This document shows, one piece after another, positions 1 to 64,000 of a DNA stretch of 64,000 nt. Position 1 is the stretch's first letter. Each line of letters opens with the position of its first letter. The notes beneath the pieces were generated by a model. That model was not told where the DNA came from and searched no databases. It saw only the letters and a list, made by a program, of their open reading frames with translations. The stretch is from Anaerosomatales bacterium. GTDB taxonomy: Bacteria > Actinomycetota > Coriobacteriia > Anaerosomatales > Anaerosomataceae. The stretch is taken from assembly GCA_030019445.1 (NCBI GenBank), contig JASEEU010000001.1, forward strand, positions 1-64,000, in the 5' to 3' direction. The position numbers and the translations under genes are program-made.

Positions 1-1
1 A

Positions 2-232
2 GGAGCTCGAGGTCGGAGCAGAGGGCTTCATACACCACTTGACGGGACGTGGCCGGCCGTCGCTGACGCTTTCGACGCCATGACGTCCAGGAGGGCATAT
101 CGTGAAGCGCTTCCACTCCAGGATGCGTTGGACGAGTTGCGCAGGTTCGCCGGGACGCAGTTCGATGAGGTTGCCGTGGAGGCGCTCGTCGCGCGTCTGA
201 CTAGCCCGGGGGCGCGAGATGCAGACTGCTAG
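2..232 (+). CDS. HD-GYP domain protein, C-terminal fragment (5' end outside window)
   Basis: The frame is open from the window edge to a TAG at 230-232. From about nt 59 it encodes the classic tail of an HD-GYP cyclic-di-GMP phosphodiesterase domain: VADAFDAMTS, then RRAYREALPLQDALDELR and AGTQFDEVAVEAL. Residues upstream of VADAFD in this frame do not resemble the family. Another frame just upstream carries IHHLTGRGRP, reminiscent of the HHE.xDG.GYP motif, so there may be a frameshift plus small deletion, or sequence decay. The last 14 nt overlap the next gene, suggesting one transcript. Domain assignment of the tail is fairly sure; whether the whole protein is intact cannot be seen. Confidence 0.6.
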   Translation, partial: GARGRSRGLHTPLDGTWPAVADAFDAMTSRRAYREALPLQDALDELRRFAGTQFDEVAVEALVARLTSPGARDADC

Positions 233-1364
233 CGCGGGGCTGGTCATCCTTTTCGCAGTGGTTCAGGCATCCACCACGCTACCCGAGCTGAGACTCTCGC
301 GCGGACTTGGTGTGAGGCCGGACGCTGCTGCATTGACTGCCGGCGCGTTCATCTTGGAGCCGGCGCCGCTGTGTGTTGCGCTGGCCGCAGGCACGATGTT
401 CTCCGCTGGCGTCTCAGTGCTACTGAAGCGGGACTCCGACCTCAGCGCGAGAGGCCTCGAGTTGATTCGCCGCCTCCCGTTGTGGTGGCTCTCCGGTGCT
501 GCGGGTGGATGGCTCCTGGCCAGATTCCCAATGACGGCCACCACCGTATGGGTTGTCCCGCTCGCTCTAGCTCTCGGGCTCACGTACGTTCTTGTCGACT
601 CATTCACTGCGCCGGTATTCGACACGCGCAGGTCGAGGAGAAGTGGGCGCGCACACGCATCGAGTGTCCTTCGTCCGCTCTTCCCGCTCCTCGCGGGACA
701 GGTGAGTCTCGGTGCAGCGATGGTTGTGCTGTCGCGAGGCGCAGGCATATGGGGCGTCGTGGTGATCGTGCCGATTCTCGCGACAATCCAGTACAGCTTC
801 AATCTTCTTCTGCAGACGAAGTCGACGTACGTGCAGACTATCGAGGCTCTGATGCGTGCCGCGGAGGCCGGCAGTAGTGTACCGGAAGGGCACAGTCGTC
901 GAGTCGCCGAGCTGGCGGTGGATGCAGGGCGCGTCCTGGGACTGTCGTCGCTGCGGCTTGAACGCCTCAATCACGCTGCCCTGGTCCACGAGATTGGCCG
1001 CCTTAGTGCAGATGAGGCGGGGACTGATTACAACCGAATAGCTGCCGACGTCCTCGCAAGAGTTCCCTTCCTTCACGATGCGGTTGAGGTCATCGAGGCC
1101 CAGCGAGCGAGTGAGACCGCATGCGAGGGTGAACCGGGCACGACGTCCGGATCCACAGTGGAGGGCGAGCTCCTCCGAGCGTCCTGCTTGGTTGACTGGG
1201 AACTCTCTCATGCTCCATCCCATCAGTCCGCCCTTGATCCCGCCGCTCTGGCAAGCCAGGCACTCGAGCACATCGCGGTTGAACCAGACGTTCGCGATGC
1301 AGTGGTGCAGGCTGCTTGCGATCCGGGTAGCCGGTGGCTGAGCTTCTGGACGGGGGCACAGTGA
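219..1364 (+). CDS. Membrane protein with degenerate HD-type domain
   Basis: 381 residues. About five hydrophobic segments lie in residues 1-200, followed by a cytoplasmic region from about 205 that resembles an HD/HD-GYP metal phosphohydrolase fold (GHSRRVAELAVDAGRVLG around 224-241, then HAALVHEIGRL around 252-262). The canonical HD pair is His-Glu here (H257-E258) and no GYP motif follows, so phosphodiesterase activity is doubtful; a sensing or binding role is possible. The ATG overlaps the HD-GYP fragment upstream and the stop overlaps the DUF5317 gene downstream, pointing to an operon. Codon use is less GC-biased than in the rest of the window. The exact family is not recognised. Confidence 0.65.
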   Translation: MQTASAGLVILFAVVQASTTLPELRLSRGLGVRPDAAALTAGAFILEPAPLCVALAAGTMFSAGVSVLLKRDSDLSARGLELIRRLPLWWLSGAAGGWLLARFPMTATTVWVVPLALALGLTYVLVDSFTAPVFDTRRSRRSGRAHASSVLRPLFPLLAGQVSLGAAMVVLSRGAGIWGVVVIVPILATIQYSFNLLLQTKSTYVQTIEALMRAAEAGSSVPEGHSRRVAELAVDAGRVLGLSSLRLERLNHAALVHEIGRLSADEAGTDYNRIAADVLARVPFLHDAVEVIEAQRASETACEGEPGTTSGSTVEGELLRASCLVDWELSHAPSHQSALDPAALASQALEHIAVEPDVRDAVVQAACDPGSRWLSFWTGAQ

Positions 1365-1918
1365 TTCTACTGGTGGGTCCGCTCGTGGGTTGCCTGATAG
1401 GGGTGCTCGTCGGAGGATCCTTCTCTGGTCTTGCGGACGTGCATCTGCGGCATGAGGGCTTGCTTCTCATCCTCATTGGCGTCTACCTTCTTCTGCCAAT
1501 GGCATCGGATCTTGTAGCCCTTCCCAGTTCCGTCACACGAGCGCTCTGGTTCGCGTCACTTGGCCTGGCGTGCGTTGCAGCGGCGACGAACATTGGTACT
1601 CCGGGGTTCAGCATGGTCTGGGCCGGGATCCTTCTCAACTTTGTGGTCATTGCCGCGAATGGGGGTATGCCGGTGAGTATCTCCACGACGATTGCGGCAT
1701 CGGGTCTCACCGCTGACGCTGTGGAGAGTCTGGTTCATCTTGACCCGTATCGACTCGCCATGACCGAGACAACGTGGCTCGGCTTTCTCGGTGACATCGT
1801 GCCCCTGCCGTTGCCGAGCCCGTTCGGTGCCGTGCTGAGTGTCGGCGACCTGCTGCTGTCATTCGGGGCGGGGCTCTTTGTGGCCTCTTCCATGGTTCGG
1901 AATGCTCGTGACCGATAA
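1361..1918 (+). CDS. DUF5317 family integral membrane protein
   Basis: 185 residues from the GTG at 1361. This start forms a GTGA overlap with the upstream stop and has a G-rich ribosome-binding stretch before it; an in-frame GTG at 1334 is the alternative. The protein is almost wholly hydrophobic with about five membrane spans. It contains the signatures I associate with DUF5317: NGGMPVS in the middle, then LGDIVPLPLPSPFGAVLSVG and a C-terminal SVGDLLLSFG helix. Function is unknown. DUF5317 genes often sit beside HD or HD-GYP signalling genes, as here. Translational coupling to the HD-like membrane protein suggests they act together. Confidence 0.75.
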   Translation: MILLVGPLVGCLIGVLVGGSFSGLADVHLRHEGLLLILIGVYLLLPMASDLVALPSSVTRALWFASLGLACVAAATNIGTPGFSMVWAGILLNFVVIAANGGMPVSISTTIAASGLTADAVESLVHLDPYRLAMTETTWLGFLGDIVPLPLPSPFGAVLSVGDLLLSFGAGLFVASSMVRNARDR

Positions 1919-1999
1919 GGGGAGCCGGGGGTTCAATACCGACTACTCATTCTGACGTATCGAGCGTGACCCAACATTCCATCCGCGTGACGAGCATCG

Positions 2000-2005
2000 T
2001 AGAAT
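2000..2005 (+). promoter_or_regulatory. -10 box of the STAND-SARP regulator gene
   Basis: TAGAAT matches the -10 seen at many genes in this window; no convincing -35 lies at 17 nt. Transcription would begin near 2012, after the ATG at 2004, which supports the GTG at 2055 as the true start of the next gene. Confidence 0.4.
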
Positions 2006-2054
2006 GACTTCACCCTCGAAGGAGTCTTCGCAATCCGCGGTTAGGGGGAGGACT

Positions 2055-5000
2055 GTGAAGTCGTCACGAGCGAGCACATCAACGCGCAAAGGGGTATGGT
2101 GGGGCATTCCTGACTATGGCCAATCCGTGTGGAGGCGGCGCCTCAACGCTTCATTCGAAGCATCGCGCCCGCACCTCGTGGTCCTCGTTGGCCCGGGAGG
2201 CTACGGCAAGTCGGTTCTCACGAGTCAGTTCATATCGAACGCACGTCCAGCAGTGTGCGTGTGGCACGATGCTGGCAGGCGGCCATTTCGCCTCGACGAA
2301 CTCCTGTACACCATCACTGCTGCGAGCGGGCAGGAGCATTCGATCTCGGAGCATCTCGCGCACATGAACGAGCGCGATATCCGTGCCGAGATCGAGGAGG
2401 TGCTCGGCCGCTGGAAGGGCCGCGAGATTATCATCGTCGCTGATGGCATATCGGAGGTTGTGGATACCGAACCACTGGAGTGGCTGGCGGGGCAGACTCG
2501 CAGACTCGGTGGCGGCAGCAGCGGCGTCTTGGCGACCACTCGAATACTGAACGCCGAAGGTCTTGGGGCATCGCACGACTCATGGATTATCGAGCCCGAG
2601 GATCTAAGGCTGGACAGAAGCGAGGCAGGCGCACTTGCCGAACTCCTGGCGGGATCGCCTCAGTCAGATCGTGCTGTTGAGAAGGCGCTCGGCGCATCGG
2701 GTGGCCATGTAGCGCTGTTCTGTCTCGTGGCTCGGCATGTGGAGTCTGGTCCGGTTTCAGAGCAGAATCGGCATGCGATTCTGCCGAGAGACGTGAAGGG
2801 CTACTTGCAGAGGAGCGCTGCTGCGCTCGATTTCGAGGAGATGCAGACACTTCTCGTCGCCGCCGTACTGGGTGCGGACACACTCGCGGCGCTCAACAGC
2901 ATTCTGGGCAGAGGTGCACAGTCCAGCTTGCGAGCCGTCTCTCACGCCGTTCCGCTCGTGTCGTATGGCGGTGGCAAGCATGATCTCCGTTTCCGTTCCC
3001 ACGACTTGGCGAGCGATGTGTTCTCGACGCCGGACTTCGCGCATCAGGTCCCCGACGGCGCCAGGCTTGTGAAGTCAGCCCTAGCCCGCCTGAGATTGCG
3101 CGAGGACTACGCCCGCTTGATTGAGCAGGTTCGTCGTCACGGCGATGACCATGACTTGGCGCAGACGCTCGGAGAGCTCGGTGATGTACTGCTGTGCCGC
3201 GCCCAGGGCGAGGTCCTCCGGGCAGCCCTGGAGGAAGTCCCGCCTGCGCTCCTGATGGAGAACCCCCATCTTCTCCTGCTTCGCGCCACCGTCCTTCGGA
3301 CAGGCGGCGAACATGAGGTCGCAATCGATAGCGCGAGGACGGCGTTGCGACTTGCAGAGCACGAGGAGGACAGGCCCCTGATGCTCGAGTGTCGGTTGCT
3401 GTTGGCTGAGACCTACGTTGACACGTGGGAGCCGGCCAAGGCGCTTGACGCACTCCATCGCATGCAGGTCGAACTAGCATCCACTCCCAACGAGGGTGCT
3501 GAGTGCCTCCTCGGCACGTACCTTGCGATGTGCAATCTGTATACCGGCGATGTTGTTGCAGCAATCGACTACGCACGCACTGCCGTTGAGCGAGCCAGGT
3601 CGGCATCCGTTCCGCGAGCCACGCAGCTTCGGGTCAACTACGGGTGCGGGTTCGTTCTCGCCAACACGTGCGGCGATATGGCGCTGGCGGCCGATCTGCT
3701 TAGCGCTGTAGTCTCACACCCGACCTCGTCGGCCAGCCTTCGTGTGAGGGCTCAGGCCAACCTTGGCTATGCTCGCGCGATGATGGGTCGCCTGGATGAG
3801 GCCCACGAGATGCTCGAGGAAGTAGTTGAGCGAATAGGCGGCAGCTGCATGGCCATGTACCTGAGCGCCGCGACGGCGTCGCTCGCTGCGGTCGTGGCAG
3901 TAGAAGACCCCAATGAGGGTCTCGGATTGCTGCAGGAGTCGAACACGGTGGCAGCTGAGATCGGTGACGAGGTCTCGTACAGCCTTGGGCTGATTGAGAT
4001 ATCGACCGTGCTTCGCTTCTTGGGCAGGGGGTATGAAGCCCTGGCTGCGGCTGAGCGTGCCTACCGACACTTCATGATGGAAGGTGTAACGGCGCCAGCT
4101 TGGCGGCTGCAGGCAGGGGCAGAGCGAGCTGCGGCGCGTTTGAGTCTCGGCGAAACACTGGCAGCGACTGATGATGCGCTGGCAGTCCGCCAAGAGGCTT
4201 CATCATGCGGCCTTAAGATGGTCGCCTCTCTGGCGGATATGGTGCTCGCGGAAGTCGAACGCCGGGGTGGCCACATCGCCGACGCCGTTGTGCGTCTGTC
4301 CGCGCACGAAGACTTCATCCGCAGCGAGAGCGCCAACTGGCGATGGGCCATGTACATCCGCGCGTTCCCCGGGCTCCTCGGCGTGCTCGCTGCCGCCATC
4401 GGCGCCGACCGGCTCCCGTCGCACCTGCTGCGCATGGTCACGCGTCCCTATGCCGATGAGGCGCTCCTCATGGCGCGGGAGGTTCTCGATCCCGCTGCGT
4501 GGGACGTGCTTGCCGAGAGGACCGTCGGTACCCAGGCCGCGGCCGCGATCGTGGCGGAGACCGCCGCCCGACCCGGTGTGCGCGTCGGCCTGTTCGGCGG
4601 CCTCACCGTCGAGACGCCGGACGGGCCGGTCTCGGACCGCGCGTGGAAGAAGCGCAAGGCTCGCCTGCTGTTCGCGATGCTCGTCTCGCGACAAGGACAC
4701 GACATCCCGCGCGAGCAGCTGATGGAGCACCTGTGGCCGGACATGGACGAGCAGCGCGCCAAGAGCAACTTCTACGTCATCTGGAGCGCGATGCGCCGTG
4801 CGCTCGGCGCCGGCACGCCCGCGGCGGACTGCGTCGAGCATGTCGCGGGCGTCTGCCGCGTCGTGCCTGGCCTGGTTCGTTCCGACCTCGACGATTTCGA
4901 CGAGGTGAATCTCCAACTGCAGCGTGCCGAGAAGAACGACGACCACGCCGAGGCGGTGCAGGCAGCGCACGCGCTGTGCATGTCGTATCGGGCCGAGGTG

Positions 5001-5339
5001 CTGCCGTCCGAGCTCTACGACGACTGGTTCCGGCCGGTGCGCGAACGCTACCGGGCCGAGTTCGGCGACGCCATGCTTCGTGCTGCCCGTGTCTGTCGTG
5101 CCCACGGCGACTACGAGCAGGCGCTCAAACTGATTCGGGAGGGCCTCGACCGGGACCCGTGGCGCGAGGATCTGTACCAGGCTGCGTTGCGGGCGCAGAT
5201 CGACGCGGGCCAACGCTCGGGCGCGGTGGAGACCTTCATGACGTGCCGGGCCAAACTCTCCGAGGATCTCGGCCTGGACCCGAGTGCTGAGACACGCCGC
5301 CTCTACGACGAGGTGCTCGCGATGGAAGAGCGGTCGTAG
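2055..5339 (+). CDS. STAND NTPase-TPR-SARP transcriptional regulator
   Basis: 1094 residues from the GTG at 2055, which has a strong AGGGGGAGG site 4 nt before it; an in-frame ATG at 2004 has no ribosome site. Order: P-loop NTPase with Walker A GPGGYGKS at about 46-53, TPR-like helical repeats from roughly 330 to 800, an OmpR-type winged helix at about 840-925 and a BTAD domain to the C-terminus (typical SARP tail). Proteins of this build activate transcription, probably after NTP- and ligand-driven switching; target and ligand are unknown. Odd: up to about nt 4240 the codons include many A/T-ending ones, after which third positions are almost all G/C, so the gene looks like a mosaic of a foreign front and a host-like DNA-binding end. 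Confidence 0.88.
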   Translation: MKSSRASTSTRKGVWWGIPDYGQSVWRRRLNASFEASRPHLVVLVGPGGYGKSVLTSQFISNARPAVCVWHDAGRRPFRLDELLYTITAASGQEHSISEHLAHMNERDIRAEIEEVLGRWKGREIIIVADGISEVVDTEPLEWLAGQTRRLGGGSSGVLATTRILNAEGLGASHDSWIIEPEDLRLDRSEAGALAELLAGSPQSDRAVEKALGASGGHVALFCLVARHVESGPVSEQNRHAILPRDVKGYLQRSAAALDFEEMQTLLVAAVLGADTLAALNSILGRGAQSSLRAVSHAVPLVSYGGGKHDLRFRSHDLASDVFSTPDFAHQVPDGARLVKSALARLRLREDYARLIEQVRRHGDDHDLAQTLGELGDVLLCRAQGEVLRAALEEVPPALLMENPHLLLLRATVLRTGGEHEVAIDSARTALRLAEHEEDRPLMLECRLLLAETYVDTWEPAKALDALHRMQVELASTPNEGAECLLGTYLAMCNLYTGDVVAAIDYARTAVERARSASVPRATQLRVNYGCGFVLANTCGDMALAADLLSAVVSHPTSSASLRVRAQANLGYARAMMGRLDEAHEMLEEVVERIGGSCMAMYLSAATASLAAVVAVEDPNEGLGLLQESNTVAAEIGDEVSYSLGLIEISTVLRFLGRGYEALAAAERAYRHFMMEGVTAPAWRLQAGAERAAARLSLGETLAATDDALAVRQEASSCGLKMVASLADMVLAEVERRGGHIADAVVRLSAHEDFIRSESANWRWAMYIRAFPGLLGVLAAAIGADRLPSHLLRMVTRPYADEALLMAREVLDPAAWDVLAERTVGTQAAAAIVAETAARPGVRVGLFGGLTVETPDGPVSDRAWKKRKARLLFAMLVSRQGHDIPREQLMEHLWPDMDEQRAKSNFYVIWSAMRRALGAGTPAADCVEHVAGVCRVVPGLVRSDLDDFDEVNLQLQRAEKNDDHAEAVQAAHALCMSYRAEVLPSELYDDWFRPVRERYRAEFGDAMLRAARVCRAHGDYEQALKLIREGLDRDPWREDLYQAALRAQIDAGQRSGAVETFMTCRAKLSEDLGLDPSAETRRLYDEVLAMEERS

Positions 5340-5350
5340 GTTCGTTTCCG

Positions 5351-5393
5351 GTAATGATTCGTTAAGCGCCGGTTAAGGAGCGCCTGTCATGAT
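5351..5393 (+). promoter_or_regulatory. Candidate SARP-binding direct repeats with promoter
   Basis: Two identical GTTAAG hexamers lie at 5361-5366 and 5372-5377, exactly 11 bp apart, with a looser GTAATG at 5351. A CATGAT -10-like box follows at 5388-5393. SARP regulators bind direct repeats phased by one helical turn just upstream of the -10, and a SARP gene ends 12 nt earlier. Assignment to that protein is inference. Confidence 0.4.
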
Positions 5394-5590
5394 GCGCGTG
5401 TGGCCGAGGCAACCCGGTCATGCGACGAAGGTTCGCCGGGCTCTCCGCATGGAGCGAGCCAGGGCGCGCAGTGTGCGGTGAGGAGATATCGGGAGACTCC
5501 TGAGGGGCACCTCGCACGAGCGGCCACTGGGGCCCGTGGGATCCGAGTCGCCGACAGCCCCCGGGCGAGTCCCGGGGGCTGTCCCGTTAC
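5394..5590 (+). ncRNA. Candidate structured small RNA in the gene-free gap before secA
   Basis: No credible reading frame lies between 5340 and 5695. The stretch can fold into successive helices: GGCTC/GAGCC with inner TCC/GGA (5439-5460); a nested stem of TGCG/CGCA, GTG/CAC and AGGAG/CTCCT (5474-5516); then the perfect 13-bp hairpin at 5553-5583. With the repeats and -10-like box just upstream this could be an independent transcript. I tried to match RNase P, cobalamin, SAM and c-di-GMP riboswitch signatures and found none. Confidence 0.35.
5553..5583 (+). terminator. Strong hairpin terminator upstream of secA
   Basis: GACAGCCCCCGGG pairs perfectly with CCCGGGGGCTGTC across a CGAGT loop (13 bp). 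It is not followed by a T-run, as is common for high-GC actinobacterial terminators. It separates the upstream unit from the secA promoter. Confidence 0.6.
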
Positions 5591-5639
5591 GGTGGCCTTA
5601 CGCTGCCCGTGACGAGGCGGTTTCAGGCACGCCCTGTGC

Positions 5640-5645
5640 TAGAAT
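5640..5645 (+). promoter_or_regulatory. -10 box of secA
   Basis: TAGAAT lies 50 nt before the secA ATG, giving a leader of about 45 nt. No clear -35 at 16-18 nt. Confidence 0.4.
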
Positions 5646-5695
5646 CGGCTGTGCTCTCGGCACCCTTGTCGACCAGTTCGGAGACTACGGATCCC

Positions 5696-8458
<2,763 letters not shown>

Positions 8459-8519
8459 ACCGGGCGGCGAGCAGCCGCGCCCACGTCCGTGTCGTGTCCT
8501 TCAACCCCTGTGAGCAGCC

Positions 8520-9653
8520 ATGATAGAAGACCGAACAGACCAGATCACCGCCCTCTCGGCGCGTGTCGCGCGCATCGCCGAGTACCTGTTCCTCGATGCC
8601 AAGCGTGACGAGGTCGCCGCGCTCGAAGCGCGGGCGGCGGAGCCGGGATTCTGGGACGACCAGCAGTCCGCGCAGTCCGTGATGGCGAAGGCCGCGGAGC
8701 TTCGCGACGAGATCGCCGCCTATGAGAGCATCGTCGCCGACCTGGCCGACGCCGAGGTTGCGAACGAGCTCGCCGTGGCCGAGGAAGACGAGGAGCTCGG
8801 ACGGGAGTCCGCGCAGACACTGCGTGAGCTTGAGCGCCGCGTGAACGAACTCGAGCTCTCCACATGGTTCACCGGCGAGTTCGACCACGGTGACGCCATC
8901 CTCACCATCATTCCCGGGCAGGGCGGCCTCGAGGCTCAGGACTGGGCCGAGATGCTGCTGCGGATGCTCACCAAGTTCGCGCAATCCCGCAAGTGGAAGG
9001 TCGACGTGCATGACGCTCCGGCGGGCGTCGAGCTCGGAATCGACCGCGCGGTCCTCACGGTGCACGGCAAGAACGCGTTCGGCATGCTCCAGTCCGAGAA
9101 TGGTGTGCATCGACTCGTCCGCATCAGCCCCACGGATGAGAAGAAGCGGCGCCAGACGACGTTTGCCAAGGTCGAGGTCCTGCCCGTCCTTCCTGATGAG
9201 ATCGAGGTGGAGATCCGGGAAGAGGACCTTCGCATCGATGTGTATCGGTCATCGGGCCCCGGCGGGCAGTCGGTCAACACCACCGACTCGGCGGTGCGCA
9301 TCACGCACATCCCGACCGGCACCGTCGTTACCTGCCAGAACGAGAAGAGCCAGCTCAAGAACCGCGAGACGGCCATGCAGATCCTGCGTTCGCGTCTCTA
9401 CGAGCTCGAACGTGAGAAGCGGATGGCCGAGCTCGAGGAGCTCAAAGGCGAGAAGCGCGATATCTCGTTCGGCAGCCAGATCCGCAGCTACGTCCTCTAT
9501 CCGTACCAGATGGTCAAGGATCACCGCACCGGCGTCGAGACCGGCAACGTCGATGCCGTCCTGGACGGCGACATCGAGCGGTTCGTCGTCGCGTATCACC
9601 GGTGGCGCGTGGGAGAGGAGACGGAGACGGCGGTCATCGGGAGTGGCGAGTGA
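8520..9653 (+). CDS. prfB: Peptide chain release factor 2
   Basis: 377 residues. RF2 reads UGA and UAA stop codons and triggers peptide release. The peptidyl-transfer motif GPGGQ followed by [10 protein letters not shown] lies near residue 250 and the N-terminal helical domain (LEARAAEPGFWDD) is typical. Many prfB genes carry an in-frame UGA near codon 25 with a programmed +1 frameshift. Here that region reads straight through (EYLFLDAKRD) with no UGA, so the autoregulatory frameshift is absent. The stop overlaps the ATG of the PHP gene (TGATG). Confidence 0.97.
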   Translation: MIEDRTDQITALSARVARIAEYLFLDAKRDEVAALEARAAEPGFWDDQQSAQSVMAKAAELRDEIAAYESIVADLADAEVANELAVAEEDEELGRESAQTLRELERRVNELELSTWFTGEFDHGDAILTIIPGQGGLEAQDWAEMLLRMLTKFAQSRKWKVDVHDAPAGVELGIDRAVLTVHGKNAFGMLQSENGVHRLVRISPTDEKKRRQTTFAKVEVLPVLPDEIEVEIREEDLRIDVYRSSGPGGQSVNTTDSAVRITHIPTGTVVTCQNEKSQLKNRETAMQILRSRLYELEREKRMAELEELKGEKRDISFGSQIRSYVLYPYQMVKDHRTGVETGNVDAVLDGDIERFVVAYHRWRVGEETETAVIGSGE

Positions 9654-10411
9654 TGCGCCTTCGCGCCGATCTGCACACGCATACCGTCGCCTCCGGGCAC
9701 GCCTACTGCACGGTCGCCGAGCTGGCGACCGTCGCTGCCGACCGGGAGCTGGAACTCATCGCTATCACCGACCACGGCCCCGCCGTGCCGGGGGGAGCGC
9801 ACCCCTGGTACTTCTGGAACCTGCGGGTCGTCCCGTCGGTGATCGCCGGTGTGCGCGTCCTCAAGGGCGTCGAGGCGAACCCGTCGCTTGACACCGACAA
9901 CGGGATCGACCTTCCGGACGAGTTGCTGGAGCTCCTCGACTTCGTCGCGGTCGGTCTGCACCCGCTCTGCGGCCTGGACGACGGCGACCGCGTCAAGAAC
10001 ACCGAGGCGCTCCTGCGGGCGATCGAGAATCCGCTCGTCGATATGATCACGCACCCCGGCAACGACGCCGAGTTCCCCGTCGACCGGGAGCGCATCGTGC
10101 AGGCCGCCGTGCGCCACGGCGTGCTGCTCGAGTTGAACAACCACTCGTTCGACCGGACGAGCGGGCGGCACGTCTCCCGCGATGCCGAGCGCGCTTTCGC
10201 GCTCGACGCGAGGGACGCGGGCGCGCTCATCGCCGTCGGGTCCGACGCGCACTTCCACTCGCGTGTGGGCGTATTCGACGACGCGCTCGCGGTCGTCGAG
10301 GAGATCGGTTTCCCTGAGGAACGCATCGTCAGCAGAAGCGGCGAAGCGGTCCTGACATATCTTCTTGCCCGGCGCGAACGGCCGCGCCTCGACGCGGGTG
10401 GGGAGTGGTAG
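9653..10411 (+). CDS. PHP-domain phosphatase (YcdX-like)
   Basis: 252 residues, ATG overlapping the prfB stop. Metal-binding motifs of the polymerase-and-histidinol-phosphatase family are visible: DLHTHTVASGH at 5-15, ITDHGP near 38, GVEAN around 73, a THPGN motif and the late GSDAHFHS. The layout fits the stand-alone YcdX-type hydrolases that use a trinuclear metal site. Substrate is unknown. It is translationally coupled to prfB and followed by a YitT-type membrane protein, but no pathway is implied by these neighbours. Confidence 0.85.
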   Translation: MRLRADLHTHTVASGHAYCTVAELATVAADRELELIAITDHGPAVPGGAHPWYFWNLRVVPSVIAGVRVLKGVEANPSLDTDNGIDLPDELLELLDFVAVGLHPLCGLDDGDRVKNTEALLRAIENPLVDMITHPGNDAEFPVDRERIVQAAVRHGVLLELNNHSFDRTSGRHVSRDAERAFALDARDAGALIAVGSDAHFHSRVGVFDDALAVVEEIGFPEERIVSRSGEAVLTYLLARRERPRLDAGGEW

Positions 10412-10413
10412 CC

Positions 10414-11325
10414 ATGGTCAGGCGGGTTCTCGGCAAGGTGGCTCCGCGCGCGATCCTCAAGCATCGGCGGGTGCGCGACTACGCCCTGATGACGGTCGGT
10501 GTGATCATCACCGCATGGGGCCTGAACGCGTTCCTCATCCCCAACAAGCTCGCGGCTGGCGGCGTATCGGGTCTCGCGACAGTCATCTTCTACGTCGTCC
10601 GCGATGCGACCGGTGGCGCGGTCCAGCTGCCGATCGGCGTGATGATGCTTGCCATGAACGCGGTGCTGCTCGTCATCGCCATCTCGATCAAGGGCTGGCG
10701 TTACGGGGCGAAGACCGTGTACGGGATGGTCGCCCTCTCGGTCGCCATCGACATCCTGGCGCCTTTCACGCCGCACCTCGCGGCTGACGACCGGCTCCTC
10801 GCCGTCCTGTACGGCGGAGCGGTCACCGGTATCGGCATGGGACTCGTCTTCAAGTCGCGCGGCAACACCGGCGGCACCGATATCGTCGCGCAGCTGCTCG
10901 CTGACCGTAGCAACCTCGGCGTCGGCCAACTCATGCTGCTCTCCGACGCGGTGGTCCAGCTCACGGCGGCGTTCGCGTTCGGGCCCGACCTCGCGCTCTA
11001 CGGAGCGGTCGCGGTGTTCGTCATGGGCGCGGTGATCGACGTCGTCCAGGAAGGCCTCAAAGTGGACAAGGCCGCCTATATCGTCTCCGAGCACGCGGGC
11101 GTGATCGCCGATGCGGTCATGACCGAGCTCGGGCGCGGCGCGACCGGGCTGCAGGGAAGGGGCCTCTACTCGGGCGAAGGTCGCGAGGTCGTCTTCACCG
11201 TCGTTTCCCGGCGCGAACTCGACGCGCTCAAGGCGATCGTGGTCGCTATCGACCCCAAGGCGTTCCTGATAATCTCCGACGTACGCGAGACACTCGGCGA
11301 AGGCTTCAAGGAGATCGGAGCATAG
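10414..11325 (+). CDS. YitT family membrane protein (DUF161 + DUF2179)
   Basis: 303 residues from the ATG at 10414, which has GGGGAG 9 nt upstream; a GTG at 10405 is too close to that site. About six membrane spans cover residues 20-205, including the family motif NTGGTDIVAQLL with preceding SRG. A soluble C-terminal DUF2179 domain follows (GATGLQGRGLYSGEGREV, then a DPKAFLIISDVRETLGEGF tail). Function of YitT proteins is not established; transport or membrane signalling is usually supposed. Confidence 0.85.
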   Translation: MVRRVLGKVAPRAILKHRRVRDYALMTVGVIITAWGLNAFLIPNKLAAGGVSGLATVIFYVVRDATGGAVQLPIGVMMLAMNAVLLVIAISIKGWRYGAKTVYGMVALSVAIDILAPFTPHLAADDRLLAVLYGGAVTGIGMGLVFKSRGNTGGTDIVAQLLADRSNLGVGQLMLLSDAVVQLTAAFAFGPDLALYGAVAVFVMGAVIDVVQEGLKVDKAAYIVSEHAGVIADAVMTELGRGATGLQGRGLYSGEGREVVFTVVSRRELDALKAIVVAIDPKAFLIISDVRETLGEGFKEIGA

Positions 11326-11326
11326 G

Positions 11327-12184
11327 ATGGACCAGCATGAAGCGGTAAGCGTGGTGCGACAGGTCGCGGCGCGCATGCGCCTCGACATCGTCGAGATGAT
11401 CGCCGAGGCGGGCTCGGGCCATCCGGGCGGGTCGCTCTCGGCGGCAGATATCGTCGCCGCGCTGTACTTCGGTGGCGTGCTGCATCACGACCCCGGTCGT
11501 CCCGACATGCCCGAGCGCGACCGCTTCGTGCTGAGCAAGGGACACGCGGCGCCGGTGCTCTACGCGGCGCTGGCCGAGGCGGGCTACTTCGGCCGAGACC
11601 ACCTCGCGACCCTGCGCAAGCTCGGCTCCATCCTTCAGGGGCATCCCGACTCGAAGAAGACGTCCGGCGTCGAAGTCTCGACCGGCTCGCTCGGTCAGGG
11701 GCTCTCGATCTCGGTCGGCCTCGCGCTGGGGCTGGCTCTGGACGAGAGCGCGTCGCGCGTCTTCTGCCTTCTCGGCGACGGGGAGCTGCAGGAGGGCCAG
11801 GTGTGGGAGGCTGCCATGGCGGCGTCGCATCACGGCGCGGGAAACCTGGTCGCGATCGTGGATCACAACGGGCTGCAGATCGATGGCGCCTGCTCCGAGG
11901 TCATGTGCCTGGGCGACGTGGAGGCGAAGTTCCGGGCGTTCGGGTGGCGCGTGCTCGGCTCCGACGGACACGATGTCCCCGCGCTCCTCGAGACGCTGGC
12001 GGCGGCCCGCGAGTCCGATGGCGGGGTGCCGACCGTCGTCGTGTGCCGGACCGTGAAGGGCCGCGGGGTGTCGTTCATGGAAGGCGAGGCCGGTTGGCAC
12101 GGGAAGGCGCCGAACGCGGCTGAGACCGAGCAGGCGGTAGCCGAGCTGAGAGCCGCCATCGAGCGAGAGGGGGTGCCGGCATGA
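11327..12184 (+). CDS. Transketolase, N-terminal (TPP-binding) subunit
   Basis: 285 residues. This is the thiamine-diphosphate half of a split transketolase. It carries GSGHPGGSLSAADIVAAL, LSKGHAAPVLYAALA, and the TPP/Mg motif GDGELQEGQVWEAAM followed by DHNGLQIDG. The matching pyrimidine and C-terminal half is the next gene, overlapping by ATGA, so a heteromeric enzyme is expected. Split transketolases are common in anaerobes and archaea and transfer C2 units in the non-oxidative pentose phosphate pathway or a related pentose supply route. Confidence 0.94.
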   Translation: MDQHEAVSVVRQVAARMRLDIVEMIAEAGSGHPGGSLSAADIVAALYFGGVLHHDPGRPDMPERDRFVLSKGHAAPVLYAALAEAGYFGRDHLATLRKLGSILQGHPDSKKTSGVEVSTGSLGQGLSISVGLALGLALDESASRVFCLLGDGELQEGQVWEAAMAASHHGAGNLVAIVDHNGLQIDGACSEVMCLGDVEAKFRAFGWRVLGSDGHDVPALLETLAAARESDGGVPTVVVCRTVKGRGVSFMEGEAGWHGKAPNAAETEQAVAELRAAIEREGVPA

Positions 12185-13116
12185 GCAAGGCGACCCGGGC
12201 CGCCTACGGCGAGACCCTCATCGAGCTGCTGGCGGACGGCGTGGATGTCGTCGCCGTCGAGGCCGACCTCTCGAAGTCCACGACCACGGGCACGTTCGGC
12301 GATGCGCACTCGGCTCGCTTCTTCAACGCCGGGATCGCCGAGCAGAACATGATCGACATGGCGGCGGGCTTCGCCGTCGCGGGCAAGGTCGCCTTCACGG
12401 GTTCGTTCGCCGTGTTCGCGACCGGTCGCGCGTACGACCAGGTGCGCAACACGGTCTGCTACTCGGGCCTCGATGTGAAGATCGCGCCGACGCACGCGGG
12501 TATCACCGTCGGTCCTGACGGCGGGTCGCACCAGATGCTCGAAGACATCGCGCTCATGCGCGTCCTGCCGGGCATGCGCGTGCTCGTGCCCGCCGACTAC
12601 CGTTCGGCGAAGGGCGCCATCCGCGCCGCCGCGACGACACCCGGGCCGTTCTACGTGCGGCTCGGCCGAGCGTCCGTCCCCGAGGTCTACGGCGAGGACT
12701 TCGCCTTCGAGGTCGGCCGCGCCTACGTCCTGCGTGAGGGCGCCGACGTGACGCTCGCCGCATGCGGGATCATGGTCGCCGAAGCGCTTCAGGCGGCGGA
12801 CCTGCTGGCCGAGGAGGGCATCTCGGCGGAAGTCATCGACGTGGCGACCATCAAGCCGCTCGATGCCGAGACGCTCGTCGCCTCGGTGCGCAAGACCGGC
12901 GCGGTCGTGACGTGCGAGGAGCACTCCGTCATCGGCGGGATGGGCTCGGCGGTGGCCGAGCTTCTCGGCGAGAACGCCCCCGTCCCGCTTGCGCGCGTCG
13001 GCGTGAAGGATGTGTTCGGCACGTCGGGCGAGCCGGCGGAGCTGATGGCGCACTTCGGCCTGACCGCTGCCGATGTCGCTGAGGCGGCACGGAATCTGCT
13101 GCACCGGCGGGGCTGA
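12181..13116 (+). CDS. Transketolase, C-terminal subunit
   Basis: 311 residues, starting with an ATGA overlap with the N-terminal subunit. It shows the pyrimidine-binding domain of transketolases (FFNAGIAEQNMIDMAAGFAV near 42-61, HAGITVGPDGGSHQ) and the C-terminal fold with the GGMGSAVAELL segment. It supplies the second half of the active site at the heterodimer interface. Length is normal for the split form. The gene is followed by about 145 nt with the ftsEX promoter. Confidence 0.94.
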   Translation: MSKATRAAYGETLIELLADGVDVVAVEADLSKSTTTGTFGDAHSARFFNAGIAEQNMIDMAAGFAVAGKVAFTGSFAVFATGRAYDQVRNTVCYSGLDVKIAPTHAGITVGPDGGSHQMLEDIALMRVLPGMRVLVPADYRSAKGAIRAAATTPGPFYVRLGRASVPEVYGEDFAFEVGRAYVLREGADVTLAACGIMVAEALQAADLLAEEGISAEVIDVATIKPLDAETLVASVRKTGAVVTCEEHSVIGGMGSAVAELLGENAPVPLARVGVKDVFGTSGEPAELMAHFGLTAADVAEAARNLLHRRG

Positions 13117-13220
13117 GGGCCCCGTCCGGTGGCCCCAACACCGTGCATTCGCAAACGAACAGTTGTGATGGAACGATGACGGATGCGCCGTCTGCTGCCG
13201 GTGAGCGGCGGGAAGTCTGC

Positions 13221-13226
13221 TAGAAT
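13221..13226 (+). promoter_or_regulatory. -10 box of the ftsE-ftsX-ctp operon
   Basis: TAGAAT preceded by CTGC lies 36 nt before the ftsE ATG, and a CAGGAG ribosome site follows at 13245-13250. The -35 is not obvious. Confidence 0.4.
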
Positions 13227-13261
13227 GGCGCGGGAATTCGTAGCCAGGAGATGGAGCACCC

Positions 13262-13951
13262 ATGATATCGATGCGGAACGTCAGCAAGAAGTACGTTGCT
13301 GGCAAGCCGCCCGCTCTCGCGGACGTCAACGTTGAGATCGAACAGGGCGAATTCGTCTTCCTCGTCGGACACTCCGGTTCCGGCAAGTCCACCTTCATCA
13401 AGCTTCTGCAGCGCGAGATCCTCCCGTCGACGGGCCAGATCATCGTCGCCGGCCAGGATGTGAACAAGCTCAAGCACTGGAAGGTGCCGTATCTCAGGCG
13501 CAACATCGGGTGCGTCTTCCAGGACTTCAAGCTCCTGCCGAACAAGACGTCATATGAGAACGTCGCGTTCGCGCTCGAGGTCATCGGCCGGAGCAAGCAC
13601 GTCATCCGCACGCAGGTGCCCGAGGTGCTGCGCCTCGTGGGGCTCGAGGACAAGATGAACTCCTACCCCGACGAGCTCTCCGGTGGCGAGCAGCAGCGTG
13701 TCTCCATCGCGCGCGCGTTCGTCAATCGGCCGCCGATCCTTCTTGCCGATGAGCCCACGGGGAACCTGGACCCCGCGACCTCGCTCGGCATCATGAGCCT
13801 GTTCAGCCGCATCAACAAGACCGGCACCACCGTCCTCGTGGCCACGCACGACCGCGAGATGGTGGACTCGATGCGGCGCCGCGTCATCGCCCTCGAGGGC
13901 GGCCGTATCATCCGCGATCAGTCTCGAGGGGTGTATGGCTATGGCGATTAA
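13262..13951 (+). CDS. ftsE: Cell division ATP-binding protein FtsE
   Basis: 229 residues. ABC-type ATPase that, with FtsX, transmits division signals to cell-wall hydrolases. It has Walker [10 protein letters not shown] at about 36-44, Q-loop FQDFKLLPN, signature [14 protein letters not shown], Walker [14 protein letters not shown] and H-loop ATHD. The FtsE-typical N-terminus ([11 protein letters not shown]) is present. It overlaps ftsX by 17 nt, so the two are translationally coupled. Confidence 0.97.
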
Positions 13952-14855
13952 CGTCGGCTACTTCATCAAGGAGTCGTTCGTCAGCTTCCGCCGCAACTGG
14001 GTCATGAGCCTCGGCGCGGTCATCACCATCTACCTCTCGCTCCTGCTCGTCGGCGCGTCGGTGGGGACGAGCATGCTCGTCAACCAGGTCGTCCGATCGG
14101 TCGAAGAGAAGGTCACGATCCGGATCTTCATCGCGGACGGCGCGGCTGCCGAGGACGTCCAGGCGCTCCAGGACGCGCTCTCGGCTGACGAGCGGGTCAA
14201 GTCGATCCGCTACGTGAGCAAGGAGGAGGCGCTCTCCGAGTTCAAGGAGAGCATGGCGGAGAGCCCGGAGATCGTTGAGCAGCTCGAGGTCAACCCGCTG
14301 CCCGCATCGCTCGATCTGGAGCTCAACAACCCGAGCGACGTGCAGGCGGTCGTCGACGACATCAAGGCCAACGAGACGTTCCTCAAGATCTGCGATCGCC
14401 CCGACGACCCCGAGAAGTCGCTCAAGTACGGCCAGCAGGTCGTCAACCAGCTCTTCACGTTCACGCGGATCCTGCGTGTCGTCATGGCCGTGTTCATCGT
14501 GATGCTCGGCGTGATCAGCCTCATCTTCATCAACAACGCCATCCGGCTCGCCATCTACGCGCGGCGCAAGGAGATCGGCATCATGCGTCTTGTGGGTGCC
14601 AGCAACTGGTTCATCCGCACGCCGTTCCTGATGGAGGGCGTGATCCAGAGCCTGATCGGGGCGGTGCTGGCCATCGGGTCGCTGGCCATCGTGCAGCTCT
14701 ACGCGCTGCCGAAGATCAGCGAGGCCATGCCGTTCCTGCCGCTCTCGCTCTCCGGCGGGTCCTCGGTTCAGATCGCGCTCATCCTGGTCGTCGGCGGCAT
14801 CATCATCGGCCTGATCGGCTCCGGCCTCGCGCTTCGCCGCTACCTCAAGGTCTGA
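13935..14855 (+). CDS. ftsX: Cell division permease-like protein FtsX
   Basis: 306 residues; an ATG two codons later (13941) is an alternative start. One N-terminal membrane span (about 24-45), a large extracytoplasmic loop of roughly 130 residues, and three C-terminal spans make the standard four-span FtsX topology. The loop contains the family pattern [19 protein letters not shown] and a LPASLDLEL segment. In Actinomycetota the loop binds a peptidoglycan hydrolase. The next gene, a processing protease, follows after 4 nt. Confidence 0.96.
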
Positions 14856-14859
14856 TCGG

Positions 14860-16032
14860 ATGAAGAAGACAGCGCTCGCCTTCGCCGCGGCCGTCGCGGC
14901 GGTCGTCCTGGTGCTCGCAGGTTTCACCGGGGGATTCGTCGTGGGCCACTTCAGGCCCGAGACCACCGGCTTCGAGACATCGGCGCAGCTCGAAGAGGCG
15001 GTCCAGGAGGTCCGGTCCATCATCCTCGACCAGGCGTACGAGCCGAGCGACGACACGTCCATGACCGCCGGCGCCATCCGCGGCATGCTCGACTCGCTCG
15101 ATGACCCGTACGCCGTGTACTTCGACGCCGAGCACTACTCGTTCCTCGACGAGCAGACACGCGGCGAGTACTACGGCATCGGCGTGACGGTGACCGTGCG
15201 TGAAGGCGGACTGTACGTGGTCTCGGTCTTCGACGAGACGCCGGCCGACACCGCGGGTCTCAGAGCGGAAGACCGCATCGTGGCCGTGGACGGCCAGACG
15301 CGTGACACGTGGGACCTTGATGAGGCCGTCCAGCTGATCCGGGGCCCGGAGGGCACATCGGTCACGCTCGACATCGAACGAGGCGATCCAGCGGAGCGTC
15401 TGACCCTGGAGGTAGAGCGCGCTCGCATCGACATCCCCAATCTGGAGAGCGAGCTCATCGGCGAGGTCGGCTATGTCCGGCTGCTCACGTTCAACCAACA
15501 CTCGGCGGACGACCTCGCGGACGCGTTTGGCGACCTCGAGGACCGTGGCGCCGAGGGCTTCGTGCTCGACCTGCGCGATAACCCGGGCGGGTTGCTCTCG
15601 TCGTCCATCGACGTTGCGTCGCTGTTCATCGAAGATGGCGTGGTGGTCAGCGTCCGCGACCGTGAGGGCGTCGAGGAGTCGTATCGCGCCGACGGGGACC
15701 CCGTCACCGACAAGCCGCTCGTGGTGCTCATAAACGAGAACTCGGCGTCGGCCTCTGAGATCGTCGCGGGCGCGCTCCAGGACTACGAGCGCGCGACGCT
15801 CGTCGGCGTCAAGAGCTTCGGCAAGGGGAGCGTCCAGCAGATCGAGGAGCTGTCCTTTGGCGGTGCGGTCAAGCTGACCACGTCGCGCTACTTCACGCCG
15901 CAGGGAAGGTCGATCGACAAGGTCGGCCTCACGCCTGATGTCGTCGTCGAGATGGAACCGGCCGAGCAGGCCGAGCGCGAGACGGATGTGCAGCTCAAGC
16001 GCGCGCTCGAGATCGTGCGCGAGAAGCTGTAA
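14860..16032 (+). CDS. S41 family C-terminal processing peptidase
   Basis: 390 residues. An N-terminal signal anchor (about 5-28) places the protease outside the membrane. A PDZ domain lies around 95-180 (YYGIGVTVTVREGGLYVVSV, then GPEGTSVTLDI) and the S41 core at 195-375 carries the catalytic Ser motif SASASEIVAG near 296 and the Lys motif KSFGKGSVQQ near 322. Such CtpA/Prc enzymes cleave C-termini of exported proteins. Position right behind ftsEX suggests processing of a cell-wall hydrolase or division factor. The ftsEX-ctp linkage with peptidoglycan enzymes is known in other bacteria; the specific target here is inference. Confidence 0.93.
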   Translation: MKKTALAFAAAVAAVVLVLAGFTGGFVVGHFRPETTGFETSAQLEEAVQEVRSIILDQAYEPSDDTSMTAGAIRGMLDSLDDPYAVYFDAEHYSFLDEQTRGEYYGIGVTVTVREGGLYVVSVFDETPADTAGLRAEDRIVAVDGQTRDTWDLDEAVQLIRGPEGTSVTLDIERGDPAERLTLEVERARIDIPNLESELIGEVGYVRLLTFNQHSADDLADAFGDLEDRGAEGFVLDLRDNPGGLLSSSIDVASLFIEDGVVVSVRDREGVEESYRADGDPVTDKPLVVLINENSASASEIVAGALQDYERATLVGVKSFGKGSVQQIEELSFGGAVKLTTSRYFTPQGRSIDKVGLTPDVVVEMEPAEQAERETDVQLKRALEIVREKL

Positions 16033-16034
16033 CG

Positions 16035-16454
16035 TCAGTCGTCCTCGTCTTCGTCGTCCATGACGACGAACGACCCCTCGTATCCGACCTCGTCGATCAG
16101 GCGGATGATCGAGCGGTCCTCCCGTGCGCTGGCATCTTCGACCGGCACGATCTCCAGCGTCGCGCCGTCGGCGTGCAGTTCGAAGTGCGTCCGGCCGTTC
16201 TCGGCGGTCTCGAACGTCAGATAGTCGAAGCTCGCGATGTTCACGAACAGGCACTCGTTCACAAGCAGCGTCGAGGACTCGGGGTCGGCGAGGATCTTTA
16301 CGAGGGTGGCGCTACCCTCGGCTATCCGCTCGCCATCGACGGTGTAGGTGTAGGTGAACGCCTCGATCGTCTCCATCGCGCGCACCATGTCGCGGACTCC
16401 GGTGATGGTCCCGGTGCCGATGAAGAGTGGGGCGAGGCTGCGGCGGGGGGTCAT
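16035..16454 (-). CDS. Conserved hypothetical acidic protein
   Basis: 139 residues from the ATG at 16454, which has TAGGAG 7 nt before it; the frame extends to 16490 without support. A TAGAAT -10 box lies on the minus strand at 16497-16502. No signal peptide or membrane span. The middle contains beta-rich segments (ETIEAFTYTYTVDGERIAEG, TLLVNECLFVNIASFDYLTF) and the protein ends in DDEDEDD. It is convergent with ctp (2 nt apart) and divergent from rnr. I do not recognise a family. Confidence 0.7.
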   Translation of the reverse strand: MTPRRSLAPLFIGTGTITGVRDMVRAMETIEAFTYTYTVDGERIAEGSATLVKILADPESSTLLVNECLFVNIASFDYLTFETAENGRTHFELHADGATLEIVPVEDASAREDRSIIRLIDEVGYEGSFVVMDDEDEDD

Positions 16455-16545
16455 GGACACTCCTACGGTCAGGTGTAGGCTAGACACCATACAGTCATTC
16501 TAGCACCGAGGCAAGCGACGCCGGTGCGGCCGGGAGGGGGCCGGA

Positions 16546-18642
16546 GTGCGACCCGACAAGCTCATCATGAAGACGCTCCGCGCCGAGGCGGGAAGCCGCG
16601 GCATGACCGCCGAGGAGGTGGCCGCCGCCATCGAGCGGGCCGGTCAGTCGGTCAGCGCGGACAAGACCCGCTCGGTGCTCGAACAGTTCGCGCGGTCCGG
16701 CAGCGCTGTCGAGGTCGGTGACGGGCGGTATCTCGCGCTCAGGGAGCGCGGGCTGCTCGTCGGCAGGCTCGCGGTCAACCGTCGCGGTTTCGGCTTCGTG
16801 GGCACCCAGGCCGGCGACATCTACATCCGGAAGCGCGACATCGGCGGCGCGATGCACGGCGACACCGTGGCGGTCCGCCTCGAGACGAAGCGCCACCGGC
16901 TCGGTCGAGCCGGCGAGATCGTGCAGGTAGTCGAGCGTGCCCGGTCGAGCATCGTCGGGCGGTTCGAGCGTCACGGCGGCCTTGGGATCGTTGTGCCGAG
17001 CGACGCCCGCATCCAGCGCGACGTCTTCATCGACCTCTCCTCGGCCACGACCGTGCCCGAGACCGGGGAGGTCGTCGTCGCGCGCATCGTGCGCTACCCG
17101 ACCCACCGCGACGCCGCACAGGGCGTCATCGAGGAGGTGCTCGGCCGCGAGGACGAGCCGGGCGTCGACGTGGAGATCGTCATCCGCGAGCACGGCCTGC
17201 GGACGGAGTTCCCCCCGGACGTGACGGAGGCTGCCGAAGCGCTCCGCCAGGACGTGGCCGCCGAGATCGAGCGTGGCCGAGAAGACCTGCGCTCCCTGTT
17301 CACGGTGACGATCGATCCCGTGGATGCGAAGGACTTCGACGACGCGATCTCCCTCGAGCGCGTGGAGGGTCGCGTGCGGCTGTGGGTGCACATCGCCGAC
17401 GTGAGCCACTACGTGCCGTGGGGGAGCGTGGTGGACGAGGAGGCGCGCCAGCGGGCGACCTCGGTCTATCTCGTCGATCGCGTGCTGCCGATGCTGCCCG
17501 AGCACCTCTCCAACGTCATCTGCTCGCTCAATCCGGGCGAGGAGCGACTCGCGTTCACGGTGCGCATGGACCTCGACCGCAACGGCGCCGTCGAGGACTA
17601 CGCGCTCTTCCCCTCGGCCATCAGGAGCGACCGACGGTTCGACTACGACATGGTGCAGCGCTGGCTTGATGGCGGCGGCTTCCCCGATGCGGAGAGCGAG
17701 CGGCTGCTCACCGACTTCCGGCGCGTCGCCGCCACGTTGCATGAGCGGCGCGTCGCACGCGGCGGGCTGGACTTCGAGACGGTCGAGGCCAAGGTGCGCC
17801 TTGCTGAGGACGGGTCGCCGCTCGAGGTCGTGCTGCGGGCGCGCACCGATGCGACCAACATGATCGAGGAGGCGATGATCCTCGCGAACGAGGTCGTCGC
17901 ACGGCATATGACCGAGGCGAAGGCGCCGATGGTCTATCGCATCCACGAGGACCCGGACCCCGACGCGCTCGAGCAGGTCGCGGTCATCCTCAAGGAGTTC
18001 GACTACCCCATCCAGGACGTGCACGGCGCCTCGCCGCAGACGTTCCAGCGCATCGTGAAGTTCGCCCACGGCCGTCCCGAGGAGCGGCTCATCAACTCGC
18101 TTCTGCTGCGCGCGCTCGAGCGTGCGCGGTACGTGGACTACCTCGGCTCGCACTTCGGTCTCGCTTCCGAGGCGTACACGCACTTCACCAGCCCCATCCG
18201 GCGGTACCCCGACCTCATCGTGCACCGGCTCCTGCGCGCGCAGCTTGCCGGGACGCTCGATGCCGAGCCGGTGGCATCCATGGCGGAGCAGCTCGAATGG
18301 CTCACCGACCACTGCTCGTTCATGGAGCGCGAGGCCGAGTCCGCCGAGGACGAGTCCACCAAGATGAAGCTCGTGGAGCTGATGGCCGAGCACCTCGGAG
18401 AGGAGTTCGACGGGATCGTCACCGGAGTAGCGAACTTCGGCATGTTCGTGCAGCTCGAGAACACAGCGGAGGGGCTCGTGCACGTCGAGCGCATGGCCGA
18501 CGACTACTACCGCTACGATGCCGAGCGGTTCATGCTGTGGGGCGAGAACCGGGGCCAGACGTACCGTCTCGGCCAAGCGGTGCGCGTCCGCGTCGTCGAT
18601 GCGAGCGTCGCCGACCGCAGGCTCGACTTCGAGCTCGCGTGA
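16546..18642 (+). CDS. rnr: Ribonuclease R (RNB family 3'-5' exoribonuclease)
   Basis: 698 residues from a GTG preceded by a G-rich site. Order: N-terminal helix-turn-helix-like region (1-65), cold-shock/OB domains (about 70-215), RNB catalytic domain with the Asp cluster DPVDAKDFDDAISLE at about 257-271, and C-terminal S1 domain (EEFDGIVTGVANFGMFVQLE onward). It degrades structured RNA and in other bacteria is recruited by tmRNA-SmpB to non-stop mRNAs; smpB and ssrA lie 1.2-2.4 kb downstream. The usual basic tail after S1 is essentially missing. Confidence 0.94.
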   Translation: MRPDKLIMKTLRAEAGSRGMTAEEVAAAIERAGQSVSADKTRSVLEQFARSGSAVEVGDGRYLALRERGLLVGRLAVNRRGFGFVGTQAGDIYIRKRDIGGAMHGDTVAVRLETKRHRLGRAGEIVQVVERARSSIVGRFERHGGLGIVVPSDARIQRDVFIDLSSATTVPETGEVVVARIVRYPTHRDAAQGVIEEVLGREDEPGVDVEIVIREHGLRTEFPPDVTEAAEALRQDVAAEIERGREDLRSLFTVTIDPVDAKDFDDAISLERVEGRVRLWVHIADVSHYVPWGSVVDEEARQRATSVYLVDRVLPMLPEHLSNVICSLNPGEERLAFTVRMDLDRNGAVEDYALFPSAIRSDRRFDYDMVQRWLDGGGFPDAESERLLTDFRRVAATLHERRVARGGLDFETVEAKVRLAEDGSPLEVVLRARTDATNMIEEAMILANEVVARHMTEAKAPMVYRIHEDPDPDALEQVAVILKEFDYPIQDVHGASPQTFQRIVKFAHGRPEERLINSLLLRALERARYVDYLGSHFGLASEAYTHFTSPIRRYPDLIVHRLLRAQLAGTLDAEPVASMAEQLEWLTDHCSFMEREAESAEDESTKMKLVELMAEHLGEEFDGIVTGVANFGMFVQLENTAEGLVHVERMADDYYRYDAERFMLWGENRGQTYRLGQAVRVRVVDASVADRRLDFELA

Positions 18643-18744
18643 GACCGGCGCCGTCGCAGGGGCATGAACCGGGCGCGCTGGCGCTCGCCGTGGCCCTACG
18701 GCTACACTGACAGTTCGCGTTCTATACATCGAGGAGGCTGTTCG

Positions 18745-19806
18745 ATGCGTTCGGAATCGCTCTCGTTCCTCAAGGAGATCGTCGAAGCGCCGTCGCCGTC
18801 GGGCTATGAGCAGCCGGCTGCGCGGGTCTTCCGCGACTACGTTTCGGGTTTCGCCGATGAGGTCTCGACCGATGTGATGGGCTCGGTGCACGCGCTGCTG
18901 CGCGGCACGGGCGAGGGCCCCTCGGTCATGCTCGCAGGCCACGTCGACGAGATCGGCTTCATGGTCACCTACATCACCGACGACGGGTTCTGCGCGTTCA
19001 AACCTATCGGCGGACATGATCCGCAGATCCTGCCCGGTGCCCGGGTGCACGTGCACACCGCCGACGGCGTGCTGCTCGGCGTGCTCGGCCGCCTGCCGAT
19101 CCATCTGCTCGAAGACGAGGAGCGCAAGAAGGTCGTCAAGATCGAGAAGATGTTCGTCGATCTCGGCATGGGCGCTGACGCTGTGAAGAAGCGCGTCCGC
19201 ATCGGCGACCCGGTCACCTTCGCGGTCGGTCTCGAGGAGTTCGGCGACGGCATGGCCGTCTCGCGTGCGTTCGACGACAAGATGGGCGCATGGATCGTGG
19301 CCGAGGTGCTGCGGCGCGTGAAGGAAGCAGGCGGCGCTCCCGGCGACCTCGTCGCGGCCGCGACGGTCCAGGAGGAGATCGGGCTTCGGGGCGGGACGAC
19401 GTCGGCCTACAGCATCGACCCCGTCGTCGGCATCGCGGTCGAGGTCGGTCACGCGACGGACTTCCCGGACGTCGACAAGCGCAAGCACGGCGAGGCCAAG
19501 GTCGGAGGCGGACCCATCATCGCGCGGGGCGCCAACATCAACCCGAAGGTCTTCGAGCTGCTCTGCGAAGCCGCCGAGGCCGAGAAGATCCCGTACCAGA
19601 TCGGCGGTGAGCCCCGGGGGACCGGGACCGACGCCAACGCGATCCAGCTGGCGCGCGGCGGCAAGGCGGCCGCGCTCGTGAGCGTGCCGCTCCGCTACAT
19701 GCATACGCCCACCGAGGTCCTCTCGCTCGATGACCTCGAGAACACGGCGAAGCTGCTCACCGCGTTCGTACGCCGTCTGGAGCCGGGGATCGACTTCACC
19801 CCGTGA
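18745..19806 (+). CDS. M42 family metallopeptidase (glutamyl aminopeptidase-like)
   Basis: 353 residues from the ATG at 18745 with GAGGAGG 7 nt upstream; the frame is open 27 codons earlier without a site. Dinuclear zinc ligands and catalytic residues of the M42/FrvX family are visible: AGHVDEIGF, SRAFDDKMGAW, QEEIGLRGG, GTGTDANAIQ and the late MHTPTEVLSLDDLE. These cytosolic dodecameric aminopeptidases trim peptides released by proteases. It lies between rnr and smpB and ends 7 nt before smpB, so the three may be co-expressed. Confidence 0.93.
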   Translation: MRSESLSFLKEIVEAPSPSGYEQPAARVFRDYVSGFADEVSTDVMGSVHALLRGTGEGPSVMLAGHVDEIGFMVTYITDDGFCAFKPIGGHDPQILPGARVHVHTADGVLLGVLGRLPIHLLEDEERKKVVKIEKMFVDLGMGADAVKKRVRIGDPVTFAVGLEEFGDGMAVSRAFDDKMGAWIVAEVLRRVKEAGGAPGDLVAAATVQEEIGLRGGTTSAYSIDPVVGIAVEVGHATDFPDVDKRKHGEAKVGGGPIIARGANINPKVFELLCEAAEAEKIPYQIGGEPRGTGTDANAIQLARGGKAAALVSVPLRYMHTPTEVLSLDDLENTAKLLTAFVRRLEPGIDFTP

Positions 19807-19813
19807 GCATGCC

Positions 19814-20275
19814 GTGCAGACGCTGATCTCCAACAACAAGAAGGCCTATCACGACTACTTCGTCGATGAGACGTTCGAGGCGGGCATCGAGCTCACCGGG
19901 ACCGAGGTGAAGTCGCTGCGCGAGAACAAGGCGAGCTTGCGCGAGTCGTTCGCGAGCGTGCGACGGGGCGAGTTGTGGCTGCACAACGTGCACATCTCGG
20001 CTTACTCGCACGGCAACCGCGCCAACGTCGACCCCGATCGCCCGCGCCGTCTGTTGCTGCACAAGAAGGAGATCCGGTACCTCATCGGCAAGACCAAGGA
20101 GCGCGGCTACACCCTCGTGCCGCTCAAGATGTACTTCAACGAGCGCAACCTGGTGAAGGTCGAGCTCGGTCTGGCGCGCGGCAAGAAGATGCACGACAAG
20201 CGCGCGAGCATCGCCGAGCGCGACCACGCGCGTGACGTGCAGCGTGCGCTCAAGGACCGCATCCGCGGGGAGTAA
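19814..20275 (+). CDS. smpB: SsrA-binding protein SmpB
   Basis: 153 residues from a GTG at 19814; this is the only start in frame that fits the usual SmpB N-terminus (TLISNNKKAYHDYF). The oligonucleotide-binding barrel shows the conserved GIELTGTEVKSLRENKASLR and the C-terminal basic tail KKMHDKRASIAERDHARDVQ that enters the mRNA channel. SmpB delivers tmRNA to stalled ribosomes. The tmRNA gene lies 730 nt downstream on the same strand, with one minus-strand gene between. Confidence 0.97.
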   Translation: MQTLISNNKKAYHDYFVDETFEAGIELTGTEVKSLRENKASLRESFASVRRGELWLHNVHISAYSHGNRANVDPDRPRRLLLHKKEIRYLIGKTKERGYTLVPLKMYFNERNLVKVELGLARGKKMHDKRASIAERDHARDVQRALKDRIRGE

Positions 20276-20281
20276 GGCGGC

Positions 20282-20836
20282 TCAGAAGCGGGAGACGGCT
20301 CCTGCGAGCACGTCATCGATCGGCACGCCGTCGACAGCGGTGACCACCCACGCGCCGTCTTGCTCGACGATGGTGATGGTGCCGGTCGCGGTGCCGGCAT
20401 CCCCCCGTGCGTGGACGATCACGTCATCGGGACGGCCGGCATCCGGTTCGCTCAGCGTGATCGTGCTCTCGCCGAGACCGACACGGATGACGAGCGTGAC
20501 CGAACCGCCACTCCATCGTTCGGAGACGACCTCAGAGGTGCCCGCATCGATCGACCGGGCCGCGAGCGCGGCCACCGTCGGGCGCGACGCTTCGGGGACG
20601 ACGTCGGAGAGCGCGTCGAAGTCGGCTTCGACCGAGGCGCGCACGTAGCGGGCGGCCGCCTCGATGCGGCCCCGCTCGGCTCCGGGGCCCAGCAGTCGCC
20701 ACGCGATCCAGCCCGCCAGCACGAGCAGCGCCACCATCGCGAGCGCCACGAGCGCGAACAGCAGCGGACGCCCCGTCTTCTCGCGCGGGAGGTGGGCAGT
20801 CGTAGCTCGCTCGGGTCCCGGTGTCTGCGTGTCCAT
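20282..20836 (-). CDS. Membrane-anchored hypothetical protein with NTF2/DUF4878-like outer domain
   Basis: 184 residues from the ATG at 20836; upstream codons in the frame have no homologue-like character. One membrane span at about 24-47 (PLLFALVALAMVALLVLAGW) is followed by an exported domain (AAARYVRASVEADFDALSDVV, later WSGGSVTLVIRVGLGE and EQDGAWVVTAVDGVP) whose rhythm resembles small cystatin/NTF2-like lipoprotein domains. That resemblance is only suggestive. It is convergent with smpB (6 nt between stops) and divergent from ssrA. Function unknown. Confidence 0.65.
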   Translation of the reverse strand: MDTQTPGPERATTAHLPREKTGRPLLFALVALAMVALLVLAGWIAWRLLGPGAERGRIEAAARYVRASVEADFDALSDVVPEASRPTVAALAARSIDAGTSEVVSERWSGGSVTLVIRVGLGESTITLSEPDAGRPDDVIVHARGDAGTATGTITIVEQDGAWVVTAVDGVPIDDVLAGAVSRF

Positions 20837-20951
20837 GCAGGGTTCATACCCCCGCCGGGTGACCCGGTCGCCACTGCCGTGACGCGCTCCGGTCCCATGC
20901 GACCCGGCACGCTTCCTGCTGCATGAGTGGTGCATCGCAGCGTGCCGGGTA

Positions 20952-20957
20952 TATACT
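20952..20957 (+). promoter_or_regulatory. -10 box of ssrA
   Basis: TATACT in a locally AT-richer stretch, 49 nt before the mature tmRNA 5' end. A precursor with a short leader removed by RNase P would result. Confidence 0.45.
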
Positions 20958-21005
20958 CGGACACCCGCGGAGCACGCGGGACGCACGTTGACATGCGTCG
21001 ATTCC

Positions 21006-21358
21006 GGGGGCGACTGGTTTCGACACGATAGGCCTGAGGGAGGAAGCAGGCCGAGGTCTCCTCACCTCGCTAAACAGGGGTACACCGTCGACAAGCGTCG
21101 ACAACGATTACGCACTCGCTGCCTAAACACGGCTAGCGACGTCGCCCGGTACGAGTCTCCGGTACCGGATCCGACGCCATTCAGGGGACTACCGGAGCGG
21201 CTGATGTCGGTATGCCGCGAGGGAACGCGACCCGGCTGGGCCCGTTCACGCTCGTCACGGCGTGTCGTACGGGCCGAGATCCACAGCCGTGACTGAGCCT
21301 GGAGATGCCTCCCAGGGGTGTGTCGTGGACCGGAGTTCGATTCTCCGCGCCTCCACCA
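21006..21358 (+). ncRNA. ssrA: Transfer-messenger RNA
   Basis: One-piece tmRNA. The acceptor stem is GGGGGCG (21006-21012) with CGCCTCC (21348-21354, one G-U pair), followed by ACCA. The T arm has GGAGTTCGATTCTCC and the 5' part keeps CGACTGGTTTCGACA. The tag frame ends VDNDYALAA then TAA at 21124-21126. In frame upstream are NRGTPSTS codons; the resume codon is not certain (a GGT or AAC near 21080 are options). The tag gives stalled peptides an ALAA degron for ClpXP, whose genes are at 46.8-48.7 kb. Confidence 0.96.
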
Positions 21359-21398
21359 GACCTCGAATCGGGACCGTGCGGTCCCGTTGACGCGAGAT

Positions 21399-21424
21399 GA
21401 AGCCCGCCGCCGCCGGCGGGCTTC
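21399..21424. terminator. Bidirectional hairpin terminator after ssrA and the ArfB-like gene
   Basis: GAAGCCCGCC pairs with GGCGGGCTTC over a six-base loop, and the top-strand side is followed by ACGCGTTTCGCG. A smaller GGGACC/GGTCCC hairpin lies just before it (21370-21385). It separates convergent transcripts. Confidence 0.65.
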
Positions 21425-21450
21425 ACGCGTTTCGCGTGTGTCGCATGCGC

Positions 21451-21813
21451 CTACTCGCCACCAGGGTCCACCCGTCCCCGACGCCGCTTGACCGCGGAGC
21501 GGCGCCGTTTCGACTCCACCTGACGGCGCTTCGCCGCGCGGGACATGCGCGTGGGGACGCGCTCCGGTCGCTCGGCCAGCGCCCAGCGCTGCTCGAGGCG
21601 CTCGCGGAGGCGCTTCACGCAGGCACGTTTGTTGAGCAGCTGGCTGCGCTCGCGTCGGCACACCACGGTGATGCCGGTGGGTCGATGCACGAGCCGGACG
21701 GCCGAGTCGGTCGTGTTCACGCTCTGTCCGCCGGGCCCGCTGCCGCGAAACGTCTGCACGTCGCACTCGGCGAGCAGCGCCTCGTCATCGTCAGGTATCG
21801 AGTAGTCGTCCAT
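21451..21813 (-). CDS. ArfB-like peptidyl-tRNA hydrolase (RF-1 GGQ domain protein)
   Basis: 120 residues from the ATG at 21813 with GGGAGG upstream. It is a short class-I release-factor domain: [20 protein letters not shown] at about 20-39 holds the catalytic GGQ, and there is no codon-recognition domain. A strongly basic C-terminal tail ([20 protein letters not shown]) resembles the tail with which ArfB/YaeJ senses an empty mRNA channel. It would release peptides from non-stop ribosomes without tmRNA. Lying tail-to-tail with ssrA, it puts two rescue systems side by side. Confidence 0.88.
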
Positions 21814-21839
21814 CGGACCTCCCGCCCCGATGATAGCGG

Positions 21840-21845
21840 TATACT
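21840..21845 (+). promoter_or_regulatory. -10 box giving a leaderless mRNA
   Basis: TATACT ends 7 nt before the ATG at 21853, so transcription should start at or next to the A of the start codon. No ribosome-binding sequence precedes the gene. Confidence 0.5.
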
Positions 21846-21852
21846 CTGGCGC

Positions 21853-22233
21853 ATGTCTGATGAGCCCACACGATACGGATTCCCCGCCCGCGCCTGGGAG
21901 GTCGCCAAGGCGCAGGCCGAGGACGCGCTCGCGGCCGCGGCGCGGTCGCGGTCGACGATCACGTACGCGGGCCTGTGTGAGCGGGTCACCGCCGTGCGCC
22001 TCCGACCGTACTCGTTCGCGCTGGTCGCGTTCCTGGACGAGGTGTGCACCGAGCAGGACGAGCGCCTCGGGATCGTCTCGGCATCCCTCGTGGTGCGCAA
22101 GGACACGGGGCTGCCCGGCGACGGCTACTTCCGTCACGCCACGCTCTCTGGTCGGCGCTTCGACTCGCCCGAGGACTACTGGCGTGCCGAGGTCGACAAG
22201 GTGTACGCCGCGTTCGCCGAGGAGGCATCGTGA
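21853..22233 (+). CDS. Small conserved hypothetical protein
   Basis: 126 residues. A helical N-terminal part ([20 protein letters not shown]) is followed by [20 protein letters not shown] and a distinctive [17 protein letters not shown] segment near 85-101, ending in a region with [15 protein letters not shown]. The segment around TGLPGDGYF recurs, as I recall, in small bacterial proteins of unknown role; I do not assign a family. The stop overlaps the next GTG (GTGA), so it heads a tight four-gene row up to 24060. Confidence 0.7.
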
Positions 22234-22700
22234 CCGACTGGCTGCTGTCCCTGCCGCCGTACCTCAAGTACGTCGCGCTCACCTGGGTCCCATGGGTCGA
22301 GTTGCGGGGCGCCATCCCGCTCGCGTTCCAGCAGGGCGAGCAGCTCTATCTCCCGCTCATCCTGCTCGCGAACCTCGCCATCTTCTGGCCGGGCTTCTAC
22401 TTCCTCGAGCTCGTCTATCACCGCATCCCCGAGGGCTCGTGGCTGCACCGGAAGCTCGAGCGCATCCGCACCAAAGCGCACCCGTTCGTCGAACGCTACG
22501 GGATCGTCGGCCTCGCGCTCTTCGTCGCCGTGCCGCTCCCGGGCACGGGTGCGTACTCGGGCACAGCGGCCGCGTGGCTCCTGGATATGGAGCCCAAGCG
22601 TGCCTTCCTCGGCGTCTCGTTGGGGGTCGCCATCGCATTCGGACTGGTCTGGGCGCTCACCGCCGGCGTCGCCGGTGTGTCGACGCTCTGGCAGGGCTAG
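22230..22700 (+). CDS. Small integral membrane protein (COG2426-like)
   Basis: 156 residues starting at a GTG that overlaps the previous stop. It matches the small-multidrug-export/COG2426 family in pattern: [20 protein letters not shown] at the front, [20 protein letters not shown] in the middle and [14 protein letters not shown] after it, with about four membrane spans. Substrate and direction of transport are unknown. Confidence 0.8.
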
Positions 22701-22716
22701 CGGGGCGGGGAGCGGG

Positions 22717-23565
22717 ATGACCGAGCGGGCACTCGATCTCCAGCGACGGCCGTTCGCGTTCGGGCTCTCGCTCATCCCCGCCGAGGCGCTCGATCCGCTG
22801 TCGCGCCATGACGTCGCGCCGCCGGAGGCGATCGCCGAGGCGTGCGAGGAGCTTGCCGCCGCGTTTGCGTTCGTCCCGTCCTGGGAGCCGTGGGCGGCGG
22901 ATGCCATCACGATCCTGAGCGACCGGGACGTCAGCCCGTTCTGGGTGGTCGAGGGGCCCCTCTGGCCGGTCCTGCGCGAGCGCGGCATCGAGCGCGGACT
23001 GCGGGAGACGCTCACGGCTCAGGGCGAGATAGCCTCGGCCATCGGTGCGCGTCTGGAGGCGCTGGCCGAGGAGGTACGGCGGGGCATCGGCCTCGGCGCG
23101 CGCGCGGTCGTGATCGCCGAGGACCTCGCGGGATCCGAAGGCCCGCTCGTCGCGCCCGACTTCGCGATCAGCGTGCTCGTCCCAGCCCTCAAGCGGCTTA
23201 CCGGCATCGCGGACGCGGCGGGCGTGCCCGCGGCGCTGCACTCCGACGGCGACGTCCGCCCGCTGCTCGCGGCGGCCAAACGCGCCGGTTTCGCGGCGCT
23301 TCACGCCGGGGGCGGCCTCTCGTTCGAGGCATTCGAGCGGCTCTTCTGGGCGGCCCGCGCTGAGGGTCTCGCCGTCATCGGCGGACTCCAGACCGTCGAA
23401 CTCAACGGCTTCCCGGCCGCCGAGTCGCTGGGGAGCCGGGTGGGACTGCTCGCTCAGGCAGGCGGGTTGCTCGTCGCCGACGACGGTGGTATCACCGAGC
23501 CGCTCCACGTGACGTTGCTCGTCTCGGCGCTCATGGCTGCGCGCGACGCGGGCGCTACGACCTAG
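22717..23565 (+). CDS. Uroporphyrinogen decarboxylase-like protein
   Basis: 282 residues, shorter than true HemE (about 340-350). The segment AEDLAGSEGPLVAPDFAISV followed by VPALKRLTGIADAAGVPAAL and HSDGDVRPLL (from about residue 128) is the pattern of the URO-D/MtaA superfamily, which includes methylcobamide:coenzyme M methyltransferases. The N-terminal part is shorter and the substrate arginines of HemE are not evident, so a methyltransfer or other role is more likely than haem synthesis. No corrinoid protein gene is adjacent. Confidence 0.65.
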   Translation: MTERALDLQRRPFAFGLSLIPAEALDPLSRHDVAPPEAIAEACEELAAAFAFVPSWEPWAADAITILSDRDVSPFWVVEGPLWPVLRERGIERGLRETLTAQGEIASAIGARLEALAEEVRRGIGLGARAVVIAEDLAGSEGPLVAPDFAISVLVPALKRLTGIADAAGVPAALHSDGDVRPLLAAAKRAGFAALHAGGGLSFEAFERLFWAARAEGLAVIGGLQTVELNGFPAAESLGSRVGLLAQAGGLLVADDGGITEPLHVTLLVSALMAARDAGATT

Positions 23566-23577
23566 GAAGGGACGCGC

Positions 23578-24060
23578 ATGAGCCATCACGTCAGGCGGAC
23601 CGACCGCGCCATCACGGACCCGGCGCACGTCGAGTCGATCATCGAGCGGGGACGGTACTGCACGTTCGCGCTGTGCGACGGGGACGAGCCCTACGCGGTG
23701 GCGTTGTCGTACGGGTATGACGCGTGCGCGCGGCGCATGTACTTCCACGTGGCGCACGCGGGGCACAAGCTGGACGTCATCCGTCGCAACCCGTCCGCGT
23801 GCGGGCTCGTCGTGATCGACCACGGCTACACACAGGGGGAGTGCGAGCATCCCTTCGAGTCGGCGGTGCTACGCGGCCGCATGCGCATCGTGGAGGACGA
23901 GGAGGAGAAGCGGCACGCGCTCCAGGTGCTCGTCGGCCATCTGGAAGACGACCCGACGGCGTTCTGGGAATCGCGCGGTCTGGATGACGCCGCCGAGCAT
24001 CGACGTTACACGGCGCTGTGCTTCGAGATCGAGTCGGTGACCGCCAAGCGCGGCAAGTAG
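23578..24060 (+). CDS. Pyridoxamine 5'-phosphate oxidase family (NimA-like) flavoprotein
   Basis: 160 residues. The split-barrel FMN-binding fold shows as ESIIERGRYCTFALCDGDEP, then YAVALSYGYD, MYFHVAHAGHKLDVIRRNP and a C-terminal TALCFEIESVTAKRGK. These features match the family that includes 5-nitroimidazole reductases (Nim) and other small FMN reductases. Preceded by a GGAAGG site. It closes the row of four same-strand genes. Confidence 0.85.
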   Translation: MSHHVRRTDRAITDPAHVESIIERGRYCTFALCDGDEPYAVALSYGYDACARRMYFHVAHAGHKLDVIRRNPSACGLVVIDHGYTQGECEHPFESAVLRGRMRIVEDEEEKRHALQVLVGHLEDDPTAFWESRGLDDAAEHRRYTALCFEIESVTAKRGK

Positions 24061-24068
24061 ACGCCCCG

Positions 24069-24344
24069 TCAGTAGCGGCTGCGGCGCGCGCCCTCTCCGC
24101 CACCCCAGGCGCCGAGGTCGGCCAGGACCGCGATGACGAGCCAGACGACATCGAGGCCGCCGACGCCGCCGGGAGCGACGAACGCGTAGACGAGCGTCGT
24201 GTACGGCATGAGCAGGAACCCGAGGATCGGGATCACGATCCCGTCGTATGCCGCCGCGAGCTTGTCTGTGAACAGCCACATCAGCACGATGCCGAGGCGA
24301 GGCGCGAACAGTCCGAACAGCGCGATCAGGCAGCCACAACCCAT
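24069..24344 (-). CDS. Small hydrophobic membrane protein
   Basis: 91 residues with three likely membrane spans (about 4-25, 33-57, 63-80) and a short basic tail. The ATG overlaps the stop of the endonuclease V gene by one base (TGATG), so it is coupled to it. Short proteins of this look are common in Actinomycetota, but I know no function. Confidence 0.65.
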   Translation of the reverse strand: MGCGCLIALFGLFAPRLGIVLMWLFTDKLAAAYDGIVIPILGFLLMPYTTLVYAFVAPGGVGGLDVVWLVIAVLADLGAWGGGEGARRSRY

Positions 24345-25099
24345 CAGCGGTCAACTCCGTCCGTCATCGGTCCATGCTCTTGGTGATACCCGCCCGGCGG
24401 CGCTTGTCCACGGTTGCGGGCGTGCTTGCTGCACGTGTCGGCAGCCTGGAGCGGCTCGGGGACCTTGTGGCGCCCCGTCGACCACGCCAGGCAGAGGGCG
24501 ATGGCACTCGATAGGTCGACCCGGTGACCGGGTGACACGTAGACTGGCTTCACGCCGCTCCGGAGGCGGACGGCTGCGCCCTCGGCGCCCCATTCCTTGG
24601 TGTAGACGAGGACGCTGCCGCGCTCTGGCGCCGGCAACCGCTCGATCGCGTGGAAGGGCGTCTTGGGGACGCCGATGGTCGGCACATCGAGCAGCACGCC
24701 GAGGTGCGACGCCAACCCGAGCCCGCGTTCGTGCACCACGCCGTGCCCGTCGCAGAACAGCAGATCGAACGGCGTGCTCAGGTGTTCGATCGCCTCGAGG
24801 CTCAGGCGGCCTTCCCGGAACGCCAGGAGGCCGGGCTCGTAGGGCAGGTCCGGCGTGCCCTCGACGATCCGCGTCTCGAGCGTCCGGAACCTCCGGTCCA
24901 TCACGACGGCGCACGCCCAGGCATGCCGCCCGTCCTTGCTGTAGCCGACGTCGACGCCACAGGCGATGCGCGGCGCCTCGGGACCGGCATCGGCGAGCGG
25001 CTCGAGGCGGACCTCCGCGGCGAGCAGACGCTGGATCGCCCCCGCCTGCGCGCGTGGCACGGCCCACGGGTGACGCAGTTCGGTTCTTGCCTGGACCAT
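24344..25099 (-). CDS. nfi: Endonuclease V (deoxyinosine 3' endonuclease)
   Basis: 251 residues from the ATG at 25099 with GGAGG 5 nt upstream. Family motifs are visible: CGVDVGYS near 47-54 with the catalytic Asp, YEPGLLAFREG with the loop Glu, LLFCDGHGVVHERGLGLASH and VPTIGVPKTPF. The enzyme nicks DNA near deaminated adenine (hypoxanthine). The C-terminal 30 residues (from about LQAADTCSKHARNRG) extend past the usual end and are low in conserved features. Divergent from the GYD gene. Confidence 0.93.
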   Translation of the reverse strand: MVQARTELRHPWAVPRAQAGAIQRLLAAEVRLEPLADAGPEAPRIACGVDVGYSKDGRHAWACAVVMDRRFRTLETRIVEGTPDLPYEPGLLAFREGRLSLEAIEHLSTPFDLLFCDGHGVVHERGLGLASHLGVLLDVPTIGVPKTPFHAIERLPAPERGSVLVYTKEWGAEGAAVRLRSGVKPVYVSPGHRVDLSSAIALCLAWSTGRHKVPEPLQAADTCSKHARNRGQAPPGGYHQEHGPMTDGVDR

Positions 25100-25155
25100 C
25101 GTGACCTCCACTCGGGTACATCCCACACAGAAGCTGCCCGAGGGAGGAATGGCGT

Positions 25156-25443
25156 ATGCCTGACTACATCATGCTCACCACGCTCACAGAGAGCGGTGCC
25201 GAGACCGTGAAGCGCAATCCGGAGCGCATCCTCGAGGTCGACAAGGAGCTCGAAGCGATGGGCGTCAGAGTGCTCCACCAATGGGCGGTGCTCGGGGCCT
25301 ACGACTTCGTGAACGTCGTGGAGGCGGAGGACGACATCGCCGTCGCCCGCGCGTCGCTCGAGCTCGGAGCCCGGGGCACGATCCGCATCCAGACGATGCC
25401 CGCGATCAGCGTGCAGGAGCTCGTCGCGGGTCTCGGCGACTGA
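25156..25443 (+). CDS. GYD domain protein
   Basis: 95 residues. It shows the GYD superfamily pattern: DYIMLTTLTESGAETVKRNP at the start, QWAVLGAYDFVNVVEAEDD in the middle (with AYD in place of GYD) and ARGTIRIQTMPAI near the end. These are small ferredoxin-fold proteins of unknown role. GAGGGAGG lies upstream of the ATG. Alone between two minus-strand units. Confidence 0.88.
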   Translation: MPDYIMLTTLTESGAETVKRNPERILEVDKELEAMGVRVLHQWAVLGAYDFVNVVEAEDDIAVARASLELGARGTIRIQTMPAISVQELVAGLGD

Positions 25444-25458
25444 GACGAGAACGCGCAA

Positions 25459-25486
25459 CGAGGGCGCCCCTGACGGGACGCCCTCG
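25459..25486. terminator. Hairpin between convergent units
   Basis: CGAGGGCG pairs with CGCCCTCG over a 12-nt loop. It serves the GYD gene on the plus strand and the HdrD-like operon on the minus strand. No T-run. Confidence 0.55.
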
Positions 25487-25509
25487 CGTCATACGGAGTC
25501 GATGGCGTG

Positions 25510-26793
25510 CTAGGCTTGCGCGGCCTTCGTGCCGGCCAACGGCATGGCCTCGACGACGAGGTCCATGATCGGCGTGATGTGCAGATCGAGCTCGTGGTGA
25601 TCGCGGAGCTGCTCGAGCTGGAGTCGGCAGTTCTCGCACGGCGCCGCGATGATGGTCGCGCCGGTCGCGCGGATCTGCTCGACCTTCTTCGCGCCGCTCT
25701 TGATGCGGTCCTCGTCGAACTCGGACATCGCGACGATCCCGCCACCGCCGCCGCAGCACCACTGCTGCTCGCGGTTCGGCGTGAGGTCGCGGAAGTCCGC
25801 GGCGAGCGCTCTCACGATGCGCCGCGGCTCCTCGAACAAGCCGCCGTTGCGCCCGATCTGGCAGGGGTCGTGATAGGTGATCGCACCCTTGACCGAGCCC
25901 GGGTCCACCGTGATGCGGCCGTCGGTGATGTACTCGTCGATCACCTCAAGGATATGGCGCACCCGGAAGGGGTGCTTCTTGCCGCTCCACGCCTCGTGGA
26001 AGATCTTCGCCACGCGGTAGGCGTGACCGCACTCGGTGATCACGACCTCCTTCACGCCGAGGCGCAACGCCTCGTCCATGTATCGGTCAGCGATCTTGCG
26101 GGCCTTCTCGGCATCGCCGAGGAAGAACCCGTAGTTGGCCGACTCGAACAGCGAGAGCGTCCAGCTGGCGCCGGCCTCGTGGAAGATGACCGCGGCGGGC
26201 CGGATGCTGTGAGCACCGGCGAGCCCGACGTAGAGGATGTCGGCCCCTTCCTTGTCCACGGGGATCTCCGCGCTCGGGTCGCCGGTGATCTCCCGGACCT
26301 CGGCCTCGATGTCCTTGAAGCCGCTCACGAGCACGTCGCGGAAGAGCTCGGGCTGGTCGCCCTTCATGATGGCGGCGTCGGCGAGCTGGGAGAGCATCTC
26401 GTTCCCCATGCCCGCGGCGATGAGCATCGCCTTGGCCACCGAGAGGATCCACGCGGTGTCGATGCTGAACGGGCAGAAGTACATGCACCGACGACACGCG
26501 GTGCAGGCGTATGTGGACTCGTAGAGCTCCTCGAGAAGGTTCTCGTCCGGGTCACGCGCCTCGTAGAGCGCGGGCACGAAGCGCCCGGCCTTGTCGAAGT
26601 ACTTCTTGTAGATCTGGCGGATCAGCTCGGCGCGGCGTGCGGGCAGGTACTTGAAGTCGCCGGTGCCGACGTACTGGTGGCACGCGTCCTTGCAGATGGC
26701 ACAGCGCGCACAGATGTCGATGTACTGCTTGAGCTGGCGGTTCATCTTCTTGTCGATGACCCCCGCGAGGGTCGTGAGCTGCTGCGTCTCCAT
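25510..26793 (-). CDS. HdrD/DsrK-like iron-sulfur reductase subunit
   Basis: 427 residues from the ATG at 26793 (GAGGAG 8 nt upstream; a GTG at 26802 lacks a site). Two 4Fe-4S motifs lie in the first third: CARCAICKDACHQY near 28-41 and CTACRRCMYFCPF near 95-107. The C-terminal half has CCG-domain features of heterodisulfide reductase (HDPCQIGRNGG, then WCCGGGGGI, and APCENCRLQL); the first CCG-like repeat is reduced to ITECGHAYR. With the NarI-like membrane protein upstream it resembles DsrK/DsrM or HdrD/HdrE pairs that pass quinol electrons to a disulfide, trisulfide or related thiol carrier. Substrate is inferred, not seen. Confidence 0.85.
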   Translation of the reverse strand: METQQLTTLAGVIDKKMNRQLKQYIDICARCAICKDACHQYVGTGDFKYLPARRAELIRQIYKKYFDKAGRFVPALYEARDPDENLLEELYESTYACTACRRCMYFCPFSIDTAWILSVAKAMLIAAGMGNEMLSQLADAAIMKGDQPELFRDVLVSGFKDIEAEVREITGDPSAEIPVDKEGADILYVGLAGAHSIRPAAVIFHEAGASWTLSLFESANYGFFLGDAEKARKIADRYMDEALRLGVKEVVITECGHAYRVAKIFHEAWSGKKHPFRVRHILEVIDEYITDGRITVDPGSVKGAITYHDPCQIGRNGGLFEEPRRIVRALAADFRDLTPNREQQWCCGGGGGIVAMSEFDEDRIKSGAKKVEQIRATGATIIAAPCENCRLQLEQLRDHHELDLHITPIMDLVVEAMPLAGTKAAQA

Positions 26794-26794
26794 G

Positions 26795-27514
26795 CTACTC
26801 ACTCCTCACGAGGTTGGCGGAGAACGAACCGATGGTGTGCACGAGCTTGCTGAACGGGAAGTAGATCAGCAGCAGGTCCACGAAGAGCATGTGCGTGCCG
26901 AGCGACCAGCCGACGTTGGAGTGCACGATCTCGTCGGGGAGCATCGGCCGGAACGCGAGCAGGCTCTGGAACCACTCACGGTACGTCTCGGCATGCACGT
27001 GGCCGAAGAACCGCATGTGGTTGCCCATGATGATGACGCCGAGCAGCAGCGCCAGCAGAAGGAAGTCCTCGGGCACCGAGAGGTTCTTGAACGGGCCGAA
27101 CGTACGCCGCCCGATCCAGTACAGTACCGCGATCATCATCAGCGTTCCCGCGATACCGCCGGCCCAGGCGGCGAACGTGTTCATGCCGTCCTCGCCGAGC
27201 CACTGCGGCAGCAGCGGGTACTCCTGGATGATGCGGAGGTGTCCGACGAACGCGGCGAGCGCGGCGACGTGGAACATCATCGCGAACAGCCACATCCGCG
27301 GTTCGATGCGGGCGGAATGGGGTGCGAGGAACGTATCCTTGAGCATCTTGCCGAAGCGTCCGGCACCGGTCTTCGGCTTGGGGAACAGGCCGAGCGGGAC
27401 CGGCGACTTGGGCGTGGTCGACCACTCGTAGACGCGCCAGGCTATGCCGAGAACGAACACGGCGATGGCCAGGTAGGTTCCCCACACAGAGGTGATCTGC
27501 AGGTAGGTCTCCAT
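26795..27514 (-). CDS. NarI/DsrM-like haem b membrane subunit
   Basis: 239 residues with five or six membrane spans. Paired histidines suited to bind b haem occur in spans (LFAMMFHVAALAAFVGHLR near 78-96, MGNHMRFFGHVHAE near 165-178), as in NarI, DsrM and HdrE. It lies directly upstream of the HdrD/DsrK-like gene (one base between stop and ATG). Likely role: exchanging electrons between menaquinone and the iron-sulfur partner on the cytoplasmic face. A short loop region TTPKSPVPLGLFPKPK links the first two spans. Confidence 0.82.
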   Translation of the reverse strand: METYLQITSVWGTYLAIAVFVLGIAWRVYEWSTTPKSPVPLGLFPKPKTGAGRFGKMLKDTFLAPHSARIEPRMWLFAMMFHVAALAAFVGHLRIIQEYPLLPQWLGEDGMNTFAAWAGGIAGTLMMIAVLYWIGRRTFGPFKNLSVPEDFLLLALLLGVIIMGNHMRFFGHVHAETYREWFQSLLAFRPMLPDEIVHSNVGWSLGTHMLFVDLLLIYFPFSKLVHTIGSFSANLVRSE

Positions 27515-27545
27515 GAGCTGGTATAGCCTTCCGTCGGTGGGGCTT

Positions 27546-27788
27546 CTACTTCACGCGCTTGACCAGGAAGACGAACTCGCCGTCTTCCTTCTCGGCCTTC
27601 AGCACCTCGTTGCCGGTGCTCTTGGCCCAGGCGGGGATGTCGGCCATCGCGCCGGGGTCGGTCGCGACCGCGCGGATGACGCCGCCCACGGGCACGTTGG
27701 TGATGTTCTGGCTGACCTTGACCATGGGAAGCGGGCAGAGCAGGCCCTTCAGGTCGAGCTCCAGGTCCACCTTGGTCTCATCGGACAT
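27546..27788 (-). CDS. tusA: TusA-family sulfur carrier protein
   Basis: 80 residues from the ATG at 27788 with GAAAGGAG upstream; the open frame reaches back to 27842 without support. The defining motif is LDLKGLLCPLPMVKVSQ with the sulfur-carrying Cys18 followed by Pro-Leu-Pro. TusA proteins relay persulfide sulfur from a desulfurase or rhodanese to partners such as DsrE or Hdr-like complexes. Genes for such partners flank it on both sides, which argues for sulfur relay here and not tRNA thiolation. Confidence 0.93.
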   Translation of the reverse strand: MSDETKVDLELDLKGLLCPLPMVKVSQNITNVPVGGVIRAVATDPGAMADIPAWAKSTGNEVLKAEKEDGEFVFLVKRVK

Positions 27789-27872
27789 GGCGTGCTCCTT
27801 TCGGTCGGCCATCCAGGGGTAGATGGCCACGACTGTCGTCACACGACGACGCGGCGCGCCGTCGCTTGGGAA

Positions 27873-28361
27873 CTAGATGAAGAGCTGGATGTCCGCGTCC
27901 TGCGCCTTCATGAGGAAGAAGCCGACGCCGACGGGTTCCTTGACGCCCTCGATGAAGGCATCCTGCGGGATCTCCATGACGTCCATGGACATCTGGCAGC
28001 CGTACATGTTGACGCCGAGCGTGACGGCCAGGTCGCGCAGCTCGATGAGCTTGCTGACGTTGTGGTTGCCCATCATCTTGCCGAACATCCACCGGCCCAT
28101 CCCGCCAAAGCTGAACTTGGACGGATTCGCCTTGGTGATGTCGCCCCCGTACATCATTCCCAACATCTTGCCGAACAGCGTCTTGCCGGTGCTCACGTTC
28201 TTCTTGATGGCGCGCAGGCCCCAGAACGTGAAGAACATGGTGACTTCCATGCCCATCGCTGCCGCGCCGGTAGCGATGATGAAGGCGCCGAACAGCTTGT
28301 CCATGTCGCCGCTCATCACCACCATCGCGAGGCTCTTCTGGCGGGTCTCATCTTCCGGCAT
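27873..28361 (-). CDS. DsrE/DsrF/DrsH-like family protein
   Basis: 162 residues; GGAGGA 7 nt before the ATG. It has the DsrE-like layout of the larger (about 160-residue) subfamily: MDKLFGAFIIATGAAAMGME near the front, a Met- and Gly-rich hydrophobic middle, and the conserved active-site segment MYGCQMSMDVM with Cys122. Such proteins accept sulfane sulfur from TusA. The tusA gene is immediately downstream in the operon. The many Met and Gly residues at 60-100 give possible membrane association. Confidence 0.9.
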   Translation of the reverse strand: MPEDETRQKSLAMVVMSGDMDKLFGAFIIATGAAAMGMEVTMFFTFWGLRAIKKNVSTGKTLFGKMLGMMYGGDITKANPSKFSFGGMGRWMFGKMMGNHNVSKLIELRDLAVTLGVNMYGCQMSMDVMEIPQDAFIEGVKEPVGVGFFLMKAQDADIQLFI

Positions 28362-28424
28362 CGTGCGGTCCTCCTTCGTGAACTCAGGGGTGGTCAGGGC
28401 TCGGCCGCTCCGGCCGGTGCCGCC

Positions 28425-28763
28425 TCACTGCTCCGGGGAGGGGGAGAGCGCGTCGCCGACGGTGCGGTTCTCGTCGGCGATCGTCTCCTGCAAGACCTCG
28501 GAGATCAGGTCGAATGCCTGGATGATCTTGGGATTGGTGATCGCGTAGTAGACACGGGTGCCCTCACGGCGCGTCCGCACCACGCCTGCGGCGCGCAGGA
28601 TGGCCAGATGCTGGGATGTGTTCGCCTGTGACATGCCCGTCTCCGCGACGATCTCTGAGACGGTGCGCTCCTGGTCGCGCAGAGCGCCGAGGATGCGCTG
28701 GCGCTTCTCGCTCGCGAGGGTCTTGCACAGCTCGCTGTGCAGACAGTAGAAGTCTTTCGGCAC
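28425..28763 (-). CDS. ArsR-family winged-helix repressor
   Basis: 112 residues from the GTG at 28763, which has CAGGAG 6 nt upstream; a GTG at 28787 has none. The fold shows as LCKTLASEKRQRILGALRDQ, EIVAETGMSQANTSQHLAIL (recognition helix) and GVVRTRREGTRVYYAI (wing). Two Cys (C7 and C13, in FYCLHSELC) sit in helix alpha-1, a possible metalloid- or persulfide-responsive pair, unlike the alpha-3 site of ArsR. It heads the DsrE-TusA-NarI-HdrD row, so it probably represses the operon, sensing a sulfur or redox signal. The effector is inference. Confidence 0.88.
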   Translation of the reverse strand: MPKDFYCLHSELCKTLASEKRQRILGALRDQERTVSEIVAETGMSQANTSQHLAILRAAGVVRTRREGTRVYYAITNPKIIQAFDLISEVLQETIADENRTVGDALSPSPEQ

Positions 28764-28801
28764 GATATGCTCCTGACGGTCCGGCACCCATCAAAGCATG
28801 A

Positions 28802-28861
28802 ACATATTCGGATATGTGAATGCTTGCACAGAGCGTAAGGTGCGGCCGGGGGCCCTGTCAA
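28802..28861 (-). promoter_or_regulatory. Promoter and ArsR-type operator of the Dsr/Hdr-like operon
   Basis: On the minus strand, TTGACA (28861-28856) and TACGCT (28837-28832) are 18 nt apart, giving a start near 28825. Directly downstream lies the palindrome ACATAT-N4-ATATGT (28802-28817), in an AT-rich island, between the start and the regulator's GTG. Size and place suit an ArsR-family operator. Confidence 0.55.
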
Positions 28862-28953
28862 GAGGGAATTCATGAAGATTAACGAGAACGTGACGAGCAT
28901 CACGCGGCATGGGCACCCTAGCCCCGCCCATCGTTTTCCCGCTGGTCGCGGGT

Positions 28954-28981
28954 TTGATGGCACGGTGCGCCGTGCTACGAT
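28954..28981 (+). promoter_or_regulatory. Promoter of the chemosensory operon, with an inverted repeat in its spacer
   Basis: TTGATG (28954-28959) and TACGAT (28976-28981) are 16 nt apart. The spacer itself is a perfect inverted repeat, GCACGG-N4-CCGTGC (28960-28975). The first gene starts at 29083, leaving about 95 nt of leader. A repeat between -35 and -10 is where a repressor or an activator that twists the promoter would sit. Confidence 0.45.
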
Positions 28982-29082
28982 TGAACCCGCATGAGCGCGG
29001 GTCGCGCGGGCATCGCAGCGATGCGTCCGTACCCGTGTCGTGAACCCGGACCAGGCATCAGTGGGCCAGACAGGGGGACGAC

Positions 29083-29826
29083 GTGGCGCTTGAGGGCAAC
29101 CTCAGGGACTTCTCACTCGAAGACATGTTCCGGCTTCTGGCGTCCGGCCGTAAGTCGGGCACGCTGTATCTCGAGCGCCCGGACGCGCAGGGGAAGGTCT
29201 GCTTCAAGAAGGGCCGCGTCTTCTTCGCCTCGTCCAACTGGCATCGCGAGTCGCTCGGCAGACGTCTCGTGAAGGCGGGAGTCATCTCCGAGAAGCAGCT
29301 GCGACAGGCTCTCGGGCTGCAGAAGATCCAGAAGAAGGAGAAGGCCGGGCGTCGCCTCGGGCAGATCCTCGTCGATGAGGGCTACCTCGACGCGAAGGTG
29401 CTCGAGAACTTCATCCAGGAACAGATCAACGACACGCTCTTCGACCTCTTCCGGTGGGAAGATGGCGAGCTGCGCTTCGAGGCGGACGAGCTGTGTGAGG
29501 ACGAGGACATCGGCATCTCGGTGTCGGTCGAGAACATCATCATGGAGGCATCACGCCGGCTTGAGCTGTGGGACCGGATCCGCCAGAAGATCCCCAGCCT
29601 CGACACGGAGTTCGTGATGGCCGCCGCTCCCGGCGACAAGTCGATGGAGATCCACCTCAAGCCGAAGGAGTGGATGTTGCTCTGCTACCTGCACGGCGGC
29701 CGCTCGGTATCCGAACTCGTCGACCTGACCGGCTACAACGACTTCGAGACCGCGAAGATCCTGTACGGGATGTTCTCGGCGGGGCTGATCGAGAAGACCG
29801 GTGCCGACGGGGCACCGGCCGGGTAG
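29083..29826 (+). CDS. DUF4388 (PATAN) domain protein
   Basis: 247 residues from a GTG with AGGGGG upstream. The N-terminal DUF4388/PATAN domain is clear: ALEGNLRDFSLEDMFRLLAS, then GRKSGTLYLERPDAQGKVCF and KKGRVFFAS. A second helical part (LGQILVDEGYLDAKVLENFI) and a third unit with LFRWEDGELRF and SVENIIMEASRRLELW follow, ending in a wHTH-like piece. PATAN proteins are known to pair with REC-domain response regulators in gliding and pilus control. As first gene of the che operon it may be an output partner of the CheY-like protein at 31453. Confidence 0.85.
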   Translation: MALEGNLRDFSLEDMFRLLASGRKSGTLYLERPDAQGKVCFKKGRVFFASSNWHRESLGRRLVKAGVISEKQLRQALGLQKIQKKEKAGRRLGQILVDEGYLDAKVLENFIQEQINDTLFDLFRWEDGELRFEADELCEDEDIGISVSVENIIMEASRRLELWDRIRQKIPSLDTEFVMAAAPGDKSMEIHLKPKEWMLLCYLHGGRSVSELVDLTGYNDFETAKILYGMFSAGLIEKTGADGAPAG

Positions 29827-29839
29827 GCCGGGTGCGCGC

Positions 29840-31378
29840 ATGGACGGCGAAAGCCTGGCCAAGGACCTGACTCCCGAGGAGTTCGCGCGGTTCCGCGACT
29901 ACATCCATCAGCACTCCGGCATCTACCTCGAGGAGTCCAAGACGGACTCGTTGCGGATCTCGCTCGTGACGCGTGCGACGCGCCTGGGCTTCGTCGACTT
30001 CGAGGACTACTACCGCAAGCTCGTCTCGGACAACACCGAGTTCAACGAGCTCATGAACCTGGTGACCATCAACGAGACGAGCTTCTTCCGGTTTCCGCAG
30101 CAGTTCGAGGCGCTGAAGAACCGCGTTCTGCCCGAGATCATGGGCAGCAAGCCCGCGACCAATCGCTCCTTCCGTGTCTGGTCCGCCGGTTGCTCGACGG
30201 GCGAGGAGCCGTACTCGATCGCGATGACCCTGCTCGATGCGGGCATCGAGGGGCTGGGCTGGAAGGGTCAGGTGCTCGGCACCGACGTGTCCACCAAGGC
30301 GCTCAGCCGCGCGCAGAAAGGCGTCTACGCGAAGCGCTCGGTGCTGAGCGTGCCGAAGGAGAAGCTGGGCCGTTGGTTCGAGCCGGTCGCTGAGGGCTAC
30401 CGTGTGCGTCCGCAAGTCAGGCAGATGATCGACTTCGGCTACCACAATCTCATCAAGGAGCCGTATCCGCTGTCGCTCATGGGGAACTGGGACGTCATCT
30501 TCTGCCGCAACGTCACCATCTACTTCAGACTGGAATCGACGCGGCGCGTCGTCTCCAACTTCTTCAACAGCCTCAACGAGGGCGGCTATCTGTTCATCGG
30601 CCATTCCGAGACGCTGACGTCGATCAGCGACGAGTTTGAAGCGGTCGAGATCGGCGGCGTCTTCCTCTATCGCAAGCCGCGCTCCAAGCGCCTCTTCGCG
30701 CTGGGCGCGCCGCGACCCCAGGCGACGGTCCATCGGCGCGAGGAGCCGCAACCCGTGCCGGTGCGCCCCGCGAGCACACGATCGGATGCGGGACGCGGTC
30801 CGGCGACCGATGCGCCGCGCGCCGGGAAGCTACCGACCGCGCCGGCGGAGACGCCTGAGGAGCCGCCGGCGACCCTGCAGCGGGCTCGCACGTATCTGGA
30901 GGAGGGTCACCCGGAGCGCGTGCTCGATATCGTGGGCCGGCTGTTGGAGCGAGACCCCAACGATCCCGAGGCGCACCTGCTCTCGGCGTACGTCCACGCA
31001 GATGCCGGTGAGTACGAGCAAGCGCTCGAAGCGTGCCACCGGGCGCTGGCGACCAATCCGTTGCTCCCGGTCGCTCGCTACATCCTCGGCATCATCTACC
31101 AGCGACAGGGCGACCTTGTGCGCGCCGTGAGCGAGTTGAAGAAGACCATCTACATCGATGCCGATTTCGCGCTGGCGCACCTCAATCTCGCGAACATCTA
31201 CAAGTCGCAACGCAAGTGGGACGCCGCGGCCCGCGAGTACGAGAACGCGCTGAAGGCGCTCTACAAGTCGCCGGAAGGCGCGTGGACCGAGTTTCTCGGC
31301 GGATTCAAGGCAGACCTGCTGGTCAAGACGTGTGAACGCAGTCTGGTAGAGTGTCGGAAGGCGATGGGTGCGGCATAG
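29840..31378 (+). CDS. cheR: CheR methyltransferase with C-terminal TPR repeats
   Basis: 512 residues from the ATG at 29840. The CheR N-terminal helices (1-80) precede the SAM-binding domain with VWSAGCSTGEEPYSIAM at about 113-129, GTDVSTKALSRAQKGVY and IFCRNVTIYF. After about 285 comes a charged, Pro/Ala-rich linker, then three or four TPR units (about 350-500: YLEEGHPERVLDIVGRLLER, EQALEACHRALATNPLLPVA). It methylates glutamates of the MCP. The TPR tail is typical of alternative or pilus-linked chemosensory systems and can bind other proteins. Confidence 0.93.
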   Translation: MDGESLAKDLTPEEFARFRDYIHQHSGIYLEESKTDSLRISLVTRATRLGFVDFEDYYRKLVSDNTEFNELMNLVTINETSFFRFPQQFEALKNRVLPEIMGSKPATNRSFRVWSAGCSTGEEPYSIAMTLLDAGIEGLGWKGQVLGTDVSTKALSRAQKGVYAKRSVLSVPKEKLGRWFEPVAEGYRVRPQVRQMIDFGYHNLIKEPYPLSLMGNWDVIFCRNVTIYFRLESTRRVVSNFFNSLNEGGYLFIGHSETLTSISDEFEAVEIGGVFLYRKPRSKRLFALGAPRPQATVHRREEPQPVPVRPASTRSDAGRGPATDAPRAGKLPTAPAETPEEPPATLQRARTYLEEGHPERVLDIVGRLLERDPNDPEAHLLSAYVHADAGEYEQALEACHRALATNPLLPVARYILGIIYQRQGDLVRAVSELKKTIYIDADFALAHLNLANIYKSQRKWDAAAREYENALKALYKSPEGAWTEFLGGFKADLLVKTCERSLVECRKAMGAA

Positions 31379-31452
31379 CCGCGGCTCCTCAAGTCCGCCT
31401 TCCGTCGAGGCGATACGACACGACAAGACGTGGTCGTGGGAGGGAGTAGGGA

Positions 31453-31833
31453 ATGGCTGGTGCGCGCATTCTCGCGGTCGACGATAGCCCGACCATCCTC
31501 GAGATGATCAAGGCGATCCTCGAGGCGGGCGGGTACGAGGTCATCACCGCGAGCGACGGGGCGGAGGCGCTCGAGACCGCACGCGCCGAGAAGCCCGACC
31601 TCATCCTGCTCGACGTCATGCTGCCCAAGCTCGACGGCTACCGTGTCTGCCGTCTTCTCAAGTTCGATCAGAACTACAAGAGCATCCCGATCATCATGCT
31701 CACGGCGAAGACCGAGGAGCAGGCGATGGCGACCGGCATCCGGACCGGCGCCAACCAGTACCTGACCAAGCCGGTCGAGCCTGACACGCTGCTGTCGGCG
31801 GTCGCCGAAGAGCTCTCCAAGGCGCAAGGATAG
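31453..31833 (+). CDS. CheY-like stand-alone response regulator
   Basis: 126 residues, single REC domain. The acidic pocket (D10-D11), phosphoacceptor D54 in DLILLDVMLPK, Thr in MLTAKT and K106 in LTKPVEP are all in place. There is no output domain. In this operon it would be phosphorylated by the CheA hybrid and act through a partner; the DUF4388 protein and the GspE-like protein encoded on either side are candidates. GGGAGG ribosome site upstream; the leader of about 75 nt after cheR is the longest gap in the operon. Confidence 0.93.
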   Translation: MAGARILAVDDSPTILEMIKAILEAGGYEVITASDGAEALETARAEKPDLILLDVMLPKLDGYRVCRLLKFDQNYKSIPIIMLTAKTEEQAMATGIRTGANQYLTKPVEPDTLLSAVAEELSKAQG

Positions 31834-31844
31834 GCGGTTCGAAG

Positions 31845-33710
31845 ATGGCGGATGCAGGTGGCATCTCCACCAGGGTGCTCGACAGTCTCGTAAGCGCCGG
31901 ATTGCTCACGGTCGAGCAGCTCGCGAGCGTCGGCGAGGCCGCGGCCGAGCGCGGCGTCCACGCCGGGGTCATCCTGTCGGAACGCGGGCTCGTCTCGGCG
32001 GCTGATGTCGCGTCAGCGCTCGAGCACGAGCTGGGCGTGCCGCGCGTCGACCTCACGAGCTACGCGCCGGAGGACGACGCGCTTGCGCTCGTGCCGGCGG
32101 ACGCTGCGCGTTCGCGGCGCGCGCTGCCGCTCTTCGAGATCGAAGGCATGCTGACCGTAGCGATCGGCGACCCCATGGACGTCTTCGCGCTCGATGCGCT
32201 CGCCGCCGAGCTGGCGCTCGAGGTCGAGCCTGTCCTCGCGGACACGGATTCGGTCGCGGAGGCGCTCGCGCAGTACTACGGCGAGGCTGAAGCGCCCGCG
32301 GTCCCCGAGCCGGATGAGCCTGTCGGGGAAGCCGGGGTCGCGGAGACCCTCTCCGACGGAGCGGACGAGCCCGTCGTGGAGGCGTCCGACTTCTTCGAGG
32401 CGCCGGTCGAGGTCGAGCCGGCGGTGCCCGTGGCGCCGTCCGCGGAGCCGGAGCCTGATGCGGCGCCGGCCGTGCCTGCCGAGACGATCGAGAGCATGGC
32501 CGAGGCAGTGCCCGAGAGCGCTCCGGCGGTCGATCTGGACGTCCTGGCGGTCGCCGACGCGCGCAAAGTCGCGGTGCTCGTCGCCGATATCCTCGAAGAC
32601 GCCGTCCGAAAGGGCGCCTCCCGCATCCACCTGCTGCCCTACAAAGACGACTTCTTCCTCGTCTATCGCGTGAAAGGGGCGCTCGAGAAGGCCGCGAGCG
32701 CGCCGCGCTCGCTGCAGAGCGCGCTCGTCGACGGCTTCAAAGCCTACGCCAAGCTCTCCGACGTGCCCGCCACGCTGCCGGCACTCGGTCGCGTGCATAC
32801 CAAGATCGCTGACCGGGACCTCGTGCTCACCTGCTCGGTCGTCCCGACCATCGCAGGTCAGCGGCTCGTCGTCTCCTTCGTACCGTACCGTCCCGAGCCT
32901 CGATCGCTCGCCGATCTCGGGATGACCGAGGCCGAGGTTCGCGCGCTGCACGCCATGGTGGAGCGCGGTCGCGGGATCCTGCTCATAGCCGCTCCCGTCG
33001 CGGGGGGTCGGAGCTCCACGTACTACGCGCTGCTGCACCACGCGGCCCAGGCGGGCAAGACGGTGTACTCGGTGGAACGTGCGGTTGAGTACGAGCTGCC
33101 CTCCGTCGCGCAGGTGCTCGTCAATCCGGGGTCTCCGGTCCCCGTCGCCAACTACGTCGCTGCGGGGCTGCGCCAGGACACCGATGTCGTCGCGGTCGAT
33201 GGCCTGCAGACCGTCGAAGACGTGCACCTCGCCGTCGAAGCGGCGGGTCTCGGCCGCCTCGTGATCGCGACGTTCCCCGCGGCCGACATCGCCTCGGCAG
33301 TCCGTCGGATGCTCGATCTCGGCGTCGAGCCCCACAGTCTTGCCTCGGCGCTGACGCTCGGCGTAGGGCAGCGGCTCGTGCGCCTGAACTGCCCGAACTG
33401 TACGCAGGAGACGGACGCGGCGCTCGCGCGCACCATCCCGGGCGCGCCCAAGGACATCACGGACAGGGCCGGCAGCGGTTGCCCGAACTGCGGGAAGAGC
33501 GGCTTCAGGGGCGTCACCGGTATCTTCGAGGTGCTGCCGTTCACCGAGCCGGTGCGGAGCACCGTCGCAAGCTCGGCGAGCCGGGCCGACATCACGGCGG
33601 CCGCGGCCAAGGCCGGCATGCGGCCGCTCATCGCGTCCGGCCTCGCGCGTGTCGCCGCCGGAGAGGTCAGCGCGACCGAACTCGACCGCGTGCTGCGATT
33701 CTCGGAGTAG
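31845..33710 (+). CDS. Degenerate GspE/PilB-type ATPase homologue (probably inactive)
   Basis: 621 residues. Order: MshEN-like N-terminal domain (about 5-145: LGVPRVDLTSYAPEDDALAL and ADTDSVAEALAQYYG), a Glu/Pro/Val-rich linker (145-235), then the type II/IV secretion ATPase core. Core landmarks are altered. Walker A is APVAGGRSST near 383, with Arg for the invariant Lys; the Walker B region is DVVAVDGLQT near 447 without the GEIRD acid; TGHLVLSTLHTNDA is replaced by LGRLVIATFPAAD. The tetracysteine zinc motif (CPNC near 516 and 545) is kept. This suggests a pseudo-ATPase that binds a pilus motor or c-di-GMP and not a motor itself. The gene sits between cheY and cheW. Confidence 0.8.
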   Translation: MADAGGISTRVLDSLVSAGLLTVEQLASVGEAAAERGVHAGVILSERGLVSAADVASALEHELGVPRVDLTSYAPEDDALALVPADAARSRRALPLFEIEGMLTVAIGDPMDVFALDALAAELALEVEPVLADTDSVAEALAQYYGEAEAPAVPEPDEPVGEAGVAETLSDGADEPVVEASDFFEAPVEVEPAVPVAPSAEPEPDAAPAVPAETIESMAEAVPESAPAVDLDVLAVADARKVAVLVADILEDAVRKGASRIHLLPYKDDFFLVYRVKGALEKAASAPRSLQSALVDGFKAYAKLSDVPATLPALGRVHTKIADRDLVLTCSVVPTIAGQRLVVSFVPYRPEPRSLADLGMTEAEVRALHAMVERGRGILLIAAPVAGGRSSTYYALLHHAAQAGKTVYSVERAVEYELPSVAQVLVNPGSPVPVANYVAAGLRQDTDVVAVDGLQTVEDVHLAVEAAGLGRLVIATFPAADIASAVRRMLDLGVEPHSLASALTLGVGQRLVRLNCPNCTQETDAALARTIPGAPKDITDRAGSGCPNCGKSGFRGVTGIFEVLPFTEPVRSTVASSASRADITAAAAKAGMRPLIASGLARVAAGEVSATELDRVLRFSE

Positions 33711-34265
33711 ATGACGATGCCGCGAAAGAAGAGCGCCGCCGAGAAGGCACCTGCGGAGGCGACAGCGCCCGGACAGGCGGTGGATACGACGGCCGCCGAG
33801 ATCCGGCAGGTGGTCGTCTTCCGTTTGGAGTCGCAGTTCTACGCGCTGCCGATCGACGCTGTGCAGGAGATCCAGCAGATCGTCGAGTTCCGTCCCGTGC
33901 CGGACTCGTCGCCGGCGCTCGTCGGGATGGTCGACGTGCGCGGGACGGTCATCCCCGCGATCGACCTCCGGCTCCTGGTCGGGCTGCCGGGAGCGGAGCA
34001 CGGTCTGGAGACGCCGATGATCCTGTGCCGGGCCCACGGAAGGCTCGTGGCGCTCGTCGTCGATGAGGTGGAAGACGTCGTCTCCCTGCCGCCGGGCTGC
34101 ATCCAGGAGCCGTCCAAGCTCTACGCCCTGGCGGACCGCATGATCGGCGTGTGCCGGCTCGATGCGGGCCTCGTGCTGTTGTTGGACGCCGATCGGCTCG
34201 TGCCCGACGAGACGCTGGCGCCCGTAGACGCTCTGGCCGAGGGAGGCGCGGACGATGAAGCATGA
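33711..34265 (+). CDS. cheW: CheW-like coupling protein (first copy)
   Basis: 184 residues. A flexible, Ala/Lys-rich N-terminus (1-28) precedes a CheW domain (VVVFRLESQFYALPIDAVQE, VGMVDVRGTVIPAIDLRLL, VALVVDEVEDVVSLPPG, IGVCRLDAGLVLLLDADRL). It bridges the MCP and CheA. The ATG follows the stop of the GspE-like gene with no gap and its end overlaps the second cheW by 11 nt. Confidence 0.92.
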   Translation: MTMPRKKSAAEKAPAEATAPGQAVDTTAAEIRQVVVFRLESQFYALPIDAVQEIQQIVEFRPVPDSSPALVGMVDVRGTVIPAIDLRLLVGLPGAEHGLETPMILCRAHGRLVALVVDEVEDVVSLPPGCIQEPSKLYALADRMIGVCRLDAGLVLLLDADRLVPDETLAPVDALAEGGADDEA

Positions 34266-34794
34266 TCACTCCCTTCTCGGCATGGACGCGGCCGAAGTGC
34301 TCCGCCAACGCGCCGAATCGCTCGCCCAGGTCTCCGAAGAAGAGGCGGCGCTCGACCTGCAGGCGATGCTGCTCTTCCGGCTAGGAGAGGAGTGGTACGC
34401 GTTCCGCATCGAGCAGGTGCTCGAGATCTACAACGAGTACCGGATCGCGCCGATCCCGCGCGTGCCCGAGTTCATCCTCGGCGTCATCAACATCCGGGGC
34501 GAGATCGTCTCGGTGACCGACATCGCACGGTTGATGCGGGTGAGCGTCTCGGAAGCGGACGCACGCGGCGAACAGAGCGCGATCGTCGTCACGAACGATA
34601 CGTGCACGAGCGCGGTCGTCGTGGATGAGATCGGCGACATCATCGAGGTACCGGCCGACTCGATCGAGCCGCCGTTGGCGGTCGTCGACAAGAGCCAGTC
34701 GGAATGGGTGAGCGGCTCTGTGTACGTCGAAGGTCGCCTCATCGGCATCATCAACCTGGACAAGGTCCTTGAACCCATCGGCGAGAACGAGTGA
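34255..34794 (+). CDS. cheW: CheW-like coupling protein (second copy)
   Basis: 179 residues. An acidic helical N-terminus (about 1-35) is followed by a CheW domain ([69 protein letters not shown]). It overlaps the first copy by 11 nt. Two different CheW proteins in one operon are usual for systems with large arrays or two receptor classes; only one receptor gene is present here. Confidence 0.92.
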
Positions 34795-34810
34795 CGAGGA
34801 GCGAAGACAC

Positions 34811-36037
34811 ATGCTGAAGAAGCTCATCGAGCGCATCAGGGGCAGCTTCCTGGCGAAGTACACGATCACGAACCTCGCGCTCATCTTCGTGGTGAATACC
34901 ACGCAGCTCGTCGTGGCGTGGCTCGTGTTCAAAGACGCCCTCGGCAACGACGAGCGGCTCTTCGAGCACGCGGTGATCGTCCTGGCCGTGTTCGTCGCGA
35001 TGGTCGTCGTCTTCGTCTACCTCTACGTCCTCATCGGCCGCTACTTCACAGCGCCGCTCGGGCAGGTCGTCGGCAGCGTCAAGGCCGCGTGCGAAGGCGA
35101 GATCGGCCACAAGGTGGACGTGAAGTCCCCCGATGAGTTCGGTGTGCTCGCCCGCTCCTACAACCAGATGCTCGACCTCATCGTCTACCTCATCACGCAG
35201 ACGCAGGAGTCGTCCCAGCGCCTCGATCGCGCGTCGGTCGAGATCACCTCGGCGACCGAGCAGCAGGCGTCCGGCGCCGCCGAGCAGGCAGCCTCGATCA
35301 GCGAGACGACCGCGACGATGGAGGAGCTTGCGGCGACATACCGCCAGATCGCCGACAACGCCGACCACGTGGTGCGTCTTGCCGAGGGTTCGCTCGGCAG
35401 CGCCGAGTCCGGCCAGCAAGCGGTCATGAACACGCTCGGCGCGATGGAGGAGATCAAGTCCCGCTCACAGGCCTCGGCCAACAAGATCCTGCAGCTGGGC
35501 GAGCGCAGCCAGCAGATCGGGCAGGTGCTTGCGATCATCAACAGCATCGCCGACCAGACGAAGATCCTCGCGCTCAACGCCGCCATCGAGGCGGCGCGCG
35601 CGGGCGAGGCGGGTAAGGGCTTCTCGGTGGTCGCCACCGAGATCAGGAAGCTCGCCGAGTCGGTCGTGGACTCCACGGGTGAGATCGAGTCGATCATGAC
35701 CGAGATCCAGAGCGCCGCGAACGACCTGGTGCTCTCGACCGAACAAGAGCTCAAGCAGGTGAGCAGCGGCGTCGAACTCGCGCATGTGACCGGCGACAGC
35801 CTCGAGCAGATCCTCGACACCATCGAGCAGACGACGCTGGCGGCAAAGGAGATCTCGGCCGCCACGCAGCAGCAGCGTTCGGCGACCGAGCAGGTCGTCA
35901 AGGCGATGCGCGAGGTGGCGGCGGTGGCGCAGCAGACCGCTGCCGGGAGCAAGCAGGTCGCGTCAGCGGCCGAGCAGCTCGCCGCCATCGCCAAGGAGTC
36001 GAGCCAGGTCGGCTCGGCCTTCAGGATCGTCGACTAG
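34811..36037 (+). CDS. Methyl-accepting chemotaxis protein without an extracellular domain
   Basis: 408 residues from the ATG at 34811, with GAGGAG upstream. Two membrane spans (about 14-37 and 55-80) are joined by a loop of only about 18 residues, so there is no periplasmic ligand domain. A HAMP domain (about 80-130) and a long signalling coiled coil follow with the conserved tip [20 protein letters not shown] and [17 protein letters not shown]. Gln/Glu-rich heptads are potential methylation sites. The short loop suggests sensing within the membrane or via another protein. No C-terminal CheR-docking pentapeptide (ends FRIVD). Confidence 0.93.
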
Positions 36038-36058
36038 CCACGCGAAGGGACCGCTCAC

Positions 36059-38356
36059 ATGGTCGAGTTCGACCGATCCGCGTTCATCAGCAAGTTTCAG
36101 GAGGAGGCGACCGACCTCCTGCAGCGCCTCAACGAAGGCGTCATCACGCTCGAGGGCGATCCGGGCAACCGAGAGCTCATCGAGCAGATGCTGCGCGACG
36201 CACACACGCTCAAGGGCAGCTCCCGCATGGTGGGGCTGATGGATATCTCGGACATCGCCCACAAGCTCGAGGACATCATGGTCCGCATCCGGGACGGCGA
36301 GCTTGCGTACACGATGGAGATGTCCGATGCGTTCTTCGCCGCGCTGGACGCCATCGTGTACCTCACCGACAACGCGGGGAAGGACACGTCCGACCTCGAC
36401 CTTGACGGGCTCGTCGGACAGCTCGTCGGCATCGCCCGGCAGGGTCTCGCCGTCGAGGCGGCGGAGCCGGATGCGGCGGGTGCGACCGAGGGGGCGCAGG
36501 ACGAGGTCGTCGAGCTGACCGACGATGAGGCCGACGCCATCGAGGCCGCCGAGCGCGAAGCGCAGGAAGCGGGGCACGAAGGCCCGCAACGCCTCCAGCG
36601 CGACGACACGCTCACCACGCGGGTCCAGCACACGGTCCGCATCCGTACCTCGCAGGTCGACCGGCTCCTCAACCTCGTGAGCGAGGTCGTCATCTCGCAG
36701 ATAAAGGCCGAGCAACGCGCGCGGGAGATGCGCCGGATCCAGGCGCGCGTGCATGAGGCCAACCAGCTGTGGACGCGGATGAAGAGCCAGCTGGCCGCAG
36801 TGGCTGACGGCGGGACGGTCATCGAGGACGCCGAACTGCTCGACGAGGTGCTCGGCGAGCTGCGCAAATCGGCCAACTCAACCACCAAGGACTACATCGA
36901 GGACACGGCACGAGCGTCCACGGTCGTGTCCGACCTGCAGGAGCACTCGATGGCGCTGCGGATGCTGCCGGTCAGCACCGTCTTCAACACCTTCCCGCGC
37001 GCGATGCGCGACCTTGCGAGGCAGTACAAGAAGGATGTCGAGCTGACCATCGAGGGGGGCGACACCGAACTCGACAAGAAGGTGCTCGAGGAGATCAACG
37101 ACCCGCTCATCCACATCCTGCGCAATGCGGTCGACCACGGGATCGAGACCGCCGAGGAGCGCCTGAAGGCGGGCAAGCCGGCCGCCGGCACGATCCGGCT
37201 CGCCGCGCGGCAGGAAGGCGACCACATCGTCATCGAGATCGCCGATGACGGCGGCGGCATCGATCCGGAGAAGGTCCGGGCGGCGGCTGTCCGCAAGGGC
37301 TACATCACCGCCACCGAGGCCAAGTCGATGTCCGATCGGGAGGCGACGTACCTCATCTTCGAGGCCGGCTTCTCCACGAGCGCCATCATCACGGAGATCT
37401 CGGGACGCGGCGTCGGCATGGATGTGGTCCGGGAGTTCGTCGTCGAGAAGCTGAAGGGCTCGCTCGATGTCGACTCCAAGCTTGGTGAGGGGACGACGTT
37501 CCGCCTGACGATCCCGCTCACGCTCGCCATCATCCGGGCGCTCATGCTCACCGTGAGCGGTCAGACGTTCGCCCTGCCGACGGCGGCGATCGAGGAGACG
37601 CTGCGTGTCGAGCCGTCCGAGATCATCAAGGTCGAGGGGCGCGAGGTCATCCGCCGCCAGCGCCGTACGATCCCGCTCGTGCACCTGCGAGACGTGTTGG
37701 GTCTCGATGCCGTGCCGGCCGAGGGCCGGAAGATACCGATCGCGGTCGTGGGCTTCTCGGGGCACCGCATGGGGTTCATCGTGGACGCGTTCATCGGCGA
37801 GCAGCAGATCGTCATCAAGACGCTCGGCTCCCACCTCAAGCGGGTGGACAACGTCGCCGGAGTGACGGTGCTCGGGGCCGGCGAGGTCGTGCCGATCTTC
37901 AACGTGCCGGACCTCATGCAGCACGGACGCCGGATGGCGGGCATGCGCACGCGAAAGACGAAGGTGGAGGGCGAGCGGACGGCCGGCCCGCGGCGCATCC
38001 TCATCTGCGAGGACTCGTTCACGACACGGGAGCTCGAGCGGTCCATCTTCGAGGCAGCCGGCTACGAGGTCGAGACCGCCACGGACGGCGCGATCGGTCT
38101 CGCCAAGCTGCGTGAGGGGCTCAAGGTGGAGGCGGTCGTGACCGACGTTCAGATGCCGAACATGACCGGCTTCCAGCTCACGCGCGCCATCAAGTCCGAC
38201 GACCTGCTCAAGGCGATCCCCGTCGTGATCGTGACGTCGCTCGAGCGCGACGAGGAGAAGGCCGAGGGCATCGAAGCGGGCGCTGACGCTTACATCACGA
38301 AGTCGGTGTTCAACCAGGACACGCTGCTCGACACCGTCGAGCGGCTGATCCACTGA
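36059..38356 (+). CDS. cheA: CheA histidine kinase fused to a receiver domain
   Basis: 765 residues. Order: HPt domain with phospho-accepting His49 in RDAHTLKGSSRMVG; an acidic linker (about 135-185) with no clear P2; dimerisation helices; HATPase (ILRNAVDHGIETAEERL, EIADDGGGIDPEKV, GRGVGMDVVREFV); CheW-like P5 domain (GQTFALPTAAIEETL); and a C-terminal REC domain from about 640 with D695 in VVTDVQMP and K near 749. Such CheA-REC hybrids are typical of non-flagellar or pilus-type systems, where the REC domain can act as phosphate sink. Confidence 0.95.
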   Translation: MVEFDRSAFISKFQEEATDLLQRLNEGVITLEGDPGNRELIEQMLRDAHTLKGSSRMVGLMDISDIAHKLEDIMVRIRDGELAYTMEMSDAFFAALDAIVYLTDNAGKDTSDLDLDGLVGQLVGIARQGLAVEAAEPDAAGATEGAQDEVVELTDDEADAIEAAEREAQEAGHEGPQRLQRDDTLTTRVQHTVRIRTSQVDRLLNLVSEVVISQIKAEQRAREMRRIQARVHEANQLWTRMKSQLAAVADGGTVIEDAELLDEVLGELRKSANSTTKDYIEDTARASTVVSDLQEHSMALRMLPVSTVFNTFPRAMRDLARQYKKDVELTIEGGDTELDKKVLEEINDPLIHILRNAVDHGIETAEERLKAGKPAAGTIRLAARQEGDHIVIEIADDGGGIDPEKVRAAAVRKGYITATEAKSMSDREATYLIFEAGFSTSAIITEISGRGVGMDVVREFVVEKLKGSLDVDSKLGEGTTFRLTIPLTLAIIRALMLTVSGQTFALPTAAIEETLRVEPSEIIKVEGREVIRRQRRTIPLVHLRDVLGLDAVPAEGRKIPIAVVGFSGHRMGFIVDAFIGEQQIVIKTLGSHLKRVDNVAGVTVLGAGEVVPIFNVPDLMQHGRRMAGMRTRKTKVEGERTAGPRRILICEDSFTTRELERSIFEAAGYEVETATDGAIGLAKLREGLKVEAVVTDVQMPNMTGFQLTRAIKSDDLLKAIPVVIVTSLERDEEKAEGIEAGADAYITKSVFNQDTLLDTVERLIH

Positions 38357-38381
38357 GTCGGGGGACAGAGAGGGGGACCGC

Positions 38382-39434
38382 GTGGGCTCTGAGGCTGTGA
38401 TCAGGGTCGTCATCTGTGACGACTCGCTCGTCGCGCGCGAGATGCTCGCGCAGATCCTCGCGACCGATGACAACATCGAGGTCGTGGGCCAGGCGTCGGA
38501 TGGGCGCGAGGCTGTGGACATGGTCGCCCGGCTCAAACCGGATCTCGTGACGATGGACATCCACATGCCCAAGATGGACGGCCTCGAAGCGATCGAGCAC
38601 ATCATGGCGTACACGCCGACGCCGATCCTCGTGGTCTCGTCATCGGTCCACGGCGAGGGCATGGGGCGGGCCTTCGACGCGCTGACCGCGGGTGCCCTCG
38701 AGGTGCTGAAGAAGCCCGAGCCGCGCGATTGGGCCGACCTCGAGCGCATCGGCAGGGAGATCATCCGCAAGGTCAAGGTCCTCTCGCGCGTGCGGGTGAT
38801 CACGCACATCCGCGGTCGTCGGCGTCCGGTCCCCGTCGCACCGGTGCAGGTCTCGGCGGCGCGACCGATGCGCCGTTCGATCGTCGCCGTCGGTTCGTCG
38901 ACCGGCGGCCCGACGGCGCTGCTCGCGGTGCTCGGCCGGCTGCCGGCCGAGTTCCCCGTGCCCGTGGTGATCGCGCAGCACATCGCCGACGGCTTCATCC
39001 CGGGCCTCGTGGGATGGCTCGACGCCGGCTGCCGCATCACGGTCAAGGCGTCCGAGGACGGTGAGGAGTTGCACCCCGGCGTCGCGTACCTCGCGCCGAC
39101 CGGTCGCAACATCGTGGTGGAGGGAGGAGCCGCACGCTTCGTGGCGCCGCAGTCCGGGCAGCTCTACATCCCCTCGGCCGACACGCTGCTGCTCTCCGTA
39201 GCGCGCGAGTGCCGGGACCGCGCGATCGGCGTGCTGCTCACCGGGATGGGTGCCGACGGAGCGCTCGGCCTTAAGGCCGTGCGTGACGCCGGTGGTTCGA
39301 CCATCGCGCAAGACGAAGCGACCTCGACGGTGTTCGGCATGCCGAAGGCGGCCATCGACATGGGCGCCGCGCAGAAGGTGTTGCCCGTGCACGAGATCGC
39401 CGAGGAGCTCGAGCGGCTGCTCGTGAGCGTGTAG
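38382..39434 (+). CDS. cheB: Protein-glutamate methylesterase CheB
   Basis: 350 residues from a GTG. The REC domain has phosphoacceptor D59 (DLVTMDIHMPKMDGLEAIE). The C-terminal esterase shows the Ser-His-Asp triad: AVGSSTGGPTALLAVL near 168, IAQHIADGF near 198 and LTGMGADGALG near 290. It demethylates or deamidates the MCP, opposing CheR. It is the last gene of the chemosensory operon; no cheD, cheC or cheZ follows, and no hairpin terminator is evident before murI. Confidence 0.96.
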   Translation: MGSEAVIRVVICDDSLVAREMLAQILATDDNIEVVGQASDGREAVDMVARLKPDLVTMDIHMPKMDGLEAIEHIMAYTPTPILVVSSSVHGEGMGRAFDALTAGALEVLKKPEPRDWADLERIGREIIRKVKVLSRVRVITHIRGRRRPVPVAPVQVSAARPMRRSIVAVGSSTGGPTALLAVLGRLPAEFPVPVVIAQHIADGFIPGLVGWLDAGCRITVKASEDGEELHPGVAYLAPTGRNIVVEGGAARFVAPQSGQLYIPSADTLLLSVARECRDRAIGVLLTGMGADGALGLKAVRDAGGSTIAQDEATSTVFGMPKAAIDMGAAQKVLPVHEIAEELERLLVSV

Positions 39435-39451
39435 CCGGGCGTCGCCAGGGC

Positions 39452-39457
39452 TATACT
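39452..39457 (+). promoter_or_regulatory. -10 box of murI, leaderless mRNA predicted
   Basis: TATACT ends 6 nt before the murI ATG (39464), which has no Shine-Dalgarno sequence. The RNA should start at or within a base or so of the start codon. Confidence 0.5.
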
Positions 39458-39463
39458 GCTTGC

Positions 39464-40390
39464 ATGCGCACACTTCCTATCGGCGTCTTCGATTCCGGGC
39501 TCGGCGGGCTGACCGTCGTCAAGGAGCTCGCGGCCGCCCTCCCCGGCGAATCGCTCGTCTACGTGGGCGATACGGCGCGCTGCCCGTACGGTCCCCGGGA
39601 GGCCGATGAGGTCCGGCGGTTCGTGCTCGAGATCGGCGAGTTCCTCGCGCGTCAGCCCGTGAAGCTCATCGTCATCGCGTGCAACACCGCCACCGCCGCC
39701 GGCCTCGCGCTTGCGCAGCGCGTGTTCGACGTGCCGGTCGTGGGCGTGATCGAGCCCGGTGCGCGCGCGGCGGTCAAGGCGACCGTGAACCGCAGCGTCG
39801 GAGTCATCGGGACGGTCGGCACCGTGGAGTCCGGCGCCTACAGTCGCGCCGTCCGCGCGCTCGATGCCGGGGTCACCGTGTTCTCGCTCGCGACGCCGCG
39901 CTTCGTGGACGTGGTGGAGGCGGGGTTGCGGATGGGGCCCGGGACGCTCGAGGACTGGCTGTCGAGCACGACCGAGGTCTTCATCCGTCCCTCCTTCTAC
40001 GAGATGGCGCGCGACTACCTGAACCCGCTCAAGCGTAACGGTATCGACACGCTCGTCCTCGGTTGCACCCACTTCCCGCTGCTCGCCACGGCGATCCAGC
40101 AGGTCGTTGGTTCCGGTGTGCGACTGATCTCCTCGGCCGAGGAGACCGCCCGCGAGGTCGCCGCGACGCTTGACGCCCGGGACCAGCTCGCGGAGCCCGG
40201 CGGCGACGTGACGCGCCGCTACGTGACGACGGGCGACGTCGGGGAGTTCCGCAAGCTCGGCTCGCGCGTGCTGCGCGAGCGCATCCCGGCAGCCGAGCAC
40301 GTGCCCGTCGCCGCACTCGAGGCGCTCGGCGATCCGGATCACGCCCCCGCGTCGTACGCCGAGGGACATGCGGCGGGGGAGGACGCATGA
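39464..40390 (+). CDS. murI: Glutamate racemase
   Basis: 308 residues. Makes D-glutamate for peptidoglycan. The family start IGVFDSGLGGLTVVKEL, the first catalytic Cys in VIACNTATAAGLA (about 72-84) and the second in VLGCTHFPLL (about 198-207) are present. The C-terminal 30 residues beyond about 275 are an extension. It ends in an ATGA overlap with the MBL gene, starting a four-gene housekeeping run (murI-MBL-rph-rdgB) common in Gram-positives. Confidence 0.96.
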   Translation: MRTLPIGVFDSGLGGLTVVKELAAALPGESLVYVGDTARCPYGPREADEVRRFVLEIGEFLARQPVKLIVIACNTATAAGLALAQRVFDVPVVGVIEPGARAAVKATVNRSVGVIGTVGTVESGAYSRAVRALDAGVTVFSLATPRFVDVVEAGLRMGPGTLEDWLSSTTEVFIRPSFYEMARDYLNPLKRNGIDTLVLGCTHFPLLATAIQQVVGSGVRLISSAEETAREVAATLDARDQLAEPGGDVTRRYVTTGDVGEFRKLGSRVLRERIPAAEHVPVAALEALGDPDHAPASYAEGHAAGEDA

Positions 40391-41151
40391 GGCTGACGGT
40401 CCTGGGGTCGGCCGCAAGCTACGCCGATGCGCGCCGGGCCTGTGCCGGATACCTCATCGAGGCCGGCGGGACGAGCCTCATGCTCGACTGCGGCAACGGA
40501 GCGCTCGCCAACCTCGGCGTCCTGGCCGACCCCGTCGCTCTCGACGCCGTGTTCATCTCGCACGAGCACCCCGACCACTTCGCGGACCTCTACGCGCTGC
40601 AGGCCGCGCTGCGCTACGCGCCGGCCGGTCCCGCGCCCGCGCTCCCGCTCTTCCTCCCCCCGGGGCTGGCCGAGCGCCTGACCTGCCTGCTCACCGAGCA
40701 CGGCCGGGAAGAGTGGGCTGCGGCGTTCATGGTGCGAGAGCTCGTCGACGGCCGTACGGAGCGCGTCGGCGCGCTCACCGTGACGCCGTGGCTGGTGGAT
40801 CACACCGAGCGCACGTTCGCGCTCGTAGTGCGCCAGGACGACGCGACGCTGTGCTACACGGCCGACACCGCGCTCGGCGAGCCGGCCCGCGCGGCCGCGC
40901 GCGGCGCCGACGTGCTGCTCGCCGAGGCGACGCTCCCGGAGGAGTACGCGGGGCGGGCGGCGCACATGACGCCGGCCCAAGCGGGGGATCTCGCCGACAG
41001 CGCGGGCGCACGCACGCTCGTGCTCACGCATCTGTGGCCGACCATCGACCGGGCTGTGGCGGCGGACGAGGCGCAATCCCGGTTCTCCGGGCGTGTTATC
41101 GTGGCCGAGGAACTGATGACCATCGACGTCGAGTCCCACGGATCGGGGTGA
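40387..41151 (+). CDS. MBL-fold metallohydrolase
   Basis: 254 residues. The metallo-beta-lactamase zinc motif HEHPDHFADL lies near 59-68, with GSAASYADARRACAGYLI at the front, a YTADTAL motif in the middle and LTHLWPT near the end. This pattern resembles RNase Z-like or phosphodiesterase (ElaC/CpdA-like) subgroups. The substrate is not known. Between murI and rph, with overlap on one side and a 4-nt gap on the other. Confidence 0.88.
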   Translation: MRLTVLGSAASYADARRACAGYLIEAGGTSLMLDCGNGALANLGVLADPVALDAVFISHEHPDHFADLYALQAALRYAPAGPAPALPLFLPPGLAERLTCLLTEHGREEWAAAFMVRELVDGRTERVGALTVTPWLVDHTERTFALVVRQDDATLCYTADTALGEPARAAARGADVLLAEATLPEEYAGRAAHMTPAQAGDLADSAGARTLVLTHLWPTIDRAVAADEAQSRFSGRVIVAEELMTIDVESHGSG

Positions 41152-41155
41152 CGGC

Positions 41156-41899
41156 ATGGAGCGAAGCGGCGGGCGCGCGAACGACGCGCTGCGACCGGTG
41201 CGCGTGACGCGGCGCTATCTGAAGCACGCGCATGGTTCATGCATGATCGAGCTCGGGGACACGAGAGTGCTCTGCGCGGCGACGATCAGCGACGGCGTGG
41301 CGGTGTGGCGCCGCGGGTCGGGGCTCGGCTGGGTGACCGCCGAGTACGCGATGCTGCCGGCGTCCACGCACACGCGCTCGCGACGCGACGTCTCGCTCGG
41401 CGCGCCTTCGGGGCGCACGCACGAGATACAGCGGCTCATCGGGCGTTCGCTGCGCACCGTCATCGACATGGCCGGCATGGGCGGCGAGTACACGATGAAC
41501 GTCGACTGCGACGTCATCCAGGCGGACGGCGGAACCCGCACGGCCGCCATCACGGGCGCCTTCATCGCCGCGCACGACGCGCTCGCGCGGTGGCGCGACG
41601 CCGGGCGTATCGCCGAGCTGCCGGTCATCGACTATGTCGCGGCGACGTCCGTCGGGATGGTGGACGGGGTCGTGATGCTCGACCTCGACTATGCCGAGGA
41701 CAGCGTCGCCGAGATCGACATGAACGTCGTCGCTGACGGCAAGGGTCGGTTCATCGAGGTGCAGGGCACCGGCGAGCGCACGCCGTTCGACCGCGCTCGG
41801 CTCGACGAGATGCTCGACCTCGCGCTGACCGGGACCGAACGGCTCGTAGCCATCCAGCGCGAGGTCCTCGGCTCCGACCTCGAGGTGTACGGTGCCTGA
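41156..41899 (+). CDS. rph: Ribonuclease PH
   Basis: 247 residues. Phosphorolytic 3' exonuclease that trims tRNA precursors. The start (RPVRVTRRYLKHAHGSCMIE), WVTAEYAMLPASTHTRSRRD, the phosphate-binding SLGAPSGRTHEIQRLIGRSL and DVIQADGGTRTAAITGA are clear. It overlaps rdgB by 8 nt, an arrangement seen in many bacteria. The tRNA cluster just downstream fits its function, though adjacency may be chance. Confidence 0.96.
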   Translation: MERSGGRANDALRPVRVTRRYLKHAHGSCMIELGDTRVLCAATISDGVAVWRRGSGLGWVTAEYAMLPASTHTRSRRDVSLGAPSGRTHEIQRLIGRSLRTVIDMAGMGGEYTMNVDCDVIQADGGTRTAAITGAFIAAHDALARWRDAGRIAELPVIDYVAATSVGMVDGVVMLDLDYAEDSVAEIDMNVVADGKGRFIEVQGTGERTPFDRARLDEMLDLALTGTERLVAIQREVLGSDLEVYGA

Positions 41900-42497
41900 G
41901 CGGGTCGTCGTCGCCACGGCGAACCGCGGCAAGCTCGCTGAGATCCGCTCGGCGCTCGCGTTCACCGGATGGGAGTTCGTGACCGCCGCCGATCTGGGCG
42001 CCGATCCGCTCGACGTCGAGGAGACCGGCGACACGTTCGCCGCCAACGCGCGGCTCAAGGCGCACGCATACCACGAGCGCTTCGGTCTTCCCGCGCTCGC
42101 CGACGACAGCGGCCTCCAGGTCGACGCGCTTGACGGAGCGCCGGGGGTGTACTCGTCGCGGTACGCGGGACCCGCGGCGACCGACGCCGACAACAACGCC
42201 CGACTGCTCTCAGAGCTCGAGAGCGTCCCCTCCGGGCGGCGCACCGCACGATTCCGCAGCGTGGTCGTGCTGGTGGACGCGGGGGGAGCGGAGACGCTCG
42301 CCGAGGGTGCATGCGAGGGCGCGATCGGTTTCGAGGCGCGCGGGGCGGGTGGGTTCGGGTATGACCCGCTCTTCCTTCCGGTGGCGACGCCGGGACGGAC
42401 GATGGCCGAGCTCGAGATGGCCGAGAAGAACGCCATCAGCCACCGCGGTGCTGCGCTCCGTGCGCTCGCCGGGGCACTGCGCGACCGAGGGTGGTAG
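41892..42497 (+). CDS. rdgB: XTP/dITP pyrophosphatase (RdgB/HAM1 family)
   Basis: 201 residues from a GTG. House-cleaning enzyme that hydrolyses dITP, dXTP and ITP to monophosphates. Motifs: VVATANRGKLAEIRSAL at the N-terminus (substrate loop), ETGDTFAANARLKA, LADDSGLQVDALDGAPGVYS and the C-terminal SHRGAALRAL. With endonuclease V at 24.3 kb the window holds both a sanitiser and a repair enzyme for deaminated purines. Confidence 0.96.
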   Translation: MPERVVVATANRGKLAEIRSALAFTGWEFVTAADLGADPLDVEETGDTFAANARLKAHAYHERFGLPALADDSGLQVDALDGAPGVYSSRYAGPAATDADNNARLLSELESVPSGRRTARFRSVVVLVDAGGAETLAEGACEGAIGFEARGAGGFGYDPLFLPVATPGRTMAELEMAEKNAISHRGAALRALAGALRDRGW

Positions 42498-42512
42498 GCG
42501 CCCCGCTCGCAT

Positions 42513-42541
42513 TTGCCGAGGTCTCCCGGGCACCCTATACT
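42513..42541 (+). promoter_or_regulatory. Promoter of the tRNA cluster
   Basis: TTGCCG (42513-42518) and TATACT (42536-42541) with a 17-nt spacer, 36 nt before the first tRNA. The clearest sigma-70-type promoter in the window. Confidence 0.7.
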
Positions 42542-42576
42542 ATCTCTGCTGTCCGCCAGGATGGCGGGCACCGGGT

Positions 42577-42653
42577 CGGGCCGTGGCGCAGTTTGGTAGC
42601 GCATCTGCTTTGGGAGCAGAGGGTCGTCGGTTCGAATCCGGCCGGCCCGACCA
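42577..42653 (+). tRNA. tRNA-Pro (anticodon TGG)
   Basis: Acceptor CGGGCCG pairs with CGGCCCG; anticodon stem TCTGC/GCAGA encloses the loop TTTGGGA with TGG at 42611-42613; T arm has GGTTCGAATCC; CCA is encoded. First of four tRNA genes in a row. Confidence 0.97.
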
Positions 42654-42658
42654 AGGAT

Positions 42659-42734
<76 letters not shown>

Positions 42735-42796
42735 TTGACAACCAACGCGCCCCGCGGGTACCGTATCGCTTCGGCACCCTGGTGGGCGACGCATAC

Positions 42797-42873
42797 GCGC
42801 CCGTAGCTCAGCTGGATAGAGCAAGAGACTTCTAATCTCTAGGTCGGGGGTTCGAATCCCTCCGGGCGTGCCA
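42797..42873 (+). tRNA. tRNA-Arg (anticodon TCT)
   Basis: Acceptor GCGCCCG with CGGGCGT (terminal G-U), anticodon stem AGAGA/TCTCT around CTTCTAA, T arm GGTTCGAATCC, encoded CCA. It reads AGA/AGG, codons that are rare in most genes here but present in the left-end foreign-looking genes. Confidence 0.96.
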
Positions 42874-42883
42874 TTGAAAACGT

Positions 42884-42961
42884 GGTGGGTGTAGCTCAGT
42901 TGGTTAGAGCGTCGGACTGTGGCTCCGAAGGTCGCGGGTTCGAGTCCCGTTACCCACCCCA
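42884..42961 (+). tRNA. tRNA-His (anticodon GTG)
   Basis: Acceptor GTGGGTG with TACCCAC, the extra 5' G (42884) opposite the discriminator C as required for histidine tRNA, anticodon loop CTGTGGC, T arm GGTTCGAGTCC, encoded CCA. Confidence 0.96.
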
Positions 42962-42978
42962 GCATATTCGCCCCGCAT

Positions 42979-43006
42979 TTGCACATCGCCGCAAAGTCGG
43001 TAGAAT
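42979..43006 (+). promoter_or_regulatory. Promoter of tRNA-Lys
   Basis: TTGCAC (42979-42984) and TAGAAT (43001-43006), spacer 16 nt, 13 nt before the tRNA. It gives tRNA-Lys its own start despite lying in the cluster. Confidence 0.6.
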
Positions 43007-43019
43007 GACGGGGCTGCAC

Positions 43020-43095
<76 letters not shown>

Positions 43096-43247
43096 TCGCA
43101 TCATCCGGAAGTCGGTCCCAGGCGGGCCGGCTTTCGCGTTTCTCGGCGCTTCGCTCGCCGCCGCACGGGAGCGCGGCCACCACCGCGTCGTTCCCGCTCG
43201 GGTACGTAGCTCACAGGAGTCCTGCGACCCGGAAGGGGGCGCCGAGC

Positions 43248-43778
43248 ATGAAGGATGACCAGCAGGTGCGTGCGAACTACATCCGGTTCTTCGGGATGAT
43301 CGTCACGTCGATGGCCGTCATGTACGTGCTCATGTATCTCAACTCGTACGACATCCTCGGCCACGCGTGGTTCAGCGAGACGCGGCTGTTCATGACGATG
43401 GTCATGGGTGGCGCGATGATGGTCGTGATGTTCTCGTACATGGCGCGGATGTACCGCGACACCAGGGCGAACGTCGCCATCTTCGTGGTCGCCGCGCTGC
43501 TGCTCGGTGCGGGCATCGGGCTCGTGCGCACCCAGACGACGGTCACGGGCGTCGACTACATGGAGGGCATGATCCCACACCATTCCATCGCGATCCTGAC
43601 GAGCGAGCGTGCTGACATCGACGACGTGCGGGTGCGCGAGCTCGCCGACGAGATCATCGCAGCGCAGCGCCGCGAGATAGCCGAGATGGAGTGGCTCATC
43701 GATGACATCCGGACCAACGGCGCCGCCACCACCGCCGAGGAGGCCGACGCGCGACCGGTTCCCGACTTCTCGCCGTAG
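43248..43778 (+). CDS. DUF305-containing membrane protein
   Basis: 176 residues from the ATG at 43248. Three membrane spans occupy about 10-105 (YIRFFGMIVTSMAVMYVLMY, then LFMTMVMGGAMMVVMFSYMA and VAIFVVAALLLGAGIG). The C-terminal DUF305 part has the conserved MEGMIPHHSIAILTSERA with its His pair and Met residues, often linked to copper or other metal handling. It lies 152 nt after tRNA-Lys. DUF305 proteins with an N-terminal membrane domain are common; a metal role is inference. Confidence 0.87.
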   Translation: MKDDQQVRANYIRFFGMIVTSMAVMYVLMYLNSYDILGHAWFSETRLFMTMVMGGAMMVVMFSYMARMYRDTRANVAIFVVAALLLGAGIGLVRTQTTVTGVDYMEGMIPHHSIAILTSERADIDDVRVRELADEIIAAQRREIAEMEWLIDDIRTNGAATTAEEADARPVPDFSP

Positions 43779-43853
43779 CGGCATACCGTCGTTTGCCGCG
43801 TCGGGGCTAATGGTATCTTCTCGGCAGTGACCGCAACGGACCCGGGGTAGTGG

Positions 43854-45284
43854 ATGGTCGTCAGCCTGACCCTCAACATCGCGCTGCTCGTGGCGCTGAC
43901 GGTCGTCCAACAGACGGTGGTCCGACGCTGGCAGCCGGGCAGCGTGCCGTACGTCGTGTCGTCAGGCATCCTCTTCGGGGGCGTCGCCATCCTCGGGATG
44001 ATGACGCCTGTCGTCATGGCTGAAGGCATCATCTACGACGGCCGCTCCGTCATCCTCGGTATCGCCGGTCTCTTCACGGGCCCGGTCGCCGGCGGCATCG
44101 CGGCGGTCATGGCCGCCGCGTACCGCCTCCACCTCGGCGGACCGGGGGCGATCGTGGGCGTGGCGGTGATCGCCGAGGCGACCGTGCTCGGTGTGGCATT
44201 CCACTACATCCGGCGTCGCAGCGAGCGCGCCATGAGCTGGCCGCTTCTCCTCGCCCTCGGGCTTCTGGTGCACGTGGTCATGCTGGCCCTGCAGTACGCC
44301 ATCCCCGGTGGGGTCGGGCCCGACATCGTGCGACACATCGCGCTGCCGGTGCTCGTCGTCTATCCGCTCGGGATGCTGCTCGTAGCGCGCCTCATGCTCG
44401 ACCAGGAGGAGCGCTACCAGCGCGAACAGCGCCTGTCCGCCATGAACGAGACGCTCGAGCGCGAGGTGGCCGAGCGCACGTCCGAGCTGGCCGAGGCGAA
44501 CGAGGAGCTCGCGTCGATGAACGAGGAGCTCACCTCCATGAACGAGATGCTGGCCACCCTCAACGAGGAGCTCGAGGCCGCCAACAGCGCCAAGAGCGAC
44601 TTCCTCGCCAGCATGAGCCACGAGTTCCGCACGCCGCTCAACTCCATCATCGGGTTCACCGACGTGCTGCTGAGCGGGATGGCCGGCGAGCTCGCAGCCG
44701 AGCAGCGCAAGCAGATCGGCATGGTCAACGCCTCAGGCAAGCATCTGCTGGCGCTCGTCAACGATGTGCTCGACCTCGCCAAGATCGAGGCCAGGAAGCT
44801 CGTCCCCGAGCCGGTCGTCTTCGACCTCGCCGTCGAGCTCGAGGCGGTGGTAGGGACGATGCGTCCACAGGCCGAAGCGAAGGGTCTCTTGCTCACCTCA
44901 TCGCTATGCCGTGCCCACATCGAGGTCGAGAGCGATCCCCGGATGGTGCGGCAGATCATCTTGAACCTGCTCTCCAATGCGGTGAAGTTCACCCACGAGG
45001 GCGCCGTCAGCCTCGACGCCCGGTGCGACGATGACGGGCTTCGCATCGAGGTCGCGGATACCGGCCCGGGGGTCCCGACCGAGCACCAGACGACCATCTT
45101 CGAGGCTTTCACGCAGCTGGATGGTCACACGGGTCTTGCGCCTGATGGCACGGGCCTCGGTCTCGCGATCAGCCTCCGTCTCGCGCGAGCGCTCGGCGGC
45201 GAGCTGCGCCTTGAATCCACACCGGGCAAGGGGTCGCGCTTCACACTGCTGCTGCCCACGGCGTGCCCGGAGTCGGTCACCTAG
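43854..45284 (+). CDS. Orphan sensor histidine kinase with 5TMR-LYT membrane domain
   Basis: 476 residues. The N-terminal part (about 1-185) has five or six spans with GGVAILGMMTPVVMAEGIIY, GRSVILGIAGLFTGPVAGGI and GGPGAIVGVAV, matching the LytS-type 5TM sensor domain. A coiled coil rich in repeated NEEL units (about 195-245) leads to the kinase core: H-box MSHEFRTPLNSIIGF near 255-269, N-box LNLLSNAVKFT, G1 EVADTGPGVP and G2 GTGLGLAIS. The H-box is of the HisKA type, not the LytS type. No response regulator is adjacent. Confidence 0.92.
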   Translation: MVVSLTLNIALLVALTVVQQTVVRRWQPGSVPYVVSSGILFGGVAILGMMTPVVMAEGIIYDGRSVILGIAGLFTGPVAGGIAAVMAAAYRLHLGGPGAIVGVAVIAEATVLGVAFHYIRRRSERAMSWPLLLALGLLVHVVMLALQYAIPGGVGPDIVRHIALPVLVVYPLGMLLVARLMLDQEERYQREQRLSAMNETLEREVAERTSELAEANEELASMNEELTSMNEMLATLNEELEAANSAKSDFLASMSHEFRTPLNSIIGFTDVLLSGMAGELAAEQRKQIGMVNASGKHLLALVNDVLDLAKIEARKLVPEPVVFDLAVELEAVVGTMRPQAEAKGLLLTSSLCRAHIEVESDPRMVRQIILNLLSNAVKFTHEGAVSLDARCDDDGLRIEVADTGPGVPTEHQTTIFEAFTQLDGHTGLAPDGTGLGLAISLRLARALGGELRLESTPGKGSRFTLLLPTACPESVT

Positions 45285-45303
45285 CCTCCGCGATCGCACC
45301 ATG

Positions 45304-45334
45304 GCTGCCAGCGCGCTCGGCTGGCGGCCTTTTT
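45304..45334 (+). terminator. Rho-independent terminator of the histidine kinase gene
   Basis: GCTGCCAGC pairs with GCTGGCGGC (one G-U) over a 7-nt loop, followed by CTTTTT. A canonical intrinsic terminator, rare in this window for its T-run. Confidence 0.85.
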
Positions 45335-45336
45335 GT

Positions 45337-45342
45337 TATAGT
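45337..45342 (+). promoter_or_regulatory. -10 box of tRNA-Leu
   Basis: TATAGT lies 20 nt before the tRNA, immediately after the terminator T-run. Confidence 0.45.
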
Positions 45343-45361
45343 TGGAGGTCGGCTCGACCGT

Positions 45362-45446
45362 GCGGGCGTGGCGGAATTGGCAGACGCGCCGGGTTTAGGT
45401 CCCGGTGAGGCGACTCGTGGAGGTTCGAGCCCTCTCGCCCGCACCA
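45362..45446 (+). tRNA. tRNA-Leu (anticodon TAG)
   Basis: Acceptor GCGGGCG/CGCCCGC, anticodon stem CCGGG/CCCGG around TTTAGGT (TAG), a long variable arm of the type-II tRNA, T arm GGTTCGAGCC, encoded CCA. The trigger factor gene starts 59 nt later. Confidence 0.96.
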
Positions 45447-45504
45447 CAGACAGCACGGGCGGCGCCCGCCGCCGAACCGATACATCCGCAAGACAGGAGG
45501 AACG

Positions 45505-45507
45505 TTG
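45505..45507 (+). promoter_or_regulatory. TTG start codon of tig with strong ribosome site
   Basis: AGGAGG at 45495-45500 stands 4 nt before TTG, and no ATG or GTG in frame fits the trigger factor N-terminus ([16 protein letters not shown]). Confidence 0.75.
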
Positions 45508-46830
45508 GAGACAGCAGTCGAGCGCCTCGAGGACGGGCGCGTGAAGATCGACATCACCGTACCCGTCGAGGACGTGGAGAAGGAGATCGCCGCGGCGTAC
45601 GCCGAGATGGCGAAGCGCGTCCGCATCCCGGGTTTCCGCGCCGGCAAAGCCCCGCGCGCGGTCATCGATCGGCATGTCGGTCGGGACGCGATACTTGCGG
45701 AGGCGCAGGAGTCGGTCGTCTCGGCAGGTTACACGCGGGCGCTCTCCGAGAACGATATCCGCCCCATCGAGGGACCGGACACCGGCGAGCTCGACGCGCT
45801 CGTGCCCGGCGAGCCGTTCACGTTCAGCGCGACGGTCGCGGTCCGGCCCGAGCTCACGCTCTCGTCGGTCGACGACATCACCATCACCGTTCCCCCCGCC
45901 GAGGCGACCGACCGCGAGGTGGACGCGCAGATCGAGTACACGCGCGGCCGCTACGCGACGCTCGAAGCGGTGGACGCGCCGGTCGCCGAGGAGGACTTCG
46001 CGCTCATCTCCTTCGTCGGGACGATCGGCGGCGAGCCCTACGAGGGCAACGTGGTCGACAAGTACCTCTACGAGATGGGCAAGGGGCTCATGCCCGAGGA
46101 GTTCGAGGCGGCACTCGTCGGCGCTACGGCAGGCGAGAGCGTGGTGGCGACGTTCGAGATCCCCGAGGACTCGAGCAACCCCGAGTACGTCGGCAAGGAG
46201 GCTCGCTTCGAGATCGAGGTCCACGAGGTCAAGAGCAAGGTCCTCCCCGAGCTCGACGACGAGTTCGCGGCCTCGGTCGGCGGCTACGACTCGATGGACG
46301 AGTACCGTGCCGATGTGAAGGCGCGCCTGGACGAGAGCAAGCAGTCGGGGCACATGCGACGCATCGAGGCGGCGGCCATCGACGCGCTTGTCGAGCGCCT
46401 CGAGGGCGAGGTGCCCGAGCAGATGATCGAATCGCGCGCTGCCAACATGACACGCGACTTCTTCGAGAACCTGGAGCAGCAGGGTATCGGTCTGCAGCAG
46501 TACGTGGAGGCGACCGGTTTCACTCCCGAGCGCATCCAGACCGACATCGCCGACCAGGCTGCGCACCGCGTGCGTACCGACCTGGCGCTCGAGGCATACT
46601 TCCGTCAGAGGGGTATGTCACTCTCACAGAACGACGTCGACGAGGCCGTGCTCGAGCTCGCCGGCGGGGACGAGGACGGCGCCGAGCGGATGCGCGAGGA
46701 GCTGATCGAGGCGGGAGCGCTGCCCATCGTCAAAGAGCAGCTGATGCAGCGCAAGGCGCTGCGGGACCTCATCGACCGGGTCGAGGTGGTCGAGGTTGAG
46801 CCCGATCCGGCCGAGGCAGAGGAGGAGTAG
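45505..46830 (+). CDS. tig: Trigger factor
   Basis: 441 residues. Ribosome-bound chaperone with peptidyl-prolyl isomerase activity. The N-terminal ribosome-binding signature [11 protein letters not shown] (about 48-58, in place of the usual GFRxGKxP) is present. The FKBP-type PPIase domain covers about 150-240 ([19 protein letters not shown]) and the long helical C-terminal arms follow. It ends 4 nt before clpP, the standard tig-clpP-clpX order. Confidence 0.97.
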
Positions 46831-46834
46831 CGCC

Positions 46835-47446
46835 ATGAGTGCGGACCCCAAGAGCCTGGTACCCATCGTCATCGAGCAGACCTCGCGCGGCGAGCGTTCG
46901 TTCGACATCTTCTCGCGGCTGCTCAACGAGCGGGTCGTCTTTCTCGGCCATGAGATCGGCGATGAGATCTCCAACCTCGTGATCGCCCAGCTCCTGCATC
47001 TTGAGAGCGAGGATCCCGAGAAGGACATCAACCTGTACATCAACTCGCCCGGCGGTTCCGTCACGGCGGGGCTCGCCATCTACGACACCATGCAGTACAT
47101 CCGCTGCGATGTGAGCACCATCTGCATCGGCCAGTGCGCCTCGATGGCGGCCGTGCTGCTCACGGCCGGTGCCGCGGGCAAGCGGTTCGCGCTCCCCAAC
47201 AGCCGCATCCTCATACACCAGCCGTGGGGCGGCGCGCAGGGCCAGGTGACGGACATCGAGATCCAGGCCAAGGAGATGCTCCGCCTCCGCGAGACGCTGG
47301 ACAAGATCATGGCCAAGCACACCGGGCAGACGATCGAGACCATCCACACCGACACCGAGCGGGACAACATCATGACCGCCGACGAAGCCAAGGCATACGG
47401 CCTCGTCGACGAGGTGTTCGAGCGCCGCGTCGTACAGGAGAGCTGA
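46835..47446 (+). CDS. clpP: ATP-dependent Clp protease proteolytic subunit
   Basis: 203 residues from the ATG at 46835. Serine protease forming the tetradecameric barrel. The catalytic Ser is in [14 protein letters not shown] near 101-114, His in [13 protein letters not shown] near 126-138 and the Asp in the following helix. [20 protein letters not shown] is diagnostic. It degrades ssrA-tagged and other substrates handed over by ClpX, encoded 7 nt downstream. Confidence 0.98.
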
Positions 47447-47453
47447 TACGCCG

Positions 47454-48718
<1,265 letters not shown>

Positions 48719-48722
<4 letters not shown>

Positions 48723-48934
48723 CGTGCCCCGAGGATCTCCTCGGCGCGCTCGACCTGGCTCGGGTAGAGATCGGTCGGCACCGCGTCGCGACCGAGCGCG
48801 GAGAACACCATGAAGCGCGCGCACTGGCTGTTGTCGTCCCGGCAGTAGCGGTTCTTGATGATGTGCGCCATCGATGGCATCTCGGCCATCTGGTCGTTGA
48901 AGAACGGGCACGCCGGCAGGCATTGGCAGTCCAT
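48719..48934 (-). CDS. Small cysteine-rich protein
   Basis: 71 residues from the ATG at 48934 with GGAGGAG 5 nt upstream. Six cysteines: three in [14 protein letters not shown] at the front, one in [14 protein letters not shown] paired with a second, giving CxC-x3-C and C-x6-C groups. Such spacing suits a metal or iron-sulfur site. The FFND...YC...CARF layout recalls short conserved proteins of anaerobes with no known role. It overlaps the end of clpX by 4 nt (tail to tail). TATACT on the minus strand (49019-49014) could be its -10. Confidence 0.72.
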
Positions 48935-49055
48935 CCGCACTCCTCCGTTGCTTTCCGTCGTGGTCGCTATCTGTGGTTTCGGCGGCCGGGACCGCGCGCC
49001 TTATACCACGCCCAGTATATCGTTCCTGTGATTCGCGGGCCGTCGGCGTTTCGCG

Positions 49056-49061
49056 TAGAAT
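49056..49061 (+). promoter_or_regulatory. -10 box of valS
   Basis: TAGAAT 35 nt before the ATG; GGGAGG ribosome site at 49085-49090. No T-box signature was found here, unlike pheS. Confidence 0.4.
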
Positions 49062-49095
49062 CGTCTGTCATCCGGTACCCGTCGGGAGGCAGCGA

Positions 49096-51750
49096 ATGTC
49101 CGAGATGCCCACAGCGTATGACCCCAGGGCGGTCGAGGGACCGATCTTCGACTCGTGGGTGGAGGGGCGCTACTTCGAGCAGGACGTGGTCCGCGGTGTC
49201 GCTCCGTTCACCATCGTCATCCCGCCGCCGAACGTCACCGGGTCGCTGCACATGGGTCACGCCCTGAACAATACGATCCAGGACGTCGTGATCCGGCGCA
49301 GCCGCATGACGGGGCGGCCGACCCGCTGGGTGCTCGGCACCGACCACGCGGGCATAGCCACGCAGAACAAAGTCGAGCAGATGCTGGCCGCTCAGGGCAA
49401 GTCACGGCATGATGTCGGCCGCGAGCGCTTCGTCGAGCTGTGCTGGGAGTGGCGCGCCGAGCACGGCAGCACCATCATCGGCCAGCTCAAGGCGATGGGG
49501 TGCAGCTGCGACTACTCCGACGAGCACTTCACGATGGATCCCGGCTATCAGGCAGCTGTCCGCAAGGTGTTCGTCGACTGGTACGATGCCGGGCTCATCT
49601 ACCGGGGCAAGCGCATCATCAACTGGTGTCCGCGCTGCTCCACGGCGCTCTCTGACATCGAGGTCGAGCACGAGGAGCTCGACGGCCACCTGTGGCACAT
49701 CCGGTACCCCTTGAAGTCGCCGGTCGGCGGCGTGGACCACGTCGTCGTGGCGACCACGCGCCCCGAGACGATGCTCGGTGACACATGCGTGGCGGTGCAC
49801 CCCGACGACGAGCGCTACACGGCGCTCGTGGGCGCGACGGTCGTGCTCCCGCTCCTCGGTCGCGAGATCCCCGTGGTGGCGGATGCGTACGTCGACCCCA
49901 CGTTCGGGACCGGCGTGGTGAAGGTCACCCCGGCGCACGACCCGAACGACTTCGAGATCGGCGAACGGCACGGCTGTCCGAAAGTGAACATCATGAACGC
50001 GGACGCCACGATCTCGGAGGACGGCGGGCCGTACGCCGGCCTCGAGCGCTACGAGGCGCGCGCGCGCGTGGTGGCCGACCTCGAGGCGCAGGGGCTGCTC
50101 GTGCAGACCGAGGACCATCTCCACTCCGTCGGTCACTGCTATCGCTGCCACACGGTGATCGAGCCGTGGCTGTCCGACCAGTGGTTCGTCGACATGAAGC
50201 CGCTGGCCGCGCCCGCGATCGAGGCAGTGCGTGACGAGCGGGTCACGTTCCATCCCAGACGCTGGGAGAACGTGTACTTCCACTGGATGGAGAACATACG
50301 GGACTGGTGCGTCTCCCGGCAGCTGTGGTGGGGTCACCAGATCCCGGTCTTCTACTGCGACGGGTGCGGTGCCGAGGTGGCGAGCGAGACCGATCTCACC
50401 GAGTGTCCGACGTGCGGCGGCCCCGTGCGTCAGGACCCCGATGTGCTCGACACGTGGTTCTCCTCGCAACTGTGGCCGTTCGCGACGCTCGGCTGGCCCG
50501 AGCAGACCCCCGAGCTCGGGTACTTCTACCCGGGCAGCGTCCTGTCGACCGCGCGCGACATCCTGTTCCTCTGGGTGGCGCGCATGATCATGAGCGGCAT
50601 GTACTTCAACCAGGGCGAGATCCCGTTCGCCGACGTCATCATCCACCCGACCGTGTTCAACGCCGAAGGCAAGCGGATGAGCAAGTCGCTCGGCACAGGC
50701 GTCGACCCCCTCGACCTCATGGACAGCTACGGCGCCGACGGCATGCGCTTCGGTCTCATGCTGCAGGTGACCGGCAATCAGGACATCCGCTTCTCGGAAG
50801 AGAAGCTCATCTCGAGCCGCAATTTCGCCAACAAGATCTGGAACGCGAGCCGGTTCGTGCTCATGAACGTGGCCGAGGACTACGAGCCGGGCGAGCCCGT
50901 TGCCGAGACGGTCGCGGACGCCTGGATCCTCTCGCGGCTCGCCGACCTCGCCGCGCGCGTGGACGAAGGGCTGCTCGCGTATGAGTTCGGCGAGACGGCG
51001 CGGGCGCTCTACGACTTCTTCTGGAGCGAGTTCTGCGACTGGTACATCGAGCTCGCCAAGCCGCGCCTCGCGGCGGGCGGGCCCGGGAGGACCGCGGTGC
51101 AGCGCAACCTCGTGTTCGTCCTCGATCGCGCGCTGCGCCTGCTCCACCCGATGATGCCGTTCTTGACCGAGGAGATCTGGCGGCGCCTGCCGCTGCCCGA
51201 TGCCGAGCGGGCAGCGTCGCTGATGGTCGCTGAGTGGCCCGATCCGGCGACGCTCGAGCGATTCCGCGACGAGGATGCCGAGCGCTCGATCGCGCTCGTC
51301 ATGGAGCTCGTGACCGCCGTGCGCGCGGTGCGCGCGCGCTACACAGTGTCGCCGCGCACCGGGCTCGACGTCGTCGCCCGTGTCCCCGCGGGCGAGGCGA
51401 TGGTCCTCGAGAACCAGGCCGCGTACCTCCGGGCACTCGCGGGGATCGACACGCTGACGATCGCTCCGGACGCCGGGAAGCCGCGTCATGCGGCGAGCGC
51501 CGTCGCGGCGGGCGGCGAGGTCTTCGTGTCTCTCGAGGGCATCGTGGACCTCGAACTCGAGCGTGCGCGTGTCGCACGCGAGCTGGAGAAGGCCGAGTCC
51601 GAGCTCTCCAAAGTGAACAGGAAGCTCTCGAACGAGGGCTTCCTTGCCAAGGCGGCTCCGGAGGTCATCGAGAAGGACCGGTCCAAGGCGGCCGAGCTCG
51701 CCGAGACTGTGGCGACGCTGACAGCGCAGCTGGGCGAGCTCGCCGACTGA
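49096..51750 (+). CDS. valS: Valyl-tRNA synthetase
   Basis: 884 residues from the ATG at 49096. Class I synthetase with PPPNVTGSLHMGHAL (HIGH motif, about 42-56), an editing CP1 insertion (about 190-350), a zinc-like CPTCGG element near 440, KRMSKSLG (KMSKS, about 525) and a C-terminal coiled coil (LELERARVARELEKAESELS onward). Length and domain order are normal. Upstream codons of the frame precede the promoter and are excluded. folC starts 4 nt later. Confidence 0.97.
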   Translation: MSEMPTAYDPRAVEGPIFDSWVEGRYFEQDVVRGVAPFTIVIPPPNVTGSLHMGHALNNTIQDVVIRRSRMTGRPTRWVLGTDHAGIATQNKVEQMLAAQGKSRHDVGRERFVELCWEWRAEHGSTIIGQLKAMGCSCDYSDEHFTMDPGYQAAVRKVFVDWYDAGLIYRGKRIINWCPRCSTALSDIEVEHEELDGHLWHIRYPLKSPVGGVDHVVVATTRPETMLGDTCVAVHPDDERYTALVGATVVLPLLGREIPVVADAYVDPTFGTGVVKVTPAHDPNDFEIGERHGCPKVNIMNADATISEDGGPYAGLERYEARARVVADLEAQGLLVQTEDHLHSVGHCYRCHTVIEPWLSDQWFVDMKPLAAPAIEAVRDERVTFHPRRWENVYFHWMENIRDWCVSRQLWWGHQIPVFYCDGCGAEVASETDLTECPTCGGPVRQDPDVLDTWFSSQLWPFATLGWPEQTPELGYFYPGSVLSTARDILFLWVARMIMSGMYFNQGEIPFADVIIHPTVFNAEGKRMSKSLGTGVDPLDLMDSYGADGMRFGLMLQVTGNQDIRFSEEKLISSRNFANKIWNASRFVLMNVAEDYEPGEPVAETVADAWILSRLADLAARVDEGLLAYEFGETARALYDFFWSEFCDWYIELAKPRLAAGGPGRTAVQRNLVFVLDRALRLLHPMMPFLTEEIWRRLPLPDAERAASLMVAEWPDPATLERFRDEDAERSIALVMELVTAVRAVRARYTVSPRTGLDVVARVPAGEAMVLENQAAYLRALAGIDTLTIAPDAGKPRHAASAVAAGGEVFVSLEGIVDLELERARVARELEKAESELSKVNRKLSNEGFLAKAAPEVIEKDRSKAAELAETVATLTAQLGELAD

Positions 51751-51754
51751 CGCC

Positions 51755-53092
51755 ATGGAGCCCTCACGCGCGCTCACGTACGGCGAGGCTCTCGAGCTGC
51801 TCGAGGGCGCGCTGACGTTCGGTATCAACCCGTCACTCGATGGGATCAGGGCGCTCGTCGGCGCGATGGGCGACCCGCACTCCGCCTACGGCGTCTGCCA
51901 GGTGACGGGCACCAACGGGAAGACGTCGGTGACGCGCTTGCTCGCGGCGCTCCTCTCGGCGCATGGCCTGAAGACGGGGGCGTACACGAGCCCGCATCTC
52001 GTCTCGTACGTCGAGCGCATGGAAGTGGACGGCGCTCCCGTGACCGAGGCCGCGTTCGCTGCGGCTCTCGGCGCCGCGGACGTCGCCGCGCGCGCGGTGC
52101 TCGAGCATAGCGCGCAGACGCTCGGCGTGGCGGCCGAGTCGTTGGGCGCGACGTTCACCGAGTTCGAGCTGCTGACCGCGGCCGCTCTCTGGCTCTATCG
52201 CGAACAGCGGGTCGACTGGGCCGTGCTCGAGGTGGGCATGGGGGGCCGGTGGGACGCCACGAGCGTCACGGTCCCTGCCGTCGCGGTGGTGACCGGCGTC
52301 GCGCTCGACCACACCGAGCGGCTCGGATCCACGCGCGAGGCCATCGCCGCCGACAAGGCGCACATCATCAAGCGCGGGAGCGTCGCGGTCCTGGGGCCGG
52401 GGTGCGCCGGCGTCGAGGACATCCTGTTCTCGCGAGCGCGTGAGATGGGGGCCGAGGTGGTGCGCGTCGGCCGGGACGAGGACGACGTCACCTGGGAGGT
52501 CTTGGAGGCGCCCACAGCGCCGGGCGGCCCCCTGCGGCTCACCGTGACCGGCGTGCGGGGCCGGTACGAGGGTCTCGAGGTCCGCGCCCCGGCATACCAG
52601 GCTCCCAACATCGCTACGGCCGTGGCCGCCGCGGAGGCGGCGCTCGGACGGCCCCTCGATGCGGAGGCGATCGCCCGGCGCCTGGCCGCGATGCGCTTCC
52701 CCGGTCGCTTCGAGCTCGTGCGACCGGAGCCGCCGCTCGTGATCGACGGCGCCCACAACCCGGAGGCGGCCGGCGTGCTCGCGCGATCCATAGCCGGGGC
52801 GTTCGGCGGTGTCCGGCCCGCGATCGTGCTCGGCGTGCTGGCCGATAAGGACGCTGCCGGGATCGTGCGCGCCCTGGCCCCTGTGGCCGCCCGGTTCGTA
52901 TGCGCCGCGCCGACGAGCTCGCGGGCACTGCCCGCCGCCGACCTTGCCGCGGTGGTGGCCGAGGAGACCGACGTTGCAGTGGAGGTCAAGCCGTCGATCG
53001 CGGCTGCGCTGCTCGCCGTGTCGGGGGAGCCCGCCGTCGTCACCGGCAGCACGTACACGGCGGGGGAGGCGCGGGGGCTCATCCTCGGCTGA
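51755..53092 (+). CDS. folC: Folylpolyglutamate/dihydrofolate synthase
   Basis: 445 residues. Mur-ligase superfamily enzyme adding glutamate to folates. P-loop VTGTNGKTSVTRLL near 49-62, YTSPHLVSYVERMEVDG, EVGMGGRWDATS, KAHIIKRG and the C-terminal domain with DGAHNPEAAGVLARSI are present. It follows valS after 4 nt, as in many Gram-positives. Confidence 0.95.
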   Translation: MEPSRALTYGEALELLEGALTFGINPSLDGIRALVGAMGDPHSAYGVCQVTGTNGKTSVTRLLAALLSAHGLKTGAYTSPHLVSYVERMEVDGAPVTEAAFAAALGAADVAARAVLEHSAQTLGVAAESLGATFTEFELLTAAALWLYREQRVDWAVLEVGMGGRWDATSVTVPAVAVVTGVALDHTERLGSTREAIAADKAHIIKRGSVAVLGPGCAGVEDILFSRAREMGAEVVRVGRDEDDVTWEVLEAPTAPGGPLRLTVTGVRGRYEGLEVRAPAYQAPNIATAVAAAEAALGRPLDAEAIARRLAAMRFPGRFELVRPEPPLVIDGAHNPEAAGVLARSIAGAFGGVRPAIVLGVLADKDAAGIVRALAPVAARFVCAAPTSSRALPAADLAAVVAEETDVAVEVKPSIAAALLAVSGEPAVVTGSTYTAGEARGLILG

Positions 53093-53266
53093 GCGCTCCT
53101 GTGCGACGGCCGCGGGCGCCCGCTCGCGCTCCCGCGGGCTCGCCGCGTGCTTCATCGCCGCAGGTGGACGCGCTCGGCCAGCGGTCTTTCTGCTATCATC
53201 CCGAATAGTCGTGGCGGAGCGGGGGGACCCGCACGGACATGCCCAGCGCGGCCAGGAAGGACACGC

Positions 53267-53710
53267 ATGGACGCACTCGTCGGAGATATCCTCGATCCGA
53301 TCCTCTCGAGCCCCGCATTCCAGCTGCTCAAGCAGTTGAGCATCCTCTTCTTCGTCGTGTTCACCGCCGCCCTGGTCTTCTGGACGTGGCGTGACGCGCA
53401 GCGCCGGGGCGCGATGCCGTGGTTCTGGGCGCTCGTCGTGCTGCTGTTCAATCTCGCCGGTTGGGCTATCTACATGGTCATCCGGCCGCCGGAGCTCAAG
53501 GAGGACGCGCTCGAGCGCGAGCTTGAGATCCGTGCGCGCGAGGCCGAGCTGCGCCACAGCCCGGTGTGCCCGGCGTGCCAGAACCCGGTCGAGCCCGATT
53601 ACCTCATCTGCCCGACGTGCATGAAGAAGCTCAAGAAGCCCTGTATCAGCTGCGAGCGAGCGCTCAAGCTCGACTGGGGTGTGTGTCCGTACTGCAAGAC
53701 CAAGCAGTGA
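53267..53710 (+). CDS. Membrane protein with double zinc-ribbon
   Basis: 147 residues from the ATG at 53267 with AGGAAGG upstream. Two membrane spans (about 20-40 and 50-70: LFFVVFTAALVFWTW, ALVVLLFNLAGWAIYMVI), a charged helix (LEREREIR-like), then two Cys pairs plus two more (CPACQNPVEPDYLICPTCMK, CISCERALKLDWGVCPYCK) forming a double zinc ribbon facing the cytosol. The family occurs in Actinomycetota between folC and thrS-like genes, function unknown. A TATCAT -10-like box lies at 53194. Confidence 0.82.
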   Translation: MDALVGDILDPILSSPAFQLLKQLSILFFVVFTAALVFWTWRDAQRRGAMPWFWALVVLLFNLAGWAIYMVIRPPELKEDALERELEIRAREAELRHSPVCPACQNPVEPDYLICPTCMKKLKKPCISCERALKLDWGVCPYCKTKQ

Positions 53711-53717
53711 CCCTCAC

Positions 53718-53739
53718 GGGCCCGCCGAGCGGCGGGCCC
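53718..53739 (+). terminator. Hairpin after the zinc-ribbon gene
   Basis: GGGCCCGCC pairs with GGCGGGCCC over GAGC; no T-run. It lies 33 nt before thrS. Confidence 0.5.
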
Positions 53740-53771
53740 GCCTGCACGTGAGCGAAGGAGCGTCTGATCCC

Positions 53772-55691
53772 ATGTCCGACATCTCAGTGAAGCTTCCCGA
53801 CGGCAGCGGCATCGTCGTGCCCGACGGCGCGACGATCGCCGACGTGGCGGCGGCCATCGGTCCCCGCCTGGCGAAGGCGGCGCTCGCGGGCAAGATCGAC
53901 GGCCGGCTCGTCGACACGGGCCGTGTCGTCACCGACGGAGCTGAGATCGAGATCGTGACCGAGCGCAGCCCCGAGGCGCTCGACATCCTCCGGCACTCGG
54001 CCGGTCACATCATGGCCGAGGCGGTCAAGGACCTCTTCCCGACGGTGCGGTTCGGCATCGGCCCGTCCATCAAGGACGGCTTCTACTACGACTTCGACGT
54101 CGAGCGTCCGTTCACGCCCGAGGACCTTGAGGCGATCGAGGAGCGGATGCGCCAGATCGTGGCCGAGGAGAAGCGCTTCGAGCGGACCGAGCTCGACAAG
54201 CTCGAGGCGCTCGACGCGTTCGAAGGGCAACCGTACAAGCGCGAGCTGATCGAGGACCTGCCCGAGGACGCGACGATCTCCACCTATACGCAGGGCGCGT
54301 TCACCGACCTCTGCCGCGGGCCGCACATCCCGCACACGGGCTTCCTCGCCGCGTTCAAGCTCATGAAGGTCGCGGGCGCGTACTGGCGGGGCGACAGCAC
54401 GCGTCCCATGCTGCAGCGCATCTACGGCACGGCGTGGTTCTCCGAGAAAGACCTCGCCGCCTATCTCGAGCGGCTGGCCGAGGCCGAGCGTCGCGATCAC
54501 CGCAAGCTCGGCAAGGAGCTCGACCTCTTCAGCTTCCACGAGGAGGCGGGTCCCGGGCTCGTCTTCTACCACCCGAAAGGGACGCGCGCGCTGAGGATCT
54601 TGCAGGAGTGGGAGCGCCGCGAGCTGTATCGCCGCGGTTATGAGGAGCTCAGCACGCCTCACGTGTTCAAGGCCGACGTGTGGAAGACATCGGGGCACTA
54701 CGACTTCTATCGCGAGAACATGTACTTCTTCCAGATCGACGAGGGCGAGGGCAGGGAGCCTGCCGAGTATGGGATCAAGCCGATGAACTGCCCCGGCGCC
54801 GTGCTCATCTACCAGAACGACGTGCGCTCCTACCGCGATCTGCCGCTGCGGTGGTTCGAGTTCGGCACCGTCTATCGCCACGAGATGTCGGGCGTGGTCC
54901 ACGGGTTGATGCGCGCACGCGGCTTCACGCAAGACGACGCGCACATCTTCTGCACGCCCGAGCAGGTCCAGCCCGAGGTGGCGGCGATGCTCGACCTCGT
55001 CGACTGGGCGATGGGCACGTTCGGTTTCGAGTACTCGGCAGAGGTCTCCACCCGCCCGGAGAAGTCCATCGGTGACGACGCCGACTGGGACCATGCGACG
55101 CGCGCGCTCACCGAGACGCTCGATGCGCGCGGGTTGCCGTACGAGATCAACGAGGGTGACGGCGCGTTCTACGGACCCAAGATCGACATCAAGCTGCGCG
55201 ACGCCATCGGGCGGACGTGGCAGTGCGCGACGATCCAGGTGGACTTCAACTTCCCCATGCGCTTCGGGCTGACGTACCGTACCGCCGAGAACACCGAGGC
55301 GCGGCCGTTCATGCTGCACCGGACCATCCTCGGCAGCATGGAGCGCTTCTTCGGCATCCTCATCGAGCACTACGCCGGTGCGCTGCCGGTGTGGCTCGCC
55401 CCGGTGCAGGCCGTCATCGTGCCCATCGCCGATCGCCACCTGGACCACGTCGCCTCGGTGCGGCAGCGACTCGAGGCCGCCGGGGTGCGTGTCGAGGTCT
55501 ACGCCGAGCAGGAGCCGATGCGGGTCAAGATCGCGAAGGCGCAGCAGCAGAAGGTGCCGTACATGCTCGTCATCGGCGACAAGGAGGTCGAGGGTGACCT
55601 CGTCGCGGTCCGCGAGCGACACGAGGGCGACATCGGAGCCATGGACGTCGCGTCGTTCGTGGATCGGGTCTGCGGCGCCGCGCAGCTGTAG
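53772..55691 (+). CDS. thrS: Threonyl-tRNA synthetase
   Basis: 639 residues from the ATG at 53772. TGS domain (1-63: VKLPDGSGIVVPDGATIADV), second editing domain with HSAGHIMAEAV near 76-86 and the zinc-binding CRGPHIPHTG, class II catalytic core (motif 1 MNCPGAVLIYQ with zinc ligand Cys, motif 2 RYRH-like VYRHEMSGVVHGLMRARGF, motif 3 GSMERFFGILIEH) and a C-terminal anticodon-binding domain. No T-box is seen upstream; the gap holds only a hairpin. Confidence 0.97.
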   Translation: MSDISVKLPDGSGIVVPDGATIADVAAAIGPRLAKAALAGKIDGRLVDTGRVVTDGAEIEIVTERSPEALDILRHSAGHIMAEAVKDLFPTVRFGIGPSIKDGFYYDFDVERPFTPEDLEAIEERMRQIVAEEKRFERTELDKLEALDAFEGQPYKRELIEDLPEDATISTYTQGAFTDLCRGPHIPHTGFLAAFKLMKVAGAYWRGDSTRPMLQRIYGTAWFSEKDLAAYLERLAEAERRDHRKLGKELDLFSFHEEAGPGLVFYHPKGTRALRILQEWERRELYRRGYEELSTPHVFKADVWKTSGHYDFYRENMYFFQIDEGEGREPAEYGIKPMNCPGAVLIYQNDVRSYRDLPLRWFEFGTVYRHEMSGVVHGLMRARGFTQDDAHIFCTPEQVQPEVAAMLDLVDWAMGTFGFEYSAEVSTRPEKSIGDDADWDHATRALTETLDARGLPYEINEGDGAFYGPKIDIKLRDAIGRTWQCATIQVDFNFPMRFGLTYRTAENTEARPFMLHRTILGSMERFFGILIEHYAGALPVWLAPVQAVIVPIADRHLDHVASVRQRLEAAGVRVEVYAEQEPMRVKIAKAQQQKVPYMLVIGDKEVEGDLVAVRERHEGDIGAMDVASFVDRVCGAAQL

Positions 55692-55705
55692 CCGCCGGGG
55701 CCCGG

Positions 55706-55734
55706 TGGACAACCGCCGCGTGCGTGGGTATACT
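55706..55734 (+). promoter_or_regulatory. Promoter of infC-rpmI-rplT
   Basis: TGGACA (55706-55711) and TATACT (55729-55734), spacer 17 nt, giving a leader of about 210 nt before infC. Confidence 0.65.
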
Positions 55735-55840
55735 CACACGGCTCAATCGAATACCGTTCAAGCGGAGCCCCGGTTCGCAAGGATCAGCGCGGTTCCCACC
55801 TTTCGGCGCTACGTGCTGCTGTCTGGTTGATGACGAGAGA

Positions 55841-55895
55841 ACGGCCCCGCGCGGGCCGTGTCGTTGACATCCCGATGGCATCGCCGTCGGGATGT
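55841..55895 (+). promoter_or_regulatory. Structured leader of the IF3-L35-L20 operon
   Basis: Two hairpins stand in the leader: ACGGCCC/GGGCCGT (55841-55859) and ACATCCCGA/TCGGGATGT (55867-55895), the second followed by GTGTGTTT, so it could act as an attenuator. In many bacteria L20 or IF3 controls this operon through its leader; whether this leader belongs to a known L20-leader class cannot be told by eye. Confidence 0.4.
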
Positions 55896-55951
55896 GTGTG
55901 TTTGTACGGTCAGATGCGGCCACGGTCGCAGATGGTGGAGGTGAAGCGCCT

Positions 55952-56527
55952 ATCAGCACGAACGATATGAGGATCAACGAGCGTATCCGCGCACAGCGGT
56001 GCCGCCTCATCTCCGAGGACGGCGAACAGCTCGGGATCTTCAACACTGCGGACGCTCAGCAGATCGCCGATGAGAAGAACCTCGACCTCGTCGAGATCGC
56101 GCCCAACGCCGACCCTCCGGTCTGCAGGATCATGGATTACGGCAAGTACAGGTACGAGCAGGCCATGAAGGCGAAGCGCGCCCGCAAGCACCAGACCACC
56201 GTGCAGATCAAAGAGATCAAGTTCCGGCCCAAGATCGACAAGCATGACTACGAGACCAAGAAGCGACACGTCGTCCGCTTCCTGGAGGCCGGGGCCAAGG
56301 TGAAGGTCACGATCATGTTCAGGGGTCGAGAGATGGCGCACGCTGAGCGCGGGCTCGCCATCCTCGAGCGCCTGGCCGAGGAGCTCAACGAGCTGGGCAC
56401 CGTCGAGAACGCTCCCAAGCTCGAGGGCCGCAACATGTTCATGCTGTTGGCGCCGCTCAAGAAGGAGCCCGTCAAGGGCAAGAAGGACGACGAACCGGAC
56501 GTCGACGACGAGTCGGCGGACGAGTAG
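55952..56527 (+). CDS. infC: Translation initiation factor IF-3, probable AUC start
   Basis: 191 residues counted from ATC at 55952. The Shine-Dalgarno sequence GGAGGTGA (55937-55944) ends 7 nt before this ATC, while the first in-frame ATG (55967) is 22 nt away and would cut the N-terminus. The sequence then reads [20 protein letters not shown], like the IF-3 start of other Actinomycetota. Rare AUU/AUC starts are known for infC and let IF-3 repress its own synthesis by rejecting non-AUG starts. Both IF-3 domains ([20 protein letters not shown] and [16 protein letters not shown]) are intact. It has an acidic tail. Confidence 0.93.
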
Positions 56528-56555
56528 CACGCCTCAGGACGAAGGAGCACTATCG

Positions 56556-56756
56556 ATGCCGAAGATGAAGACGCACAAGGGGACCGCTAAGCGGTTCAAG
56601 CTCACCGGCTCCGGCCGGAAGATCAAGCGCGCCAACGCGTTCAAGAGCCACATCCTGACGAAGAAGAGCCCCAAGCGGAAGCGCGCGTTCCGCGATGACT
56701 CGTTCGTCCACCCGTCCGATGAGAAGGTCATCCGTAAGAAGCTGGGCATCGGCTAG
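56556..56756 (+). CDS. rpmI: 50S ribosomal protein L35
   Basis: 66 residues. Typical L35: [20 protein letters not shown] at the N-terminus and [20 protein letters not shown] later, ending in [15 protein letters not shown] ribosome site upstream. Between infC and rplT. Confidence 0.97.
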
Positions 56757-56790
56757 CCCGCAGCCCGTACGCATTGAGGAGTGATCGACG

Positions 56791-57150
<360 letters not shown>

Positions 57151-57177
57151 CACGCGCACCGCTCGGTCCGAATGATG

Positions 57178-57206
57178 AAGGCCCGCCCTCGAGGCGGGCC
57201 TTTCTG
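57178..57206 (+). terminator. Terminator after rplT
   Basis: AAGGCCCGCC pairs with GGCGGGCCTT over CTCGA and is followed by TCTGTT. Confidence 0.75.
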
Positions 57207-57244
57207 TTGCCGCACGCGGTGACGGACAGATATCGGCCGGCTGC

Positions 57245-57262
57245 GGTTAAGGATCGGTTCGG
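57245..57262 (+). promoter_or_regulatory. Direct repeats resembling the SARP-type repeats at 5.36 kb
   Basis: GGTTAAG (57245-57251) and GGTTCGG (57256-57262) are 11 bp apart, about 90 nt before the exported-protein gene. The first copy shares GGTTAAG with the repeats behind the SARP gene. Confidence 0.25.
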
Positions 57263-57350
57263 CGGCATCGGCGAGACTATCCACGTGACGTCACGCGAAT
57301 CGATGGAGCCGTCTCCCCCTCAGACGGCGCGAACTTGAGGGGTGATGAAG

Positions 57351-57833
57351 ATGAGACGGTTGTTGTGGCTCCTGTTCGGCTGTGCGCTCGCATGCGCTGT
57401 CACCGGAGCGGGTGCATACTTCACGGACCAGGCGGACGTACCGGACAACGTGATCCGGGCGGGGACGCTGTCGGTGTCGGCGGAGCCGACCTCGGCGGCG
57501 CTTGCGATCGACGCGCTGGCACCCGGAGCGTCGGTGACGCGCTCGCTCACCGTCGTCAACGACGGGATCCTGCCCGAGACGGTCGTCGTGACGGGGGCGA
57601 AGAAGGCGGGCATCACGGACTTCTACAACGCGCTCACCTGCCGCGTCACCGCTGCCGGCACGCTGCTCTACGACGGTCCCATGAACGCGCTGCGTACCGC
57701 TCCGGTGCGTATCGCTCCTGGCGTGCGGTCGGAGCTGCTGTTCACCGTGGGGCTGCCCGCCGAGGCAGGCAACGATCTCGCGGGGGACTACGTGCGGATG
57801 ACGCTCTACGTCGACGCGGAGCAAGACCGGTGA
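57351..57833 (+). CDS. TasA/camelysin-like exported protein
   Basis: 160 residues from the ATG at 57351 (GAGGGG 8 nt upstream; GTG at 57342 and ATG at 57345 are closer to that site). An N-terminal signal peptide (RRLLWLLFGCALACAVTGAG, then AYFTDQADV) is followed by a beta-rich domain: NVIRAGTLSVSAEP, APGASVTRSLTVVNDG, LLFTVGLPAEAGNDLAG. The ..AYFTDQA..NVIRAGTL pattern is that of the SipW-dependent TasA/camelysin family. The next gene is its likely signal peptidase, overlapping by 4 nt. In Bacillus such proteins form matrix fibres; that role here is inference. Confidence 0.8.
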   Translation: MRRLLWLLFGCALACAVTGAGAYFTDQADVPDNVIRAGTLSVSAEPTSAALAIDALAPGASVTRSLTVVNDGILPETVVVTGAKKAGITDFYNALTCRVTAAGTLLYDGPMNALRTAPVRIAPGVRSELLFTVGLPAEAGNDLAGDYVRMTLYVDAEQDR

Positions 57834-58225
57834 CGGACCGGTCGGCACGATACGTGTGGGCCCGGCGCTCGCTGGGACTCCTCGCGATCGGCTGCTGGAC
57901 GGGTGTCGCCGCGCTCTTCGGGATCGCTGTGGTCGATGGCGGATCGATGGAGCCTGCGCTGCATCACGGCGATCTGGCGCTGTACCGACGCGGGACCGTC
58001 ACGATCGAACGGGGCGACATCGTCCTGTTCGACAAGCAGGGGTGGCGCGGCGGCGTGCTGCACCGTGTCTGCGAAGTCCGGGACGACGGCTCCCTCGTCA
58101 CGCGCGGCGACGCCAACCCCGTGCGCGACCGCGATCCCGTCGCGAACGAGCATGTACGCGGCGTTGTCGTGCTGGTCGTGCCGAGCGGAGAGCCGCTACG
58201 CGTCATCGCCGAACACGTGAGGTGA
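57830..58225 (+). CDS. SipW-like signal peptidase I
   Basis: 131 residues from a GTG overlapping the previous stop (GTGA). One N-terminal membrane span (about 13-38) is followed by the S26 catalytic Ser in VVDGGSMEPALHHGDLALY. The second catalytic position is His in VLHRVCEVRDDG, where bacterial type I enzymes have Lys; this is the ER/SipW-type Ser-His dyad. A short GDANPVRDRDPV segment closes the fold. At 131 residues it is a minimal enzyme, shorter than SipW. It probably processes the protein encoded just upstream. Confidence 0.85.
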   Translation: MTDRSARYVWARRSLGLLAIGCWTGVAALFGIAVVDGGSMEPALHHGDLALYRRGTVTIERGDIVLFDKQGWRGGVLHRVCEVRDDGSLVTRGDANPVRDRDPVANEHVRGVVVLVVPSGEPLRVIAEHVR

Positions 58226-58239
58226 TATGCTACACTGCA

Positions 58240-58550
58240 CTACCAGTCGCATCGTGCAACGGCGACGACGGAGAGGCGTGCGGGTTCGTGTCCTCTGAAG
58301 AGAAGAGACCTCATCGGCTGGAAGGGTCTCGAGGCCCCGCCGCACGGTTCACTCCATCAGCCGCGACCTGAACGGCTTGTGCCCAGTAGGGAAGCCGGAC
58401 CGCCCACCGTTATCGGGCTGCCGGGCTCACAGCTCGGCGCACGCCCATCGGGGCGTGTCACGAGAGTGGGCGCAGTCAGCGTCAACCGAGGTGGTACCGC
58501 GGGAGCCGTCTCCCGTCCTTGGAAACGAGGGCGGAGACGGCTCCGTTGAT
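58240..58550 (+). promoter_or_regulatory. T-box riboswitch (Phe) upstream of pheST
   Basis: The T-box sequence AGGTGGTACCGCG is at 58489-58501. It is followed by a perfect 12-bp terminator stem GGAGCCGTCTCC/GGAGACGGCTCC (58502-58513 and 58533-58544) with weak T content after it. Upstream helices form stem I; GTGCGG (58278-58283) and CCGCAC (58340-58345) close it beneath a loop holding TTC at 58348-58350, the likely phenylalanine specifier. Uncharged tRNA-Phe would stabilise the antiterminator and switch on pheS-pheT. A TACACT-like box at 58230-58235 may be the -10. Confidence 0.9.
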
Positions 58551-58574
58551 TATGGCGACGAGGGAGAGGCACCG

Positions 58575-59636
58575 ATGAGCATCGCTGACGATCTGCGGTC
58601 GATGAGGGACGACGCGGTGCGTCGCATCGACCAGGCGTCCGACCTCGAGGCGCTCGAGGCCGTAAGGATCGAGTACCTCGGGAAGAAGGGCTCGCTGACC
58701 GCGATCCTGCGCGGCCTGGGTTCATTGCCCGCCGATGAGCGGCCGGTGGTCGGCAAGGTCTCCAATGAGGTCCGGGTGGCCGTGGAAGACGCGCTGTCCG
58801 CCCGACGCGAGACCCTGCGGTCGGCTCGCATGGAGGCGCGCATCGCCGCCGAGGCCGTGGATGTCACGTTGCCGGGCCGACGCCGCCGCGCGGGAACGGA
58901 ACACGTCATCGACCAGATCGTCGATGAGATCGTCGAGACCTTCCTCGGCCTCGGCTATACCGTCGCCGAGGGGCCGGAAGTGGAGCTCGACTACTACAAC
59001 TTCACGGCGCTCAACCATCCGCCGGACCATCCCGCACGGGCACTGCAGGACACGTTCTACGTGAGGGACCTGTCAGGCGATGTCGCGACGGTCGAGGGCG
59101 AGTCGGACGTGCTGCTGCGGACGCACACGAGCCCGGTGCAGGTGCATGTCATGGAACGGCAGGAGCCGCCCATCTACGTCCTCGCTCCAGGGAAGGTCTA
59201 TCGCAGGGACGTGGCCGACCCGAGCCACCTTCCGCAGTTCACCCAGATCGAAGGCCTCGTCGTCGATGAAGGGATCACGTTCGGCGACCTCAAGGGGACC
59301 CTCGAGTTCTTCGTGAAGCGCATGTTCGGCGAGGACCGCCGGGTACGCTTGCGCCCCCACTTCTTTCCGTTCACCGAGCCCTCGGCCGAGGTGGATGTCT
59401 CCTGCGCCATCTGCGGCGGCGAGGGATGCCGCTCCTGCGGCGGGGAGGGCTGGCTCGAGATCCTTGGGTGCGGGATGGTCGATCCGAACGTCTTCGGCTA
59501 CGTCGGCATCGACCCCGAGCGCTACACCGGATTCGCGTTCGGCATGGGCGCCGAGCGGATCGCCGCGCTCAAGTACGGCATCCCTGATCTGCGTCTGTTC
59601 GTCGAAGGAGACATGCGGTTCCTGCGGCAGTTCTGA
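58575..59636 (+). CDS. pheS: Phenylalanyl-tRNA synthetase alpha subunit
   Basis: 353 residues from the ATG at 58575. The N-terminal coiled coil (1-90) precedes a class II core: GYTVAEGPEVELDYYNF near 132-148, HTSPVQVHVMERQEPP and VYRRDVADPSHLPQFTQIEG (motif 2), then the motif 3 region FGMGAERIAALKYGI near 330. A CAICGGEGCRSCGG cluster near 275-288, with four Cys, resembles a zinc site. It is controlled by the T-box. Confidence 0.96.
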   Translation: MSIADDLRSMRDDAVRRIDQASDLEALEAVRIEYLGKKGSLTAILRGLGSLPADERPVVGKVSNEVRVAVEDALSARRETLRSARMEARIAAEAVDVTLPGRRRRAGTEHVIDQIVDEIVETFLGLGYTVAEGPEVELDYYNFTALNHPPDHPARALQDTFYVRDLSGDVATVEGESDVLLRTHTSPVQVHVMERQEPPIYVLAPGKVYRRDVADPSHLPQFTQIEGLVVDEGITFGDLKGTLEFFVKRMFGEDRRVRLRPHFFPFTEPSAEVDVSCAICGGEGCRSCGGEGWLEILGCGMVDPNVFGYVGIDPERYTGFAFGMGAERIAALKYGIPDLRLFVEGDMRFLRQF

Positions 59637-59689
59637 CCGCGCCGCGACGACGTCTGAAGGACACGGCTGACCGAGGAGGACACGACGCG

Positions 59690-62128
59690 ATGCGCGTTTC
59701 GTTGAAGTGGCTGCGAGAGCTCGTCGACATCGAGATGGACGTTGCGGAGCTCTGCGCGCGGCTCGACATGACCGGCACCAAGGTGGAAGCGGTGCACACG
59801 CTGGGCGAGGCGCTCGACGGTGTCGTGATCGGGCAGGTGCTCGAGTGCGAGCCGCACCCTGACGCCGATCGGCTGCGGTACTGCACCGTGGACGTGGGAA
59901 GCGAGGAGCCGCTCAGGATCGTCTGCGGCGCGACGAACTTCTCGGCAGGAGACAAGGTGCCGGTCGCAACCGTCGGAACGGTGCTGCCGGGTGGTCTTGA
60001 GATCAAGAAGGCGAAGCTCCGCGGGGTGGAGTCGCACGGCATGATGTGTTCGGCCACCGAGCTCGGCGTCGGGGCCGACGCCTCGGGGCTGCTCGTGCTC
60101 CCCGCGAACGCTCCCGTCGGCGAGCCGTACGCGTCGTGGGCCGGGCTGTCCGACACGGTCCTCGAGCTCGAGGTGACGCCGAACCGGCCCGACTGCCTCT
60201 CGATGGCGGGCGTCGCGCGCGAGGTCGCTGCCGTCACGGGGACCGGCTACCGGGTGCCCGCGTCGGAGCCGGAGGAGAGCGGCACACCCGCCGGGGAGCT
60301 CGTCTCGGTCAGCATCGCGGACCCCGACCTCTGCACGCGCTACGCCGCCCGCGTGATCGCGGGCGTCCGCATCGGCCCGTCGCCGGACTGGCTGGCCGAG
60401 CGTGTCACCGCGGCCGGCGCGCGGCCCATCAACAACGTCGTCGACGTCACCAACTACGTCCTGTACGAGCTCGGGCAACCGCTGCATGCGTTCGATCTGG
60501 ACACCATCGCCGCAGCCGACGGTCGCGCCGCCATCATCGTCCGCAGGGCCAAGCCGGGCGAGCGGCTGACCACGCTCGACGGTCAGGACCGCGGACTGGC
60601 GGCCGATACGCTCGTCATCGCGGACCCGAGCGGTCCCGTCGCGCTCGCCGGCGTCATGGGCGGAGAAGCCACCGAGGTGTCGGCGGGGACCGTCGACGTC
60701 CTTCTCGAGTCCGCGTGCTTCGACCCGGCATCCACCAGCCGGACGAGCCGCCGGCTCGGGCTCATCTCGGAGGCGTCGCTTCGATTCGAGCGTGGCGTGG
60801 ATCCCGAGCTCCAGCGGCGCGCGGTCGACCGGGCCGCACAGCTCATCGCGGAGGTCGCGGGCGGAGCGGTGGCCTCCGGTGTCGTGGATGTCTACCCAGC
60901 GCCGGCCGTACCCCGCACGCTTACGCTCCGGCCGGAGCGCGTGGCGGCCATCATCGGCGCGGAGGTCCTCACGTCCGACATAGTGAGCATCCTCACGTCG
61001 CTCGGCATGGTGGCCGAGGAGGCCGAGGGAGATCTGGTCGTGACGGTGCCCACGTTCCGGCCGGACCTCGAGCGCGAGATCGACCTCATCGAGGAGGTCC
61101 TGCGCGTCTGGGGCATGGACCGCGTGCCGTCGACGCTCCCGGGAGGTCGCCGGGCGGGCTCGCTCGGCGAGGCGCAGCGCGTCCAGCGCGCCGCGGGCCG
61201 CGCCCTGCGCGCGGCCGGGTTGTGCGAGCACATAGGCTTCGCGTTCGCGGATCCGGCGGACGCCGACAGGCTCGGTTGGGAGTTCGGCCCCGGTGAGCTT
61301 CCCGTCCGGCTCATCAACCCGATGTCCGAGGAGCAGTCGGTCATGCGCTGGACGCTGCTCGGCGGTCTGCTGCGCGCCGTGTCGAACAACCAGCGCCGCG
61401 GCGTTCCCGACGTGCATCTGTACGAGATCGCGAACGTCTTCCTGACTGCCGAGGGTCGCAAGCTGCCCAAGGAGCGGTTGATGATCGGTGGTGTGATGGC
61501 GGGGGCGTGGGAGCGTCCGTCGTGGCATGGCGACGCCCGACCGCTCGACTTCTTCGACGGCAAGGGTGTGCTGGAGACGCTCATGGATGCGCTCGACGTG
61601 GACCGTTGGCAGGTCCGCGCCACCACCGACCGTGCGTGGCTGCAGCCGGGTCGTTCGGCGGACGTCGTCGTGCGCGGCGACGTGGTGGGCTGGATCGGTG
61701 AGGTCGCTCCGGGGGTGCTCGATGCGTTCGAGTGCGCGGGTCCGGTGACCGTATTCGAGCTCTCGTTCAAGTCGCTGCTCAAGGCCGGGAAGGGGACCGG
61801 CTCATACGTCGAGGTCCCCCGCTATCCGGCGGTCAACCTCGATATCGCGATCGTGGTTCCCGAGGACGTGACGGCCGAGCGCGTCACCGCGGCGATCCGC
61901 TCGGCCGGGGGCGAGTTGCTCGAAGATGCTCGTCTCTTCGACGTCTACCGTGACCCGGCGGACTCCGCGCCGGGGGAGCGGCGGCTGCCGGAGGGAACGA
62001 AGAGCCTCGCATTCGCGCTGTCGTACCGCTCGGCCGAGCGGACCCTGAGCGATGAGGATGTGGCGCCCGCGCACGAGCGGCTCGTGAAGACCGTGCTGAA
62101 GAAGGTCGGAGGAAGCATGCGCGCATAG
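59690..62128 (+). CDS. pheT: Phenylalanyl-tRNA synthetase beta subunit
   Basis: 812 residues. Order: N-terminal part, EMAP-like tRNA-binding domain (VVIGQVLECEPHPDADRLRY near 45-64), B3/4 editing domain (EVTPNRPDCLSMAGVAREVA, then FDLDTIAAADGRAAIIVRR), B5 domain (PAVPRTLTLRPERVAAIIGA) and C-terminal FDX-ACB anticodon domain (YVEVPRYPAVNLDIAIVVPE). Normal length. It is followed by about 130 nt with the argC control region. Confidence 0.97.
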   Translation: MRVSLKWLRELVDIEMDVAELCARLDMTGTKVEAVHTLGEALDGVVIGQVLECEPHPDADRLRYCTVDVGSEEPLRIVCGATNFSAGDKVPVATVGTVLPGGLEIKKAKLRGVESHGMMCSATELGVGADASGLLVLPANAPVGEPYASWAGLSDTVLELEVTPNRPDCLSMAGVAREVAAVTGTGYRVPASEPEESGTPAGELVSVSIADPDLCTRYAARVIAGVRIGPSPDWLAERVTAAGARPINNVVDVTNYVLYELGQPLHAFDLDTIAAADGRAAIIVRRAKPGERLTTLDGQDRGLAADTLVIADPSGPVALAGVMGGEATEVSAGTVDVLLESACFDPASTSRTSRRLGLISEASLRFERGVDPELQRRAVDRAAQLIAEVAGGAVASGVVDVYPAPAVPRTLTLRPERVAAIIGAEVLTSDIVSILTSLGMVAEEAEGDLVVTVPTFRPDLEREIDLIEEVLRVWGMDRVPSTLPGGRRAGSLGEAQRVQRAAGRALRAAGLCEHIGFAFADPADADRLGWEFGPGELPVRLINPMSEEQSVMRWTLLGGLLRAVSNNQRRGVPDVHLYEIANVFLTAEGRKLPKERLMIGGVMAGAWERPSWHGDARPLDFFDGKGVLETLMDALDVDRWQVRATTDRAWLQPGRSADVVVRGDVVGWIGEVAPGVLDAFECAGPVTVFELSFKSLLKAGKGTGSYVEVPRYPAVNLDIAIVVPEDVTAERVTAAIRSAGGELLEDARLFDVYRDPADSAPGERRLPEGTKSLAFALSYRSAERTLSDEDVAPAHERLVKTVLKKVGGSMRA

Positions 62129-62171
62129 GTATGCCGTCTGGGTGCGTTAGAACTGCGATGTGCTTCCGTGA

Positions 62172-62225
62172 TATATGAGGATTAACTGCATATAGGTTGA
62201 CGCGTATGCATTAGGAGCATAGAAT
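62172..62225 (+). promoter_or_regulatory. argC promoter with candidate ArgR palindromes
   Basis: TTGACG (62197-62202) and TAGAAT (62220-62225) are 17 nt apart. Two palindromes in an AT-rich island overlap or precede the -35: TATATG-N11-CATATA (62172-62194) and TGCATA-N12-TATGCA (62187-62210). Their size and place fit a repressor such as ArgR, though the match to the ARG-box consensus was not scored. Confidence 0.5.
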
Positions 62226-62256
62226 CGTCGCACGTTCCTGAGGAAGGGGTGCGACG

Positions 62257-63291
62257 ATGAAGGCTGCGATCCTGGGCGCCGCCGGCTACGCCGGCGTCGA
62301 GCTGACGCGCCTGCTCCTCGGCCATCCCGACTTCGATCTCGTGGCGGTCACGTCCGAGCGAGACGCGGGCAAGCGCGTCGCTGACGTGTATCCGGCGCTC
62401 GCGACATGCGATCTGGTGTATCAGGAGCACGACACGGCTGCTCTGGGGCCGGAGAGCCAGGTGGTCTTCCTTGCGGTTCCGCACACTGCGGCGATGGCCG
62501 TCGCACCCGGCCTCCTAGCCGAGGGCCGTGTCGTCGTCGACGCCAGCGCGGACTTCCGCCTGCGCGATGCGGACCTGTACGCAGCGTGGTACGGCACGCC
62601 GCACCGGGCGCCCGCGCTGCTCGACGGAGCGGTCTACGGGCTGCCGGAGCTGTGGCGGGCTTCGCTTCCCGGAGCGCGGCTCATCGCGTGCCCCGGCTGC
62701 TACCCCACGGCGTCGCTCCTCGCCGTCGCTCCCGCTCTCGAAGCGGAGGTCACCGTGTCGGACCGGGTCGTGATCGATGCGAAGTCGGGCGTCTCGGGGG
62801 CGGGTCGCAGCCCGTCCGCGGCCGCGCACTTCTGCGCCGCCGCCGAGGCGGTCGCGGCGTACAAGGCGGGTGTCCACCGCCATACGCCTGAGATAGCGCA
62901 GGGGCTTGCCGACCTCGGCATGGCGCACCCGCGCCTCACGTTCGTGCCGCACCTGGTGCCCATGACGCGCGGTCTGCTCGTCACGGCGTACCTGGAGGTC
63001 GAGCCGGGACTCAGCACGGACGAGGCGCACGCGCTGTACGCCTCGCACTACGCTGCCGAGCCGTTCGTGACCGTGCACCCCGCGGCGCGCATGCCCTCCA
63101 CCGGCGAGGTCCGCGGCACCAACCGCGCGCACGTCGGCGTAGCAGTCGACGAGGCATCGGCCACACTTATCGTCAGCGTCGCGATCGACAACCTCGTCAA
63201 GGGCACGTCGGGGCAGGCGGTGCAATGCGCCAACCTGGCGCTCGGCCTGACGGAGACGGCGGGTCTCGACCTGCCGTGCCCGGTGGTCTAG
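62257..63291 (+). CDS. argC: N-acetyl-gamma-glutamyl-phosphate reductase
   Basis: 344 residues. NAD(P)-binding GAAGYAGVELTRLLLGHPDF at the N-terminus, catalytic Cys in IACPGCYPTASLL near 142-154, DAKSGVSGAGRSPSAA and YKAGVHRHTPEI follow. Third step of arginine synthesis. GAGGAAGGG ribosome site upstream. It starts an arg gene run with argJ next. Confidence 0.97.
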   Translation: MKAAILGAAGYAGVELTRLLLGHPDFDLVAVTSERDAGKRVADVYPALATCDLVYQEHDTAALGPESQVVFLAVPHTAAMAVAPGLLAEGRVVVDASADFRLRDADLYAAWYGTPHRAPALLDGAVYGLPELWRASLPGARLIACPGCYPTASLLAVAPALEAEVTVSDRVVIDAKSGVSGAGRSPSAAAHFCAAAEAVAAYKAGVHRHTPEIAQGLADLGMAHPRLTFVPHLVPMTRGLLVTAYLEVEPGLSTDEAHALYASHYAAEPFVTVHPAARMPSTGEVRGTNRAHVGVAVDEASATLIVSVAIDNLVKGTSGQAVQCANLALGLTETAGLDLPCPVV

Positions 63292-63312
63292 GCCCGGCGG
63301 AAGAGGGGACGG

Positions 63313-64000
63313 ATGCACACCGCGATCGATGAGAGAGGATTCGCCTTCGCCGAGGGCGGCGTGACCGCGCCGCTCGGCTTCTCGGCAGCTGGGGTGAGCG
63401 CCGGGATCAAGCGCTCCGGTCGCCGCGATGTCGCGCTGCTGGCCGCCGAGAAGGCCGTACCGGCCGCGGCGGTCTTCACCACGAGCGCGATGGCGGCGGC
63501 ACCGGTGGTCGTGAGCCGCGAGCACCTCGCGTCCGGTCGCGTGCGCGCTGCTGTCGTGAACGCCGGGAACGCCAATGCGTGCACGGGCGAGCAGGGGATA
63601 CACGACGCGCGCGCGATGGCGGCGGCCGTCGCCGCCGGCCTCGGATGCGATGCGGCTGACGTGAACGTCGCGTCGACCGGCGTCATCGGCGTCCCGCTGC
63701 CGCTGGCGCTCGTGGAGCAGGGCATCGCGGAGGCGTGCGAGTCGCTCGATGCGTGCGGAGGAGACGCCGCAGCCGAGGCGATCATGACGACCGACACGTT
63801 CCCCAAGCAGACCGCGATGACGTGTCGGGTGGATGGGGCGACCTATACGGTGGGCGGCATGGCCAAGGGGAGCGGCATGATCATGCCGGACATGGCGACG
63901 ATGCTCGCGTACGTCACCACCGACGCGCCGTTGACCGCCGAGGCGTGCGACGCCGCGCTCCGGGCGGCGAGCGCGAGGACCTTCAACCGCATCACCGTCG
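63313..64000 (+). CDS. argJ: Glutamate N-acetyltransferase ArgJ (3' end outside window)
   Basis: The first 229 codons are present. The beta-type start (FAFAEGGVTAPLGFSAAGVS), KRSGRRDVALLAAEKAVPAA, AVVNAGNANACTGEQG and the autoproteolysis site region KGSGMIMPDMATMLAYVTTD (cleaved before the Thr of MATML) identify ornithine acetyltransferase. Whether it is mono- or bifunctional cannot be told. 21 nt after argC, so co-transcribed. Confidence 0.93.
   Translation, partial: MHTAIDERGFAFAEGGVTAPLGFSAAGVSAGIKRSGRRDVALLAAEKAVPAAAVFTTSAMAAAPVVVSREHLASGRVRAAVVNAGNANACTGEQGIHDARAMAAAVAAGLGCDAADVNVASTGVIGVPLPLALVEQGIAEACESLDACGGDAAAEAIMTTDTFPKQTAMTCRVDGATYTVGGMAKGSGMIMPDMATMLAYVTTDAPLTAEACDAALRAASARTFNRITV

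Follow-up and report, generated by a model that had tools for sequence, protein, structure and literature searches.

A SARP-type regulator locus of Anaerosomatales with an exchanged sensor block and a conserved DNA-binding half

The window, by which we mean the whole 64,000-nucleotide stretch analysed here (G000:C11:1-64000), carries near its left end a SARP-type regulator gene and the genes listed in Table 1. The regulator is conserved and syntenic in the order Anaerosomatales, where the relatives are little-studied soil and subsurface bacteria, and the order of genes at the locus is hpf - E - B - A - DUF5317 - regulator - secA - prfB. Because the window starts at a contig end there is no view further left of it, and gene B is represented by its tail only, which resembles the C-terminal consensus of B proteins (AMTSxRxYR...AGxQLD). 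In relatives B lies immediately 5' of A, and both genes are present in 39 of 39 loci. The DUF5317 gene (gene D) is located 5' of the regulator in the window and 3' of it in genus g8 (that of G007 and G015), in g3 and in G010. Given that A and D overlap and that the gap from D to the regulator is just 85 nt, no obvious gene for a signal (peptide) was recognised in the block. A literature search found no paper mentioning DUF5317, and a search of the Anaerosomatales description for SARP, c-di-GMP or quorum sensing gave no passage.

Table 1. Genes and regulator segments at the left end of the window.
Feature	Position (nt)	Strand	Remarks
Gene B, 3' tail (membrane HD-GYP protein), clipped by contig start	2..232	+	frame open to TAG 230-232
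Gene A: ECF S-component-like membrane domain (1-177) and degenerate HD-GYP, in exchanged block	219..1364	+	
Gene D: DUF5317 membrane protein, within low-GC3 block	1334..1918	+	PF17248 E 2.8e-24
STAND-TPR-winged helix-BTAD (SARP-type) regulator, 1111 aa	2004..5339	+	
Exchangeable sensor half, approximately residues 1-734, NOD and TPR superhelix	2004..4205	+	
Boundary zone: GC3 changepoint (codon 764) and exchange edges of g8 (734-738) and g6 (775)	4206..4350	+	
Fixed half: remaining helical adapter, winged helix, BTAD	4351..5339	+	
secA, conserved flank on the right	5609..8458	+	Pfam SecA domains; synteny in relatives

The regulator qualifies as a SARP by its architecture, an OmpR-type winged helix followed by a BTAD, and as a MalT-like STAND ATPase by its P-loop NOD and superhelical sensor. 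The BTAD match was above the Pfam cut-off (E = 9.1e-18) and TPR was also matched; Trans_reg_C at residues 884-950 scored 22.0 bits, under its cut-off of 26.2 bits. Profile matches included the NOD of MalT (8bob, E = 8.7e-30) and AfsR (8k60, E = 4.5e-13), with the AfsR structures aligned over profile positions 860-1081, and residues G66, G68 and K69 of the STAND P-loop are invariant. The AF2 model (pLDDT 86.6) displays the TPR superhelix, followed by an adapter (738-854), the winged helix (approximately 859-960) and the BTAD (961-1105). Mean pairwise identity of the orthologues is 0.24 to the left of residue 741 and 0.48 to the right.

The AF2 model of gene A (pLDDT 88.5) aligned by VIA with the HD-GYP protein DvhD at Z = 16.6, and its membrane part aligned with RibU, the biotin S-component 4dve and FolT at Z = 12.2, 12.1 and 11.9. 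For residues 1-177 the scores against S-components (Z = 10.6-12.2) stay under the value of about 13 advised for helical bundles and signify a resemblance of fold only; this resemblance rests on VIA-align, and a Foldseek search with A gave no confident match for the membrane domain by E-value. The GYP motif is absent from all A proteins (0 of 40) and HDIG occurs in 14 of the 40, the window's A reading HEIG. Gene A resembles HD-GYP enzymes without being a canonical member of the family. In relatives, the strict pattern HHExxDGxGYP is found in 31 of 39 B proteins. As one part of the explanation favoured below, B and A are probably homologues, both of them membrane receptors whose cytoplasmic domain is of HD-GYP type, degenerate in A. 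Among 114 genes with matches in 140 kb they are the two least conserved. A literature search combining HD-GYP and S-component found nothing that pairs the two.

The earlier note had described a composition break at about nt 4240-4250, near residue 730, inside one intact gene and ahead of the DNA-binding domains, and this description is borne out. The maximum-likelihood changepoint places a rise in GC3 from 0.687 to 0.868 at codon 764 (nt 4296) of the 1111-codon gene, with a log-likelihood gain of 22.3 compared to 10.9 in the best of 1000 shuffles and a 2-unit support of codons 734-782, in agreement with the position given there. The break precedes the winged helix and BTAD of the model, and the reading frame is uninterrupted from 2004 to 5339; nt 2055 is a GTG internal to the frame, which itself opens at 2004. 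The two upstream genes have GC3 of 0.675 and 0.662 and SecA to the right 0.908, against a median of 0.887 in a genome sample of the window and 28 stretches. At least 3 of 340 called genes in that sample fall below 0.70, a lower bound since the caller overlooked the low-GC3 genes at 219 and 1334. The gene callers were simple, and some genes were missed or misframed. The regulator gene ranks 9th in changepoint gain among 203 called genes of at least 300 codons; the eight genes above it break within their first 40-302 codons and look like wrong starts or frames of the caller. Reading the low GC3 as the fingerprint of a foreign donor, as the earlier note did, finds no support: GC3 of the C-half exceeds that of the N-half in 39 of 40 orthologues, and N-half GC3 tracks that of host housekeeping genes (rho = 0.74, n = 35).

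Comparisons between relatives reveal islands of low identity with sharp edges. Between G007 and G015 the nucleotide identity is 0.87, 0.50 and 0.84 in the left flank, the island and the right flank, and the 4.87-kb island extends from -42 nt relative to the B start to residue 734 of the window's regulator (codon ~735). Amino acid identity in the block is 0.46 for B, 0.26 for A and 0.39 for the regulator N-half, compared with 0.93 for the C-half, 0.89 for DUF5317, 0.96 for SecA and 0.98 for prfB. Synonymous codon identity at identical residues also drops left of the edge, with an excess in this pair of -0.03 in A, 0.12 in the N-half, 0.27 in the C-half and 0.38 in SecA. A full island was found in 10 of 17 scanned pairs, with the left edge at -78 to +6 nt from the B start and the right edge at residues 679-738; in G005/G014 the left edge lies within B and the right edge at 775, and right edges across the relatives span residues 679-775 in the numbering of the window's regulator. 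The edge at 734-738 coincides in the AF2 model with a turn between helices 718-735 and 738-754. Other pairs look vertical (G001/G011 with identity 0.89 in both halves; G067/G068 with 0.80 in N and 0.86 in C). In related species the exchanged unit is demonstrably composed of B and A, with DUF5317 in most lineages, and the regulator N-half. A partial correlation between A and the N-half given the C-half (0.68) was dropped as evidence, as SecA gives 0.61.

The trees of the block and of its flanks conflict. For the quartet G007,G015|G023,G010, genes B and A and the N-half reject the species split with pAU < 1e-4 in every run, although such overwhelming support comes from this one quartet, the alleles being very diverged, and other quartets are mixed. 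In the block trees the pairs are G007/G023 and G015/G010. The flanks disagree with this and in the same quartet reject the split of the cassette (pAU 0.003 for the C-half, 0.03 for DUF5317, 0.008 for prfB and 0.004 for the ABC permease). In these four genomes B, A and the N-half have one history, and the permease, C-half, DUF5317 and prfB have another, with the C-half vertical. The separate trees of the N-half and the C-half were computed without the fragmentary G036.

The composition step by itself is no proof of exchange, because GC3 tracks conservation in general (rho = 0.63 between GC3 and identity, 114 genes). In an account without exchange, the left half and the upstream genes would evolve rapidly because constraint on them is weak, with relaxed codon selection accounting for the low GC3. 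Consistent with this, the steps in conservation and in GC3 nearly coincide across orthologues (changepoints at 741 and 735), the C-half surpasses the N-half in GC3 almost throughout, and the vertical-looking pairs fit as well. However, rate alone cannot reverse the topology of B, A and the N-half, synonymous identity falls too, and the island edges are abrupt. Site conservation is also a poor predictor of GC3 (odds ratios of 1.06 for N and 1.12 for C), and the C versus N odds ratio stays at 1.59 after stratification by residue and conservation. We therefore consider this account improbable; fast evolution as the sole cause is ruled out by the topology reversal and synonymous loss in the G007/G015/G023/G010 quartet, and it may contribute to the low GC3. 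The step, present in most orthologues, matches the exchange edge of its own lineage in several (changepoints 687 in G002 and 684 in G012 versus edges at 679-706; 727 in G007 and 740 in G023 versus 734-736), and it is weak or displaced in several exchanged genomes (G005 at 655, G055 at 810, G044 at 580, and G014 with LLR 5).

In the window genome itself, gene A is a direct sign of exchange. Its nearest alleles are those of G010/G015 and its grouping with G005/G014 is rejected (pAU 0.004); by its C-half and prfB the genome belongs with G014/G005. For the N-half, identities to many lineages lie at about 0.26-0.27, with no close relative in the set, and in a seven-taxon test it is best grouped with G005/G014 (pAU 0.73), the G010/G015 grouping being rejected (0.04). 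Gene A and the N-half favour different groupings, so that there is no single resolved source common to both. The window's own N-half may have been replaced as well.

The earlier note attributed the mosaic to recombination between paralogues of one genome sharing the 3' end, which would have placed a foreign sensor half in front of a host-like DNA-binding half. Within-genome donors can exist, as G066 has a second regulator copy in tandem, directly behind the first and with a 53%-identical N-half. The window genome, though, has no second copy (the 1 match is the gene itself), leaving recombination between its paralogues unsupported; nearly every relative has one match only, and the island takes in two upstream genes. 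We regard this origin as very unlikely. N-half-only paralogues were discarded as spare donors, G060:C146 and G066:C30 being contig ends and the G041 copy being broken by a transposase ORF. What stands of the proposed sensor swap is its kind: lineages exchange the sensor half of this gene family and inherit the DNA-binding half vertically, but the exchange seen in relatives is allelic and takes a larger block. A chimera of assembly, where binning or mis-joining of strains in metagenome-derived contigs mimics mosaics, is hardly credible, for although many loci are MAGs and several contigs stop at regulator residues ~673-808, the same edges recur among independently assembled genomes and long contigs hold the island with continuous flanks (G002, a single contig of 1.84 Mb; G012, 1.13 Mb; G007, 0.49 Mb). 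SecA breaks often too, so contig ends in the regulator prove nothing either way, and their cluster was dropped as an indication of strain polymorphism.

These results lead us to favour, as the likely explanation overall, a modular signalling locus in which a hypervariable B-A-N region is exchanged and the DNA-binding half is kept. The region would begin at the start codon of B and stop where the TPR superhelix ends, and the GC3 step would mark its edge. Homologous recombination, presumably anchored in the flanks (the hpf/E side on the left, the adapter-DNA-binding half/secA side on the right), could bring in alleles of other lineages, usually B, A and N jointly and sometimes B, A or N alone. 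The STAND/TPR half may read the state of the B/A receptors, and the winged-helix/BTAD half may activate target promoters; a swap would then alter what is sensed, the DNA-binding half remaining in place. Conservation of the DNA-binding half suggests a fixed regulon. A more specific possibility, which we find rather doubtful, is a new type of allotype locus in which membrane receptors with a vitamin-carrier-like (ECF S-component) fold and HD-GYP-type domains, matched to the STAND-TPR sensor, pass between species as one block whose edge falls within the regulator gene. If that were true, populations would exchange their ligand specificity, directed at a small molecule and not at a peptide, and keep the DNA-binding module conserved. 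The results also suggest that an intragenic GC3 step could serve as a cheap marker of such exchange regions.

The idea that regulators evolve by swapping sensors while the output stays fixed is widespread, and the clear natural cases are, to our knowledge, mostly peptide pherotype systems of Firmicutes. Our literature search on sensor swapping in hypervariable regulators found no matching paper. Here the swap can be traced across an actinobacterial order, with an intragenic edge, two co-exchanged receptors and untouched flanks. Two questions thereby become accessible to experiment: in which of its parts a STAND regulator has to fit its receptors, and whether exchange leaves the DNA-binding half constant because the regulon must stay.

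The locus matches pherotype/allotype loci (comQXPA, ComRS, agr) in that a variable sensor part adjoins a conserved output in one gene and in that the history of the block differs from that of its flanks, as seen in the AU tests of the relatives' quartet and in the window's gene A. ComR is not known to be a STAND protein, and MalT has a LuxR-type HTH at its C-terminus. MalT (8bob and 1hz4 by profile) is alike in its N-terminal NOD, TPR-type superhelix and C-terminal DNA-binding domain; unlike MalT, the present regulator ends in a winged helix and BTAD. The fold predicted for residues 1-177 of A may be like that of ECF S-components (RibU, BioY, FolT, ThiT), with Z = 12 lying in the range of helical bundles, but the membrane domain of A is fused to a degenerate HD-GYP. 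The large SARP AfsR likewise joins a winged helix and BTAD to NOD and TPR, in the order SARP-NOD-TPR, which is reversed here to NOD-TPR-SARP as in MalT; in AfsR the NOD and TPR inhibit the SARP domain, and the available part of the paper (PMC10936776) contains no mention of sensor-half exchange that we could find. In comQXPA of Bacillus (PMC4008528), variable upstream genes and the N-terminal sensor part of ComP similarly adjoin a conserved cytoplasmic part; that system consists of a histidine kinase, a response regulator and a modified peptide, whereas here a STAND-SARP regulator goes with HD-GYP receptors in another phylum, and exchange, unlike in comQXPA, occurs between species of one genus and between genera. 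In ComR/ComS of Streptococcus suis (PMC4072589), the DNA-binding domain is identical between strains and all variation falls in the sensing half, specificity moves with allelic replacement and the target box is conserved; ComR pairs with a peptide gene, comS, whereas the regulator studied here is accompanied by two membrane HD-GYP-type proteins and no recognised signal gene.

The regulator gene (positions 2004-5339, 1111 codons) encodes a STAND-TPR-winged helix-BTAD protein and, as the earlier note described, passes from mixed to GC-ending codons within one reading frame. The GC3 changepoint lies at codon 764 (nt 4296; support in codons 734-782), where GC3 rises from 0.687 to 0.868; the gain of 22.3 log units exceeds the highest value among 1000 shuffles (10.9). 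GC3 is 0.675 and 0.662 in the genes left of the regulator, 0.908 in SecA on its right, and 0.887 (median) in the sampled part of the genome, where 3 of 340 called genes fell below 0.70, a lower bound because our simple in-house gene caller missed both low-GC3 genes left of the regulator.

Pfam identifies TPRs, a C-terminal BTAD and, weakly, a winged helix. Among solved structures, the regulator profile matches the MalT NOD (8bob, E 8.7e-30) and TPR-like domain (1hz4) and the AfsR SARP domain (8k60, E 4.5e-13). The domains below are from a predicted structure with pLDDT 86.6.

Domain layout of the regulator
Feature	Residues	Source
NOD then TPR superhelix	up to ~735	predicted model of regulator
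Helical adapter	738-854	predicted model of regulator
Winged helix, then BTAD	from 859	predicted model of regulator

The regulator was present in 33 of 41 genomes in a first search (window genome counted) and in 56 of 69 Anaerosomatales genomes, mostly MAGs; class-level matches beyond the order span mostly residues ~850-1109. A genome search found one copy in the window genome, which speaks against the proposed recombination between paralogues. One MAG, G066, carries a second copy in tandem immediately after the full-length one (C30, L104:13177-15450), with an identical N-terminal start position, 53% identity between the N-halves, and truncation at the contig end. The same MAG holds a further B-A-DUF5317-regulator cassette (C12, L189), with masked runs and an N-half nearest to that of G009 (45%), which may be contamination or a horizontal acquisition. 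In G041 (C143, L186:458-1453), a transposase-like ORF, IS3-type by eye, lies inside the sensor half near residue 700.

The gene order in relatives is amino-acid ABC transporter, HPF, E (218 aa), B, A, DUF5317, regulator, secA, prfB; the window's left end falls within B. B, a membrane HD-GYP protein, and A were detected in all 39 loci examined, and DUF5317 in 38, the remaining locus (G019) being positive in a separate comparison. In one clade (g8, g3, G010; L061, L062, L063, L064, L069, L078) DUF5317 has been relocated and follows the regulator instead of preceding it. Loci L071, L072, L076 and L077 have no match to the window's PHP-domain gene, which sits between prfB and yitT. B and A are full-length homologues (hhalign E 1e-43); HHExxDGxGYP is retained in 31 of 39 B proteins, and GYP is absent from all 40 A proteins. 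The predicted model of A (pLDDT 88.5) resembles ECF S-components in its membrane domain (Z 10.6-12.2) and HD-GYP in its second domain (Z 16.6).

The sensor half (SARP-N) and the DNA-binding half (SARP-C) have the same nearest relative in just 14 of 38 genomes. Between G007 and G015, identity is 0.39 in SARP-N, 0.26 in A and 0.46 in B, compared to 0.93 in SARP-C, 0.89 in DUF5317, 0.96 in SecA and 0.98 in prfB; across 140 kb, A and B rank lowest in conservation among 114 matched genes. DNA identity is 0.87 before, 0.50 within and 0.84 beyond a 4866 nt island with edges 42 nt before the B start and at residue 734 (window-genome numbering). G007 and G023 are farther apart by all flanks than G007 and G015, yet more alike in B (0.76), A (0.53) and SARP-N (0.58). 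In a scan of 17 genome pairs, 10 contained a full island (left edge -78 to +6 from the B start, right edge at residues 679-738), and no full one was seen in G007/G023 and three g4 pairs. The G005/G014 island starts within B and ends at residue 775. The divergent island in G001/G011 and G067/G068 (L076/L077, L092/L093) is limited to the N-terminal part of B, the first ~530-600 nt, encoding the membrane domain.

Quartet AU tests on G007, G015, G023 and G010 paired G007 with G023 and G015 with G010 in B, A and SARP-N, rejecting the species split (pAU < 1e-4). This pairing was itself rejected by SARP-C (0.003), DUF5317 (0.03), prfB (0.008) and the ABC permease (0.004). GlnQ also rejected it (0.02) but did not choose between the other two groupings; HPF and E leaned to the species split, and neither rejected the cassette split. 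In g3 the histories of B and SARP-N conflict, so pieces of the block also move separately. Most quartets were limited by too strongly diverged alleles.

Searches of 41 and 69 genomes returned no same-genus relative of the window genome. Its SARP-C is nearest to G014 (0.62), followed by G005; A is nearest to G015 and G010 (0.32), and SARP-N is about equally close (~0.26-0.27) to many lineages. A seven-taxon AU test placed A with G010/G015 (pAU 0.996) and rejected G005/G014 (0.004); a G005/G014-type grouping was likewise rejected in five of five quartets (0.002-0.035). For prfB, the G005/G014-type grouping was favoured in all four runnable quartets and the alternative rejected in three. SARP-N preferred G005/G014 in the seven-taxon test, with G003/G013 also allowed, and AU tests settled no placement for DUF5317. 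The suggestion that a sensor half was swapped onto a DNA-binding half thus holds in relatives, where B, A and SARP-N disagree with the flanks; in the window genome, the tests as run on A, SARP-N and prfB indicate exchange of A, and the SARP-N result decides neither way.

Composition does not mark the sensor half as foreign, as had been supposed. GC3 of SARP-N follows host housekeeping GC3 (rho 0.74, n=35), and low GC3 is therefore not a donor fingerprint. SARP-C exceeds SARP-N in GC3 in 39 of 40 orthologues, with ensemble changepoints at residue 735 for GC3 and 741 for conservation. Low GC3 accompanies gene divergence generally (rho 0.63, n=114). Site conservation explains GC3 weakly within the halves (odds ratios 1.06 and 1.12) and an odds ratio of 1.59 between SARP-C and SARP-N persists after stratification, so the cause is a regional one. 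Of 40 orthologues, 20 have a changepoint gain above 7, and in 16 of them the changepoint falls at residues 640-800. The step tracks the exchange edge in g3 (684-687 vs 679-706 in G002 and G012; 723 in G017) and g8 (714-760 vs 734-738), and lies off it in G005, G044 and G055. DUF5317 exceeds A and B in GC3 by 0.06 to 0.23 outside the block (7 genomes, all one clade) and shows no excess inside it (mean +0.01, 32 genomes). The mean difference between SARP-C and SARP-N is 0.13 in 12 exchange-clade genomes compared to 0.05 in 12 vertical-like ones, both groups being hand-picked. We interpret low GC3 as a lasting feature of the exchange region that probably stems from weak codon selection on short-lived alleles.

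We propose that B and A, being co-exchanged with SARP-N, are likely receptors upstream of the regulator and should signal to SARP-N, which would keep output off until a signal arrives, by analogy with AfsR, whose SARP domain is described as inhibited by NOD/TPR (PMC10936776). The closest precedent for such sensor exchange appears to be ComR of S. suis, reported to combine an identical DNA-binding part with a variable sensing half whose specificity moves by allelic replacement (PMC4072589). ComP is described as having the same pattern of a variable sensing part and a conserved part (PMC4008528). Unlike ComR and ComP, the exchange block here carries B, A and the sensor half without a recognised signal gene.
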